DNA of 64,000 bases from Diabrotica undecimpunctata (taxonomy: Eukaryota > Arthropoda > Insecta > Coleoptera > Chrysomelidae), in the NCBI RefSeq assembly GCF_040954645.1, contig NC_092807.1:51344991-51408990 (forward strand). Reading direction: 5' to 3'. Under the pieces are notes generated by a model. That model was given only the letters and a program-made list of their open reading frames with translations. It was not told the DNA's origin and made no database searches. A program made the position numbers and the translations under genes. Below, in pieces: positions 1 to 64,000 of this stretch; position 1 is the first letter of the stretch, and every line of letters begins with the position of its first letter.

Positions 1-39
1 AGTTTTGATATAACATTCCTGAAGTAATGAACCTGATGT

Positions 40-352
40 AATGAACAAGTTTTTCTTGTTGGTGGTTTACATCCAGGAATCCACCCTGCAAACTTTTTAA
101 AAGCTCGTTCTTCAACTATGGAAAACGGATGAAACGAGTCTTTGCATAGGTTTAGTAAATCCATATCTATTGGTTTCTTTTGTTCTAAACTAAAATTTTT
201 ATTAATGGAAGTATCCATCACCTTTTGACGCTTGAGTGACGGTGGCAGTATGTCAGTACTTGTAGTAGTAGTCGAAACGGACAATGCGTCAGGAGAAGTT
301 TCAATTATTGCAATATTCAGAAAGCGGACCATAAAAGCTGCATCTTCTACAA
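40..352 (-). pseudogene. hAT-family transposase fragment (N-terminal part)
   Basis: Read on the minus strand this stretch is open for about 105 codons without an ATG start. It contains the pattern DSFHPFSIVEERAFKKF followed by PPTRKT. This matches the segment after the BED finger in hAT (ZBED-like) transposases, where the family reads roughly DFxPFSxVExxxFxxFxxxLxPxYxxPSRKT. Both ends are lost, so it is a relic. A second hAT piece of opposite orientation lies about 200 bp away. The family call rests on motif memory, not alignment. Confidence 0.6.
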
Positions 353-559
353 ATGTGAATTTTTTGAAAATAAAATTATTATTCTTATACTAGGTCAATA
401 ATTTTGACTAAGAAAAATAATTCTTAATTGAATATTTACAATAAATAAATCCTTTGACGAACTATCAATAAAGATTTGAAATCGAAAATGCAGATCAATC
501 GTAAATCGAAACTCATTCATTAATCAGAATACCTAGTTATAAAAAAACAAAGGAAAGAG

Positions 560-800
560 TTAATAAGCTGGTTACTTCTATAAAAAAAGAAAAAGAAGAT
601 TGTACTAGTGAAAATCAACAAGTACAAGAAAAAGAAACTGATAAAGATGACTCAAGTCCATGGTGTATTTTTGATGAATTAATTGGACATGACTCATCTA
701 AATATACACCTGTATCGAGAGATATAAAAGAAGTGGACATGTATTTGTCTGATGATATTAGCCACAAAAAATTTCGAACGGAGATTGGAACTGTCCATTA
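560..800 (+). pseudogene. hAT-family transposase C-terminal fragment
   Basis: An open plus-strand stretch runs from about 560 and includes SPWCIFDEL and then SRDIKEVDMYLSDDI. hAT transposases of the ZBED4-like group have a region of this kind (EVDMYLxxDI...) just before the C-terminal dimerisation motif, which is missing here. The fragment has no start codon and fades after about 800. It could be the other end of the same insertion as the minus-strand hAT piece at 40-352, rearranged, or an unrelated copy. Confidence 0.6.
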
Positions 801-2197
801 CAGTGCTGGAAAAACCATCGCCATGTATATCCTAACTTAACCACTATATTCATAAAATATTGTAGTATTGTAACAAAATCTGTTCCTTGTGAACACATGT
901 TCAAAATCTGGTTTGAATACAATGAATTCAAAATCTAAAATATGTACTACCGCCAAAATTTGAAATATTTTGTTTTTTTATATATTAGAAATTTCTCGTG
1001 GAGTAGAAAAATGCGGATAAGATACCACGCAAGCCCAGAATGGCCTGTCGGCATAGTTTCTATAACTTTCTAATCTACACGGACACTTTGTGGAATAGTG
1101 GTGATAGTCGTTATATCTTGATGATACAGAAATTAACCCTGAAGATTTAATTGACAGTCATCAATATTTTAATAATTCGAATATAAAAGACCTGGAATGG
1201 GATTGATTGAAAAATTTAGCCGATTTCATTGCATTTTTACAAAAAAAAAAGAAATACTTGGATATATTCCGAACGCTAACGATAAATCGTTTACTTGGCT
1301 AAACCACGTTTCTGAGGGTGGTTTACATAACTACTGGAATTTGTAACTAAATGTAGTGAACTGGAAGATATTTTTCGTAGTTATAATGGCAACACATTAA
1401 AATTTATTTCAAAAACCTAATAGAAGCTGCAAAATACGTAAATGTTAGTGAAGATGTAAAATTACTTCTTTTATTATTATTATTATTTATTATATATATT
1501 TATTTTGTTTGTAATATACACAATCAAATCGTAGATTCATATATTTCTTGAATTAATTTTACAAACTAATTATCCATTTTCAAACAACGTTTTCACAGAA
1601 AGTAACTAGTTATGATTTGTTAGTGCAAGATATGGCATCGAGGTATACTTACCGTTAACAGTTTGAGTTTCTTAGTTATTCATTACCCTAATGAAACAAC
1701 GTTGCCATATGATGCATCGTAAAAATAAGATACGCACAAGTTCCCTGGCCTTGTCTCGCTATGACGTCATGCGCCACGTCGATTAAAATTAGAATGGCAA
1801 GTGAGCATATCTTGTTTATTATAGTATCATGTTCACAGTATAACTGAAGATATGCAAACAGGGATTCTCCAAAACGAAAATATCTACATTCAAAAATCAA
1901 TAAGGACTAAGTAATGAATAAATTAATTTGGATTGAATGAAACAATTGGATGCTCGGCATTTATTCAGTGCAACCTGAAAGTGTTATTATCTGCTATTGA
2001 TACAGATTTGTGTCAGCCGTTCTATAATTACCACGATTTACTTGACTAATACCGTTAAGGTTAGTTCTTTTAAAAACTGCACTGTGAAATTTCATCATAG
2101 GTAACAATTGAATTGTAAGGAGGTAACTTAAACATTAAGTTCTTTAAAAAATGCAAATTATGTAAAATAAGGATAATAATGAACTTAAAATACTTAC
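801..2197. other. Non-coding, A+T-rich stretch (intron or flank)
   Basis: I see no recognisable gene or complete repeat here. It lies downstream (minus sense) of the last recognised host exon, so it is probably intron sequence of that gene. Confidence 0.4.
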
Positions 2198-2669
2198 TGT
2201 CTTTATCCAAATTTTTTATATATTCTACGATTTCTTTACTTTTTCCAAAACATTCTTTAGTTTTAAGGACAAGTTGATTATTAAATTGGTCAATAATTTT
2301 AACTTGATCTCCATCTTTTAAAGTGTTAATAGGTTTTGGTACTTCAAAGTAACATTTTACATGATCTATTAAATTCTTTTTTGACTCTAAACTATTTTTC
2401 ATTTCTTCAACATTACTATCTTTATCAGCTTCAACATTAGTGTCTTTAACAACTTCAACAATAGTGTTTTTATCGGCTTCAACATTAGTGTCTTTATCAG
2501 CTTCAACAATAGTGTTTTTATCAGCTACAACATTACTATCTTTATCAGACTCTGCAGGTTTTTCTTTGAATTGTTCATTAGGTTTTTGAGTGAGATCACT
2601 ATTTGATTTCTTTTCCATTTGTACATTTGATTGACTTTTGATGTCCTCTAAATTAGATTGATTATTAGA
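2198..2669 (-). CDS. Host gene, exon 8 of those visible (low-complexity acidic repeat region)
   Basis: On the minus strand a T-rich acceptor ending TTTTAG precedes base 2669 and a GTAAGT donor follows base 2198. The 472 bp exon enters in phase 0, matching the phase-0 exit of the 5215-5332 exon, and leaves with one extra base. It encodes an S/N/Q/K-rich segment, then about seven imperfect repeats of the type DKDTNVEADK, then a more ordered stretch (VKIIDQFNNQLVLKTKE). Function unknown. The internal repeats suggest a flexible acidic linker that can change length by slippage. Confidence 0.7.
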
Positions 2670-3079
2670 CTAAAACCAAATTAAAAATTTATACATTAAC
2701 TGTTATTGATGAGAGTACAATACAATATTATAAACGTGATAAAACAAATACTTGATCCACGATATTGACAGAGAATCAATGCCAGCAGAAGATCAATAAC
2801 AGGAAAATTCTTCTGGGTTTTTAATATATTCTGATATGGTTACAAATATGTTCTTAAATAAAAATACACCAACTTATGTAGTAGGAAAAAAACAATAAAT
2901 ATTCATTTAATGATGGTCTCACTACTACAAATACGATAGGAACTTTGGACAATGAAATATTAGAAAAAAAATTAGGTAACTAGAAATAATCTTAGACCAA
3001 TTTTTGGAAATATATTAATTGACATATAAATCCGAACATCCATTATAAATTATTATATTTTGAACATATTTTGTACAAT
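2670..3079. other. Intron sequence without visible features
   Basis: A+T-rich sequence between the host exon and a Tc1-like relic. Nothing recognisable. Confidence 0.4.
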
Positions 3080-3780
3080 TATACAGGGTAGCAAAATAAA
3101 GAAACGATGAAATTTCAATAAAATTGAAAACACTTACACACTTATCATTTATAAACGTGTTGATGCACCTCAGTGGGCAACACACTCTCCTGATTAAGTG
3201 CTTAATATCTTTCTGGGGTATCTCGTTCCATGCCCTAATTAACTCATCCTGAAGTGCTATCAAGGTCTGAGGAGGATGCTCTAAATTAAGAGACAGAGAC
3301 ATCCGACAGAGCATGTCCCACGCATATTTAATTGGGAACAAATCTGAGGATCTCAGGGACCAGGGCAAAAAAAATTGATTCCATTCTTTTCAAAGAAGTC
3401 CATGGCGACTCTCATTCAAGAAAGCACTGTGGATTTCGTTTTTCGTCACGTTGCATTCTGACTCTGAATCGGCCATCATGCATCCGTAAAGAGAAGCGAG
3501 ATTCATCACTAAAGACCTCATTTCATTCCTGGTCCCAAGCCAATCGTTATTTGCACCATTTAAAACGAGTCGAAGTTCAGGGATAAGAGGTAGCACCCAG
3601 TGTGGCTGAACTGAAAAGAAGTCAAAACTTCGAATTCGATGAAAAATTGTTCGCATTCCAATGTTTTGCAAACCATTGATTTAAACAAACCTGGTAGTGA
3701 AGAAGCGGTCTTCAAGTGCCATCTTTCTTAGGCGAAAGGTTGCTATGAAGATCTTGATCTTCATGTGCGGCCTTCTTGAC
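3080..3780 (-). pseudogene. Tc1/mariner transposase relic
   Basis: Minus-strand frames give RRPHMK-like sequence upstream, then NEIHSAFLNESRH and GCMMADSES, then SLRSSDLFPIKYAWDML and LIRAWNEIPQKDIKHLI. These correspond in order to the Tc1-like helix-turn-helix end, the VxFSDESR region, and the ARSPDLNPIExxWDxL and IPQxxIxxLI C-terminal motifs. The parts are in different frames, so frameshifts have killed it. The third catalytic position reads K in the NPIE motif. Terminal repeats were not identified. Confidence 0.8.
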
Positions 3781-4009
3781 GCCATGTCCAATAGCCTCTT
3801 AACATAGTAACTAAACTTTTGTGAATTCTATTCACAATTTGCCAAAAGTCCGGCTTCTCTTATGCCAACTATCCACCTCCTATCAAACTTGCTCAACGAC
3901 TTACAACTTTAGTGGATAGCAAATTAAAATAATAATAATAAAGTCAATGAACTTCTCACAAAGGTGTAAAAACACCATCCACGCAGTGCAGTAGATATAA
4001 TAACATTAC

Positions 4010-4990
4010 CGCGGCATCAACGAGGAAGGACTTATGGACATGGGTGAGCAACTGCATAAACAGATTGCTAATTTAAGAACTTATTTTCAGGTATAGGCTG
4101 AGACATCTACTTAACATCGAGCAATTTGCGCAGATGATACAACGCCGCTTAAACTGAGGCAACAAGAAATGCGCATAAACCACCTGACTAAGCAAGAAAA
4201 AATGCGCACCTGGATGAGTAAACCTCTGCATGGGCGACATCTCAATGAGATCAGTCAAGAATATGTCGGCAATACAGCATCGAACTATTCAGCAAACATG
4301 TTTCCCGAAACTGCAGGTTTCTTACTTGCCATTCAGGATCAGGTAATTCCAACTAAAAATTACCTGAAATAAATTGTTAAAGATCTTCAAGTACAAAATG
4401 ACAAATGCCGATATGGATGCCAAGCACGAGAAACCATTCAACATCTGACCGGTGGCTGCCAGGTGTTTGTTGGTACTGACTATAAAGAACGCCATGACTC
4501 AGTAAGAAAGATTATCCACTAAGAACTAGCTGGCAAACTAGGACTTCTCCAAACCGACCATCTTCCTTATTATCAATACGTCCCTGACAGAAAAAGCTTG
4601 AAAATGACAACTACAAGCTATACTGGGACCGCACTGTGCTCACAGACTAACCAGTGGCACATAATAGACCTGATCTCACACTAGTTAATAAACTTACTAG
4701 GCAAACAACACTTATTGACGTGGCGATACATAACACCAATAATTTACGTGTTAAATACAACAAAAAGATCGCCAAGTACAGAGATCTAGAAATACAAATC
4801 AGGAGACAATGAAGAATGGAGAGTACCCATACAATACCTATTATTCTATCTACTACTGGTGTTATTCCCAAAAACCTAGAGAACATAAACCAGCTGGGTC
4901 TAAATGAACATCTCTATAAGGCCACGCAGAAAGCCGTACTCCTTGTGACGTCCGGATGTGTTCGAAAATTTTTGAGAGATACTAAAGCAT
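4010..4990 (+). pseudogene. Non-LTR retrotransposon 3' fragment, probably restriction-like-endonuclease type
   Basis: Several plus-strand frames together give HLTGGCQVFVGTDYKERHD, then NRPDLTLV...TLIDVAIHN, then IILSTTGVIPKNLE and LYKATQKAVLLVTS. The PD...D arrangement followed by a STTGVIPK block resembles the C-terminal endonuclease end of R2/R4-type LINEs. At least three frameshifts or stops interrupt it and the reverse transcriptase is absent or unrecognisable. The clade assignment is inference; a non-LTR origin is fairly safe. Confidence 0.6.
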
Positions 4991-5214
4991 AATAAGTCAC
5001 CTAGAGCTCGATAATACGGACAGAGTCCCACCAGAGCTTAATCCTTTTGATACCGTTGGTGTCTGGGATGAGTGAATTTTCCCCTTAGAGGGAGTGTGAG
5101 CCGTATGTATAAATAAAATTTTATTAAAATAAAATAATTTATAATGAGTTATATGATACTTAGTAGAGTTTTGGATAGAAATTGTGGTGCCAACTTTATT
5201 ATATCAATACTTAC

Positions 5215-5332
5215 ATCCCAGGTTTCTTCATCTTCCAAATTTGCTTCTGAAACTCTATTACCTTCATTTCGCGATGCTTGTGGTGAATTAAACTTGTTAC
5301 TGTTAAATTTGTTATTGTTAAACCGCCTATCG
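5215..5332 (-). CDS. Host gene, exon 7 of those visible
   Basis: A TTTTTTCAG acceptor lies directly upstream of base 5332 on the minus strand and a GTAAGT donor follows 5215. The 118 bp exon begins with the last base of a codon, fitting exon 21193-21312, which ends with two bases (AG, giving Ser). It ends in phase 0, fitting the 2198-2669 exon. The product is N/F/K-rich (FNNNKFNSNKFNSPQ) and then acidic (EANLEDEETWD), so it looks intrinsically disordered. Confidence 0.75.
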
Positions 5333-6189
5333 CTGAAAAAATAAAACATTTTTTATTATTTCCTTAAAGAAAACTTTTGTAACAAATTGACAGGCATTCT
5401 TATGCGACCGAGGGTATATTCGTGGCCCACATTTTCTCTAGTTAGTTTGCATCTTTCTATTGTCGACGTATGATTGCGATCGAGTAAAATAACTATTTAA
5501 AGACAGCAACCGTTAGTAACGCAGTTTGGAAAAATAATTGATAGCTATCACCTTTATCCATTGGTGTGGGCATAAAAATTCATACTGTTTGACATTTGTA
5601 ATGTTATTGAATTTGAAAAGTGACAAAATATAATAATATTGAGCTGTATCATCAATGACAGTAGCATTTTGTAGTATGGACTTAAGTCCATAAAATGGAA
5701 TAGGATAATAAATGGAGTAATAAAAAAACATGGACTTAAGTCGTGAATTTTCATTTTACTATCGACTGAAAAAAAGGGAACATAAGTTAATCTAAAAATT
5801 GTATCGACACGAAACATATAAATCAAATTTGACATGATCACTCAGGTGTGGTTAGAATTCTACACAATTTAACTAAGTATCAAAAACAAGCTTGTGTAAC
5901 ATGATGCAAAGAATTACTTCAGGGACATTTTGGTATAAAAAAATGTTAGTGGCGATAAAACTTGGATTTATGCAACCTGGAAACCAAACAAAAATTAACG
6001 GATTGGATGTTTCAAGACGAAGTAACACCAACGAAAGTCATGCCAGGTCTCAGTTTTTCCACGAAAACTGTGGCTACTATTCAATTAGAAGATCGTATGA
6101 CTGTAAATACGATGTGGTATATAACCGTGTTAACCTGAAATTTTTGAACAAATGAAATCGGAAATCCAGTACACAACAAGATACAAACA
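5333..6189. other. Intron sequence without visible features
   Basis: A+T-rich. The short open frames here resemble nothing I know and show no coding character. Confidence 0.4.
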
Positions 6190-7042
6190 TTGCAAGATTA
6201 AATAGAGGAGTAAAAACCTAGTAACTAAGGCAAAAAATACCTTCCGGGAAAGTAAATGCGAAGAACAAATATATAGGATTAACAAGATCAAAAGAAGCAT
6301 GGAAAACGGTCAAAAGCCTTAGAACAAACACCGTCAAAAGCCTTGTAATAAACACAAAAGAAACGAGTAGAATATATTTAATAGAAGAAAGATCCTGGAT
6401 GGAGCACAACTTTTGATTGAAATAAGACCGCAATTCACGAGTACCATCACACCGTATAAGTGGAATACGATGAAATTACAGTACAGTCCACGAAAAGCAT
6501 GTGAACCACAAGGTATATCGAATAAATTACTAGAACAGCTCACGAATCTTACTAGTATCTATTTTCACCTTATTATATAAAGGATATGACACCACCGCGA
6601 TAGATACGCATAGGACTCACTTGGGTGGCATTCGGCAAGCTAAGCTATGTTCTTAAATCAGAACTGCCTATGTGTCTTAAAATAAAAGTCTTTAATCAGT
6701 GCGTGTTGCCAGTACTTACATATGGTGCAGAGACATTAACACTAACCAAGAAAGTAAGAAATAAAATTTGTGTTAAGAATTATGACCCTTAAGTGGAACT
6801 GGGCGGGGCACATAGCTAGAATGTCGGATAACAGATGGACACAGCGAATAATACAGTGGAGACCGAGACAAGAAGCACATCGAAGTAGAGGTCGTCCACC
6901 AACAAGATGGTCTGATGACATAAAACGGATCGACAAAAATTGGATGCAAACAGCACAAAACAGAAATACATGGAAAAGACTGAGGGAGACCTATGTCCAG
7001 CAGTGGATAGATCCGGGTTGAATGATGATGATGATGATGACA
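6190..7042 (+). mobile_element. RTE-like LINE 3' end with (ATG)n tail
   Basis: The first part reads SKEAWKTVKSLR, typical of the linker before a LINE reverse transcriptase. From 6595 a frame gives WVAFGKLSYVLKSELPMCLK and LPVLTYGAETLTL, the end of the reverse transcriptase. Then WNWAGHIARM, DNRWTQRI and GRPPTRWSDD form the usual RTE-type C terminus. It ends in a short ATG repeat at 7020-7041, as RTE elements often do. Frameshifts make it dead. Two further copies of this family lie at 37355-37605 and 47934-48148. Confidence 0.8.
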
Positions 7043-7399
7043 CCACCTGATGTTGTTGCATGGCACATACACTCTTCAAAATATACCTGGACGAGGCGCT
7101 CTAAGTGTGGAGAAGGAAGTGCCGCAATATGGGCATCCCAATCGAAGATGAAATATTCTACACGTTGACAATCCCACTTCGTTGACAATCAAGTCATTCT
7201 AGCGGAAAACGAGAGTGATATAAACTATATGCTTAGAAAACTCGAGTACACCAAGTGAGAAGTGGAGCCTTACAATGAATATGTAAACAAACAACCGAGT
7301 ACTTAGTTGCAGGGGAAAACCATAAAGCCGACAAATTGAAATTTGAACTATAAAATCAAAACCTTTAAATACTTGTGAGTCTAAATAACCTTAAAAGCG

Positions 7400-7925
7400 G
7401 GAAATACCAAAGAAATACATTCCATGATTGGCCAAGCAAAATCAGCCACTAGACAATTACACGAACTATTGTGGAGTAATAAAATAACAAAAGAAAATAA
7501 TAGAAGAATATATAAAACAATAATAGAAAGTATTGCGTTGTACAGCGCCAAGCTCTGGCAAATAAATAAAAAAAAAACAAATAAAAAATTAAAGCCATGA
7601 AAATGAACCATTAGAGATGATGTTGGCTCACTAGACTTGAGGAACGAAGATATTTGGAGAGAAATGGAAATGTATCTAGGCATAATAGACACAATTGAAG
7701 CCAAAATACTAAACTGGTATGCTGACCTGCAGAAAATGCCTAAAAATAGATGGACACAAAAGATAGACAAATGGACCCAGCTCACTAGAAGAAAACGGGG
7801 TAGACCAAGACGGTCCTGGAGAGAAGATGTTGAAGAAATTAATGCCAGAGATTTAAAAATTGAAGATTGCTTCGACAGCAAAAGGTGGAAATTAGGACGC
7901 GAGACACGGCGCCAGGTGTAGAAAA
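7400..7925 (+). pseudogene. Non-LTR retrotransposon C-terminal fragment
   Basis: Around 7490-7570 frames read like a degraded reverse-transcriptase tail. An open frame at 7637-7921 reads NWYADLQKMPKNRWTQKID, then RGRPRRSWREDVEE, then RWKLGRETRR. This WYxHLxRMPxxRW...RGRPRxxWxxxVxE pattern is the standard C terminus of many insect LINEs and differs in detail from the RTE copy at 6190-7042. No tail or target duplication was found. Confidence 0.65.
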
Positions 7926-8193
7926 CTCGCTTACTATATTATAAATATATTTTCTCACATTTCTTCAAACAAGTCAAAATCATTTTAGATTAGGATCATG
8001 CACGCCATACAGCACAACAAACCACTACCGAGACGTGGAATCGATGTCGAATCCTCCGCACAGTTCTAGTGATTTCTTCACATTTCTAAAAGTAAAACAT
8101 TTTCAACACCCAACGAAACCGTTGAAGCATTTAAAAACGAAATTTTCGTATATCATGATTTTCCTTGTCTGACCTCACAACTTTGGATCAGTC

Positions 8194-9120
8194 TTAGCCG
8201 CATCCACTATCGCCCTCTATCTTCAACGATCTTGTATTTCTATTTTCCATCCTAGACAAATCTGCTTTGACATCATCCTTCCATCTTTTTCTGCAACAGC
8301 CTACTGATCTACTATCTGGCCTCTCGAAAAATACTGTTTTAATACTCTGTTGTCCTCTAATCTTACCACGTGACCTGCCCATCTTACTCGGTTAGCTTTT
8401 ATATATCTGATTATGTTTTCACTAACATACAGAGTCACCAATTCAGCATTGCAGCGTCGCCCCCAATCTCTTGTTATTTCGTCTCTTTGAGGACCAAATT
8501 TCACTCTGAGAACCTTTTTTTCAAAGATCAGCAGCTTATTTATTTCCCGTTGCTTGAGGGTCCAGGTTTCACTTAGAAAGTAACAACTAGGCGAATAATT
8601 GACTTTTACAGTGTGAATTTAGATTGCCTTTAAGATTAAAATAATGTTAATGCCCTATTCCCAGCAGTTATTCTTGCTGGGATCTCTGTGATTACCGCCC
8701 AGGTACATAAACCCCTTTCTTAATTCGAAATTGTGATTATTAAGATTTATGTTCTGTCTAATTCTAGGCCTTCGATTTTTGGTTACTACCACCATGTATT
8801 TCGTTTTTTCTTCATTTATTTGGAGACCCAGATTATCTACTTTCTGCTCGAGTTGTGAAACCAGCTCTCGCTCGTCTCCTGTAGAATTGCCACTGGGTCT
8901 ATACGATTAGCAAAGGCCAACACTAGTTTCGATTGGCAAAACCCTCTATCAGCTCCTTCGATATTTTACTTCTGGCATATTCCAAGGCAAAATTGAACAG
9001 TAACGATGACAAGGGTCTCCTTGTCTGAGTCCTGATGTTATCCTAAATGGCGTCGATGTCCTGTTTCCAATCTTTACCTGTGCATATGAGTTTTTCACGC
9101 ACTTGTGTTATTCTGATTAA
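8194..9120 (-). pseudogene. Non-LTR retrotransposon relic (reverse transcriptase end and C terminus)
   Basis: Minus-strand reading from 9120 down gives degraded pieces QxDSLSSLLFNFALEYA and IEGFANR (reverse transcriptase palm), then RKGFMYLGG and LLIFEKKVLR. These are followed by the open stretch RVRWAGHVVRLEDNRVLKQ and GCCRKRWKDDVKADL. The order and motifs match the last third of a LINE ORF2. Many stops and shifts show it is old. Confidence 0.7.
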
Positions 9121-9639
9121 ACAAATGTCTTAACAATTGGTTTACCCGCATGCAAAATTAAAAATCTAATAACACAGGTCTGTAAGCAAAAAGCTGTTTG
9201 AATCATTTCAACTAATTCTTATGTAATTTGATGTATGGAAAAAAAATTATATTAGAAAATGTCTAGGACGTAAGGAATTTTCACAAAATACTGAATGCAG
9301 ATTTAGCCCATTTTATGTTCTCTAAGCTATGAGATCTTGCGCTTAGCGTTCTGAAACACATAGAATATCGTATTCTGTACTGCACCACAAATGCGAAGGT
9401 ACTACCAGCCTATCTACGTCTCACTGTGCGCGAACTTGCTGCCGGGTTGAACGCCAAGTGCGCCTCGGTAGCTGACACAAGACATTTACTTTATGTTTGC
9501 TGTCTACTCAGTTTTATTTCTAACCTTGATGGGATACCAACTCGGTTTTTTTCTATAATTTATTTTAGTTTGTGTACCAGGTTGGTATTATTATAATTTT
9601 GTTTCCTAGTTCTAGTTTGTTTGTTGTTCTACTTGTGTA
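9121..9639. other. Non-coding stretch
   Basis: No recognisable gene. It may include upstream sequence of the unclassified repeat ORF that follows. Confidence 0.35.
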
Positions 9640-10660
9640 ATGTGACTACATAATAATTTGGTAAACTGGCCTCGCGAAAGTGCAAAAATTCACATGACTC
9701 TTTCTGTTTTATCTGTGGCGAATACAGCGTTAAAGCAAAAACTCAATATAATAGACTATGTGAAGAAAGTATATTTTGCATACTTAGTGATCAAAACAAA
9801 ACAAGCACATCTCATAAATGTCTGGAGGGCCTTCAAAACTAGTTTTAGAGTAAAACGAAAAGTTTCCACTTTGGGGTATCTCTGATATGTTGAGAGCAAT
9901 GAAACCATAGTGTCGACTGCTACTTCTGCTCCTGCAATGTCAAAGAATTCAACTCGACATCAAAGAATTCCATTTTATACCCAAACCTCCCCTGAAGTAT
10001 TCGTCCTCTTCCTCGTGATGTAGAAAAACCTGTGCCAAAGCCCCCGTTACGGTTGGGAATATACCAGACTCAGATGAAGTACAACTTCAGAACTCAAGCT
10101 CTAACAAGAAAAGATAAATAATTTGGTGGAAGATCTGGATCTTCCTAAAGATGCTGCCGAGTTGCTTGGATCCCGACTCGTCGACAAATTTATTATTAGT
10201 GTCTATTTATTGATTGAGATACCATGCCTTACTTCACTCAATAAGAAAGTCTACTTTATTGTAGTAACATTAAAGTTTTGATGGTTCAATTCAAAATCCA
10301 GTATATTTTTAGACTCAACGAAGACTCATAACGGTAGGTTGTATGCTTTTATTTCTATTGGGCATCCTTAAAACAGACCTATGAAAACTTAAAAATGATT
10401 CTCCAAATACTCAAATATGAAGATAACGGTTGGCAAATTTGTGGTGATTTGAAGATCATGTTATGCTGTTTGGACAACAAGCTGGTTACAACAAATTTCT
10501 TTGCTTTTTTTATGAAAAAAATCACTGGCTTAGTGGAGCCAAGGACGGTTACGGTTGGAGAAAATAATGTTCTACAAGACAACTTGAGACCATCAGAAAA
10601 AAATACTTTCTCCTCTTCATATAAAGCTAGGCGTTACGAAACAGTTTGTTAAATATCTGG
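9640..10660 (+). pseudogene. Relic of an unclassified multi-copy insect ORF family (family 1)
   Basis: Ordered pieces appear in changing plus frames: KKVYFAYLVIK; NNLVEDLDLPKDAAELLGSR at about 10120; SIGHP; MILQILKYEDNGWQICGDLK at 10395; and LPPLHIKLG-like sequence near 10615. I recognise this order (LPKDxAELLGSRLKEKN, then KETYENxxxxLxxxKYxxxxWxVCGDxK, then PPLHIKLGLMKQFVK) from a dispersed family of uncharacterised insect proteins. The family is probably transposon-borne; I cannot name its superfamily. Stops and frameshifts show this copy is dead. Confidence 0.5.
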
Positions 10661-10949
10661 ATGGTTCGATTTCTGTATAGATTGTATACTGACCTGTTCC
10701 CATTCTCTAGATTTTTCCTAGATTCCGATTTGTTCCTCGAATCATATCGTCTATCTGTATCTCTAGGATAAGATCTGAAACGTATGTTATATGTTTAATA
10801 CGAACACTATCAAATATCATTGCGGTTATATGAACACTATAAATAGCGTTGTAATGTAACTTGACAAAACTGTTAGAATACATTTGTAGAATATTTATAA
10901 CATCAAACAGACACAAACTCTTACATAACATTCGTTAAAAATTCAAAAA

Positions 10950-11100
10950 AATTTCAAAACGACGTATTTACATTCTTATGTAATTTTAAATTATGACAAA
11001 GTCCAAAAGGATTACAAAATTGTTCAAAACTTTTTGGTCGTATCAGACCATCATCAATGATACTTCAAGCGTTTGCGAAAGGCCACTTACAAAACGGTAT
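10950..11100 (-). repeat. Penelope-like pLTR fragment (possible)
   Basis: On the minus strand the sequence has TTGATGA, a short hairpin (TGGTC...GACCA) and an A-run then GTTTTGAAC. This resembles the conserved block of Penelope-like pLTRs, where a degenerate hammerhead core sits beside an AACGTTTTGAAC motif. Here the first core base is T not C and the GAAA box is altered. Weak evidence. Confidence 0.25.
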
Positions 11101-11389
11101 AAAAACATAAAAACCTATAATTTACATTTAAAATGTTACATAAACTTAAAATAATAATGTCGATGATTATTATTGTGTTGGATTTAAAAGAAAATAATAT
11201 TAATAATTAATCGTTTGTCAGTTATCATTAAGCACAGGAATAAACATTATTAAAATTTAAAATATTTTGTGCTTATAATCTTATCGCGCTATTGGTGTTA
11301 ATTACAGGTTCGCATAGTTTCATCGAAAATCTGGATCTTGAGTTGTTTTGTGTTTTCCTTATAATTTTCCCATTTCATCGTGATACATA
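11101..11389. other. Non-coding A+T-rich stretch
   Basis: Nothing recognisable. Confidence 0.35.
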
Positions 11390-13160
11390 ATGAATACGAA
11401 AAAACAGACAGTAGTGTATTGGCTTGGTTCGTATAAACATGAAATTTTGGGAGCAAAACTACAATTATACAGGCAAAGGCAGAAAGGCGTCCCGAAATGC
11501 ATTACAGGTTTGGACGTGGTTAAAATGAAACGAAAACGTCGAAACTGAGAAACGTGTTGAAAGTGATACCTTCATCGAATGAGATCACAACAAGACATGG
11601 ATACTAGTTTCCGAGTTCAGCTGTTATCTACTTCATCATCGTCAAGTGAAACTGAAATGGACTTATATAACAATGATAATACGAAAGTTGCTGCGGCTGC
11701 GACCTCGAAGATAAAATCTTATCGAAAACAGCATGAATCAAAATTATGACTTGTGACCTTTCGTTTGCCCTTGATAGAATCCAGGTGTCATGTCGTCTAG
11801 GAAAGTCACATTCATTATTAATGAGGTAGCATCCAGTCTTGGTAATGATGTAATCTCGTTAGTCATCAATCGCAGCTCTATTCAGCGCGACAGAGAAATT
11901 AATCGGGCCAAGATAGCAACAAAATTATTTCTGACACTGTTATTGTTCACTGAGACGGTAAACTAATGGAGGACTTGTGGACCTTACAAGGAACATGTGG
12001 ATCGCCGTCCTGATTTTGTGTAAAATTTCAATGATTGATGTGATGCTGGGTGTTCCAAAATTACACAGTCGAACAGGAATTGCCCAGGCAAATGGCATTT
12101 TGGAATGTTGGTGTTGTTCATTAAGTCACTGCTCTATATTTCGGTACTACTGCATGTAACACAGGGCCGAAATCTGGAACATTTATCATTCTTAAGCATA
12201 AGTTGAAAAAGGGCTTGCTTTTTTAGCCTGCCGCCATGCCACCACATTTTGGAACCAATAGTTGGATCTGTGTTTGTTGAGGTAATGAGAAGTAAATCAT
12301 CTGGCTCACAAATAAGTCTTTTCAAAAGATTCCGAGACAGCTGGGACCCACAGACAAAAGTAATTCTGAAGCGACTTCCATGGATCCTGCTCTCGAAGAT
12401 GATTTCAAAGAATCGCAAAGACATTTAAATTTCACCATTGAACCTTTTGTAGAATTCTTAGAGTTGTCAGTGATTTGTTTAGGTGCAGTTCCAAAGAAAG
12501 AGGTTCGTTTTTATTATCCTGGAGCCATGCACAGAATGAGATGGATGTCGTAAAGTCATATATACGATACATATGTAGTTGTTTCGCAGCCAATTTAAGT
12601 TGGCAGCTTCGGAGCTGAAAGGAATTTGTAATTTAGCAGTCACAGTTATCGTATACTTCAAGGCCTGGATACACGCACCATTAGCTATTGAAGCGCCATT
12701 CAATGATTTTCGGCTTATGAAACAGCTCCTTTACTACCTGCACCAAACAATTGTCAATGTAACGAACCACAAACTTCAGAAACACTTGTAGTATCTCTCT
12801 GAACACCTTATCCCGATGAGTCATTTTGATCCCAGGATACTTCCAGAATCAAAAAGCTTAATGATTGCAGCTGTGGAAAAAGAAGCTCCTGAACACCCAC
12901 CAAAACGTGCTACTGATATGAAAGCTTCTGAATTTTTGGAGAGCAGAGGTCTGGGGCAGTTTTTTACTGTAAACTCCAAACAATTCTTCAACGTGCTTTC
13001 CCTTCCTGATTATTTTTTAAAAAGGGATTCAGTTCAGTGGAAAGGTGATGAAAGTTTCAAGGCAGCCAAAAAGATGGTGAAGGATTTAGTGACGACAAAT
13101 GATTAGGCAGTTGCACTAATTGAAGACCTTAACAAAAAAACTCGAGCAAACTCAAAAAAT
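11390..13160 (+). pseudogene. Relic of an unclassified multi-copy insect ORF family (family 2)
   Basis: The apparent start MNTKKQTVVYWLGSYKHE lies at 11390. Later frames give VDLTRNMW, MLGVPKLHSRTGIAQANGI, degraded versions of a CRHH block, KKEVRFYYPGAMHRMRWM, FRSQFKLAASELKG, FKAWIHAPLAIEAPFNDF, and an open 96-codon end (12816-13106) with LPESKSLMIAAV and FLESRGLGQFF. The order GVPKLxxGTGxAxA, then CRHHIxE, then GAMHRARWM, then KAWxxAPLAxxAPxNDL is one I recognise from dispersed, uncharacterised insect and cnidarian proteins. The mechanism is unknown and this copy is inactive. Confidence 0.55.
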
Positions 13161-14051
13161 AACAGGACACACATAACATAACAAAAGATAACAAAAAAAT
13201 ACAAAGACCAAAATCTTCGGTCATCATACAAAGATCATCGAAATTTGAAGGTAAAAAATTATAAAAATTTCTTTAGTTTGTAAAATATTATTTACAATAA
13301 ATTCCCCTCATTATTTTATGTATCGTATTCGATATTTTATAATGGCAATATACTAACTTGTATAATGAATATACGAAATTTCCAGACCCGCGGACCACCT
13401 CTAAATATTTATCGATTTTCATGAAATTTTGCAAGTTGAAATTTTATGTATAGTTGAACACTTTTGGGGAGTAAGAGGTTGAAATTTCAAAATTTGTTCA
13501 CATTTTTCACAAAATTTAATTTTTTTAATGATTGTGGATGTTTAACTGAAAGGAAACGTACTTACTCGAACTCGAAACTGAGTCCTTACTCGAAAATGGC
13601 GACCAATTCTGGGTCAAGCTAAAGTTACCAGCGAACCGAATAGTTGACCGGCAGAGGTGCTCATTTAAAATGGTCAACAAGTTAAGAAAGTATGTGTATT
13701 GCAGTTTATACCGGCCGAAAATATAAATAAATTTCCTCGACATCTTGTTCTTGCTTAACCTTAAGCAAAATCTGGATTCAATAGAGAACAACACTTTACC
13801 TCGATCTGCGTCAGTCCGGCGTTCGTATTCTCATGCAAAAGTAAGTTAAGTTCTCCGATGTTCTATAGAGCATTGCATATAGGTCTGGATGATAAGTTTT
13901 CTTCATTCAAATAGTGAATGGATGGCACATGTGAGCCCATTTGAAATAGGGTTGTAGAAATAAATTTTAGACCCACAATCTATTTTATTAAACCTAGGAA
14001 AACCGAGTTCGAGTACTACAATTTTCTAAAACTAAACTAAATTATACATTT
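13161..14051. other. Non-coding stretch, with one repeat shared with 20978-21030
   Basis: Mostly A+T-rich. Bases about 13948-14000 are an inverted match to about 20978-21030 (both contain GTAGAAATAAATTTTAGA in one orientation), so an old dispersed repeat lies just left of the LTR element. A minus-strand frame at 13525-13794 is open but resembles nothing known. Confidence 0.4.
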
Positions 14052-14645
14052 TGTAACGATGTGCTAAACGTTCAACAGTTCGAACCGTGGGAGTGTCGAT
14101 AATCACGCACCCATTTCCACGACGAGACGAAGAGGTGGGATCCGGAGCGGCTATTTAAGGCGAGCGACTGGCGGAATTAAATTAGTCTTGTGGCTAACGC
14201 TCTAGGCTCCCTGGCTCGCTGGTGTATTGAATCTGCGAGCCAACCCGGACAGAGAGACTTCGGTAGTGAGGATTATACTGTCCTTAATCAAGCAGAACCC
14301 GTGGGTATCGTGCATTGAACGTTACCGTCAACTCTGACGCAGAGTATAGCGTGGATCTGCACAACCGAATATTTCGATTGCGAGTGCGTTTGGCGCTTCC
14401 GCTGGATTGAGGTGGAAGCCAGTATAAGTCTGCGTGCGATTGAACTCGCGTATTCCATTTTTTGTTAGTAATAATAATCTTTCTTTTACAGGCGTCCGCC
14501 GGGGAATTCACTCCCGCGGGATCCAGACGGGGACATAGAATACATTTTATTTTTATTTTTGTATATACGTTGAAATTAATAGATTTATTTTTATTTCAAC
14601 CTGTGTTTTACTGAGTCTGTCGCTTCGAAAGAGCTACCCGTTACA
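14052..14645 (+). repeat. 5' LTR of the deleted LTR retrotransposon
   Basis: It starts with TG, ends with CA, and has short inverted ends TGTAACG/CGTTACA. A TATTTAA-like promoter element lies near 14153. The last 370 bases are repeated at 15047-15412. Confidence 0.85.
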
Positions 14646-14648
14646 AAC

Positions 14649-14662
14649 TGGCGCCCGAGCAA
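14649..14662 (+). promoter_or_regulatory. Primer-binding site
   Basis: TGGCGCCCGA... starts 3 bases after the LTR. TGG complements the CCA end of a tRNA. The first ten bases match the well-known tRNA-Lys type site, but the rest diverges. Confidence 0.7.
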
Positions 14663-14700
14663 AATTGAGGAAGTGCTAAAAGAGACCGAAAATTAATAAC

Positions 14701-14907
14701 ATGCCGAGAGATAAAGACACAGTCTCAGTAACAGGTACCTCGTGGATAAACCGCCTTTGCAAAGAGGAATTGCAGAGCGAAGCCGGAAAATGCAGCTTAG
14801 ATCCCAAGGGAACCGTCGACGAATTGAGAGTACGACTCAGAACCTATTTTAAAGATCGCGAGGAAGCGACAGGAACAATCCCAAAAGAGCAGAATCCGAC
14901 ACACTGA
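14701..14907 (+). pseudogene. Truncated gag of the deleted LTR retrotransposon
   Basis: An ATG 55 bases after the LTR opens a 68-codon frame. It includes a SAP-like motif (CKEELQSEAGKCSLDPKGTVDELRVRL in two parts), as in many insect Ty3/gypsy gags. A stop follows; in another frame the sequence continues with VRKWNTRF and AIEFLER before the deletion junction at about 15047. No capsid or zinc knuckle remains. Confidence 0.7.
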
Positions 14908-15046
14908 CCCAGGAAATTTCGGTCATTCGAAGACAATTACAGAAATTAACAATACCGAAACAAATGGGGCAATCAGAATTGCTAAATCAAGTACGAAAGT
15001 GGAACACACGCTTCGACAAGAAACATTCGGATGCAATAGAATTCTT

Positions 15047-15412
15047 AGAGAGGATTATACTCTGTCCTCAATCAAGCAGAACCCGAGGGTATCGTGCATT
15101 GAACGTTACCGTATAGCGTGAATCTGCACAACCGAATATTTCGATTGCGAGTGCATTTGGCGCTTCCGCTGGATTGAGGTGGAAGCCAGTATAAGTCTGC
15201 GTGCGATTGAATTCGCGTATTCCATTTTTTGTTAGTAGTAATAATTTTTCTTTTACAGGCGTCCGCCGGGGAATTAACTCTCGCGGGATCCAGACGGGGA
15301 CATAGAATACATTTTATTTTTATTTTTGTATATACGTTGAAATTAATAGATTTATTTTTGTTTCAACCTGTGTTTTACTGAGTCTGTCGCTTCGAAAGAG
15401 CTACCCGTTACA
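15047..15412 (+). repeat. 3' LTR remnant
   Basis: It aligns with 14267-14645 of the 5' LTR, with a deletion of about 16 bases near 15112 and scattered substitutions. It ends CCGTTACA. Confidence 0.85.
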
Positions 15413-15801
15413 ACTTTTGTCGAATGATTGTAGTGTATAATTTAGTTAGTGTAATTTAACATACAAATTTACAACATTGTACATGTATTAAGTAAGAGAT
15501 ATAACTCTGTAATAGGTAAGGTTTTTGTAAAAGGTTGCCCATATTCTGCAAAATGTCTGATGTCTGAGGCTGTTACAAAATGTTTCCCCATTCAACTGTT
15601 ACAGAGCCAATAACCTTACAAAGAATGAATTCACAAAAAAACGAAGAGATCTATTTAACCTTACTTCTTACTGACACAGTCAATTTTGACTGCTTAAAGA
15701 AGTTCACAAAAAAGTGGTTCAGATGCATTTTTTTGCGGTGTTTGTATACTGCTATCTGGTCACAAATGACCAATTATCAGTTATTTTCGGACCTAACTTT
15801 T
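15413..15801. other. Probable 3' flank or UTR of the Jockey element
   Basis: No gene. On the minus strand it follows the Jockey coding remnant and may be its 3' untranslated end, although I see no clear poly(A) tail. Confidence 0.3.
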
Positions 15802-17760
15802 TTACACTAAACTGTTACACATTTCCACTAACTCAAATGGTTTTATCCTTATGAATCTTCTCTTTAGTGCAGTGTTGTCAAGAAGCTGGATTGCCTCGAC
15901 ATTCACATGACTATGCAGCCTCTGCTCGTGACTTGCTGCTGTTCTCTTGATTATTTCGATCACAGTTTCCATAACCAGGTTCTGGTGGAGGTTGCTGTTA
16001 CGGATATACCAAGAAGCATCAACAATGTTTCTCAGTACTTTGCTTTGAAATCTCTGGATAATATGTAGTTGGTACAGCCCCCAAGGTTTGCCCCCATATA
16101 CCCATACTGGCCTTAGTACTTGCTTGTGGATGGATAATTTATTATGAATTGATAATGTTGAATTTTTCCAATCAACCAATACAATTTCTTAAATCTAATA
16201 TCAAGCTCCCCTCTTTTCTTTTTGACATGGACTGATGGGAAATTTTCTATTTTTTTATTTGTAAAGTTAATGTATGCAGATTTAGTCTCATTTAATATTA
16301 TTCGCCATTTTCTTGTCCAGTTATGTAATTTTATTTACTGATAGTTGCAACTTATCAGTCACTTCTTCACTAGTGTCTCCTATCGCTAGTATGGCTGTAG
16401 CATCCGCGAAGGAGGCAATAGTGTTTTGTTCCTGCTCTGGAATGTCACACGCATACAATAGCTACAGGACCGGACCTAAGACACTCCCTTGTGGCATGCC
16501 AGCTTTGATCTCCCTTAAGTCGGTGTACACTTCTTGTTTTACTCTGAAATATCTATTCGCAATATATGATGTCAAGATTTCTGAGTACTCTGAGTTTCTG
16601 AGTGTTTAGGCATGAACGTTCTTAGTTTATAGTTTAAACCCTAATGCCAGACTTTATCAAACGCCTGTGCTACGTCCAAGAAGATTGTAGAGCAGACTTT
16701 CTTTTCTTCTAATGTTTTTTCTATTATATTCGTTATTCTGTGAACTTGATCTATAGTGGAATGTTGATTTCTGAAACCAAATTGATGAATTGGTATAAGA
16801 TTTTTTCTTTCTATTATTGGTTTTAATCTGTTCAATATAAGTTTTTCAAATAGTTTTGACATCACCGGAAGGAGTGATATTGGTCGATAGGATGTCACTT
16901 CATTAGAAGATTTACTTGAATTGGCGATCATAATGACTTCGGCTACTTTCCAGAATCTGGGAACATATCTCAATCTAAAAGCAGCATTTATTAGGTGTGT
17001 CAGCTTAACTATGGCTTTTCTTGGTAGATTTTTTAATAGTTCTTCTGTTATGAGATCATATCCTGGAGCTTTCTTAGGATTTATATTCTCTTTTACCTTT
17101 GTTGATATGTTTCTAAATGATGTCAACGTTATTCTTTATTCAGTATGGAGTGGTTCTTCCCATCTCAGTTCTTCACCATCATTGTCGCTGGGTGTGAACG
17201 TGCTTTCTAAATGATCTGCAAATCGTTCTGCTTTCTGTTCGTTACTTCTAGCCCAGTTGCCGTTTTCCAACTTGATAGGAGAATGAATAATTGGTCTCTT
17301 CATTCTTTTTGTTGCCTTCCATAACGAATAATCTGTGTTCTGGTCAGCTGTTAAATTACTTAAAAAAGAATTAATTGTTGAATTTTTTATATCCTTTATC
17401 TCCCTTTTTAGTTTTTGTGTAGTATTATTTAGACTAGTTTTGTCTCGTGGAGCTCTGTATTGCTGCCATTTTTTTCTTAACTTCCTTTTTTCTACTATGA
17501 GTTCTCTGATTTCTTTTGGATAGTTGTTCCCTTTTGTTCTAGAAGTTATTGTGGGAGCATTTTCCCAAGCTACCTGTTGGATATTTTTTATAAAAACTTC
17601 TAATTCGTCATCAAGTTGCCTCGTGTTTCTCAATGGCATAGCAAGATTAATTTTGTGTTCAAGGTTTATTTTGAAGCTCTCCCAGTCAGTTTTTTTATTA
17701 GTCAATATTAGATTAAACACTTTTTTAATCATTGTATCACTCATAATTAAAATTCATATA
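15802..17760 (-). mobile_element. Jockey-like non-LTR retrotransposon, 5'-truncated and inactive
   Basis: The minus strand carries, in order, the linker after the endonuclease (RRPIIHSPI-type sequence, KAERFADHLESTF at about 17210), reverse transcriptase motifs (KKAPGYDLITEELLKNLP, YRPISLLPVMSKLFEKLIL, HQFGFRNQHSTIDQVHRI, STIFLDVAQAFDKVWH), degraded YADD-region sequence, and the C terminus (YGGKPWGLYQLHIIQRFQSK, LRNIVDASWYIRN, HSHVNVEAIQLLDN). This order and wording are typical of insect Jockey ORF2. A stop and frame change near 17130, another near 16640 and a lost catalytic YADD show it is dead. The endonuclease is missing. Confidence 0.85.
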
Positions 17761-18099
17761 ATTCAATAGGTTCAGATGCATGATAATAAAATAAATACAA
17801 AAGCTCCTAAATGTAGTCATACTTGTTTAAAGTTTAATTTTGTGTAGTGCCTTGTGTGTGTGATCCGTTTTTGAAGCAAAGCTTCTATATTGGCGTTGTA
17901 TTACTTATTTCTTCTCTACAGTTAAATGCTGAGGCGAGCGTCACGGAACTAGCTCCACAAGATGGCGTCGCGAAGGGTAGCGTCATAGAATAGTGGTTAT
18001 TGACATCGTTTCACTACTCTCGGTCAATTCGTTTCTAGTTATATATTTACTCTAAGCAGGTTTAAACTAAAAATTGCATAAAAAATAACTAACAAAATA

Positions 18100-19860
18100 T
18101 AGTAGAGGCAAAAACAAGACCCTTTGCGGATTATCGAGGCATCCAGATTATAATATGCCAAATTTAATGGTAATAAAACATATGTTTAACCTTAGTTTCT
18201 TTAATCGATTTTTAAATCACAGTATAAAAAAAATTGAAATATTCAAAATAACAACCATGTAAGAAAAACGGCGAGTTCAAATAAAACATTAGTTAATTTT
18301 TTTTAAAAAATCTGTAATGCTATTCTGTTTATCATTTGCGCACTTTATTTCAAAAGCCCGATCTCTAAGCCGACGGAGAAACATAACTTCGTGGCTATCA
18401 AATTCGTTTTCTTCAGCCCATTTTAAAGCTGTGTTGAAAGCTCCTACTGCCTCTGAACTACCCACTATTTCGGAGACCATAACTTCAAAGCTATTGTCCT
18501 TATCTTGCTCATCGTCCTCATACATTGTCGCTCGCACAATCTCCTCATCAGTTAACACTTCATATCTTTGTATCTCACTTTCAGCACAGCCAGCAGCCAA
18601 TTCTTGAGATTCTGCCTCACTTATTTGAGGATCATTGGGTTCCCTCAACCTATTATAAATCTGGGCTAAGGGAACATCATCTTTTGGTTTATCATTATCA
18701 CTGAGAAATTCAGGGTGCAAATTCCACCATGACTTGTTAATTAGAGATGCCTTAACATCGCATCGGCCCAGCAATTAGCCAAAAGAAAAACAGTGTCCTG
18801 TAAAGATACCGATTTCAATATGTCGATGAGGTTGTCAGAACATAATGCAAGACAGTTAACCAAAAGTGATTTGTGGTACTTCACATTTTGTATAACGTTC
18901 TGATCCATTGGTTGTATACAGGCCGTGGTGTTAGCTGACAGGAACATTGTAAAAAAGGTTGCCGTCTTCAGAGATAAGTTCATCTGCTGATGGATGCCCA
19001 GGAGAATTACCTAACAATAAAAGTGCCAATGGAGGCAAATTAAAGTTTGTGGGTTCCGGCCGCATTTGCACAAAGCATGAATGGCACTCTCATCTTTATC
19101 ATTTTCCTTCCGGAAGCTGACTTCTTATTGGCAGAGGCTAAAGTATAATGGTAATGGAAGTAAGATGGGGCAATAATCGCCAGTACAAACCAGATTCGTT
19201 AGCACTGTACACTTGTTCCGTTGTTAATTTTTTTCCTTTAATAACTTTCTGTAACTCTAGTTTGAATGGTCCGATAACGGATTCATCATTCGATAGTTTT
19301 TCACCGGCCATTTTTAAAAGTCTTATTCCGTGTCGTTTTTTAAATATGTCTAACCATCCCCGACTTGCATTAAACTCGATATTGGAGTTTGTACCAACAC
19401 CAGCTTTCTCACAAATCATATCACCACTTACAGGAACATATAATCGTCTTTGTTGCAAAAACCACGTAAACAAAGAATCTAAAATGGGATTCTTCGATTT
19501 CCCAGTGTTTTTCGTACACCGGGACCACGTTCTCTTAGGCTTACAAACTTTTAGATTTTGTCTTTGTTTTTCTTTATGTCGCTCACAGTTGGCCTGCCTA
19601 TACCAAACCTCCTAGCAATGATAGGGTAGCTTTATCTAACATTTCTATAACCCGCGATTTATCTTTTATTGTTAATGTTAAATGTTTACGTGGCGGCGCC
19701 ATGATGTTAGCGAATGCGTTAAATTGACACTGTACCAACACGAAAGGCGATAAACAAAAGACTGAGGACAGCACGCGAACCCCATTGACCGGCCGGATTA
19801 CAGTGATCAGCGAACAAGAAGGAGTAGCCTTCTAGACACCGGATTAGCGAGGATCTACTG
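18100..19860 (-). mobile_element. Pogo/Tigger-type DNA transposon with both ends
   Basis: The left end reads TA then TAGTAGAG, and the right end (minus strand) reads TA then CAGTAGATCCTCGCTAATCC, so both ends are flanked by the TA target duplication typical of this group. Subterminal copies of CGGATTATCGAGG near 18130 and ATTAGCGAGG near 19845 fit Tigger/pogo ends. The transposase lies between. At 1761 bp it is about the size of a pogo-type element. Confidence 0.75.
18289..19703 (-). pseudogene. Pogo/jerky-like transposase, disrupted
   Basis: From the right, MAPPRKHLTLTIKDKSRVIE is the N-terminal psq-type helix-turn-helix. FTWFLQQRRLYVPVSGDMIC and GWLDIFKKRHGIRLL form the CENP-B-like DNA-binding part. 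YSANESGLYW is the first catalytic region (NADETGLFW in the family, so the D reads as N and E alters its place). FLSANTTACIQPMDQNVIQNVK follows, in two pieces, then an acidic tail ending ITDFLKKIN. Stops and shifts near 19600, 19140 and 18770 inactivate it. Confidence 0.85.
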
Positions 19861-20529
19861 TATACACATTAAATGAGAAGTAGAAAATTAAAAGAATATC
19901 TGCCACTAAAAGATTCGATTCGTACCAATTGTCAAAATTTAATAAAAATCATAAATCTCATCCGATTAATAACAACATTGAATCATTTGTTTAAATTTTG
20001 ATAATAATGCTAGTTTTAAAATAATTTCATATAAAAACATATTATTTGGTTTATATAATAATTAAATTTACTATCAAATGATATATTTATATTTTATTAT
20101 TATTATTTGGTCTGAATTTGACAGGTTTGTCACAAATAAACAATGTATGTTTTGTTTATACGTTAACGGTGGCGTTAGGAGCAGGCATTATAATTTATTG
20201 AATTTATTTAAAACATAAAAAATAAATACATAATAAAATTACTTTTATTTAATTCTAACTATATTATTTAAATTTTAAAAATACAGAAAACATAGTATGA
20301 AGCTCAGCGTTAGTCTACAGTACCGCTTACTGTTCCACTGTTTGTTCTACATGTCTCGATGTTTTTAATTTGTTTATGTCTGTTTCGATTTTATGCCTAA
20401 TGACCTCACCATTCTATATTTTATCCATGATACCACCCAGTAAGTGGTTTGATTTACCTATCTTTTGTTTAGGAAACCACTTTGGATATTATCAATATCA
20501 CAAACATTTCTATTACATGAGCCATATTA
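19861..20529. other. A+T-rich intron sequence
   Basis: Nothing recognisable. Confidence 0.4.
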
Positions 20530-21030
20530 CAATATAGTAATTTAGCAAAATGTTTTCAATAAATAAATAAATAACACATATTTCATAAACATACCTCTAA
20601 AATAAATATAAATAACTTCATAAATACAACATCTATTTTAGTCAGACAAACAATAACATTAATTAACTTGCTCTTGCTTCCCCACTGTTTTCTTAACACA
20701 CAATACACATATCTCGATGTGTAATGAAGTTGAAGACCAATAAAAAACATTATAGCATAAGTGAGCGTTGAGTACACGCCTTTCTAACAACAATCCTTGC
20801 ACAGGCATGTAAGTACTATTTATATACTCCCTCAAACCATGCATAAGTAATATTGGTACTATTTGCTTCGTACCTGACAGGACTCTTTTAGTTACGATTT
20901 GTAATTGTTTTAACATTTTAATTTAACCTGTCCAGAGATCCGAAGATTGCCAGAAAATTGTAGTGTACCGGTAAGTCCTAGGTTTAATAAAATAAATTGT
21001 GGTTAACTCTAAAATTTATTTCTACAATCT
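20530..21030 (+). repeat. Dispersed non-coding repeat, copy 1
   Basis: Bases 20530-20930 share ordered blocks with 28960-29400, for example CCTTGCACAGGCATGTAAGTA versus CCTTGTATAGGCATGCAAGTA (each read here as a near match), an AATATTGG block and a TACCNGACAG block. The hammerhead-like end seen in the other copies is replaced by different sequence. Bases 20978-21030 match 13948-14000 in reverse. Confidence 0.5.
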
Positions 21031-21192
21031 TGTTTTCTTCATTAAGTAGTCGACGAACTTCATTTCATTCAACTATAATACCTTTTAACACTAATATTAT
21101 CACTAAATTGGTGTGGTTATTACAATCAACACGATTATGCGGCTAATTAGATGTAAATTTTTGGAAAAAAAAATCAATTCATATTGTCTTAC

Positions 21193-21312
21193 CTCTCATT
21201 TTTAAAATTTTGTCTTCCACCACTTTCCATGGAATATCTACCTGCTGACTGGTTAGGCGAGCGGACACTGCCCGAAGCTTGATAACCATCGCTGTTAGTG
21301 TTGTCAATAAAG
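21193..21312 (-). CDS. Host gene, exon 6 of those visible (SR/G-rich, duplicated exon)
   Basis: On the minus strand an AG acceptor precedes base 21312 and GTAAG follows base 21193. The 120 bp exon starts with one base and ends with two, so it is symmetric. It encodes FIDNTNSDGYQASGSVRSPN and then QSAGRYSMESGGRQNFKNE. This lines up with the exon at 35096-35245 (YQAPDSFRPRNQPAHRHSME, then GGRHYGKKE). The two exons therefore look like an ancient tandem duplication of one disordered, arginine- and serine-rich module. Confidence 0.75.
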
Positions 21313-22170
21313 CTAAAAACGTAACCAAAAAGTCATCTGGCAGTAAAAAACATCAGCGGTTCAAAAAAGATTTCACAATATTTATACAAGTCAGTAAATC
21401 TATGAACGCACTACAAGCCACAGATACAGTTAAATATTGAATTACTGTTTTCATAATTATTTTTAGAGACCGACCGTATAATCGGCCCCAGAAAATATTT
21501 AAGTCTTTGGAGAAAAGAAACTAGAATTATTCGCCAAAGGCCGAATCACAATTCAATCAAACATAAAAAGTCCGTCGACTTAATTACAACGGTGATTTAC
21601 CATTACTCTTAAGATATTGGCTATGGGCCTAACAATAAAGATCGTGATTGGTCTGGAAGTCCAAAATCGATTATTCAGCATCTTTATATACATATTGTAT
21701 CAACACTAACGTCGGACAATTTTCAATTAAAGGTCTAATCTACAAATTGAACTAAATGGTAGCGGCAACCATGTAAAATGTCAGCAGTAAATTCTTGGGT
21801 CATTTTTATTGTGTATGCTTCGCCCATGTAAATAAGTGAAAAATTAAGATAAGTCCCATAAAATTTGCCCCCGTAACAATATAAATTAGTGCGATTCACT
21901 AGTGTATAGTGAGACAAGTTCATTGAATTGTTTGAAAGATCGGTAAACTTATCAATATTTTGCTGGTCTATATATATATTTACGTTCTTAGTAAAAAGAA
22001 TGGGAATAAGAGAAATATGATATTTTAGTTTATTCGTTCCACATTTAATATGTGCATAGGCGTAGTGTGTTCTATTTCTTGGGAATATGTTTATTTATAA
22101 CACTTTATTATTAACTTTAAAACAGTTTTGAGGTAAGTAAAGTTGAGGCAAGTTTATTCTTTATATAGTA
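21313..22170. other. Intron sequence without visible features
   Basis: A+T-rich; a short TA run near 21972. No gene or repeat identified. Confidence 0.4.
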
Positions 22171-23190
22171 TTAACCCATTAACGGCCGTTCAATATACAA
22201 AGAGAAATTTGACAATTAATTTATTAGATTGGATTAAAAACACATAAATTAAGACTAATTTACAACCAAAAAGAATTTTTTTTCTCATTTTCAAGGAAAA
22301 CAGTACAATTTTTAATAAAGGAACATATTGTATCTTAAATGTAAATTAAATTTTATAGTGAAAATTTTCGAAACATTCGGGGTGTAGATGCATTTACACC
22401 TTTTAAATAAATATTACTTTATACTACTAGTATAAGTATTACTTTTGCAAATCCTACATTCTTGCACTATCGTCTCTTTTTGTAATGTGGCCAATATTGT
22501 CGAATCTGGTTTCATCTGGTAAAGCAAATTTAGATTGACGTCCATTTTCTAAGTTTGACACTGATGTAGCGGTTTCTTCACTATTATAAATTATAAATAT
22601 AAATTTATGTCGACTTATGCTTTCTCTTATAATGTACACTTCTTTATGCTCATCCTTTGACCAATGCATATCAACTTGAAGCAGAGTGTGAACCAGATAA
22701 TATACATATGCTAATAACTTTTTTTTAATCTATGTTCATTTTCATTTCAAAATCGTGACGGTTATTCTGCGATGCATAAACATTTGTAAAATATAGAATG
22801 CTCTAAATTACTTTTTTATCAAAAAAGAGTGAATAAATTTCAATATATGACTTGCTTCCATGGTTGGCTTTTATATTGTCTAAATATCAATCAGACTGAT
22901 GTTGAATTACTACTGAGCACGAAGGAGTATCTGTTGTTACAATTTGAGACAAATTTGGATTTACTATTTTTGCCTGGTTTTTTCTTTGGACATTTTATCT
23001 GTAGTTCAGAGGAATAAATCATAATCAGAATCGTCAGAATTCCCAATCACTTGTATTTCATATGTACCTGCAATATCCGACTTTATTGATTCTTCACAAA
23101 TAATATTATCATTAATATCTTCTACATCAGAAACTTTCTAATCTAATCTCGGCGGCAAATAAACCACATTAAGTGAGTCAATTAGATGTT
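22171..23190 (-). mobile_element. piggyBac-type transposon relic
   Basis: TTAA at 22171 is followed by CCCATTAACGGCCGTT, like a piggyBac end. Reading the minus strand from 22675, MHWSKDEHKEVY leads to RFDNIGHI, then (after a frameshift) ARCRICK, and finally MHLxPECFENFH near 22360. This is the order of the piggyBac C-terminal cysteine-rich domain (RFDGxGH...RCRxC...LC...CFxxFH). At 23020-23185 a minus frame reads VYLPPRLD and CEESIKSDIAGTYE, like the acidic N-terminal leader of these transposases. The catalytic core between them is deleted. Confidence 0.7.
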
Positions 23191-23479
23191 CTCTAATAAG
23201 AATAAAATTTTACTTTAACTTGTTACTACTATAAGATACCTGTCAAAAGACACATGATAATTTAATCATTATAATTATCGGTCTTAGATTTAATTTTTAC
23301 GTAATTACTTATGTGTTTAAATAAATAATTAAAAATTTTTTTGGTACGCTTCTGCAAAATTGATAGGTGGAATATGATTTCGTTAAAAAGTTATCGTTAA
23401 GAGCTTCGTTAAGTGCGATGTTGCCAAGTAATCACCTTCAATTAAAAATTGTTTTAGTATAATCACCTATATTTATAGA

Positions 23480-24290
23480 TATGCAATCAAAAGCCGTACT
23501 GAAGACAAGACAGAAAATTAAAAGAGAAATACATTCGAAATTTCCAGGGTAGGTTTCTAGAGTTTTCTAATAATTTTAAAAAATAACACGCTTGATTTGT
23601 TTCTTTAGATGAAACGTGGATTTTACTTAAGATGAAATAAAACGAATTTTGCAGGATGAGAGTATAAAATCCATAAAACACACCGATAATGAGGAAAAGA
23701 GACATATTACATTGCATGCGGGTGGAAACATTTGTTTTATTGATGGAGCGTGTTGTGTTTTCGTCAAAATCAAAATCGACTGATTATCACGATAACATGA
23801 ATACAGAGATGTTTGTGAAATGGTTGAAAGAAAAACTGCTTCCAAGTTTACGTGAATCATCTGTTATAGTTTTGGATAATGCCCAATACCATTCGAAAAT
23901 TTTGAATAAGAAACCAAATAAAAGAATGGTTAACGAATGAAAATATTTCATTTCCTCAGGATTCTTTTAAGCCGGAATTACTACAATTAGCCAAAAGGAA
24001 TGAAAAACCAAAACTATTTATAGTAGACGGGATTATACATATTTTATAATATAATGTGTTATGACTGACCATTGTAAATTCAATTACATTAAACATATTT
24101 GAAGAATATGCAAAACTGATTAGGATAACTATAGTGGGCGGATTAACAGTTTGGGAAACATGGCAAGAAGCATTGAATACTGCTACTCATGCCATTTGGG
24201 AAAAAGTGAAAATTTAATAGAAGAACGTTGAATGCGTGAAAATGAAGATACCGACGACAGCGAATACCTACTATTTTTGCACTAATATTT
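23480..24290 (+). pseudogene. DD82E (Sailor-like) transposase relic, copy a
   Basis: Plus-strand pieces in order: DETWI at 23609 (first catalytic Asp), HAGG, STDYHDNMNTEMFVKWLKEK, SVIVLDNAQYHSK at about 23860 (second catalytic Asp), DSFKPELLQLAKR, and a C-terminal ETWQEALNTATHAIWEKV. This is the order in the intact copy at 30664-32031. The segment with the third catalytic Glu (LRLPPYHxxxNPIE) is missing, and there are several stops and frameshifts. It abuts the piggyBac relic and the hammerhead-bearing repeat. Confidence 0.8.
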
Positions 24291-24344
24291 GTATATTTCT
24301 CTAAATGAATGTAAAACAGGTAAAAGAAATAAGAATAACACTTA

Positions 24345-24545
24345 CTCACAATCAATTTATTCTACCACCAACGACCGGTTTCGCATACTATTATTTACTA
24401 TGCATCTTCAGGTCAACGGTACATGATAAACTAAATGCTAAAAATATAATACCTCGTATTAATCTGCTGCCTGGTACAAACTATATAGCAATTTTGCAAT
24501 GTGTGCAATTTATTAAGTGTGAATTCGTATTAATTAAATAAAAAA
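24345..24545 (-). repeat. Hammerhead-bearing dispersed repeat, copy 2
   Basis: On the minus strand this closely matches 29310-29480 on the plus strand, with shared blocks TTTGTACCAG, AGCATTTAGTTTA, CATGTACC and GCGAAACCGGTCGTTGGT. It is joined directly to the THAP-coding fragment on its right. Confidence 0.75.
24363..24421 (-). ncRNA. Hammerhead-ribozyme-like motif, copy 2
   Basis: Read on the minus strand: helix I arm TACCGTTGAC; core CTGAAGA plus one extra T; helix II GCATA...TATGC with an 11-base loop; GAAAC; a tiny palindromic helix III (ACCGGT); cleavage triplet GTC; and the second helix I arm GTTGGTGGTA. All ten helix I positions can pair when G-U wobble is allowed. The layout fits the minimal hammerheads with very short helix III reported from Penelope-like and related retroelements. 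The extra T after the core is a departure from the consensus. Confidence 0.55.
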
Positions 24546-24774
24546 TTATGCCCCTATGTCCAACTTTGCTTTGATCCTCTTCTTTAAAATGACTAGCGCA
24601 TACATGAAAATTGTTACAAATACTTTCTGTTGCAGTATTCTCTAATTTAGGGCTCTTAACAGCATTCACCCATTTATCAAACATATCCATACAATTTCGT
24701 GGAATTAGAGAACGGTATTGCTTGCTAGTAGTATCAATGCAATCTGGAACACAACATCTTTTATTTTTGTTCAA
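24546..24774 (-). pseudogene. THAP zinc-finger domain fragment
   Basis: An ATG at 24774 opens RCCVPDC, then FDKWVNAVKSPK, then CNNFHVCASHFKEED. This is the C2CH layout of a THAP DNA-binding domain (C-x4-C ... C-x2-H, with the conserved W). The domain breaks off after about 75 residues, exactly where the hammerhead-bearing repeat begins, so the C-terminal AVPTIF-type box is missing. THAP domains occur in P-element transposases and host regulators; which this was cannot be told. Confidence 0.7.
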
Positions 24775-25542
24775 TTCTTCATGTTTCCATTGTTATTCCA
24801 TGTAATATGTTTTATTCCATAATTAAAAATCGTCTAAAATTGTACTTTTTTGTACTATTTATGAAAAAATAAAACAAATAATAATACGAGGTCGTATTCT
24901 TCTCAAAGGAAGACTTTGGCTTTAATGACATAAAGTGACAAAGAACAACGCACAGGATCTAGACTAGCAGTGCCATCAAACGGAAGTGTGTACAAATAAA
25001 AACGTGCGTTGACCTTGACTATCCTTGTTACCAATCTAGATTTAATTTATCTGTGGAACTGGCTAACAACAATTGTTTTTGTTGTCTAATAAATTTTGAG
25101 AGGTAAAAATGACATCGTTAATATAGTTGTAGATTAAGATATGACAGTTCTCTAACGAATTAAACAGATAAACAGAAATGAATTTGATGTATTGACTAAA
25201 TATTTAAATAGATATTGTAATCTAATTTATGAATAATATTGGCATACTCTTTACAAAGACTAAATTAATCTACTGTAACATCTACTGGAATGAATTGTAT
25301 CATAAACTAAATAGATCAGATTTACAATTTCGAAGCTATTAACCAACATTTGGTAATGAAATAATAAACAAACTAAATATTAAAAGCAATAGTGGAAAAA
25401 CAATTGTCAGTCTGTGTAAACTATGTACCAACTGTAATGGTTTATGTAAAATTTAATTATAAATATTTTATTGTGAAAGAGAGAGATGTTGAGCCTTGTA
25501 AAGATGCATATATTCTTTAAAATATGTTCAAAAAGTTACTAA
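24775..25542. other. Non-coding stretch
   Basis: A+T-rich, no recognisable coding sequence. Confidence 0.35.
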
Positions 25543-25723
25543 ATTATTCAAAGCAATATATTTGGCATTCTGAAATAGAAGAAATTAAGAACCGGATGTG
25601 GATTTAACTTCACATAGTGGTTGAACTATTTTGTAAATAGTTCAACCCCTAGGTGAAGTTAAATCCACATCCGGTTCTTAATTTCTTCTATTTCAGAATA
25701 CCAAATATATTGCTTTGGATAAT
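25543..25723. repeat. 181 bp near-perfect palindrome (fold-back)
   Basis: A left arm of 71 bases at 25543-25613 and a right arm at 25653-25723 are inverted copies with only about two mismatches. The 39-base centre is itself a hairpin (GGTTGAACTATT...AAATAGTTCAACC). Transcribed, it would form a roughly 80 bp stem. Confidence 0.9.
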
Positions 25724-26115
25724 TTCAGAATAAGCTCAGATTAACAACGCGTACAATGCCATCAATTAGAAAGAATAGCGTCGAATCAGTAGAATTTTTT
25801 CTAGCTACTAAACTAGGAAGACTGTGTCAAACAGAATACCGTTGGCCCTTTTTCCTATAAGAATTCCGCGGGGTGCGAAAAAACAAGAAGAATAAGCTTC
25901 ACGGTAGGAAAATGCCAGTTTGATGAAATTTGTAACAATTGTGCCTGTGATAAAACACGACTAATACAATCAGAGAGAGTTTGATTAGAAGGCATATAAT
26001 GCCGAGTAGAGCGTGGTATCAGTTCTTGCATGTGTTTAATACGATTAGCAATTTATGGGTAGAAAAATTAGCATAAGAGAGCGCAAGCTCCGAATCAGAG
26101 AACCCTTTGAGAGAT

Positions 26116-26268
26116 GTGACTAGATCAGCCAACAATATGGCTGCCAAGAGCTCCAATCTTGTCTAGTCAGAGCGAACATGAAAATTGGACGAGACTCGTT
26201 GACAAGTGACTAGATCAGTCAGCAGTATAGCTGCCAAGAGCTCCGATCTTGCGATAGAGTGTCTTGTA
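26116..26268. repeat. Direct repeat pair, about 50 bp units 100 bp apart
   Basis: GTGACTAGATCAG at 26116 and 26216 is followed in both by a GCTGCCAAGAGCTCC block and ATCTTG. Confidence 0.8.
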
Positions 26269-26639
26269 TAGAAATAACACCAGAAACGTAACACATACAA
26301 GTACAGAGGTCAGGTGTATCTGTTCAGATGTTTCATCATCCCAGGATACATTGAACTACCACAACGGTTGTAGAAGACGTTTGGCTAGCAAAAAGACATG
26401 GAAAAATAAAAACAAGAGGGTAGAAAAAAAAATACGACAGATTTACGAACGAATAGCCCGCCGTGTACAAGGTTTGCTAAAGGGACGAGAAGAATAAGAA
26501 ATGAAGTCAGTCGTAGGGTCCCATTTTAGACCTAGCACCGTAACAATGGAAGGTTCCACTTTGTCCACGAACAACATGTCAAAATTTCTGAGCCAAAGCC
26601 TTGAAAATAAACGAAGATGGTTGCTGACGTTGTTGATTT

Positions 26640-26960
26640 GTCTAGCGAAAAACCATCGAGCTTTGAAAGCGAAGCGAGTGCTCACTACAGAAGGTGAGTA
26701 GATAAAAGAGAATCACTTGATGCGTGATTCTGACAAAAGGCCGTCGAAATGGTTGCTGGCACATTGCCTAGCTTTAGAAGCTGAATAATTGCTCACTGCA
26801 GAAGGTGAGTAGATAAAAGAGAATCACTTGATGCGTGATTCTGACGAAAGGCCGCCGAGATGGATGCGCGCACATTGTCTAGCGAAAACCATCGAGCTTT
26901 AGAAGCCGAATAAGGGCTCACTGCAGAAGGTAAGTAGATAAAAGAGTTGCTCTTGTAGAC
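26640..26960. repeat. Tandem repeat, units of about 111-125 bp
   Basis: Units start GCTCACT at 26680, 26791 and 26916. Two of them contain GAATCACTTGATGCGTGATTC, a 7 bp stem hairpin. All three carry AAGGTGAGTA or AAGGTAAGTA, which equals a strong 5' splice-donor consensus. A partial unit precedes 26680. Confidence 0.8.
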
Positions 26961-28959
26961 TTTTTTAAGCGAAATAAAACGAAGAAGTGCCGTAAGTAAC
27001 GGTACGTAGTAAAAACTCTTGAAGAGGTTTAGAAAATCCGATCCCCAAAGAACCCCTTTATAGCTCCAAAATTCCTTATTTACTTTAATTTGTCGATACG
27101 TTTGCTTTATATCGCAAATGAAACAACAACGAAAACATCAAAAATTAAGTAAAGAACGAGATGCCCTTTTAGGACCAGTATAAAAAGCGTCGATTAGCGA
27201 CACACCTCGATCATATACATTGGCATCGAAGCTAGTACGAATTTTGCAGAAAAGAAGCGAAATAAAAATGTGTTTTGTGAAAACTGCGTGGAGAGTAATA
27301 AGAAATAGTAGATTTAAAATCGAATTCAGAAACCGGCATGTATCTGAGATTCGGGATTTTCCTGAAGCGATTCTGTAGAAAACGACGATGCATCAGAATA
27401 ACGAATAAGCATCGAAAAGAAAAGAGAAAAAAGATTAATAAAGAGAACTGGGTCGTAAAAAAAGGTAGAATAACAGAAAATCGGCCTGTTAACTTTCGGA
27501 AAATCAACAACTTAGAAATATCCCTTACAAGCATGGTCGTGTTGGGACAAAACTAATATGTTTAGACATGTTGAAAATTACCGCATTAGAAATATCCTTT
27601 ACGAGCTTGGACGTCGCAGGACAAAACTAACAGGTGCCTACTGTTTTTGACTTCCCAAAACTTTTGTAGAAAAGATCTATGTTTGTATACATAAAAGTAA
27701 CGAAAGATGTGAAATAAAATATGGAATGAGTCGTAGAGACTCGCCCTTATAGAACATTTATTGAAAATGGTTTCTAAGACCACAGGGTGATTTGGTTCGT
27801 CAAGAATTTGTCCAGAATTTAAGAAACGAAGAACCAATTCAACACCTATGAGTATGTTTATAGGATCTGATTACTAAAATGCGTGATCTGGTAGATCACT
27901 GAAATAAAATTGGCTGTGAAGCCTATCGAGTGGGATACGAATTCTATGAAAGTTGCTGAAAACATATTTGATATGTATCAACCATGTGGACAGAAATAGA
28001 CGAGGACATTAAATGTGGTTGTGTAGCAAAATTAGAAATGTTGGTATTTAAAGAAGTGATTGTCTAAAGAAACAAGATTAATTTGATGGTTGGTTAACAA
28101 ACGAAGAAAAAACGAGATGCCGTGATTCGCGAACCGTACATTCGTCTCTCCGAATGAGGTGAAATTGGGCAGCTAACACAAGAATTATGTGGATTAACCA
28201 ACGAAAAAAGTTCTTGAAGCCATTTAGTCATAAAACATTTATAGAAAGGGTAAAAACAAGAACACAAGACACATTTAACACCTTAATTAGTTACCTTAGG
28301 GTGCTTTGTGGCACTGACGAAACCAGAGGTAACGGATATTTTATCGAAATATTGAAATAAGACAGCGATGATCGAGAGTGAGTAGCAGAAGACAATGTAA
28401 GACAGCGATGATCGAGAGTGAGTAGAAGAAGACAATAAATTAAATTGAAACGAGGTTGTGAGATGTATGAGAATCTTTCCTTACTACTAATAATAATGAA
28501 GGTGTGTGGTTTTGATATTTGCGTCCTTGAATCTATAGAATGCCGAGTATGGCGCGAAAAGTTTGATTTGTTCATATTGTTGGGCATTGTAAGATAAAAG
28601 AAACGAAAAAGAAGACAATGCAAACATAAATTAACAAATCAACACAAAGAGATCTAGATTTAAAAAAGCGAACTATTTTAAACAAACAAGTGAATATATC
28701 GATAAAAAGGTAAGTAACAGAAAGATATAATAACAAAAGAAATTAAATGAAATGTGTTTAAATTAACACGCAAGACGTACAGAATGAGTTGGAAAGAATG
28801 ATAAAAGTAGATTAAAAATAATTCAAAAAAATCAAAATGTAATACAAAAAATGATAAATGTAATATATGTATAATCAATATGTATGATATTAATCAAAAT
28901 ATGTATAAAATATATCTTATTCTACCTTGTTACAGTGTTGTCTATTCAAGATTAATAAT

Positions 28960-29480
28960 TTCAATAAACAACACACATTTCAAAATATACCTGTTTAATC
29001 AATATAAATAACTTTTAAATAATATAACATCACACTTAATTTCAACAAACAATTTACATTAATAACTACATTCCTATCCTAGTTGTTAATATCACTCTTC
29101 CCTTCAAGAACTTTCCCGTTACTCTTTAAATAGTTGCAGTGAAACCGATGATCACCTGTCACCAGATATAACGGATTTTTAAACTATGTTTTCTCAAACA
29201 TTTAATAATAATCCTTGTATAGGCATGCAAGTAAGATAATTTTTAATTTTCACTTAAATATTTTTTCACCTGTTTTATTTAATTGATTGGAATTCATACT
29301 TAATACATTGCACACATATAATATTGGCATAATTGATATATATTTTGTACCAGACAGCACCCTAATGCGGTTTATTATATTTTCAGCATTTAGTTTACCA
29401 TGTACCATTGACCTGAAAATGCATAGCAAATTATAGTATGCGAAACCGGTCGTTGGTAGTAAATAAATTTACTATTCTAC
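28960..29480 (+). repeat. Hammerhead-bearing dispersed repeat, copy 3 (longest)
   Basis: This copy links both parts seen separately elsewhere: its left part matches 20530-20930 and its right part matches 24345-24545 in reverse. It ends just after the hammerhead-like motif. It may be a non-autonomous Penelope-like or other retroelement piece. Confidence 0.65.
29403..29461 (+). ncRNA. Hammerhead-ribozyme-like motif, copy 3
   Basis: The layout is the same as at 24363-24421. Helix I arms are TACCATTGAC and GTTGGTAGTA, pairing except for one C-A mismatch. The core reads CTGAAAA, with the essential G8 replaced by A, so this copy should be inactive. Helix II GCATA/TATGC, GAAAC, ACCGGT and GTC are kept. 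Relative to copy 2, one change in helix I turns a G-U wobble into an A-U pair. Confidence 0.5.
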
Positions 29481-29559
29481 TTTTACCTAATTTGAAATGA
29501 ACTCACACAGACAACCTATTCAAGATTTGAATGTAAAATACATTATCAGTTAAAAACTT

Positions 29560-29978
29560 ATTGATTGTCTTCGACAATGCTTCAGATATTGGGATAATTT
29601 CCTATTAACTTTCTCAGCACAGCGGACTGTTTAAGTCAAAGCTTTCATCCCTAATTCTCAAAATAGTCGCAAATTCGTGAAATATACTTTACATACTATA
29701 AAGAGTACAACTTAGAATTTAAACCACTTCGTGAAGCAACTGTCAAAGCTTAATACAGTGACTTTGTTGTCATAGAATAAAGGAACTGCTGATAACGAGA
29801 TAACTGATAGTCTTACTAAAGAAGGAGCGAGTACTCCTTTTATCGGACCAGAACAATTGTGCAGTATTCAAAAAAAACCGTACCGTAGAAGATATCCAAA
29901 AATGGGAAGAAAAGAAACTTAGTGCAACCTACTGGGAAAAGATTCTAGGCCAAAGTCAAATGAAAAGGTTGTTATAAC
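29560..29978 (+). pseudogene. LINE ORF2 relic, RNase H end (left half)
   Basis: Near 29780-29870 a frame reads DNEITDSLTKEGASTPFIGP, the last RNase H motif of I/R1/Jockey-type LINEs (GNExAD.LAKxGA...GPE). It continues with VEDIQKWEEKKLSATYWEK. The sequence is then cut by the hAT transposon and resumes at 34613. Confidence 0.65.
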
Positions 29979-30663
29979 TAAAGCTCGGATTATAGGCAAA
30001 ATGCCTTTTTTGGCTATTTTGCCTATTATAATTGTTTTTTGCACTTTTTGCCTTTTTTCGTAAATTCCGCCTATTTGTGCCTTTTTTAAAATTTCATGGT
30101 ACTACCCATGATATTATTCTATTACTAAACCATTCTATAATAAAATGTTGGGTCAATAATAAAATATCAACGGTTTGTTTATATAACAGATTTCTAGGAA
30201 AATGTACCTGATCGAGACTTGAGGGTTAACTATTTGGAAATCCCTAAGCTTTATTAGTTTATTATCAGTTGTACAGTCGGTTACTGTATCAGAGTTTGGT
30301 CAAAAATTGCTATATCCTATAGTTTATTTTTATGAACGAGAGAGTAATTAGCATAATTTTAACTGGTAGCTCCGACCACTCCATGGGCGTGCTCAAGATT
30401 AATTGAAAAATTACTTTGAATAATTATAAAAAATAAATGAATTATTTCAGTGTTATAAAGTGTTATGTGTATGTAAACAAAAGTGACCTCTTTTATCACA
30501 CACTATATTAGAACTGACTGGCCTACATTAAAAAGGGTTTAAAAAAATTCACATTTTTTTTTTAATTTTTAAAAATTACAAAAGAGAAAAAGAGTTTTTA
30601 AAACCGTCTAAGGTATGTTAAATAGATGAATAAAAATATTAATATAAAACTTACAGCTACTTG

Positions 30664-32031
30664 TTACAAATCCAAATCAGATTCAGAAGATGAACTTTCA
30701 GAACCAAGATTTATAATAACTGGCTCGATCATTTTATCAGTAATATTGTCCAGCTTCCACATTTTTTCCTCTTCTTTAATAGTGTGATTTACTGCCTTTT
30801 CCCAGTTTTCAGGTTTTACATTATTTACGGACTCCAAAAACAACTGTTTAACATCATGAATTTTAAAAGTGGTATTTTTTCTTGAAACTTCACTCTTTAT
30901 CTGTGCCCATACCAGTTCAATCGGGTTTAATTCACAATGATATGGTGGGGATCTAAGTACTGTCATTCCACGATTTTTGGCAATTTCATCAATTTCGTAT
31001 TTTTTAAATTTTTCTTTATGAAGGGCACACAACGAATAAAGTTCCTTTCTTATAGATCCGGGATGGTACGTAATATTTTTTGAACTCAGCCAATTCTGCA
31101 AGTCTTTTTTTAACCACTTGGTTGTGGGCAGTCCTTCTATAAGTCTGGAGTGATAACTTGCATTATCCATTACTATTACACAGTTCTTAGGAAGAAGATC
31201 TATCATTTGTTCGAACCATTCTTGAAAGACATCAGCGTTCATGTCTTCATGGTAGTCACCGGTATGAGTTGATTCAAAAGTTAATAAACCACCTTCAACA
31301 AAACCGTCTGAACTGCCAATGTGTACTATTATCAGCCTGCGTCCCTTTCCTGATGGTGGGTTTAAACCAGTAGATAAGTTATTTACAAAAGCGTGCCTTT
31401 GACTTGTAACAGTTTCATCCTGCCAAAATTTATTTGGTGTATGACCCTCGTTGATCCATGTTTCATCAAGATAAAATATTTTTCTTTTTTGGTTTCTCAT
31501 TTCCTTTATGGTTCTTAGAAAATGTCTTCTCCATATGACAATATCGCTTCTTTCTAATAAAATAGACTTTCTGGGATTCTTTTTCCAGCGGAAGCCTATT
31601 TCTTTTAAAAGTTTCCATAACGTACTTCGACTCATTTCTGGATAATCCTTATCATCTCGAACTGAGACAAGAACTTTATCCAATGTTGGAAATTCTTGTC
31701 TAAAGAAGAATTCATGCACTTTCCGTTGAAGTCCTTCTTTAAAATGATATTCTATTTGAAATTTTGGTTTCCCTGGAGCATTACGTGGCATTTGAAAACT
31801 ACCACATTTCTCTTCTTTAATAACTCTGTAAATCGTAGATTTCCCAACACCAAGTGTACTGCTAACTAACTCAACGGTCTCATCAACACTTTCACATAAA
31901 CGTTTGTCTGTAAATGATTTAAAACAATTAAATATTAATGTTTTTTCATTAACTGTTAGAGGACCAATTTTTCGGCGTTTACACGGCACTTCCAAATTTT
32001 CCATAACACTAGTATACACAATAAACTGCAC
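30664..32031 (-). CDS. Sailor-like DD82E transposase, 455 residues, intact
   Basis: A DNA transposase that would cut and paste its own element. Residues about 20-80 form a helix-turn-helix (LTVNEKTLIFNCFKSF, then VGKSTIYRVIKEE). Residues 85-170 form a second DNA-binding region (MSRSTLWKLLKEIGFRWKK). The catalytic domain holds FYLDETWINEGHT (first Asp), RRLIIVHIGSSDGFV, NCVIVMDNASYHSRL (second Asp), and PPYHCELNPIELVWAQIK (Glu). I count 82 residues between the second Asp and the Glu, the spacing reported for the DD82E/Sailor group. The C-terminal tail is acidic and serine-rich. Met1 or the internal Met at residue 10 (MENLEVP) could be the start. No stop or frameshift is seen. Confidence 0.85.
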   Translation of the reverse strand: MQFIVYTSVMENLEVPCKRRKIGPLTVNEKTLIFNCFKSFTDKRLCESVDETVELVSSTLGVGKSTIYRVIKEEKCGSFQMPRNAPGKPKFQIEYHFKEGLQRKVHEFFFRQEFPTLDKVLVSVRDDKDYPEMSRSTLWKLLKEIGFRWKKNPRKSILLERSDIVIWRRHFLRTIKEMRNQKRKIFYLDETWINEGHTPNKFWQDETVTSQRHAFVNNLSTGLNPPSGKGRRLIIVHIGSSDGFVEGGLLTFESTHTGDYHEDMNADVFQEWFEQMIDLLPKNCVIVMDNASYHSRLIEGLPTTKWLKKDLQNWLSSKNITYHPGSIRKELYSLCALHKEKFKKYEIDEIAKNRGMTVLRSPPYHCELNPIELVWAQIKSEVSRKNTTFKIHDVKQLFLESVNNVKPENWEKAVNHTIKEEEKMWKLDNITDKMIEPVIINLGSESSSSESDLDL

Positions 32032-32247
32032 CTTGCAACTGAAGTACCTACTTTTAGTGAACTGTTAAGAATTTTGAATACGCCACTTGGACCTTCCTAT
32101 ATACAAAATGGAAAAACCCACTATCACATTTTCTGTGGAATAAGTTTAGAAGGTAATTATCTAGTCAATTACTGTCGTAGATTCCTGGAATTAAAGAATT
32201 AAATGTTTGATTGTTGAAACCCTTACTTCGTGGAATGCACTCATTTC

Positions 32248-32391
32248 AGATAAAATAAAACGTTTTATTTTATCTAAAGAATTAAACTTTATTTTGCAAA
32301 TAGGCAAAGAATTAAACTTTATTTTGCAAATAGATAAAATAAAACGTTTTATTTTATCTAAAGAATTAAACTTTATTTTGCAAATAGGTAG
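32248..32391. repeat. 84 bp direct repeat with 28 bp perfect palindromes, upstream of the transposase
   Basis: A 28 bp palindrome (AGATAAAATAAAACG and its reverse complement) occurs at 32248-32275 and again at 32332-32359. Between and after them AAGAATTAAACTTTATTTTG is repeated three times. It lies between the transposase start and the right end of the element, so it may be a regulatory or transposase-binding region. Confidence 0.85.
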
Positions 32392-32759
32392 GTACTTATT
32401 AAACTTTTATTGGTTATATATAACCAATAAAATAAACATCTTACATTTCTTGCAAATTCATTAGTACCTGTTAACCTCCATCACTCCGACACTGGCAACC
32501 TTATTTAGGGATTAGTAACGCTCACAACTATTGTATTCTATTCTGCTCCAACCTTTATACCTGGTGGTCATACTCAATTTAAAATTGTTTTCCTATATAT
32601 TTCTGTACACTTGTTGACAAATATCTGTTTTTCATTGAGTCACCCGTATCAACAGTTTAGGGATTTGCATACATAATTTATTGTTCTATTACTCTCTCAT
32701 ACATAAAAATACACTATAGTTTAGTTTTGTTGCGTATACCGAAAAGCAAAGAACACGTT

Positions 32760-34360
32760 TTAAAACGTTTTAGACATTTGTGTGAAAAGATGACATCTAA
32801 ATTAAGGCTATGGATCGCTCCTTATTCGGAACTTTCTCTAGAAGGAGATGGAGCATTGTAAACCATGCGGCAAATCGGTAAGTTTTATTTTTTCTCTTTT
32901 TTTCTCGTCCCACAACATAACTAAATTCTAAAGCGGTTTTAGAATTCTAATTATTTTTTTTTAATTCTCAGATTTCAAGTAGAAAAAAGTACTTAATTGA
33001 CCAGCATTGTGGAACCCCACTTCATAAACGTAATTTGGAAAAATTAAATTCCTCTAAGTTAGCCCAAATGTCTCTGCGGGATAGTTTAAGCAGTTCAAAA
33101 AAAAGGAGGAAGACGCATTTAAATTTGATTTATGCCAGATGATGATTGCATCCAACATTCCTCTATATAAAGTTAATACCCTAGTTTTAAATGCTTTTTC
33201 GAAAAATATCTTAATAAATCCTTACCGGACGAGAGTACATTGAGAAAACATACTGTGGAAAAATGTTATGTGGAATGTATTTCAAAAATTAAGCGGGAGT
33301 TAGAGGGCAATTTTTTGTATATTATCGTGGATGAAACGACAGATGTATGCGGCAGGTATATAGCTAATTTAATGATTGGAATTTTGAACGAAAACTTTGC
33401 GAGAAAACCTTATTTAGTTGCCGTTAAAGAATTGGAAAAAACAAACAATTTAACAATAAGTCGATTTATACAAGATAGTTTAACAAACCTCTTTTTACCC
33501 AATGCTATACCAGTGAATAAAATAGTTTTAATGCTTTCAGATGCTGCGGCATATATGTTAAAAGCTGCTGTTAATTTAAAGATTTTTTATCCTAATTTAA
33601 TTCATTGCACTTGTGTAGCCCACGGGGTAAATAGAATTGCTGAAGAAATAAGAAATCTGTTTCCGTTGGTAAATAATTTTATAAATTTTATGAAAAAAGT
33701 TTTTGTAAAGGCTCCGTTGAGGGTGCAAATATATAAAGAAAGACTTCCCGGTGTCCCTTTGCCACCTAAACCAGTAATTACAAGGTGGGGAACCAGGCTC
33801 GAAGCAGTTTTTTTTTACTTTGAACACTGCAATGAAATAGAATTAGTTATGTCAGAATTTGATGATGATATTTCCGAAGCCATTCGAGAAACAAAAAAAA
33901 TGTTAAAAAATCCCAAATTGAAACAGGAACTCGCTTATATCAATGACAATTATAAATTAATAGTTACCACAATTACCTTATTAGAAAAACAAGAGATAAA
34001 TTTATGTGAGTCAGTAAAATTAATAGATAATTTAAAGACGAAAATTAAATCGGCACCTGGAAGTAACGGTCAATTAATTTAAAAAAAAAATGAAATATGT
34101 TTTCGACAAGAATGAAGGTTTTTCGTTTTTATCTAATGTTGCTTAAGTTTTGAATGGGACATTTTCCGAGGAATTTCAAATTATGCCAGATTTATTATCC
34201 GCTCTGAAATATGCTCCAATTACATTTGTCGATGTCAAACGTTCGTTTTCAATGTACAAATTAATTTTAAGTGATCGAAGACATAGTTTTAAGACCGAAA
34301 ATATTGAAAAACATTTAGTTGTTTCTATTAATGATAAAATTTTAAATGGTTACAATGTTT
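32760..34360 (+). pseudogene. hAT transposase (CGGBP1-like BED-finger type), degenerate
   Basis: A first exon from 32791 (MTSKLRLWIAPYSELSL) leads to a BED-type finger CKPCGKS, a GTAAGT intron (about 32880-32971), then QHCGTPLHKRN. After a frameshift come CQMMIASNIPLYKVNT and then the long open part 33240-34082 with VDETTDVCGRYIANLMIG (first Asp), LSDAAAYMLKA (second Asp), HCTCVAHGVNRI and VITRWGTRLEAV. The dimerisation end SFSMYKLILSDRRHSF lies in another frame at 34150-34362. Four or so frameshifts mean no active enzyme. The finger and domain wording resemble the hAT lineage that gave rise to CGGBP1. Confidence 0.85.
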
Positions 34361-34604
34361 AATTATTAATTTACAGTTATTTAGTTACTAGATTATTTAT
34401 ACTAATGTTATGATTATGATGTGTAAATATACCTGCCTTAAGTTAATATTACGTCAATTCACTTTGTACAATAAATAATAAGTTATATTCCTTTATTGCC
34501 TATATTTTGCCTAAATGTTAATATTCCTGCCTTTTTTAATAAAAATCTTTGCCTATATAGGCGCCTTTTTCTTCAATTTTTGTTGCCTATAAATCCGAGC
34601 TTTA

Positions 34605-34985
34605 GTTATAACCATCTGCTTGTTACGCAAAAATACTCTTAGTGCTTCAGAAAAGTAAACTCATGAGTAATCATTGAACACTATTCACACAGACATCATC
34701 TATGTAAAATGGGCAAAATAGACATCGCAACATGTAAATTCTGCGAAAATGCAGAGGAAACGGTTGAATATATTATCTGCAACGGTGGGATAATTACTTG
34801 CTACTACGCTTTATGGAAAATCTATTACATAGATATAGATCACACACAAAAGATCTTTGGCGTCATAGTCGGGAAAGGTTTACGAGGACAATCGACCACT
34901 TTGAAATCTATAATCGACAATCTACTTTTTGAAATAGCTAAGAACATATGCAAGCTTTTTCGTAGTAGCTATTTCTAAGCTCTCT
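34605..34985 (+). pseudogene. LINE ORF2 relic, C-terminal end (right half)
   Basis: It continues the relic cut at 29978. The sequence resumes with HLLVTQKYS, then KMGKIDIATCKFCENAEETV (the CxxC...ET...H/I zinc-finger-like end of I/R1-type LINEs), and ends DNLLFEIAKNICKL at about 34950. Together with 29560-29970 it is the LINE in which the hAT landed. Confidence 0.65.
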
Positions 34986-35095
34986 ATAGCCACCCTCACG
35001 ACGAGCAGAATATCATTTGTTTTCATATAATAACTTTTACGCCACACACTTTTTTAAAAACCTTATGTAATAAGTAACAAGCGAAATATACTCAC

Positions 35096-35245
35096 CTCTC
35101 CTTTTTACCATAATGCCTTCCGCCCTCCATTGAATGTCTATGGGCTGGCTGGTTACGCGGGCGAAAACTATCAGGAGCTTGATAAAACGGAGTTTCGTTT
35201 CTATTATTATTTCCGATACTATCTCCTATCAGAGTTTTTTTACAC
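35096..35245 (-). CDS. Host gene, exon 5 of those visible (SR/G-rich, duplicated exon)
   Basis: On the minus strand TTTTTAG precedes base 35245 and GTGAGT-like GTGAGTA follows 35096. The 150 bp exon enters with one base and leaves with two. It encodes CKKTLIGDSIGNNNRN and then YQAPDSFRPRNQPAHRHSME and GGRHYGKKE. The second half aligns with the exon at 21193-21312, supporting exon duplication. Probably an unstructured region. Confidence 0.75.
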
Positions 35246-36884
35246 CTAAAAATTTAACAAAAGAGTCATGTCAATGATTTGTAACATTGTATTGTATCTT
35301 CAAAGTGTCTACAATGGATGCAACATTGTAACAATGCAATGCAACAATGCTTAACCTAAGGAAGCAGTGGCGTTCCAAACAATACTTAAGATTTACAATG
35401 GGTCAAATTGTTGAAGATATATACAAAATGGACAGAATGTATTAAAAATAATTTTAGACCATATTTGGAATGGAACATTTTTGTATATTTGAAACAGTAC
35501 ATATTATATTATTACTCATTGATAAAGATTGTAACGTTATAAACGTCACATCTCTGTTAATTTATATTTAAATAATTATTTCATTTTAATTTCTTTATTA
35601 ATTTATTAATTTCTTTATCTTCAGTTTAATTTTTACTATTTTTTATTTACAAAATAGTTGGCGCCCTCTGTTTTTTCTTTTCTTCCTCTGTCTTTATTTT
35701 CTCTCTCTTTCTGTCCCGTAGAATAAATATTCGCCCTCTCACTTTTTGTCCGGCAGACTATTCTGTTCCATGTTGACAGACAAGCTAGTTTCATGATATC
35801 TATAGCAACATCCTATGACATCTGTGCTAACTTCATTTAGTCTCCCACTTTCCACTTTCTGTCAAAACAACTTTTCTGTGGTGGGATTATTTTTTGCCTC
35901 TTTGAAATTTATAAAAGAAGGCAAAAATTATTATAAGACTCATTTTTATGGTCTACAAATTCTCTTGGGGCAAGTACTTTCATTGTGATATTTATTCTAT
36001 AATTCTGACCGCATTTCCAATATTTGTAACCTTACTTTCTTTCGAAAGCACATTTTTTCTGATATATGCATCAGGACTCTTTAACAGAATTTAACTAAGT
36101 ACTAGCAATCATATTTCATTTTATCCTTGCCATACGCTATTTGTTTAAGTGTAATTTTGTAAGATGGCTAGGAAGTAAACTTTTCTTTTTGATGTATTTC
36201 TAATGCAAGTTGTATCCTATATTTTAGTTTATTGGCTTTATTGGCATATCAAAACTTTATTGGGCATATCAAAACTTTATTGGCTTTATTGTCATATCAA
36301 CAACTCAATTGGGTCATTTGGATTTATTAACCAGATCGAATTGATTGGCATATTCAATTTTAACACCACAACTTAGTCAGGACATACAGCCACGTGTGAC
36401 TGCAGCTCTCCAGAAGCCACAACTTTTAATTCAAGGACCTAACAGCTAGAACACATAAGCAGCCCATTGAAGCAATAAGTAGCACTTATTAACTGTTAAG
36501 CTTTGGCAGGGTTAATTATTGTTTTTTATTCTTTTAAATAAATATGTTTGGTTAAAATTTGTCTTATTTGCTATCAACTGAGAACTCAGGTTCAATCCCT
36601 AGTTTAAGACAAGACGAACTCACCCTTGAGATACTGAGTTAGACAAGGTATAGACGATAAGCTCCCAGGGTTGATTGAAGTATTATTTTTACAATAGTAC
36701 TTCAATTCTCTTTGGTAGTCTTATCGTTACGAGATTGTTTTAACTTTAAAACCGTTATTCTTTATAGTATTATTACTAAAATAACTTAAATATTGCTATG
36801 TTCATTTTCATAACCAGATCCACTGCCGTCGTCGCAGCAATCATTTAAATTAATCCTTAACTCTTTAGTAATTACAACTTTTCC
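35246..36884. other. Intron sequence; short tandem repeats near 36230-36300
   Basis: No gene. A pyrimidine-rich run (TTTTCTTTTCTTCCTC and similar) lies at 35665-35720. TTTATTGG and CATATCAAAACTTTATTGG are repeated several times at 36225-36300. GTTGGCGCCCTCTG at 35656 resembles an LTR primer site but no LTR is visible. Confidence 0.4.
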
Positions 36885-36975
36885 ATCTGATCATTCAGGA
36901 GAAGATCCAAGGTAAACGTGGTCCTGGTAGAAGAACATCATGGCTGAAAAATCTAAGACAAGGAAAATAGACTAC
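36885..36975 (+). pseudogene. LINE C-terminal scrap
   Basis: A plus frame reads IQEKIQGKRGPGRRTSWLKN, the GKRGxGRRxxSWLKNLR box found near the C terminus of many insect LINEs. Only about 30 codons survive. Confidence 0.55.
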
Positions 36976-37354
36976 CGTAAAATTGAGTGTAGTTGACCGT
37001 TGGGGTGAATTTGAGTCAAAAGTTTGAAAATGTTTCTAACATGCGTAATTTTTTTGGTTATTAATATTAGTAAAGTTTATGATAATTCTGTTCGTTGTAT
37101 GTTGTGAATATTTTATGTAAAAATTAAGAGTTCTTTTCTTTTATATTTAATTATAAGAAATTATTATAATTTGGTTATTAATTTATAAGAAAATGAATAT
37201 TCATAAAAATACCAGTTACTAATTTTGAATGTTTTTATGTTTCGTTAGAATCTTCAGATTTGTCAACTTATGCACTTTTCGCTTGAATTTGGGGTGAAGT
37301 TGACCGCCGAGAAGAAATACGTCGTAGAACAAAAACAACAGACGCTATAAAAAA

Positions 37355-37605
37355 AAATCGCGTCGCTGAAATGGAATTAGGCAGGACAAGTCGCCAGACT
37401 ATAAGACAACCGATAGACAAAACGTATTGTCGAGTGGAGACCAAGATAAGAAGCACTACGGAGCAGAGGACGCCCATTAACTAGATGGACTGACGACCTG
37501 AAGCATGTTAGCAATAACTGGATGCAAGCCACACAAGACAGAGACAGATGGAAATAGCCGAGGAAGACCTATGTTCAGCAGTGGACGTTCCAGCAGCGAA
37601 ACAAG
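37355..37605 (+). pseudogene. RTE-like LINE 3' fragment, second copy
   Basis: In shifting frames it reads MELGRTSRQ, VEWRPR, RSRGRPLTRWTDDLKH and NNWMQATQDRDRWK, matching the C terminus of the RTE-like copy at 6790-7020. It ends at about 37605, just before a piggyBac-type MITE. Confidence 0.7.
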
Positions 37606-37631
37606 ACGTTCATTTCCCATTAAGTATTCCA

Positions 37632-38589
37632 TTAACCCTCCTTCCCACGGGTGGGGTCTATCAGTACAACTATAAATGAAATTGCTTAATTTTTTAAATT
37701 TTTTTTTGTATTTTTTTCCTAGACTTGGTGTACCTTTTAATAGCACTGAATAGTACATTTTAGCATAATTTGATGAAATTGTATGAATCCCTTCAATCGC
37801 TACCTGCAAAAGTATCCTGACAGACCCCACCCGTGGGTGGGCGTTTCTTGTTTTGTACTATGGCTTGGTTAATATTGCAGCTATAAATGCATTTATTATA
37901 TACTGAGATCCAATAATACGAATGCAGAATTTCGGTTTGCTCGTCGATTGTTTCTTTAGGAATTGCGTTAGTCCAGAAAAATATGAAAATACGAGCCCTA
38001 AATATGCGTATATAGAGAACATCACAGTTACTTGCTGCACAATTTTCTGAAATTGAGCAAATGACGAGGGATGACCCAGCCCCACGAAAACAGGGATGTA
38101 TAAGTATTATATAAAAAGAAAAACTAGGTATTTTTGCCAATTGTATAAAAACTGGTTATGTATGGAACATACAAAAGCATTTTGTGCTGATCATGTAGAA
38201 AGAAAATTTACATAATTTAACCCCCTCTATTTTCTGTTTCTAATTTTAATTTTGAATGTATCCTTTTTACTTGTATTACTGTAAGTATATAGAATAATAA
38301 TATTGTCTTCTTTTATATTTTTCTTTTGTATTTTGCCGTTCATGATTTTTTAATAAACTCTTGTAAAAAAATAATGGTGTTAGTTATTTCACAGTAAACT
38401 ATAAAAATATATATTGATAGACATATTATATGTACATTTAGGTAGTACAACGTTACATCAGTAAGTTTCCTTAAAAATATTTAAAAAAAAATTTTTTTAA
38501 TAAGGAGAATATTGTTTTAAATTTGGTCCTGATAGACCCCACCCGTGTATTTGTGTCACAAGAAAGTCACCCGTGGAATGGAGGGTTAA
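37632..38589. mobile_element. piggyBac-type MITE with TTAA target sites
   Basis: TTAA at 37632 and 38586 flank inverted ends CCCTCCTTCCCACGGGTG and the complement of CCCTCCATTCCACGGGTG. Extra subterminal copies of GACCCCACCCGTG-type sequence occur at about 37650 (inverted), 37828 and 38530. The 950 bp inside have no gene. TTAA targets and CCC-starting ends are the hallmark of piggyBac elements, so this is a non-autonomous derivative. Confidence 0.85.
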
Positions 38590-39118
38590 GTACTTCTAAT
38601 TTTCTACCTTTTCGACTGATTTGTAAAATTCTTGTTGCACCAATTGTTTTGCAATTCCATGCAAATGACGATTAACAAACGTCATTTTATTTTTTTTATA
38701 ACAACTTGAAGAGAAAGTAATGTGAGAAAATATGATGAATTTGTAAGGAAAATAGTTAAAATAACAATTTTATTTTCACATACAAACAGTTATATATATA
38801 CTTCTTTGTATTTACGTCAGTAAAACGATGGCTATCTTCACATATATTTATTTGTAGGGAAAGTCGGGTAGATCGATATTTCGTCCGTCGCAAATTCAAA
38901 CAGATAATATTTGTATTTTATGAAATACGAGCAACCGAGTGAAATGTAATGTGTAATGTGTAGGTATATTATAGTCAAAAAGCAGAAAATCTGATTTTAG
39001 AAAAACAAACAAAACGTTATATATCTTTGTTTTTTAAATGGTTAAAAGTGAAACGTAAAAAAAATATTACTCCACCACCCCGTCGGAAAAAATAATAGGT
39101 GATACAACGGCATCTTCT

Positions 39119-39290
39119 ATAGGGCTTTTCAACGCTTCTCATTTGTTTCAGGCACTTGTTATATGTCATACAATTTTAATATATCTACGTCATACGTCTT
39201 TGGTATGTATAGTGTATGGCGTAGATATATTAAAATTTTACGACATATGACAAGTGCCTGAAACATATGAGAAGCGTTGAGAAGCCCTAT
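39119..39290. repeat. 172 bp fold-back (MITE-like palindrome)
   Basis: TAGGGCTTTTCAACGCTTCT at the left is mirrored by AGAAGCGTTGAGAAGCCCTA at the right. The arms continue inward for about 75 bases to a loop near GTCTTTG. It lies in the 3' non-coding part of Sailor copy c. Confidence 0.85.
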
Positions 39291-40024
39291 TAGCGTTTAA
39301 CGATGACGTACATAGACGAAACTGTGGAAAAGTATTTTACATTTAAGAAAATATTGTTTTAAACAAAGTTAGCAGTTTATAATGAAAAACTGAGTTGTTT
39401 TAACTGAAATAATCATCATATTAGCGTACCTTGTCTAAAATATTTCTCCTGCATACGAGCTCTCATCATCGTCACTATCCACCAGATTAATAATAAGTTG
39501 TCCACTGTTTGAAAATAATTGTCCTAGTCTTCTGTACTCATTTTATACTTTCACTGCATGGTTTACTGCTTTTTTCCAGTCGGGACTTGTCAATATCTGA
39601 TCGTTCGTATCGAATTAAATCGACCACTTTCGCGTCAAATTTTGGAAAAGTATTTTTTTCCGAATCCGTTTTTTTACTTGTCCCCAAATAACTTCAAAGG
39701 ATTGAATATGCAAAAATAAGGTGGTAACCTCAAAACAGTATGGCCATGTTGTATTGCAATAGTGTCCAGTATATATAGTTTCTATACTTATATAAGTTTT
39801 AGTACGAAGCACTTCAAGTAACTGTTTCTTATTATAGTTGTCTTCAAAATACAAATCATTATCTGAGAGGAAATCTTTAGCATTTTTTTTGAGAAGCCTT
39901 GAGTGGTAGCTAGCATTGTCCATAACTGTCACACTGCCCGTTATATTGGGAAATAGTGTACCACTCTTCGAATATAGTAGAATTCATATTCTGATGATAA
40001 TCTAGACTACATTTTTCTATTTTT

Positions 40025-40850
40025 GAAGTTATACTCCTATACGCGCGTTCAAGGTTGGAAATTTGTACGGGAGTGAATCGGCAAAATCATTACATGTGTA
40101 AGATATAGGTAAGAGAGAGACAGAAGATATTTTCTCTCTCTCTCTCTCTCTCTCGAGAATAAAAATGTTCCTTTTGTAAATATATTGTATATTTATTATT
40201 ACTATTATTTTTCCATTCTGTTCAGATTTGTCTTGAGCCTCGTTAGGCATGTTAAATTATAAATTAAAACTTATAAACGTAAATATCTCAAAAAAGTTCA
40301 AATGTGTACTTATATACACAACAAACAACAATTAAATTTTGTATCTGTCAATGTCAGATAAATTAACAGTTGTATCACGAAACAATATTTTTATTTTATT
40401 AATATTATTATCATGGTAAATTAAACATATGCGTAAGTAAGTTATGTATATTGTCATTTTTAAATACTTATGAATATTAGATTTTAATTTGTATTGTATT
40501 ATTATATTGAATTATGTTGCAGTGTATTGTATTGTATTTTTATATTAACAACAAAATAAACAATGAATTTTACTGCAGAGTATGTGTAAAAAAATTTTTT
40601 TGCATTCAACTCCTTTCATACATATATGAAAATAAAAATATACATTTTCATCAAAATATTGATTCAATCCTTCATTTACTATACTCCTATTACAGGTCAA
40701 ATGTTTATATACAGCAAACGATGCACCATATACCCAATTCTGTTTCTCTTTCTGCTTTCTCTTACCTATAACATTACATATGTAATGATTGTGCAGATTG
40801 ACTCCCATATAAATTTGTAACGGCGAATGCGTGTATAGAAGTATAACTTC
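40025..40850. mobile_element. MITE with about 100 bp inverted repeats, inside Sailor copy c
   Basis: GAAGTTATACTCCTATACGC at the left and its near complement at the right (GAAGTTATACTTCTATACAC when inverted) open arms of about 100 bases. These include ATCATTACAT and TATAGGTAAGAGA blocks. A (CT)n run sits at 40133-40155. There is no gene inside. The transposase remnant of Sailor copy c reads on either side of it, so the MITE inserted later. I could not settle its target duplication. Confidence 0.8.
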
Positions 40851-42232
40851 TACCGCCACACCCGTTTTTTTTTTCGCAAAGCATTAACCCATTTGGCACC
40901 CAACCATTTGCAGATCCACAGTGCACAATAATCATCCGAGAACCTTTATTCGGAGGTACGCCTTTCAACTGGCACCTAAGTGAACCACCAGTCCATCCCT
41001 TGCTAGCGGTATCATGCGTGTCATACCATGTCTCGTCTAAATAATATATAGTCCGCTGTTGGTCTCGATATTCTTGTATTTTTTTTTAAATAATCTTAAC
41101 TACAGTGTACTAATATTAGCCACCCGTTTATCAACTATTTTTTATTTGAACCCAAGTTTTTTCAGCCGTCTACGTAAAGTGGTTTTAGGGCAGCTTCTTC
41201 CCATCGCAACAAGCTTGGTGTATATAATATCAATTGTTGGTATCACATTTTTTTTTATTCCTCGTAAACCAACATTTAGCAGTCACGATATTAATTTGTT
41301 TAGGTTTTCCAGCATCCGATCTTGTTTTTCTCTTTTTAACACCTTTTCACGATGTCGCGCATGGTAGAATAAGGAATTCCTGTTAGAAAGGCCGCTTTTT
41401 TTATAATACTGCCTTTACAACTATTTTCAGGATCATTTTGAAGATTTTTGTAAACGTTCATACAAATTCTCTTAGATTGTTCATTCGAAACAATTCTTTT
41501 CTTTGGAAGTCTTAAACACTTTTCTTCAGTTACAGTTTCAGTGTCATTGTTTTTTGTATCACTTACAGTTAAAAGATTGTTGACTACTACACTTTCTCTA
41601 CTATTACTTGGGTTCTCTTGCACCCATGCACGAAAAACTAGGTGATTTTTCCCATGGTCTAAACATTTTCTTTGTACACGAATATACAGTTTCAAAAAAA
41701 AAACAAACAACAAAAAAATACTACAATTATTATAACTACTCACAACAAAATTTCAACACAACTCAAAATTAAGGCAATGCACAATTAATACACATCTATC
41801 TATAAATAAGCTAGTTGCAAAGATACAACTAAACTAAAAATTTGCCTAAACTAAAAAAAAGTCCAGTCCCTTAGATAAGGCACATGCCGGTATTTTTACA
41901 ACCGGATTACTCATCGTAAATCAATTAGTTTAAAACTTGAAAATTGATACTTGGGCATTAGTACAGTTTAAATTGTTAGACGATTATATTTAGACGAAAT
42001 ATTAAGCACTATAATTGAAACTTTTTTCTACTTTTAAGGACAAAAAAGCAAGTTCATTAGCGGAACGTAATTCAAAATTATTCTGCACATTGTATTTGAA
42101 GCATTATTTGGTTAAAACATCTTATTTTTGTGGGTAAAAAATATATTAAATACATATATCAATTTGTCTGGACTAAAGGCGGTAAAAGATGGTCTGAAAG
42201 TTATATTTTTGTTTGAATTTGCCGTCGGACGA

Positions 42233-42569
42233 TAGATACATGGTGTCTATCTAACTTTACTCTATTAATTTGTACATTATGGTATGGAGCATTGTCAGTG
42301 ACATTGGACCGGCCAGGCACACGCCCGTTGTTTTAAGTTGTATGAACCTCTATAAGAAGAACCTATATATGTTTCTGGCAGTCGATTTTATGGACTTAAT
42401 TAGTTATTAACAAATTAAGTTCAAAAAATCAACAAAAAAGGAAGCATTTGTAACAAATTTAAGAGTAATAAACTACATATAAAAGACTTCAAAATGACGT
42501 TTTTTAAATGTTTCTGTCCTCATGTTGCTTAGAATATTGCAAAATAAGTCATAAATTTCGGTTTTTTAT
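42233..42569. other. Non-coding stretch
   Basis: A+T-rich flank between Sailor copy c and the Penelope-like remnant. Confidence 0.35.
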
Positions 42570-42811
42570 AAATGTTAATAACGTTTTTAAAGATGAAGCG
42601 TTGCCAACCACGTTTGGGAAGCGAAGAACATCGGATACTGGTTGATGACACGCAGATGCTGGATAAAACATCACAGTACTACCCACGGTTATATCGGGAA
42701 GCGGTGGAAATATATAAGCATCCAAATATTTTAATCGGATAGAAGGAGTAAAAATTAACAAAACATGGATACCAATATTAAAATCCACAAACACCCTTCC
42801 CGTAAATCACG

Positions 42812-42841
<30 letters not shown>
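42570..42841 (+). pseudogene. Penelope-like retroelement 3' end with A-run
   Basis: A plus frame reads TSQYYPRLYREAVEIYKHPN, then the frame decays. Penelope-like elements end their GIY-YIG endonuclease with a YWxRxYREAIEIxKHxxNxNR segment of this type. A run of 30 A follows at 42812-42841. The rest of the reverse transcriptase and endonuclease is absent. Confidence 0.7.
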
Positions 42842-42842
<1 letters not shown>

Positions 42843-43070
42843 CACGCCCCCTCACGCCGAAACCAGTGGAGAAGAGGGGAGTAGAAACTATAAATACGGC
42901 CTCCGTGGTACAACGCACGTCAGCTTACCAGCGAAGCAGTAACATCTCCAGAAGATGCCAACCCCTAGAGTTGGCGGAACGTCGAGAACTAATCTCAGAA
43001 GACAACGGCCTAACAGCCCGAACAAACAGTTTAACAAGTTAGACGAGGGCCGTGAAAGTATAACGCATTT
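42842..43070 (+). repeat. Penelope-like pLTR segment
   Basis: Directly after the A-run come a GC-richer block, a TATA-like motif (ACTATAAATACGGCC at about 42888) and the hammerhead-like block at 42945. This is the order in Penelope pLTRs, which often stand in tandem with a truncated copy. The small ORF at 42955-43143 is probably fortuitous. Confidence 0.55.
42945..42987 (+). ncRNA. Degenerate hammerhead-like motif in Penelope pLTR
   Basis: The layout is TCTC (helix I), CAGAAGA plus T (core, U4 changed to A), GCCAAC...GTTGGC (six-pair helix II with a 7-base loop), GGAAC (GAAAC altered), GTC triplet and GAGA (helix I). Helix I and II pair perfectly, but two core bases are altered, so it should be weak or dead. 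The same plan is seen at 24363 and 29403. Confidence 0.45.
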
Positions 43071-43144
43071 TATCAGTTTAAAAGTTATTTTATTTGTTTA
43101 TCCCAAATTAAATTTTTTTGCAACAATAATGAAAATACAGTAAT

Positions 43145-44744
43145 TTTACGGATAGCTTATGAAAGAAAAATATTTATTCTATCAATATTATTAAAAAAGT
43201 ATAATGAAAAACGGTTTTAAATATTGCAAAATCTTTTACAAAAACATGTTGAGTTTTTGCCTATAAACAATTAGAATAACTTTTTAACCGTTGCCTACAC
43301 GAAAATTGTTTTTTATATTTGGAAAGCTTGCATTTTTTTACAAATTAAAAAAAAAAACCAAAAGTTGTCTCAGGATAATTTGGTTGACAGCAGCATTGTT
43401 TATAACAATTCAGCTATCTAATTAGTGCCATTTGAAAGAACATACTTTAAAATTTTATGTGTGACAAATTTCTGAGCGTTAAAGGAGAAAGGATCTGTTA
43501 ACTATATCTCTGATTCCTTTATATGGATTTTGACGTTTCTTTTTTTAATCTGTATGTACTTTTTGCGTACATTATGAAATAAATAAATGGTTCAATATTT
43601 TCACTTCGAAATCAATTTTTTTTAAGTAAAACGTAAATAAGTTATAATAATATGTAAGTAATAAACTAAAAAATCCGAAAAAAGCCAATTTTAGCGTTTT
43701 TCGAGGCAATTTTTTTAATAGTTTGTATATCAAACTAAAAAAAAAACAAAAAATATGAGATGAAAACTTAACTCAAGTCGTTTAAAAATGCGCAACTCCA
43801 TTTTGATTTTAGATAACAAAAGACAGTTTAAAATAGCCATACCTAAACAAATTGATATACCGTTGGGTCTCGAAAATATATAGATGAATGTCTAAACTTC
43901 AACGTTCGAAACGCGTTGTTTATTTCTTACCCACAAGCTGAATTTCATTTTACTTCAAAGAATATAATTCTGCAATATTAGAGTAAAAAGTTTACCATGG
44001 GGACCTGCTTATTATAAACGAAAGAATAAATTGGTTTTAAATAACAAACAAATTTTTTATTTGTTGAACAATTGTTATAAATAAACAGCCTCCCGTGGTA
44101 AACTTTTTACTATAATACTGATACTTAACTGATTTTGATCTGTAACTTATCAGCAAATCTAACGCCAACATTTTAAAATAGAAGTTGACCCGTGTCTATT
44201 ACTAACAAGAAATTTAAAAAAATGTTGGAAGTTTTAATAATATATCTTAAAATTGAAGCCTCAAAGAATTATTGCAATTTACAAAATACCTGTAGAGTCA
44301 CTGTTTGGGCAAGTACGAGTTGTTTAAATAATCGCTCTCCAAAATAAACAAATTGAATAACATATCATTTTTTACATATTTAAAGATTTTAGATATACAT
44401 ATAAGATGTTTAAGGGAAATCAATAATTTTTTCACAGATTTTCACATTAGATTGGTCTACCCTAGCCAAGAAAAAATAGCTTAAAAATCTTATACAACTA
44501 TTTAAAAGTTCTTAAAAGTCTTTTAGTTTTTTTAAGCAATCTTAAAGAGTGAAAAATATTTTTTGCCTATAAAACGTTTCTTCTACATTTTAGAGAAAAA
44601 TGGTTCAAATAAAAGTTGTAGATCATAAAAAGTTGTTTAATATTGAGAATTTATTAATATCCACAAGGAAACTAAGTTCCTGAAGCTGGCTGTATACTAT
44701 GTATCACAAAAAATGTGTTAAAATCCTTTATAAAAGGTATATCA

Positions 44745-44815
<71 letters not shown>

Positions 44816-45472
44816 ATTTATATACCTTTTATAAAGGATTTTAACATTTTTTTAAATTTATTAATATTTAATTAAGAATTAAAATATGAATAATTAACTT
44901 ATTTACTTAATTGCAAAAAACTCGTATTTTTGCAGTACTTGAGGCTTCAGTTTTAAGGTATATAAAAAAAACTTCAACATTTTATTAAATTTGTTATTAA
45001 AAAAAAGTTTTAAAAAAGACTCTTTAGCATATATACATTTATAATAACATTTTTTCGTCACACGCTTGTAAGTAGGCTCAATAAAAGGTTGGTGAAAAAA
45101 CACATTGTCTAGACTATTAACATTAAGAGCTGAAAATTGAACAGATTCTAAATAAAGATCTACATTTTATGATCCAACTTATAGATGGCATACACAGTGA
45201 AGGAGTAAACAGTTATAACCCGTTAAATTGATGGTTTCTTGTTATTATAAATGTTTATAAGCTAAAAACTCAGCACTTTTTCAAACTGTTTTTAAATAAC
45301 AAATTTAATAAAAAGTTTTTTACTTTACAATTATAAATTGCAATTTACAAAATACTTGTAGAGTGACTGTTTGGACAAGTAAAGTTGTTTTAATAATCGT
45401 TCTCCGGAATAAACAAATTGAATAACTTATAAACTATTTGGTCTTACATTCCTTGACTGGGAATCAGTCAAC
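43145..45472. other. A+T-rich intron sequence with an internal duplication
   Basis: No gene. About 100 bases at 44265-44370 recur at 45335-45440 (both contain TTGCAATTTACAAAATAC and AATAAACAAATTGAATAAC). An inverted pair GTAAAAAGTTTACCA/TGGTAAACTTTTTAC lies at about 43985 and 44096. Confidence 0.5.
44717..44845. repeat. 129 bp palindrome centred on a (TA)n run
   Basis: GTTAAAATCCTTTATAAAAG on the left mirrors CTTTTATAAAGGATTTTAAC on the right, with about 65 bp of TA repeats between. It should extrude as a cruciform readily. Confidence 0.9.
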
Positions 45473-45509
45473 TGGTGTAAAGTCAACCTCTAGACTTGAC
45501 TTTACACCA
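45473..45509. repeat. Perfect 14 bp stem hairpin
   Basis: TGGTGTAAAGTCAA, nine-base loop, then TTGACTTTACACCA. It lies about 100 bases downstream (minus sense) of host exon 45608-45727. Confidence 0.9.
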
Positions 45510-45607
45510 AAGATCCAGAGAAGAAATAATATCAGAGCATAATGCTAAATCTCTGTTGTTCAATCGGTGTAAATGAGAGTATTATGCGAATAAATACACA
45601 TACTCAC

Positions 45608-45727
45608 CGTTCTATCATACTGGAAATAGTGTCTTCGGTAATAACTTCCGCCAGTGGTTTCGTTCTCAATAAATATGTGGAAGCCTGAGTCAACATATGC
45701 TGATAAAAGTCTTCTAGAACTACCTTT
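45608..45727 (-). CDS. Host gene, exon 4 of those visible (helical region)
   Basis: On the minus strand TATTTTGTAG precedes base 45727 and GTGAGTA follows base 45608. The 120 bp exon has the same one-base/two-base phase as its neighbours. It encodes KVVLEDFYQHMLTQASTYLL and then RTKPLAEVITEDTISSMIE, which looks alpha-helical and, unlike the flanking exons, of normal complexity. Identity unknown. Splice sites and phase make it a good exon candidate, but transcript support is needed. Confidence 0.6.
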
Positions 45728-45894
45728 CTACAAAATAAAATGCGTTGTGTTAGACAATCATAACGATGAGAATAATGTTCATTAGTGACAATTACTAGAT
45801 GAAAGGCACGCATTTATAATTAAACTTGATTGATATGTTTACCAGTATATAAAATCATTTCATTATATCTTTGTTCAATAGACCCCAATATATC

Positions 45895-46027
<133 letters not shown>

Positions 46028-46241
46028 GAAAGGCGTGTACCTTGGAACAATAATTGTTTGTAAAAATGTAACCGTTGTAGCAAGAAATCTGAGAAATTTG
46101 TAATATGATGGCAACACCGTCTCCACTTACGTCAAACATTCCCGTTTCTGTCAAGTAAATTTTATCCACCTTTTTAAACTAATAGGAAAAGCACGGTAAG
46201 AACTATTAGTTGACTTTTTCCGCGTACCTATTTCGTCGTTA

Positions 46242-46809
46242 TACACTCGCGATCATAAAATCCGGGTCAGCTTGAAAATTTCCAGTTTCTGGAATATTTT
46301 TGCCTCTGGTGCAGTAATAACCTTTTTTTTAGGCTAACGTATTTTTTATTTGTCATCAATGTTTGTTTTGAAAAAAAAAAACAGTTCTTGCGACTTGCCG
46401 TTGAGTGTGACCGTCTTTCACAAGCGCAACAATTTGTGTCGTTTCAACGACAGTCAAGGGTATTTTTGGCAAAAAATAAACAATATTAAACACTAATAAT
46501 GGCACTAATAAACACTAATGGTGGCAATAATAAACGTTTTTTCGTTGCGTTTGAACAGAAAGTCGAAGCACAAATGAGACATTTAAAACAAGCGGCAGTT
46601 ACAGGTACCGTTCATTTTGGGAAGTGTGCAGTTTCCCGCGAAATCGGCACTATTGAAATTCTTTGTTGCAGGGAAACCGCTAAGCCGACAACAATTCCCA
46701 GAAACATGCATTAGTTTGTATTTGTGTTATTATTATTTACGATAAAGCTCGTTAAAAATGAAATATCGGTGATTTTCAAGGTGACCCGGATTTTATGATC
46801 GCCAGTGTA
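46242..46809. mobile_element. Tc1/mariner-type MITE, 568 bp, nested
   Basis: Ends TACACTCGCGATCATAAAAT and, inverted, TACACTGGCGATCATAAAAT, both followed by CCGGGTCA, with TA on each side (46240-46241 and 46810-46811). The ORF at 46499-46714 inside is unlike any transposase I know. Confidence 0.85.
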
Positions 46810-46998
46810 TATTTAATGCTCACTTTAAACGCTATATTATGAGAAAAAACTGTACTTTAAATTGATGAGGTTAGATTTAGTAAAACATGTGCTTGGTTGT
46901 ACCTTGAGGCGTTGTTATGGTTGTACGTAGGGACTTGTCCCAAGGTATAACCAGATATTTTTCTGCAGTGCGTTAATGTTAATAGTGTTATTGCAGAT

Positions 46999-49120
46999 GG
47001 GAAGAAGTGCTACAGGAAAAAAAAGGGCGAAACCAGATGCAGAAGCATTGGAAGCAGCTGCTAATGAGATACTGGCGCATAGTCGACCTTTGAGAGAAAT
47101 AGCTAATCTGTATGGTGTTTCAAAAAGTACTCTTGCTGTGCATATTTAAAAACATACAAGTGTCTATAAAAGCGACTTTCAAGTATAAAGCGAATAATTC
47201 AACATGCAAAGTCTTCAGTACTGAACAAGAAAACGTACTGCTCACATACATTATAAAAGCTGCACAGTGGAACTATGGCGTCACTGTTGGAAGAAATGCG
47301 AAAATTAGCATATCAGTATGCCAAGTTCAACAATGTGAACTACCCTGAATCATGGGATAATAATAAAACTGCTGGTAGACAATGGTATCGATGTTTTAGA
47401 GCCCCTTATAATAACAAAATATATCTTCGGAAGCCTGAAGCCACAAGCTTAGGTCGAATGGCCTGTTTCAATAAGCCAAACGTTTTAATATTTTTTGATA
47501 ACTTGATGAGAAATTTATTCGAGATTAAAGTTAACATCTCAGAATGTGTGGAATCGCCGATGAGATCGGCAGCCCTACTCTTCACCAGCCAGTTCGTGTG
47601 CTTGGTGATATATAAAAAAAAACAAATACGAGCGGCTACTTCTGGCCAGAGAGGTATTAATGTTACGATGATAGCCTCCGTTAGCGCTGATAGAACATTT
47701 ATTTCACCAGGCAATATTTTTCCACGTGTTCACTTCCAAGAGCACATGATCCACAACGCACCACCTGGAACTATTAGTATGGCAACTTCTAGTGGTATGT
47801 CCAATGCTGAATTGTTCGTTGAATATCTTTAACATTTTATTTCAGTTGTGAAGCCATCTGAATAAAGTGTTGCTTATCCTCGGCAAATCACGAAAGCCAC
47901 CTCTCATTGTCTGCTATACATATAGCTAGAGATCATCATCATCATTCAATCTTCGCTTATCCACTGCTGGACATAGATCTCCCTCATAATTTTCCATCTA
48001 TTTCGATCTTGTGCATCTTGCATCCAATTCCTATGACAACGTTTTAGATCGTCAGTCCAACGTGTTGGTGGACGACCTCTGCTTCGGTAGGCATTATCTC
48101 TTGGTCTCCATTCCAGTATCCGCTTTGTCCATCTATTATCTCTATAGCTATAGCTAGAGATAATGGAATAGTAATTTTAACTTTTCCTCCGCATACCAGT
48201 CACAAACAACAACAACTGTTGGATAGGTCTGTTTTTGGGCCATTTAAAATTAATTTCAACAATGCTAGCAAAGGTTGGATGCTGAACCATCCAATCCATC
48301 CAAACCATCCAGGAAAGCCTATCTCTATGTACATGTCAGAATTGATAGGAAAAGCAGGTTTTAAAGTAACCGGTATATGGCCATTTACTGCAAACGTGTT
48401 TGGAGACCATGAGATCTTACCAGCTGAGGTTACCAACAGGTCATATGAACCCTCCAAAACAAACTGAAATTGAAGAGACAGAATTTATGGAAGTTGATGA
48501 AGCCATACCATCAACAAGCAGTGTGCCAAGTCTCACTACTGGAATGACCCCTGAATAAATTCGCCCATTTCCGAAGGTTCCACACCGTGTAAGACTGTTG
48601 GAAGGGGAAGGAGGCCAGGAAGATGTATGATTGTTACAGACTCCCCGGAGTTGCAGAAAATTAAAATATGTAAGCCAGTCCCGAGTAAAAAAGAGGCTGT
48701 CAAAAGGTCACTAGCTGTATCTTCTTCGTCTGAAGATGAAGGCGAGCTCGAGCTTAAAGACATCTCCCATGTAGCAGATTTTATTCAATTTTCGAAGATG
48801 AAGACGTTCCTGATTTCTTTCCACCAGACAAAGTTGCACTCAATTTTACCATTGGCAGCTGAGTGGTAGTAAAATTTGAAGTCACTGGAAAAGCTACATT
48901 CACTGATGTTTGCTATGCTGGTTTGGTTCAAGAAAGCATAAACCAAGAAGTTACTGTGAAGTTTCTCCGAAAACGGAATGTTTATTTTGTCTTCCCAGAT
49001 GTTGAAGATATTACGGCCGTGAAGCATTCAAGCATAGTGAAAGTGTTGACTGTGCCCAAAATACGACGCGGTTTTCATTCTTTCAACATTGCCTTTCCAC
49101 AAAATATTTCTTTTAAATAA
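46999..49120 (+). pseudogene. Pogo-like (psq helix-turn-helix) transposase relic
   Basis: In order: GRSATGKKRAKPDAEALEAA and LREIANLYGVSKSTLAVHI (psq helix-turn-helix); TEQENVLLTYIIKAAQWNYG and AGRQWYRCF (CENP-B-like part); LRKPEATSLGRMACFNKPNV; SGQRGINVTMIASVSADRTF; NHESH with the catalytic Asp before it lost; FPPHTSHKQQ; NHPGKPISMYMSELIGKAGF; a serine/acidic region and a C terminus ending at 49120. Frameshifts, stops and the RTE insertion at 47934 interrupt it. Confidence 0.8.
47934..48148 (-). mobile_element. RTE-like LINE 3' fragment with 13 bp target duplication
   Basis: TATAGCTAGAGAT at 47921-47933 and 48149-48161 is the target duplication. The minus strand reads DNRWTKRILEWRPRD, then GRPPTRWTDDLKR and NRWKIMREIYVQQW, and ends in (ATG)n, as in the copy at 6190-7042. 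It is 5'-truncated to 215 bp. It split the pogo-like transposase just before its FPPHTSH motif. Confidence 0.9.
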
Positions 49121-49460
49121 TATAAAAATACAAAAAAATAGTTTTATTAGTTTTTTCATCATTAAAAAAGGTATTTCAATATTTATTTTATTTATGTAAA
49201 TACAGTTACTTAAAGTCCCAATGTACAACCAACATTGACCCAAGGGTAAATCACAGGTTGAATCTTATGGTGACTAATACCACTGTACACTTATATGGTC
49301 AGTACTAATTTACTCGATGGTTATTATCAATATTTTTATTATCAGTTTAGTGCCTAAATCTACCTTTTTTACCTGGATCAAATACATTTCAGTTTCAGAT
49401 GAAAGAAAAAAACATACAAAATTAAAAGCAAATTTTGTCCCAAGGTACACGCCTTTCTCC

Positions 49461-49721
49461 TATATATATATCCTCACTCCGTTCGTAGACGATAAGAAAG
49501 ATATTCTTGACCTGCTCGGTCACTTCCGAAGTGCCACATCTGTTTTTTTTTAATTTGGCGATTCATTGGGTTCGTAGTTTGATTAAATGGACACGAACTT
49601 GCGTGTAGTGGCTCTCCAGGTTAATTTTTTTTGTTTGAATTAAACTTTAAAATCGCGTTTCACATTTATGTTGAAAATCAACTGAGTAAACCGATCATAT
49701 TGTATTACACATTCATCGTAA
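49461..49721. other. Non-coding flank
   Basis: Nothing recognisable apart from a few TA repeats at the transposon edge. Confidence 0.35.
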
Positions 49722-50630
49722 TTAGATGACAGTGGCATCCATAAAACTAATGTGTCTGGTGTTTGATGTTTGATTCCAGTAAAGATTGCTAATAATTCTT
49801 AGATCGCAGGTGTTTATTCCAACATTTGTTAATATCTCCATTAGCTTGTCATGTTTTACAGCATCGAACACTTTATGGTAACCAATGAAGCAAGCATAAA
49901 TATCGCAATTCACATCTCTACATCGTTGAAATGGCGCTTGTATGCTAAAGAGAGCCTCTCTCGTACCCACTGCGTTCCAAAAACCAAACTTTGTACCCCT
50001 GATTTTTTCTTCGCATAGTCTATATTATATCCTTTGATGTATGATTTTTAGAAATAACTTTAAAATGTGGCTCATTAAGCTGTTGGTCCGGAAATCATTG
50101 CAAGATACGGATTTTGTTTTCTTTGGTAGAGCAATAAACGTTGACTTCAGCCATGATCTTGGTATTACTCCATTTAAATATATGTCATTGAATATTTTTG
50201 TTAGTCGTTAGTACCGTCGGTGTTAAATAACTTTGAGTTCAGCATATGCATTGTCAGGTCCAGGAGTTTTGCCATCTTTTAGTTGTGATGTTGGTTTTTT
50301 CACTTTATCTGATGTGATTGGTAAGTGGTCATTACATATATGTAGGGCAGAGGTTGTTCGGACCTATTATCATCGTAGAGTTCTTGTACTTGTATTTGGT
50401 CCATATGCATATTTCTTGATTTTTATATGTGATGATGTTCCCCTGTTGATCTTGCAGTTTACTAGCTGTCTTGGATTTTTGAATACCAGCTGCTTGTTTT
50501 ACCTTTGTATGCATATTAAATGTATCGTGTTTTTGTTCCAATCTATCTCTTCACAATTTGTTTTTAACCAATCTTCTTTGACCTTTCGTATTTCGGTTCT
50601 TATTTGTCTCTGAATATTTTTGTACATTAT
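49722..50630 (-). pseudogene. Non-LTR reverse transcriptase relic
   Basis: Minus-strand reading: GNIITYKNQEICI (before the RT), degraded DGKTPGPDN-type sequence near 50270, then VGTREALFSIQAPFQRCRDV, YACFIGYHKVFDAVKHDKLM (RT motif with FDxVxHDKL) and LRIISNLYWNQTS. It ends at a stop at 49722, before the YADD region. It is related to the family of the fragment at 55860-56335. Confidence 0.75.
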
Positions 50631-50966
50631 TTTGTTATTCTTTATTTTCTTCTTTATTCCATGAGTTGTGGGATATTGTCAATCATCCGACTTTTCCTCT
50701 TTTCTTTATTTTCGATTAGATGTTCTTCTCTGATCGTGTTAAAGATTTCACATATATTTTCACATTCATATTCACAACTCATATACAATTTTTATGGGAT
50801 GCACAGTTGTCGTTTTTTTGAAAGATACTCTTACATATTAAATTGTTTACAAGATATTGTAATATTCGCCATAAATGAATGTCGAATGTATTAAAATTAA
50901 AAGTTACTTTATATGTATATTAAGATGTCGTTAAAAGAAATGTTTTATTACATAGTACCCTCTTAC
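50631..50966. other. Intron sequence without visible features
   Basis: T-rich on the plus strand; nothing recognisable. Confidence 0.35.
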
Positions 50967-51143
50967 CTTTTACTTGTTATACCGTTCAGTTCTGCCCTCG
51001 TAAAAAGACCTAAACCAGCCTTTCTCACATCGTCCAAGGATACATATAAATTTCCAGTTTCTGCTTCAAACGTTGGTATATTTTTTCCGTGTACAGTATA
51101 AAGCTCTTCACTTTCAGCAACAACAACGTCGTCCATTGCGCAA
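50967..51143 (-). CDS. Host gene, exon 3 of those visible
   Basis: On the minus strand TTATTCTAG precedes base 51143 and GTAAGAG follows base 50967. The 177 bp exon enters with one base (completing an Asn codon from the exon at 63702-63803) and leaves with two. It encodes CAMDDVVVAESEELYTVHGK, then NIPTFEAETGNLYVSLDDVR and KAGLGLFTRAELNGITSK. Not recognised. It lies just 66 bases from the left end of Sailor copy d, which sits in the preceding intron. Confidence 0.7.
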
Positions 51144-51397
51144 CTAGAATAATAAACATGATTAATAATGATTAAACTTAAAAGCGACAAAAAATTTTTA
51201 ATAATGTACAATCCGACAAGCGGGAGCTGGCGGGTTGCGCGTAGAACAAATTTAAAAGTGGAAGGGATTGCACATTTCTATTGCTGTCAGCTAGGAGTTC
51301 ACATCGTAGTGATTAGTGCTAGATTTCTGACAGTGTTGTGAAGCATTTACATTTTTGAGTGGCTCTATATTATAAACTATTATTTACATTTATTAAA

Positions 51398-51552
51398 ATG
51401 GCAAGTGTATTAAAAGGCAAGCCTTTGGGATCTCAAGCACGAGAAATAATTTTCAATGTTTTTAAGTTTACAACCGAAGAGGCTAATGCAGATACAGTTT
51501 TAGTTGATTTTAAAAAAATACAAGAACGTGTAGCTCACTTAACTGGTAATTA
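51398..51552 (+). pseudogene. Sailor copy d transposase, N-terminal part
   Basis: Starts MASVLKGKPLGSQAREIIFN and continues to ERVAHLTG. This is the helix-turn-helix start of the DD82E transposase, resembling LTVNEKTLIFNCFKSF in the intact copy. The recognition helix (VGKSTIYRVIKEE in the intact copy) is missing, possibly behind an intron or lost. Confidence 0.75.
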
Positions 51553-51665
51553 GAATACTCATTTGCACCTAAGTGAGTTAACACTTGGTACGTGCAGGAC
51601 TTATTCTACATAAATATATTTTATATAAAGCGTGGTGAATCGTCAATCGGGCCATAGGAAACTCA

Positions 51666-53722
51666 ATGGGAAATTCTAAATTGTTGAATTCCTGATTCCC
51701 TAATTATTTTACATCAAAAGTCATAAAAAACTATTTGTAGAGAACTGAAATTTGTATTAAAAACAAATGTTAAAATTGTTCTACGAATTAAGCGTACTCC
51801 AAAATTTTGCAAAAATATAATACATTTTTCAGGCCACCCCTTCACACCCAAGTCAGGCCGCACGCGGTGCAAGAATGTGTATGGCATGTTGCGTTTGGTC
51901 ATATTGATGTTACTGATATTTGACAATATTTGAATTGCCAAAATTTTTATTTTGTGATTTATTGTTTAAAAACCAATAAAGTTGATTAAAAAATGCATTC
52001 AGTTGAGAAGAAAGTAACAATAATAAAAATGTTTTATTCAGGCAATAGTGCGCGAATTTTCAGTTCTTTATTTAGCGTAAGATATCTCAATAGAACAATT
52101 CTAAGTCATTCAACAATTCAAAGGATTTTACAAAATTTTGAAAATACTGGGTCCGGGACTTCTAATTTTACCTGTACAAAAAATATTGCTAAGGTACCAA
52201 GAAATTTAGAAAATCAAAAATAATAAATGTGTTAACAGTACTTGTAGAAAATCCTAGATTAAGTTCTCGGACTAATGCAGACCAGTTTAATATTCATAAT
52301 TCCACGGCCTGGAATAAATTCATATAAATTCAAAAACATTAAATTATTAATTCAAAAATATGAAATTAAGTTCATATAAATTTTAATGTCATCAAGAACT
52401 AACAGAAGGAGATATTGAGCGATGAGCGGAATTTTTTTTTTAATTTTAGAGAGGGCTAATGCAGACAGACAATTTTTAAAAAAACATTTTGTTTAGTGAT
52501 TAATGTATATTCACATTAAATAATGAACCAAATTTTCAAAATTATAGTTATAGGATTTGATCGACAAGAAAGCCTGAGGATATTATTGAAAGCCATACCC
52601 ATGGACGTTATTTATACGTCCATGGCCATACCCAATATCGTCGAAAAATAAATGCCTGGTTAGGAATATTTAGACACAATATTATTGGACCCATTTTTCT
52701 ACGAGGAAAATTTAAATTCAAAAAAGTGTTTAGACTTGCTACAAGAAGAGATTTTACAGAAATTTTGTAGAAATAGCTCCAGATGAAGAAGAAATTTGGT
52801 TTCAAATGGATGCCCTGAATAACTGGGAAGTTAAGGAATTCCTTAAAAACATCTTTAATAATTGTTTAAGTGGATTTTTACTGTAATATTAAGTAGCCCC
52901 CGAGATCGGGAGATCTAGCTTCAAACGATTATTTTATCTGGTGACATCTAAAATCAAAAACCTTCTGACCAAAAATTTACAGATATTGAAGCATTAAAAA
53001 TGCAAATTATTGAAGAGTGCGCAAAAATAACGCCAGGTGTTCTGGCTAATGTTAGACGAGTATTTTACAATCGAGTGGGATACTGCTTAGTACAAAATGG
53101 CTTATTTTTTGAACATTTTTTCTAGTTTTATGTTTAAAAATAATCATAAATTATTTTTAGGAAGGATCACAGTAAAACTATATTGAAATTCTTTAAATTG
53201 TTGTATAACCTGGAATTGAATTGAAGTGTATTATATTATCTTACGTTAAATAAAGATTTGGCAGTGATCGCATTATTGTCTGAATACAACATTATTGTGA
53301 TTTTTCGTGAACTGAGTACATTTCATCAACTTCATTGCTTTGTAAACAATATAATTTATTGTTTACAAAGTACTATCTATTGTTCACTAGTAGTAGTAGT
53401 ATTTGTGGAAATTTGCTGTTTATAATTTAATTATAAAATAAAAATATTGTCAATTCAAATATCAGAATCATCAATATGACCAAACGCAACATACACATAT
53501 GCATTCATACACATTCTTGTATGAATTTGTCTGGTGGTCTGAAAAATGTATTATATTTTTGCAAAAATTTGGAGTACACTTAATTCGTAGAATTAAGCGT
53601 ACTCCAAATTTTAATATTCATTTTTAATACAGATTTCAGTCCTCTACAAATAGTTTCTGATGACTTTTGATGTAGGTAAAATAATTAAGGAAGCAGGAAT
53701 TCAACAATTTAGAATTTCCCAT
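51666..53722 (+). mobile_element. DNA transposon with about 250 bp inverted repeats, inside Sailor copy d
   Basis: ATGGGAAATTCTAAATTGTT at the left is mirrored at the right, and the arms match for about 250 bp, including GCGTACTCCAAA and TGCAAAAATATAATACATTT. A plus ORF at 51993 (MHSVEKKVTIIKMFYSG, then HSTIQRILQNFENTGS) is a helix-turn-helix. Later broken frames give NIIGPIFL and SPRSGDLASNDYFIW, the ARSPDLxxxDFFLW motif of Tc1/mariner-like DDE enzymes. Many stops. AT may be the duplicated target, but this is uncertain. Confidence 0.75.
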
Positions 53723-53820
53723 AATACTTTAATACGTAAATGATTGATTTTTTAGTTTTAAATAAAAGTAAAATCATCAATTAAAAATGTTTATAATCGA
53801 GTTATAGTTAACATTTTTGA

Positions 53821-54965
53821 ATGAAGTTCAATTCTCCGTCTACAAAAAAGCACAGAGTTTCCAAACTAAAAATGGATGTAGTTGACGAAGGCTTGTTACG
53901 TAGATTTATAATAAACTTTCATATTCAGGAGAAACTGCTGCCGACAATTAAAAGATTGCATCAAAATATTGTGGAAGAATTGCAGTACACCGGAAGCAGA
54001 GAAACTCTTCGAAAAGAGATTCATAATTTAGGATTTCGTTGGAGCAAAACAAAAAATAAAATCGACATATTTTAATGGAAAAACATGATATACGGCAATT
54101 AAGACTAGATTATCTTAGAAAAATTAAACAATTTCGAAGCGAAAAGCGAACAATTGTTTTTACGGATGAGACATACTGGCACTCAGATTATTTAAAAGAA
54201 TATAATTGGAGTAATAACAGTTCTGACGGTATGAGGAAGCCAGTATCAAAAGGACAGAGACTAATCATTGTTGCTGCTGGAACTGAGGACAGATTCGTAT
54301 CTGAGATGGAGATCCCAATCTAAAATAGACGATAAGACTACCACAACGATATGAATTATGAAAAATATCACAAGTGGCTTACAGAAAAACTGTTGCTAAA
54401 TTTACCTTCTAACAGCGTTATTGTGTTGGATAATGCACCGTACCACAACAAACGAGAGGATAAACTTCCAACTTCGGCATCTCGAAAAGCAGATATGCAA
54501 ATGTGGCTTAGAGAACGAAATATACCGTACACCGAGGATATGCTTCGGGCAGATCTCTACGAATCAATTAAATTACATGAGCCTCGATTTGTTAAATATT
54601 CCATTGATTTTGTGATTAGAAGTTTTGGATACGAGGTATTAAGGCTGCCTCCTTATCATCCGGATCTAAATCCAATTCAACTGGTATAGGCTGCACTGAA
54701 AAATTTTGTTGGATCAAAAAATGTTAGCTGTAAACTAAATGATGTCACCGAATTATGCGATGAGTTTTTTGACAAATTTCCTGCAGAAGAATGGAAAAAA
54801 GTTTGTGATAAAATTATTTCGATTGAGGATAATTTTGTGACAAAAGAACCACAATTCGATGTCGTTTTTAATCAAATAATAATCAGCTTGGGTGAGGATT
54901 CTGACGACTATCCGATTGATTGCTCGGACAATGATCTTTCGTATGACAAACTCTGTAGCGACTAA
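53821..54965 (+). pseudogene. Sailor copy d transposase, catalytic part, inactive
   Basis: Frames in order: FNSPSTKKHRVSKLKMD; SRETLRKEIHNLGFRWSK; TIVFTDETYWHSDYLKEYN (first Asp); GQRLIIVAAGTEDRFVS; YEKYHKWLTEKLLL; SVIVLDNAPYHN (second Asp); RLPPYHPDLNPIQLV then a stop. The last motif should be NPIELVW, so the catalytic Glu is Gln and the Trp codon is a stop. The Asp-to-Gln interval is again 82 residues. After the stop the frame runs on to an acidic end (DDYPIDCSDND) at 54965. Frame changes occur near 54070 and 54320. Confidence 0.85.
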
Positions 54966-55389
54966 GATTAATGTTTCGGAATTTACCTAAGACCAGACAG
55001 TGACATTCCGAAGGCACGAGGGGGTATGTGGTGTGTCTGAGAAGTTTCGCGGACTGTGTGTGTGTGGGGTCGACCTCGCTTTCTATCACAAACTTGGGAA
55101 GTAGTTAGAGATTACAAAAACTTGAAACCTGAAATTAACTGAACCTATTGGAAAATAACGAAATTTAATTCAAAAATTGGTCAAAACTTTTGCATCAATT
55201 GTCTAACATAATAATATGGTAAGTATACAACGTATATCTACTAACGTAATTTTCAGATCCCAACTAAATTTTTGATACAGCAACTACGCATTTGTGATAC
55301 CCGCGATTAAGTACCTCTCCTATCTCTCTTAGAATAATTCCTTTTCTACTTTCGCATAGCTCACCCGCCAGCTCTCGCTTGTCGGATAA

Positions 55390-55859
55390 TATATGTAAGA
55401 TAGTTAACACTTAGTTCATACTATATCTAAAGATATAAAAATATTTGATAAATAAACGTGATTTTTGCCATTTTTTATGATTCTTATGAGATCAATACAA
55501 TATATCCCTTTCATTGACTGGCCACTATGAGGTTTCGATTACTAGAGCCTAACCTTCAAAACTTATAACATGAAATTTTAGTTTTGAGTTTTGGCAACAA
55601 ATGTCAGGCATTTAAAATATGCTTAAAAAAATTATTTAATCGCTCACAAAACAACGATCTAAAATGATTAAAACTTTTTTTTTCAATTACACTAGTACCT
55701 TTTTCAAAAGAACTAAACTTCTGCTATAAATTACACCCAAAACTGAAATTCTGCGTTTTTTTACATATTCAAATTTAATCTAGAAAATTGCTTGTGTTTC
55801 GTCGATTAGGTACTCGAAAGCGTTCAAGAATGTAAAGTGACGCATACTAACAGAAATGG
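55390..55859. other. Intron sequence without visible features
   Basis: A+T-rich; no gene. Confidence 0.35.
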
Positions 55860-56335
55860 ACACATTCGAACTTCTAATATACCTACTAAAACAACTTTAG
55901 GTCAACAACATAGCAAACGTACGAGTCAACAACACATATTCCGAACTTCAAACTAAAAGCCTGCGTTCGTCAAGGATGTCTTATCTTCCACCGCTTTTCA
56001 ATATATACAGCGAACACATGATGCGCACGGTCTTCGATAGATGGCAAAGAGGAATACCGTTCGGAGGTATATGCTGATGACACTTTAATACTAGCATCAT
56101 CAACACACGAACTTGAATACATTATGAACAGACTAGATACTATTAGTAATAAATATGAACTTATAACCAGCCGGAAATAAGAAATCTAGCAGGATATCAG
56201 GTGGTCAGCCGTTTAAATTACATGGGCTCTGTTATCACAAACAATGCTCCGATCAGTTACTCCTAGTACAGGCGCCTATCTTTCGTATCTCTGCTTACGC
56301 TGCAGAAACTTGTACTGTATTACAGTTTCGCAAGG
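55860..56335 (+). pseudogene. Non-LTR reverse transcriptase fragment
   Basis: Frames give PPLFNIYSEHMMRTVFDRWQ, GIPFGG, then ADDTLILASSTHELEYIMN (the YADDT catalytic motif) and RLDTISNKYEL. The preceding QGCILSP-type motif is degraded. It ends about 40 bases before the Ty3/gypsy element, which landed in or just beyond it. Confidence 0.75.
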
Positions 56336-56372
56336 TACGTGCTAGTGCTTGGCTGCATACAATCCTACATAC

Positions 56373-56643
56373 TGTAACGAAATAGCCCATCTCCGATACG
56401 TCATAATTCTTAGAAGGACGAATCTAGAAAACGTAAGAATCGGCTTGTCAATAGCGCCCGTCTTTCGGACGGGAGACAATTAGAGGTGGGACAACGCCAG
56501 AATGTTCTCGAAAAGTAACTTTATTATATATATGTAACGTTGTTAGGAGTGAGCTTAGTTGATAAGAGAGTACCGAACTGTAAACTTATAAATAAATATA
56601 TGTATATAAATTCGAACCGCTCGTTTTATTTAATCACGCTACA
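56373..56643 (+). repeat. 5' LTR
   Basis: It begins TGTAACG and ends GCTACA. It contains a TATAAATA box candidate at 56587-56594, overlapping an AATAAA-type signal, and a GC hairpin (GCGCCCGTCTTTCGGACGGG) near 56452. Confidence 0.97.
56587..56594 (+). promoter_or_regulatory. TATA-box candidate in LTR
   Basis: TATAAATA about 50 bases before the LTR end. It could equally serve as the polyadenylation signal region (AATAAATA) in the 3' LTR. Confidence 0.4.
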
Positions 56644-56645
56644 GT

Positions 56646-56663
56646 TGGTGTCCGGTGTGAGAT
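56646..56663 (+). promoter_or_regulatory. Primer-binding site
   Basis: TGGTGTCCGGTGTGAG begins two bases after the LTR. TGG pairs with a tRNA CCA end. I cannot name the tRNA with certainty. Confidence 0.7.
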
Positions 56664-56795
56664 TTGCAAATAAATTCAGCAGTGATTTTTGAAAAAGACT
56701 TTTGAACTTTTGAAAAGTATTATTCGTCGGGAACATCCGCGTAGTGATCTTTATATAAAAGAACATTTAAAAAGTACGTGTGTGCCTGACCAAAG

Positions 56796-58181
56796 ATGCT
56801 GCTAGTAGAACTTTCAGTAAAACAGTTGCGTGAGCAACTAGAAGAACGCGATGAAGACTGCAGTGGGTCCAAGAAGACACTCCAAGAACGACTAAAGACT
56901 GTTCTCAACAAGAATGGAGAAGACCCAGAGACATTCCAGTTCCAGTCAGCAGACGAAGCCGTTTTAACTAAAATAATTGATGGAAAATTCGAGAATGTTT
57001 CCAAAAGATTCGATGAAACGTCGCAAATGATAGAAGAATCTTCTAAAAAAAATGATGAAAGATTCAATGAAACGTCTCAAATGATAGAAGAATCTTCTAA
57101 AAAAAATGATGATAAATTCGAGAATGTTTCCAAAAGATTCGATGAAACGTCTCAAATGATAGAAGAATCTTCTAAAAAAAATGATGATAAATTCGAGAAC
57201 GTTTCCAAAAGATTCGATGAAACGTCTCAAATTATTAAAGAAGCAGCTAAACAAAATGAAGAGAAATTCGAAAATGTTGCTAGAAGATTCGACGAGACTT
57301 CTCAAATAATTAAAGAAGTATGTAATCAAAACAATGAGAAATTTGAAGAAGTCTCAAGAACATTTGATAAAGTAGAAGAGAAGATCAAACAATTAGAGAG
57401 CATGATAACCAATACAAAAGTGCTACCACCAGTTAATGCAGTAGCCTTAGATCCGGTAGTGAAAGAAGAATTACCTAGAGACGAAACGACACATAATATG
57501 AGATTCAAATTGCCACCATTTGATGGAAAGTCTTCTTGGTCCATATACCTTAGACAATTTGAAGCTATTGCGACAGCCAATCATTGGACAGAACAAGAAA
57601 AAGCTGTTTCCTTGACTGCTGCTTTACGAGGTGATGCTGCAGATATCCTAAGATCGATTCCTAAGGGTCAAGAAAAATGTTACCAGACCTTGTTCACTCG
57701 ACTAGACAAACGTTACGGAGATGCCCATCTACAACAAGTCTACAAGGCGCAACTAAGAAGTAGAATTCAACGAGCAAGTGAAAATTTACAAGAGTTTGAA
57801 GCAGATGTTGCTCGTATAGTGCGGTTGGCTTATCCGGAAGTACCAGACAACATTTTGGAAGAAATTGCTGTAGACACCTTCGTCAATGGGTTAAAAGAAA
57901 GTGAATTACAGAAAGCTTTACGACTAGCAAGACCAAAAGTTCTGGATGAAGCGCTCGCTATTGCCTTGGAACATGAAACAGCTAGTCAAACTTCACGGAG
58001 CCATCGAGTAAGAACCATCGAAGAAGGCGACGAACCAAACGATGAACGTCTGGAAGAAATGGTACGAAAAGTAGTTCGTAACACGATGCCGAAGAGACGC
58101 GAGCCCAGATGTTGGAATTGCGGTGACGTAGGTCATATTCGCCGTAATTGCAAGAAAATGATACAGCAGTCGGAAAACTAG
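56796..58181 (+). CDS. gag: Gag polyprotein of the Ty3/gypsy element
   Basis: The structural protein that packages the element's RNA. Residues 1-45 are a SAP-like helix pair (SVKQLREQLEERD, then KKTLQERLKTVL). Residues 64-205 are five to six copies of a 25-residue coiled-coil-like repeat (FENVSKRFDETSQMIEESS), one of them shortened. Residues about 245-395 are the retrotransposon gag/capsid region (FKLPPFDGKSSWSIYLRQFE, then RGDAADILRSIP and ENLQEFEADV). A single zinc knuckle follows at C439-x2-C442-x4-H447-x4-C452. The ATG at 56796 lies 152 bases after the LTR. It ends 34 bases inside the pol frame. Confidence 0.95.
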   Translation: MLLVELSVKQLREQLEERDEDCSGSKKTLQERLKTVLNKNGEDPETFQFQSADEAVLTKIIDGKFENVSKRFDETSQMIEESSKKNDERFNETSQMIEESSKKNDDKFENVSKRFDETSQMIEESSKKNDDKFENVSKRFDETSQIIKEAAKQNEEKFENVARRFDETSQIIKEVCNQNNEKFEEVSRTFDKVEEKIKQLESMITNTKVLPPVNAVALDPVVKEELPRDETTHNMRFKLPPFDGKSSWSIYLRQFEAIATANHWTEQEKAVSLTAALRGDAADILRSIPKGQEKCYQTLFTRLDKRYGDAHLQQVYKAQLRSRIQRASENLQEFEADVARIVRLAYPEVPDNILEEIAVDTFVNGLKESELQKALRLARPKVLDEALAIALEHETASQTSRSHRVRTIEEGDEPNDERLEEMVRKVVRNTMPKRREPRCWNCGDVGHIRRNCKKMIQQSEN

Positions 58182-61100
58182 AACGGGTCGACAACAAGGG
58201 GCAACTGCCGACCTCGAGAAACACAGCCCCCATAGTAACTGTGAACATTACGTCCTCAGGTGGAATTCATAGCTTGTACATAGAGGGTCGTATCAATAAT
58301 AAATGTAGATCGTTTTTGGTAGATACAGGTGCAACGAGAACTATTGCACGGCCAGAAGTAGTACGAGGCCATCTTAAATTATTGCCTGCAACAGTCAAGC
58401 TTAGAACAGCAACTGGTGAGATAATTAATACATATGGCGAGGCTAATATGTCAGTATCCATTGGCCAGACCACAGTAAAACATACAGTATTAATTGCAGA
58501 GATCTCCGATGAGTTCATATTGGGGATGGATTTACTAAGGAAAGTTGGGGCTGTATTGAATGTCAAAGATGGAGTTCTCGAGATCAGTGGTGAAGAGTTG
58601 CCGTTTCATGACGACAAAGATGTTATCAGCTTAATAACTACTTGTGACGTAACAATACCCGGTAATAGTGAGAAAATTTTGATGACCAGACCTGATGGTT
58701 ACTGCCGAGAGGGAAGTTTAAGGATGGTCGAAGATGTGAATAATGCCGAGTTCCTAACGGCAAAAGCTTTGGTGAGAATTCGAGATGTCGTTCCTGTAAG
58801 AGTTATGAATTTAAAGGGAACTGCCATTAAGTTAAGTAAAAGAACTTTGATCGGACAGTGTGTTCCCGTGGCTTCGATTTGTTCCATGAATACTAATGAG
58901 AAACCGTCGAAATCTAAGTATCCAAAGGAGCTTGTTGAGACGATGATTAAAACGTGCCAAGATCTTGATGATGAACGAACTAAAAGAGTAAAGTCTATGC
59001 TGATAGAATTTCAAGATGTTTTTGCCATGGATAAGAAGGATAATGGCAAAACAAGCATAGTAAAGCATAAAATTAATACTGGAGACGCTCAGCCAATCAG
59101 ACAACAACCTAGACGACTTCCATTTTCGAAAAGAGATGAAGCCGAAGACATCATCAAAGATATGAACAAACAAGGGGTAATTGAACCATCAAACAGTCCA
59201 TGGACATCACCTGTAGTCCTAGTAAAGAAGAAAGATGGTTCAACACGTTTTTGTATTGACTACCGACAGCTCAATGCAGTAACTAAAAAAGATAGTTATC
59301 CTTTGCCCAGAATAGACGATACTTTGGATACACTTTCTGGTTCTCGTTGGTTCTCCACACTTGATCTGAAAAGTGGATATTGGCAAGTAGACATGGAGCC
59401 AGCTGATCGTGAAAAAACCGCATTCTCGATAGGATCAGGGCTTTGGCAGTTCACAGTTATGCCCTTTGGTTTATGTAATGCCCCGGCCACATTTGAAAGA
59501 TTAATGGATGCAGTTTTAAGAGGTCTAACATGGAAAACATGCCTGGTTTATTTGGATGATGTAATTGTAGTTGGAAGATCCTTCGATGAACATGCCAATA
59601 ATCTAACAGAAGTCTTTCAACGATTGCGGGCAGCGAATCTGAAGTTGAGTCCGAAGAAATGTCACTTGTTTCGACGAGAAGTGAAGTACTTGGGACATAT
59701 TGTAGCAAGTAATGGTGTAACAGCTGATCCTGAAAAACTTGCAGCAATTAAGGATTGGCCAGTACCAAGAGATAAACACGAAATTAGAAGTTTTCTTGGC
59801 CTATGTACATATTACCGCCGTTTTGTCAAAGGATTTGCCAATATCTCCAAGCCATTAACAAAGTTGACAGAAGAAGGCAAAGAATATACATGGAGCGAAG
59901 AGTGTCAAAGAGCTTTTGAACACTTACAAATGGCTCTGATCAGCGCACCGATTTTAAGCTACCCTAGACAGGCAGGAAAATTTGTGTTGGACACCGATGC
60001 AAGCAACAGTGCAATAGGAGCTGTTCTTTCCCAAATCCAAGATGGGCAGGAGAAAGTCATCGCTTACTTTAGCAAAGTCTTGTCAAAACCAGAAAGAAAC
60101 TATTGCGTTACCAGAAGAGAATTGCTAGGCGTAGTGAAGGCTTGTGAGCATTTCCATAAATACTTGTATGGCAGAAAGTTTCTTCTTCGCACGGATCACG
60201 CTGCTCTAAAATGGCTCCTACAATTTCGTAATCCAGAGGGTCAGATGGCAAGATGGTTAGAACGATTACAAGAATATGATTACGAGATCGAACACAGGGC
60301 TGGCAGAGTTCATTCAAATGCTGATGCCCTTTCGAGACGGCCGTGCAGTGCAAATTGTAATCACTGTCTTAAATTAGAAGAACGACTTTGCCCCGTGAGA
60401 CGAACCACCGTCATTAATGAGCAATGGCAACCTCAACAGCTACAAGACGCTCAAGCAGATGATCCATGTATAAAAAGAGTATTGGATTGGATGCGTCGAA
60501 GTGAGAGACCTTCTTGGCAAGACATTAGTGCATGTAGTCCAGAAGTCAAGTGTTACTGGAGCCAATGGAATTGCCTAGTGCTGAAAGATGATCTTCTGTA
60601 TAGAACCTTTGAGAACGATGATGGTACAGAAACTAAGCTTCAGTTAATTGTACCTAAAAGTAAAGTTTCAGAAGTATTGCGTCAGTTGCATGACGGTGCA
60701 TCAGGTGGACACTTTGGTATCACGAAGACTCTGCAAAAGGTTCGAGAACGGTTCTATTGGGTGAACTGTAAAGATGATGTAAGAAGATGGTGCCGGAAAT
60801 GTGAACTGTGTGCAACCAGTAATGGTCCAGCAGGTAAAAAGAGGGCACCCATGAGACAGTACAATGTTGGTAGTCCTATGGAAAGAGTAGCAATCGACAT
60901 TGCAGGTCCACTTCCAGAGACAAATGATGGAAATAAATATATCCTGGTAGCCATGGATTATTTTACGAAATGGACTGAGGCTTATGCGATACCAAATCAA
61001 GAAGCTGCTACCGTTGCAGAGGTACTTGTTAAAGAATTCTTTAGCCGATTTGGTGTTCCCTTGGAGATCCACTCCGACCAAGGGCGAAACTTCGAGTCAA

Positions 61101-62389
61101 CCCTTTTCCAAAACGTTTGTAAATTGATTGGTGTCAATAAGACCAGAACGACACCCCTGCATCCTCAATCAGACGGAATGGTGGAGAGAATGAACCGAAC
61201 AATGGGTAAACACCTATCCAAGGTTGTATCAGAACATCAAAGAGATTGGGACCAGCATATTCATTTATTCCTAATGGCCTACCGCTCGGCCGTGAATGAA
61301 ACTACAGGCCAGACTCCAACCTGCCTGATGTTAGGTCGTGAAGTTCGTTTGCCCTGCGACCTAGAGTTTGGCTGCAGACCTTCCGAAGAACATGTTGCAA
61401 GCGAAGATTATGTCGACCGCCTGAAGTTAAGAATGAACAACATTCATGAACTTGCCCGACAACACATCCAGATAGCCAGTGACAGAATGAAAGATCAATA
61501 TGATTCTCGATGTAAGAGTGAAAGCTATGAAGTAGGTGATCTTGTTTGGCTTTATAATCCACAACGTCGTCGAGGCTTGTCTCCCAAACTGCAAAGACAA
61601 TGGGAAGGTCCATATGAAATTAAAAAGAAAATAAATGACGTAATATTCCGAATTAAGAAGTTGCCGAAAGGTAAACCAAAAGTAGTTCACATAAATCGTC
61701 TTGCACCATATGCTGGCTCAAATGAAACAGAAGAAGCACGAACCCTTCAACATGAGATCAAAGATGACCGGCGACCAAGCTTTAATGAATTTATGTCAAA
61801 TTACGCAGAGAGAAAGAGTGCTAGATTCGGCGTGACCACAGAAGTTCAGCAGGATCTTTTTAGTGTTCCGCATAACGTCTCTCTAGCCCACTGTGTTGCC
61901 CAAGATCTTGAGATGACTAACGGAATCTCATCCGTATTTTATAAGAAATTCGGTCGTTTGGACGAGTTAAAAAACCAGCAACCTAAAGTTGGAAGAGTAC
62001 TGAGATTAGAAGATGGTTCTCGATCTTTGCTGTATATGGTGACCAGGAAGTCGTATACAGACAGGGCAAGCTACGAGGATATATGGCGTGCTCTAACTAA
62101 TTTGAAGAAAATTGTGTGCAATTACGACATCAAGAATTTGGCCTTACCCAAAATAGGCCATGCACTAGATAATCTGGACTGGAAGATTGTCAGAAGCATG
62201 CTTGAAGTGATCTTCCGAGAAACCGGCGTACGAATTACTGTGTGTTGCATTAACCCGATGAGATCGTATCCTTCAAAGTCAGTAGACTGTTATTTCTTTC
62301 TAAAGGGTTCATGCAGAGCTGGAGAGTCCTGTAGATTCCGCCATCCTGTGCCTACATATAGAGTTGCTGATCGGGACAATCAGATTTAA
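58148..62389 (+). CDS. pol: Pol polyprotein with C-terminal macro domain and CCCH zinc finger
   Basis: Copies and integrates the element. Aspartic protease DTGA at residue 59. Reverse transcriptase with VLVKKKDGSTRFCIDYRQLN and YLDD at 468-471. RNase H with DTDAS at 615. Integrase with zinc site H848/H855/C885/C888 and catalytic D917, D977, E1013 (35 residues between the last two), then a GPY/F-type WEGPYEI at 1152. The protein continues beyond the usual end: residues about 1228-1366 form a macro domain like TARG1/OARD1, and C1381-x7-C1389-x5-C1395-x3-H1399 is a CCCH finger. The frame has no early ATG and lies -1 to gag, so it is presumably reached by frameshifting; 58148 is a TTG used only as a marker. 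Confidence 0.95.
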   Translation: MQENDTAVGKLERVDNKGQLPTSRNTAPIVTVNITSSGGIHSLYIEGRINNKCRSFLVDTGATRTIARPEVVRGHLKLLPATVKLRTATGEIINTYGEANMSVSIGQTTVKHTVLIAEISDEFILGMDLLRKVGAVLNVKDGVLEISGEELPFHDDKDVISLITTCDVTIPGNSEKILMTRPDGYCREGSLRMVEDVNNAEFLTAKALVRIRDVVPVRVMNLKGTAIKLSKRTLIGQCVPVASICSMNTNEKPSKSKYPKELVETMIKTCQDLDDERTKRVKSMLIEFQDVFAMDKKDNGKTSIVKHKINTGDAQPIRQQPRRLPFSKRDEAEDIIKDMNKQGVIEPSNSPWTSPVVLVKKKDGSTRFCIDYRQLNAVTKKDSYPLPRIDDTLDTLSGSRWFSTLDLKSGYWQVDMEPADREKTAFSIGSGLWQFTVMPFGLCNAPATFERLMDAVLRGLTWKTCLVYLDDVIVVGRSFDEHANNLTEVFQRLRAANLKLSPKKCHLFRREVKYLGHIVASNGVTADPEKLAAIKDWPVPRDKHEIRSFLGLCTYYRRFVKGFANISKPLTKLTEEGKEYTWSEECQRAFEHLQMALISAPILSYPRQAGKFVLDTDASNSAIGAVLSQIQDGQEKVIAYFSKVLSKPERNYCVTRRELLGVVKACEHFHKYLYGRKFLLRTDHAALKWLLQFRNPEGQMARWLERLQEYDYEIEHRAGRVHSNADALSRRPCSANCNHCLKLEERLCPVRRTTVINEQWQPQQLQDAQADDPCIKRVLDWMRRSERPSWQDISACSPEVKCYWSQWNCLVLKDDLLYRTFENDDGTETKLQLIVPKSKVSEVLRQLHDGASGGHFGITKTLQKVRERFYWVNCKDDVRRWCRKCELCATSNGPAGKKRAPMRQYNVGSPMERVAIDIAGPLPETNDGNKYILVAMDYFTKWTEAYAIPNQEAATVAEVLVKEFFSRFGVPLEIHSDQGRNFESTLFQNVCKLIGVNKTRTTPLHPQSDGMVERMNRTMGKHLSKVVSEHQRDWDQHIHLFLMAYRSAVNETTGQTPTCLMLGREVRLPCDLEFGCRPSEEHVASEDYVDRLKLRMNNIHELARQHIQIASDRMKDQYDSRCKSESYEVGDLVWLYNPQRRRGLSPKLQRQWEGPYEIKKKINDVIFRIKKLPKGKPKVVHINRLAPYAGSNETEEARTLQHEIKDDRRPSFNEFMSNYAERKSARFGVTTEVQQDLFSVPHNVSLAHCVAQDLEMTNGISSVFYKKFGRLDELKNQQPKVGRVLRLEDGSRSLLYMVTRKSYTDRASYEDIWRALTNLKKIVCNYDIKNLALPKIGHALDNLDWKIVRSMLEVIFRETGVRITVCCINPMRSYPSKSVDCYFFLKGSCRAGESCRFRHPVPTYRVADRDNQI
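61829..62245 (+). other. TARG1/OARD1-like macro domain in pol (residues ~1228-1366)
   Basis: Macro domains bind ADP-ribose, and TARG1/OARD1 removes ADP-ribose from acidic side chains and O-acetyl-ADP-ribose. Visible matches to TARG1 are SLAHC, an FKKKFG-like FYKKFGRLDEL, the NQQ-K-G-V run, LLYMVTRK (human LITKK), SYEDIWRALTNLK (human TYENLQKSLEAMK), LALPKIGHALDNLDW (human LSMPRIGCGLDRLQW) and a closing RITV. The catalytic Asp (human D125) is kept as D1341. The lysine of human K84 aligns with R1300, with K1301 next to it, so chemistry could be altered. ADP-ribose binding is inferred. Confidence 0.9.
62288..62344 (+). other. CCCH zinc finger at pol C terminus (residues 1381-1399)
   Basis: CYFFLKGSCRAGESCRFRH fits C-x7-C-x5-C-x3-H, the RNA-binding zinc finger of the ZAP/TTP class. 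It lies 15 residues after the macro domain and 14 before the stop. It could bind the element's RNA or recruit the macro domain to RNA; both are guesses. Confidence 0.9.
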
Positions 62390-62400
62390 GAGGGGAGCAG
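62388..62400 (+). promoter_or_regulatory. Polypurine tract
   Basis: AAGAGGGGAGCAG directly before the 3' LTR, primer site for plus-strand synthesis. It overlaps the end of the pol stop codon. Confidence 0.8.
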
Positions 62401-62671
62401 TGTAACGAAATAGCCCATCTCCGATACGTCATAATTCTTAGAAGGACGAATCTAGAAAACGTAAGAATCGGCTTGTCAATAGCGCCCGTCTTTCGGACGG
62501 GAGACAATTAGAGGTGGGACAACGCCAGAATGTTCTCGAAAAGTAACTTTATTATATATATGTAACGTTGTTAGGAGTGAGCTTAGTTGATAAGAGAGTA
62601 CCGAACTGTAAACTTATAAATAAATATATGTATATAAATTCGAACCGCTCGTTTTATTTAATCACGCTACA
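62401..62671 (+). repeat. 3' LTR
   Basis: Base-for-base the same as the 5' LTR by eye, followed by the ATAC duplication. Confidence 0.97.
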
Positions 62672-62675
62672 ATAC

Positions 62676-63289
62676 TTAAGCATATACATTATATACACCA
62701 TATCTTGTTGCTGCACCATCTCAAGTACGTTTACTCGGTGCTGACTTATTTCACATTGTGTCGCGATTTTAACTGTTAAATTGAACTTTATTTCGAACAT
62801 TTTACTTTAATTTTAAAATTAAAAACTTTGAGTATATCTATGTTTTGTTGCTAATTGTTGGTAACTCGCGTGTTTTATTGATTTTATTATTATACTTATA
62901 ATATGTATATATACTATATATTTTTTTCCTAAATATTAATCTTGTTGTGATTCACCGCAGATAAGCGAATTCATTCGATGTGCAATATCTTTATTATTTT
63001 TATTATGTTTATGGTTATAATAGGTTTGTCTTTTTATTGTTCAAAGACTTTGTCGATTTTTTTGTGAATTATTCTCAAGCTTAGATAATTAGTTTGTTAT
63101 CTTTGTCAGTCATGTTTTAATTGATTTTTTTTCTATTTTAATATTCATACCCAAAGCGAAAGGGAGAAACCAACGAGTTCTAGATAGAAAATAGACATTC
63201 TCCTCCCTTTCTGATGACACAGATATCTCAGCACACCGCACAAATATCTCAATAATAACAGAACTTGCTATCACCACTAGGTTTACCAC
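62676..63289. other. A+T-rich intron sequence
   Basis: Nothing recognisable. Confidence 0.35.
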
Positions 63290-63430
63290 AATCAACCAAA
63301 ATATATTGAGGTATTTTCGACACAGCTAGACGAAGGAAAGATATGGAGAGATTGGTTGAAGGAAAAGTAGATTCTAAAATAACTCGAGGAAGATCGCCAC
63401 TTTGATGGCCAGACCAAATAAAGAGCACCA
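63290..63430 (+). pseudogene. LINE C-terminal scrap
   Basis: A plus frame reads DTARRRKDMERLVEGKVDSK and then ITRGRSPL followed by a stop and WPDQIK, matching the RGRSPxRWxDQIK box of insect LINE C termini. Confidence 0.55.
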
Positions 63431-63443
63431 CCTGTTACTCTAT

Positions 63444-63472
63444 CCCCCCCCCCTCTCTCTCTCTGTCTCTCT
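63444..63472. repeat. C-run and (CT)n microsatellite
   Basis: Ten or so C followed by CT repeats. Confidence 0.9.
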
Positions 63473-63701
63473 GGGGTAGCAAACCTAAGTCGAATACCAT
63501 AACGTCACCAAATCATTAAGAAGGATAAATGATAGAAGAGGAGGAATTCTCTTCTTTACAATTTATTACAGGATATTTGGACAGCAAACCCATTCAAATA
63601 TATAAGTAAGGATAGTATATTTTGGAACATACTATACATTCTGTTATTATTTTATTATAGAGATTTTTAGTATAATTTTTTATAAATTTAGTATAACATA
63701 C

Positions 63702-63803
63702 TTGGAACTGGTATCGCTGTTGAAGTCTCTTTTTTCTTCTGAAAGCGAAACTCGCCAACCATATGAATTGTCCCTTAAAGCGTTAATCGCTGCTTTATTA
63801 CAC
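63702..63803 (-). CDS. Host gene, exon 2 of those visible (end of RRM domain)
   Basis: On the minus strand TTTTTAG precedes base 63803 and GTATGT follows base 63702. The 102 bp exon has phase one-base in, two-base out. It encodes CNKAAINALRDNSYGWRVSL and then SEEKRDFNSDTSS. The A-x-x-A-x-x-A-L...G-x-x-V-x-L pattern is helix 2 and strand 4 of an RRM. The 56-base intron to exon 63860-63957 is short and normal for insects. Confidence 0.8.
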
Positions 63804-63859
63804 CTAAAAACATATTTACATCAAATATATTGAGCTATATATTATTTTTTTATACTTAC

Positions 63860-63957
63860 CTATTATTTTCGAAATAAACTTTTGCAAAATTACTTTCTGG
63901 ATCTACGTATATCTTTCTGACTTGGCCAAATTTCAAAAACTCTCTTCGGATAGAACC
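63860..63957 (-). CDS. Host gene, exon 1 of those visible (RRM core)
   Basis: On the minus strand ATTTGTAG precedes base 63957 and GTAAGT follows base 63860. The 98 bp exon enters in phase 0 and leaves with two bases. It encodes GSIRREFLKFGQVRKIYVDP and then ESNFAKVYFENN. LxxxFxxFGxVxxIYV is helix 1/strand 2, and SNFAKVYF is the RNP1-like strand 3 of an RRM, the common RNA-binding fold. The RNP2 strand should lie upstream, beyond or near the window edge. Confidence 0.8.
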
Positions 63958-64000
63958 CTACAAATATGTTAATTAAATAAAATTTTGTTTTGTCTCTTTT

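What the first reader, a model, noticed from the sequence alone, without database searches (positions are those of the whole stretch)
61829..62389. LTR retrotransposon whose pol ends in a TARG1-like macro domain plus CCCH zinc finger
The sequence shows one uninterrupted 1413-codon frame running from protease through integrase and on into a macro domain resembling TARG1/OARD1, then a CCCH finger. Known: several animal RNA viruses carry macro domains that remove ADP-ribose added by antiviral PARPs, and CCCH fingers occur in the antiviral PARP ZAP. Inference: the element may have captured a host-type ADP-ribosyl hydrolase that acts on host ADP-ribosylation, during chromatin integration or defence, or uses ADP-ribose binding to target integration. 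I do not recall a described Ty3/gypsy lineage with this module.
Basis: partly seen in the sequence, partly recalled or inferred. Interest (0 to 1): 0.95.

Follow-up and report, generated by a model that had tools for sequence, protein, structure and literature searches.

The report
Beetle retrotransposon carrying a captured macrodomain
A jumping gene of beetles carries, fused to the end of its integration enzyme, a copy of a cellular domain that handles ADP-ribose marks plus a zinc finger; in rootworms the domain has lost its key catalytic residue yet still looks conserved, which makes it a testable new way for a mobile element to read or erase host marks.

Summary
The element is a young Ty3/gypsy retrotransposon, very probably of Diabrotica undecimpunctata (identical 271-bp LTRs, 4-bp target duplication). 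Its 1413-codon pol ends in a TARG1/OARD1-type macrodomain (best PDB sequence hit TARG1, E 2e-28; model 0.9 A from TARG1) and a CCCH finger, directly before the polypurine tract. A chance fusion is excluded: 20 of 20 fetched copies have the module inside intact LTR pairs, and relatives of it occur in ten named beetle species, in six of them with integrase C-terminus and CCCH on one protein. Copies were found through the module; an RT-led search for copies lacking it did not complete. Unexpected: a short derivative without protease, RT and integrase core keeps gag, integrase ends, macro and CCCH in one open frame and has clearly transposed. Best guess: an integrase-attached ADP-ribose eraser that became a reader or tether in Diabrotica; function is untested. 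A review cites macrodomain ORFs in fish endogenous retroviruses as a precedent.

The parts
56369..56372 (.). target site duplication ATAC, left
   Evidence: ATAC on both sides
56373..56643 (+). 5' LTR, TG..CA
   Evidence: 271 nt, 100% identical to the 3' LTR
56796..58181 (+). gag, 461 aa: SAP domain, repeat region, Retrotrans_gag (just under its cut-off), CCHC knuckle
58148..62389 (+). pol open frame, 1413 aa, overlapping the gag end by 34 nt in another frame
58280..58540 (+). aspartic protease
   Evidence: PF13975 E 7e-11
59060..60277 (+). reverse transcriptase and RNase H
   Evidence: Ty3 RT 4ol8 E 3e-90; PF00078, PF17917
60650..61711 (+). integrase: H2C2 zinc domain, catalytic core, C-terminal domain
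   Evidence: PF17921, PF00665, PF22938; Ty3 polyprotein, integrase part, E 2e-30
61838..62245 (+). TARG1/OARD1-type macrodomain; K84 site is R, D125 site is D
62276..62347 (+). CCCH zinc finger
   Evidence: PF00642 26.3 bits; 20 of 20 fetched copies keep it
62388..62400 (+). polypurine tract AAGAGGGGAGCAG, directly before the 3' LTR
   Evidence: read; the name is my reading
62401..62671 (+). 3' LTR
62672..62675 (.). target site duplication ATAC, right

Best explanation
A Ty3/gypsy lineage of beetles took up a TARG1-type macrodomain and carries it, with a CCCH finger, as the C-terminal end of pol just after the integrase C-terminal domain, where chromoviruses carry a chromodomain (shown: anatomy, kinship, presence in several beetles). 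I think the module travels with integrase in the particle and acts in the nucleus on ADP-ribosylated DNA ends or chromatin at integration (inferred). In the sampled elements outside Diabrotica it keeps the catalytic pair, with one exception at D125, and probably erases ADP-ribose; in Diabrotica the nucleophile is lost while the fold looks to be under purifying selection, so there it most likely only binds, as a reader or tether (inferred). The CCCH finger probably binds nucleic acid, holding the module on the element's RNA or cDNA (inferred).
For: Position right after the integrase C-terminal domain and directly before PPT/LTR in 20 of 20 copies fetched. Fold and closest solved kin TARG1. In alignment A3, K84 is K in 17 of 17 non-Diabrotica element rows that cover it (8 of them from named beetles) and R in 4 of 4 Diabrotica rows; D125 is D in 17 of 18 non-Diabrotica rows. 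Adenine-site residues D20, F22 and I44 are kept in the window (roles from PMC6397177 passages). Macro nonsynonymous/synonymous ratio 0.11 (7 full copies) and 0.12 (5 one-frame copies) against 0.07 for RT. Short derivatives keep the integrase zinc domain, integrase C-terminal domain, macro and CCCH and lose the integrase core. TARG1 removes ADP-ribose from DNA ends and from thymidine (PMC5725667, PMC8501950, passages). A chromodomain on Ty3 integrase helps to place integration (PMC8632968 passages).
Against: No binding, activity, localisation or expression data. The Diabrotica domain also departs at G123 (A in 3 of 4 rows) and D125 (E in 3 of 4 rows), so ADP-ribose binding may be weakened too. 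The strict published TARG1 pattern is met by only 6 of 34 element rows; many rows outside Diabrotica have A or S for the first G of GxG. The short derivative fuses the module to gag, which fits a particle or RNA role as well; there the macro ratio is 0.24. Target duplications show a sequence preference that needs no ADP-ribose. Counts of changes are not independent (shared ancestry). The finger tail (37 codons) shows no low ratio: 1 synonymous against 3, 1 against 0 and 1 against 6 nonsynonymous in the three sets. All copies were found through the module; copies without it were not looked for with success.
Confidence: 0.42

Rival explanations
1. Counter-defence eraser: the module strips ADP-ribose that host PARPs or sirtuins put on element proteins, cDNA or silencing factors, like viral macrodomains.
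For: K84 is kept in 17 of 17 and D125 in 17 of 18 non-Diabrotica rows. Mono-ADP-ribosylation of KAP1 by SIRT6 silences L1 in mammals (PMC4695847 passages). Viral proteins share the fold (147 BFVD matches at E 0.001 or better), the best being Kadipiro virus VP8, E 4e-17, 34% identity.
Against: Diabrotica lacks the nucleophile in 4 of 4 protein rows and 20 of 20 copies, yet the family is abundant there. KAP1 is a vertebrate factor (recalled).
Confidence: 0.25
2. Particle or RNA-packaging part: macro-CCCH is a nucleic-acid-binding accessory that does nucleocapsid work; ADP-ribose chemistry is secondary.
For: In 13 of 13 fetched copies with gag joined to the module in one frame (8 short, 5 full length) the gag CCHC knuckle is broken, while the CCCH finger is intact in 20 of 20 copies. 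P0031, of unnamed source, also joins a gag end to macro in one frame. CCCH fingers often bind RNA (recalled).
Against: The window and 6 of the 7 other two-frame full-length copies still code the knuckle, though in 2 of those 6 not in the gag reading frame. K84/D125 conservation outside Diabrotica would be unexplained.
Confidence: 0.22
3. Passenger: the module was fused once and drifts with no function.
For: Only 19 of 33 related rows match the finger pattern, though many rows are fragments; the finger tail shows no low ratio.
Against: Low ratio in macro; macro kept in ten named beetle species and in short derivatives that lost most of pol.
Confidence: 0.07
4. Ordinary host OARD1 gene next to, or a chance fusion with, one element copy.
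For: Databases name some of these fragments 'ADP-ribose glycohydrolase OARD1-like'.
Against: 20 of 20 fetched copies at other places have the same arrangement between LTRs; a separate host-like TARG1 gene sits elsewhere.
Confidence: 0.01

Closest known systems
TARG1/OARD1 (C6orf130) macrodomain
   Same: fold, closest solved sequence (E 2e-28), adenine-site residues D20, F22, I44 and D125 in the window
   Different: fused to a retrotransposon pol with a CCCH finger; K84 is R and GxG is GHA in the window
Ty3/gypsy chromoviruses and the Ty3 integrase chromodomain
   Same: gene order; an extra domain after the integrase C-terminal domain; possibly a targeting role
   Different: macrodomain plus CCCH in place of a chromodomain; no chromodomain hit in Pfam
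Fish epsilon-like endogenous retroviruses with macro domain ORFs (Basta et al. 2009, as cited in PMC4977317)
   Same: retroelement with a macrodomain
   Different: described there as additional open reading frames in vertebrate retroviruses; here fused to a Ty3/gypsy pol. I saw only the citing passage; Basta et al. is not held
Macrodomains of viruses (alphavirus nsP3; Kadipiro virus VP8)
   Same: macro fold in a viral genome
   Different: no integrase; alphavirus matches have 13-18% identity; Kadipiro VP8 34% (its kinship was not tested in a tree)
DarG antitoxin macrodomain
   Same: TARG1-like fold (about 20% identity)
   Different: bacterial antitoxin acting on DNA ADP-ribosylation

Membership tests
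Ty3/gypsy LTR retrotransposon | two LTRs with TG..CA ends and short target duplication | tested here: met
   20 further copies
Ty3/gypsy LTR retrotransposon | pol order PR-RT-RNase H-integrase | tested here: met
Ty3/gypsy LTR retrotransposon | RT and integrase closest to Ty3 among solved structures | tested here: met
Ty3/gypsy LTR retrotransposon | primer binding site for a tRNA | not tested
   the stretch after the 5' LTR was read but not matched to a tRNA
Errantivirus (insect Ty3/gypsy with env) | env gene between pol and 3' LTR | tested here: not met
   pol stops 11 nt before the 3' LTR
Chromovirus | chromodomain after integrase | tested here: not met
   no such Pfam hit; a macrodomain lies there
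TARG1-type (ALC1-like) macrodomain | macro fold closest to TARG1 among solved structures | tested here: met
TARG1-type (ALC1-like) macrodomain | catalytic K84 | tested here: not met
   R in the window and 20 of 20 fetched copies; K in 17 of 17 non-Diabrotica rows that cover it
TARG1-type (ALC1-like) macrodomain | D125 | tested here: met
   D in the window and 20 of 20 copies; E in 3 other Diabrotica rows
TARG1-type (ALC1-like) macrodomain | published pattern TKx(30,35)Px[IL]GxGxD | tested here: not met
   window fails; 6 of 34 element rows (some are fragments) and 14 of 15 non-element rows pass
TARG1-type (ALC1-like) macrodomain | binds or hydrolyses ADP-ribose | not testable with these tools
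   needs an assay
Non-autonomous LTR element (the short derivative) | lacks RT and integrase core but has LTRs and target duplications | tested here: met
   8 of 8 fetched

The most novel reading that the evidence does not exclude
A retrotransposon lineage has a captured TARG1 macrodomain where others have a chromodomain, as integrase-attached ADP-ribose sensor. It began as an eraser and, in Diabrotica, turned into a catalytically dead reader amplified to what may be thousands of copies beside a host-like TARG1 gene; a short parasite of it keeps the sensor fused to gag.
Probability: 0.33. Interest if true: 0.9.

Novelty: new variant of a known kind. Interest (0 to 1): 0.76.

Why it matters
The integrase-attached domains I know of (recalled; Ty3 in PMC8632968 passages) read histone methylation or bind transcription factors. 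A macrodomain there would link mobile DNA to ADP-ribosylation, a mark of DNA breaks and of antiviral PARPs. The natural contrast (active-looking domain outside Diabrotica, dead-looking domain in Diabrotica, and a short derivative keeping it) makes eraser versus reader directly testable with purified domains. It also suggests that some beetle 'OARD1-like' gene models are retrotransposon pieces.

Tried and rejected
Chance fusion: rejected. Mini-element as retrocopied spliced RNA: rejected, the junctions are not GT-AG and show short shared words such as AATAT. A family in this genome closer to the K84 type: query P0006 found the window's family at 52-54% identity, 150 scored of 5334 candidates; more distant families cannot be excluded. 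IMG/VR: P0006 gave no relative; alignment A2 gave 44 loci of 26-36% identity, which I take for phage-type macrodomains from the collection's nature and did not read. The first AlphaFold job on a thin alignment was poor (pLDDT 55) and was replaced. My first finger pattern (x8) matched 0 of 20 copies; with x7 it matched 20 of 20. Not achieved: an RT-led genome search for copies that lack the module; it did not complete. So all copies here were found through the macro part, and a subfamily without it cannot be excluded. Papers: eight searches on this question listed no paper that I recognised, by title or start of abstract, as describing a Ty3/gypsy element with a macrodomain; one search showed 20 of 440 and one search showed 15 of 27, and subscription journals are mostly not held. 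Searches were on other questions.

Full report
What is there. The window holds one complete young LTR retrotransposon at 56373-62671. The LTRs are 271 bp and identical, begin TG and end CA, and are flanked by ATAC. Gag is 56796-58181; pol is one open frame, 58148-62389, in another frame, overlapping the gag end by 34 nt. Searched in pieces, gag has a SAP domain, a Retrotrans_gag match just under its cut-off and a CCHC knuckle; pol has protease, RT, RNase H, integrase zinc domain, integrase core and integrase C-terminal domain. Among solved structures the RT (E 3e-90) and integrase (E 2e-30) are closest to yeast Ty3. The stretch 61829-62389 follows the integrase C-terminal domain and ends at what I read as the polypurine tract.

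The module. By sequence its closest solved relative is human TARG1/OARD1 (E 2e-28), with a CCCH finger behind it. An AlphaFold2 model on 33 sequences has pLDDT about 95 over most of the macrodomain and finds TARG1 first (rmsd 0.9, TM 0.96 by target length), then DarG, designed hydrolases and alphavirus macrodomains. In the viral library the best match is Kadipiro virus VP8 (E 4e-17, 34% identity). Pfam's Macro model alone is below its cut-off (16.7 against 22 bits). The finger was modelled poorly.

Not a chance fusion. A search of the window's own 1.74-Gb genome with the module returned 6031 first-look candidates; 150 were scored, and all match along the module (149 over residues 1-186, one over 1-185) at 97-100% identity, 145 without a stop inside. 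The candidate number suggests thousands of copies but is not a count, and since the module was the query this alone does not show that every copy has it. Among the 150, 44 lie in frames of 1410-1420 aa, 8 in frames of 1800-1860 aa and 26 in frames of 915-935 aa. I fetched 20 plus-strand copies chosen by frame length: 20 of 20 have LTRs on both sides, the module directly before PPT and 3' LTR, an intact CCCH finger, no stop in the module, LTR pairs 98-100% identical and a 4-bp target duplication (in six rows I re-read the LTR end where BLAST overran it). With the window, 21 of 21 duplications have TA in the middle. The contig length given for a database protein of Diabrotica undecimpunctata, P0003, equals that of contig C8 here, so the genome is very probably that species.

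Spread. Protein searches found the macrodomain in Diabrotica virgifera, D. undecimpunctata and D. balteata at 78-90% identity and, at 39-49%, in Brassicogethes, Aromia, Exocentrus, Molorchus, Callosobruchus, Acanthoscelides and Pyrocoelia: ten named species, all beetles (their order is recalled, not looked up). Integrase C-terminal motif, macro and CCCH stand on one protein in six of these (the window's species, D. virgifera P0001, Aromia P0017, Exocentrus P0018, Molorchus P0019, Callosobruchus P0030); the other rows are fragments, and Pyrocoelia P0032 and Brassicogethes P0015 have no complete finger. Of the 33 rows that I took to be element pieces, 9 hold the integrase motif, 19 the CCCH pattern, and 12 contain RRGQC, which I read as in-frame translation of the polypurine tract and LTR start (inference). 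One search listed 120 of 5986 matches, so other hosts are not excluded. On trees, 21 element rows stand apart from 10 animal OARD1 rows (support 100/100). With macro columns only, and leaving out P0002, P0042, P0061 and P0082, 17 element rows stand apart from those 10 and from the beetle's own gene (97/92). One capture fits; the donor is not resolved, and viral macrodomains were not in the trees.

The host gene. The best match of a mammalian OARD1 (P0034) in this genome is an open frame of 683 aa on C3 (48% identity; the other 149 scored matches are 39-41%), with K84 and GCGLD, meeting the published TARG1 pattern, and with no LTR-like repeats in the 5.1 kb read. It is 36% identical to the window's domain. 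I take it for the host TARG1-like gene; Pfam gives it no hit.

Catalytic residues. Published work names K84 as nucleophile and D125 as resolving residue, and mutants K84A and D125A as inactive (passages in PMC9967889, PMC8501950, PMC5725667, PMC6397177). In alignment A3, at K84, 17 of 17 non-Diabrotica element rows that cover it have K (8 from named beetles) and 4 of 4 Diabrotica rows have R; at D125, 17 of 18 non-Diabrotica rows have D, the window D and the other three Diabrotica rows E. All 20 fetched copies have R at K84 and D at D125; 7 of 20 have R also at the next position. The strict pattern is met by 6 of 34 element rows and 14 of 15 non-element rows; many rows outside Diabrotica fail it by A or S at the first G of GxG, some rows are fragments. 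So the hydrolase is probably lost in Diabrotica and possible elsewhere. Adenine-site residues D20, F22 and I44 are kept.

Selection. Window against copies, counted by domain: macro 20 synonymous and 8 nonsynonymous changes over 7 full copies (ratio 0.11), 26 and 11 over 5 one-frame copies (0.12), 14 and 12 over 8 short copies (0.24); RT 0.07 and 0.07; integrase zinc part 0.00, 0.00 and, in short copies, 0.14; integrase core 0.02 and 0.00; integrase C-terminal stretch 0.47-0.81; finger tail too few changes and no low ratio. Copies share ancestry, so these are indications, not tests.

A short derivative. In 15 of the 30 loci fetched, and 8 of 8 copies read in full, gag is followed by the RNase H tail and integrase zinc domain and, after a second gap over the integrase core, by the integrase C-terminal domain, macro and CCCH. 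One open frame of 919-924 aa runs through all of it in 8 of 8; Pfam finds gag, both integrase parts and CCCH in one copy examined, not macro. LTRs and target duplications show that it moves, presumably with borrowed RT and integrase. The junctions are not splice sites. In these 8, and in 5 full-length copies with gag and pol in one frame, the CCHC knuckle of gag is broken while CCCH is intact. A protein of unnamed source, P0031, joins a related gag end (38% identity over 84 residues, E 3e-12) to a K84-type macrodomain. Elements that shed most of pol keep the module, which argues that it is useful to the element, perhaps in the particle.

Mechanism. My first choice is an integrase-attached ADP-ribose module, by analogy with the chromodomain of Ty3 integrase that helps to place integration (PMC8632968 passages), and because TARG1 acts on ADP-ribosylated DNA ends and thymidine. 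Ancestral eraser and Diabrotica reader is the simplest story that fits the residues. Counter-defence and RNA-packaging roles remain open.

Novelty. Eight literature searches listed nothing that I recognised as a Ty3/gypsy element with a macrodomain; one review passage says that fish epsilon-like retroviruses occasionally carry macro domain ORFs (PMC4977317; primary paper not held). Hence a new variant of a known kind, with a real surprise in it.

Noticed in passing
L041-L048; 15 of 30 loci L004-L033: Short, clearly mobile derivative of the element: gag, integrase zinc and C-terminal domains, macro and CCCH in one open frame of 919-924 aa (L041-L048), without protease, RT and integrase core.
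   Followed up: partly
L049-L053: Full-length copies with gag and pol in a single open frame of 1853-1855 aa and a broken CCHC knuckle.
   Followed up: partly
TSDs of the window copy and L034-L053: 4-bp target duplications with central TA in 21 of 21 (ATAT 8, ATAC 5, GTAT 5, others 3): strong target preference.
   Followed up: partly
56929-57357: Direct repeats inside gag with 75-nt (also 54 + 21) spacing; gag length differs between copies.
   Followed up: no
56796-56900: SAP domain (a DNA-binding type, recalled) at the gag N-terminus.
   Followed up: no
L098:2033-4084: Host-like TARG1 gene: one open frame of 683 aa with a long repetitive N-terminus and possibly a second, degenerate macro unit.
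   Followed up: partly
proteins P0002-P0004: Named 'ADP-ribose glycohydrolase OARD1-like' in databases although they look like pieces of this retrotransposon.
   Followed up: no
30664-32031 (-): 455-aa frame with DDE_3 and weak HTH_33 matches: possibly a mariner-like transposase.
   Followed up: no
33240-34082 (+): 280-aa frame with a DUF659 match, possibly hAT-like.
   Followed up: no
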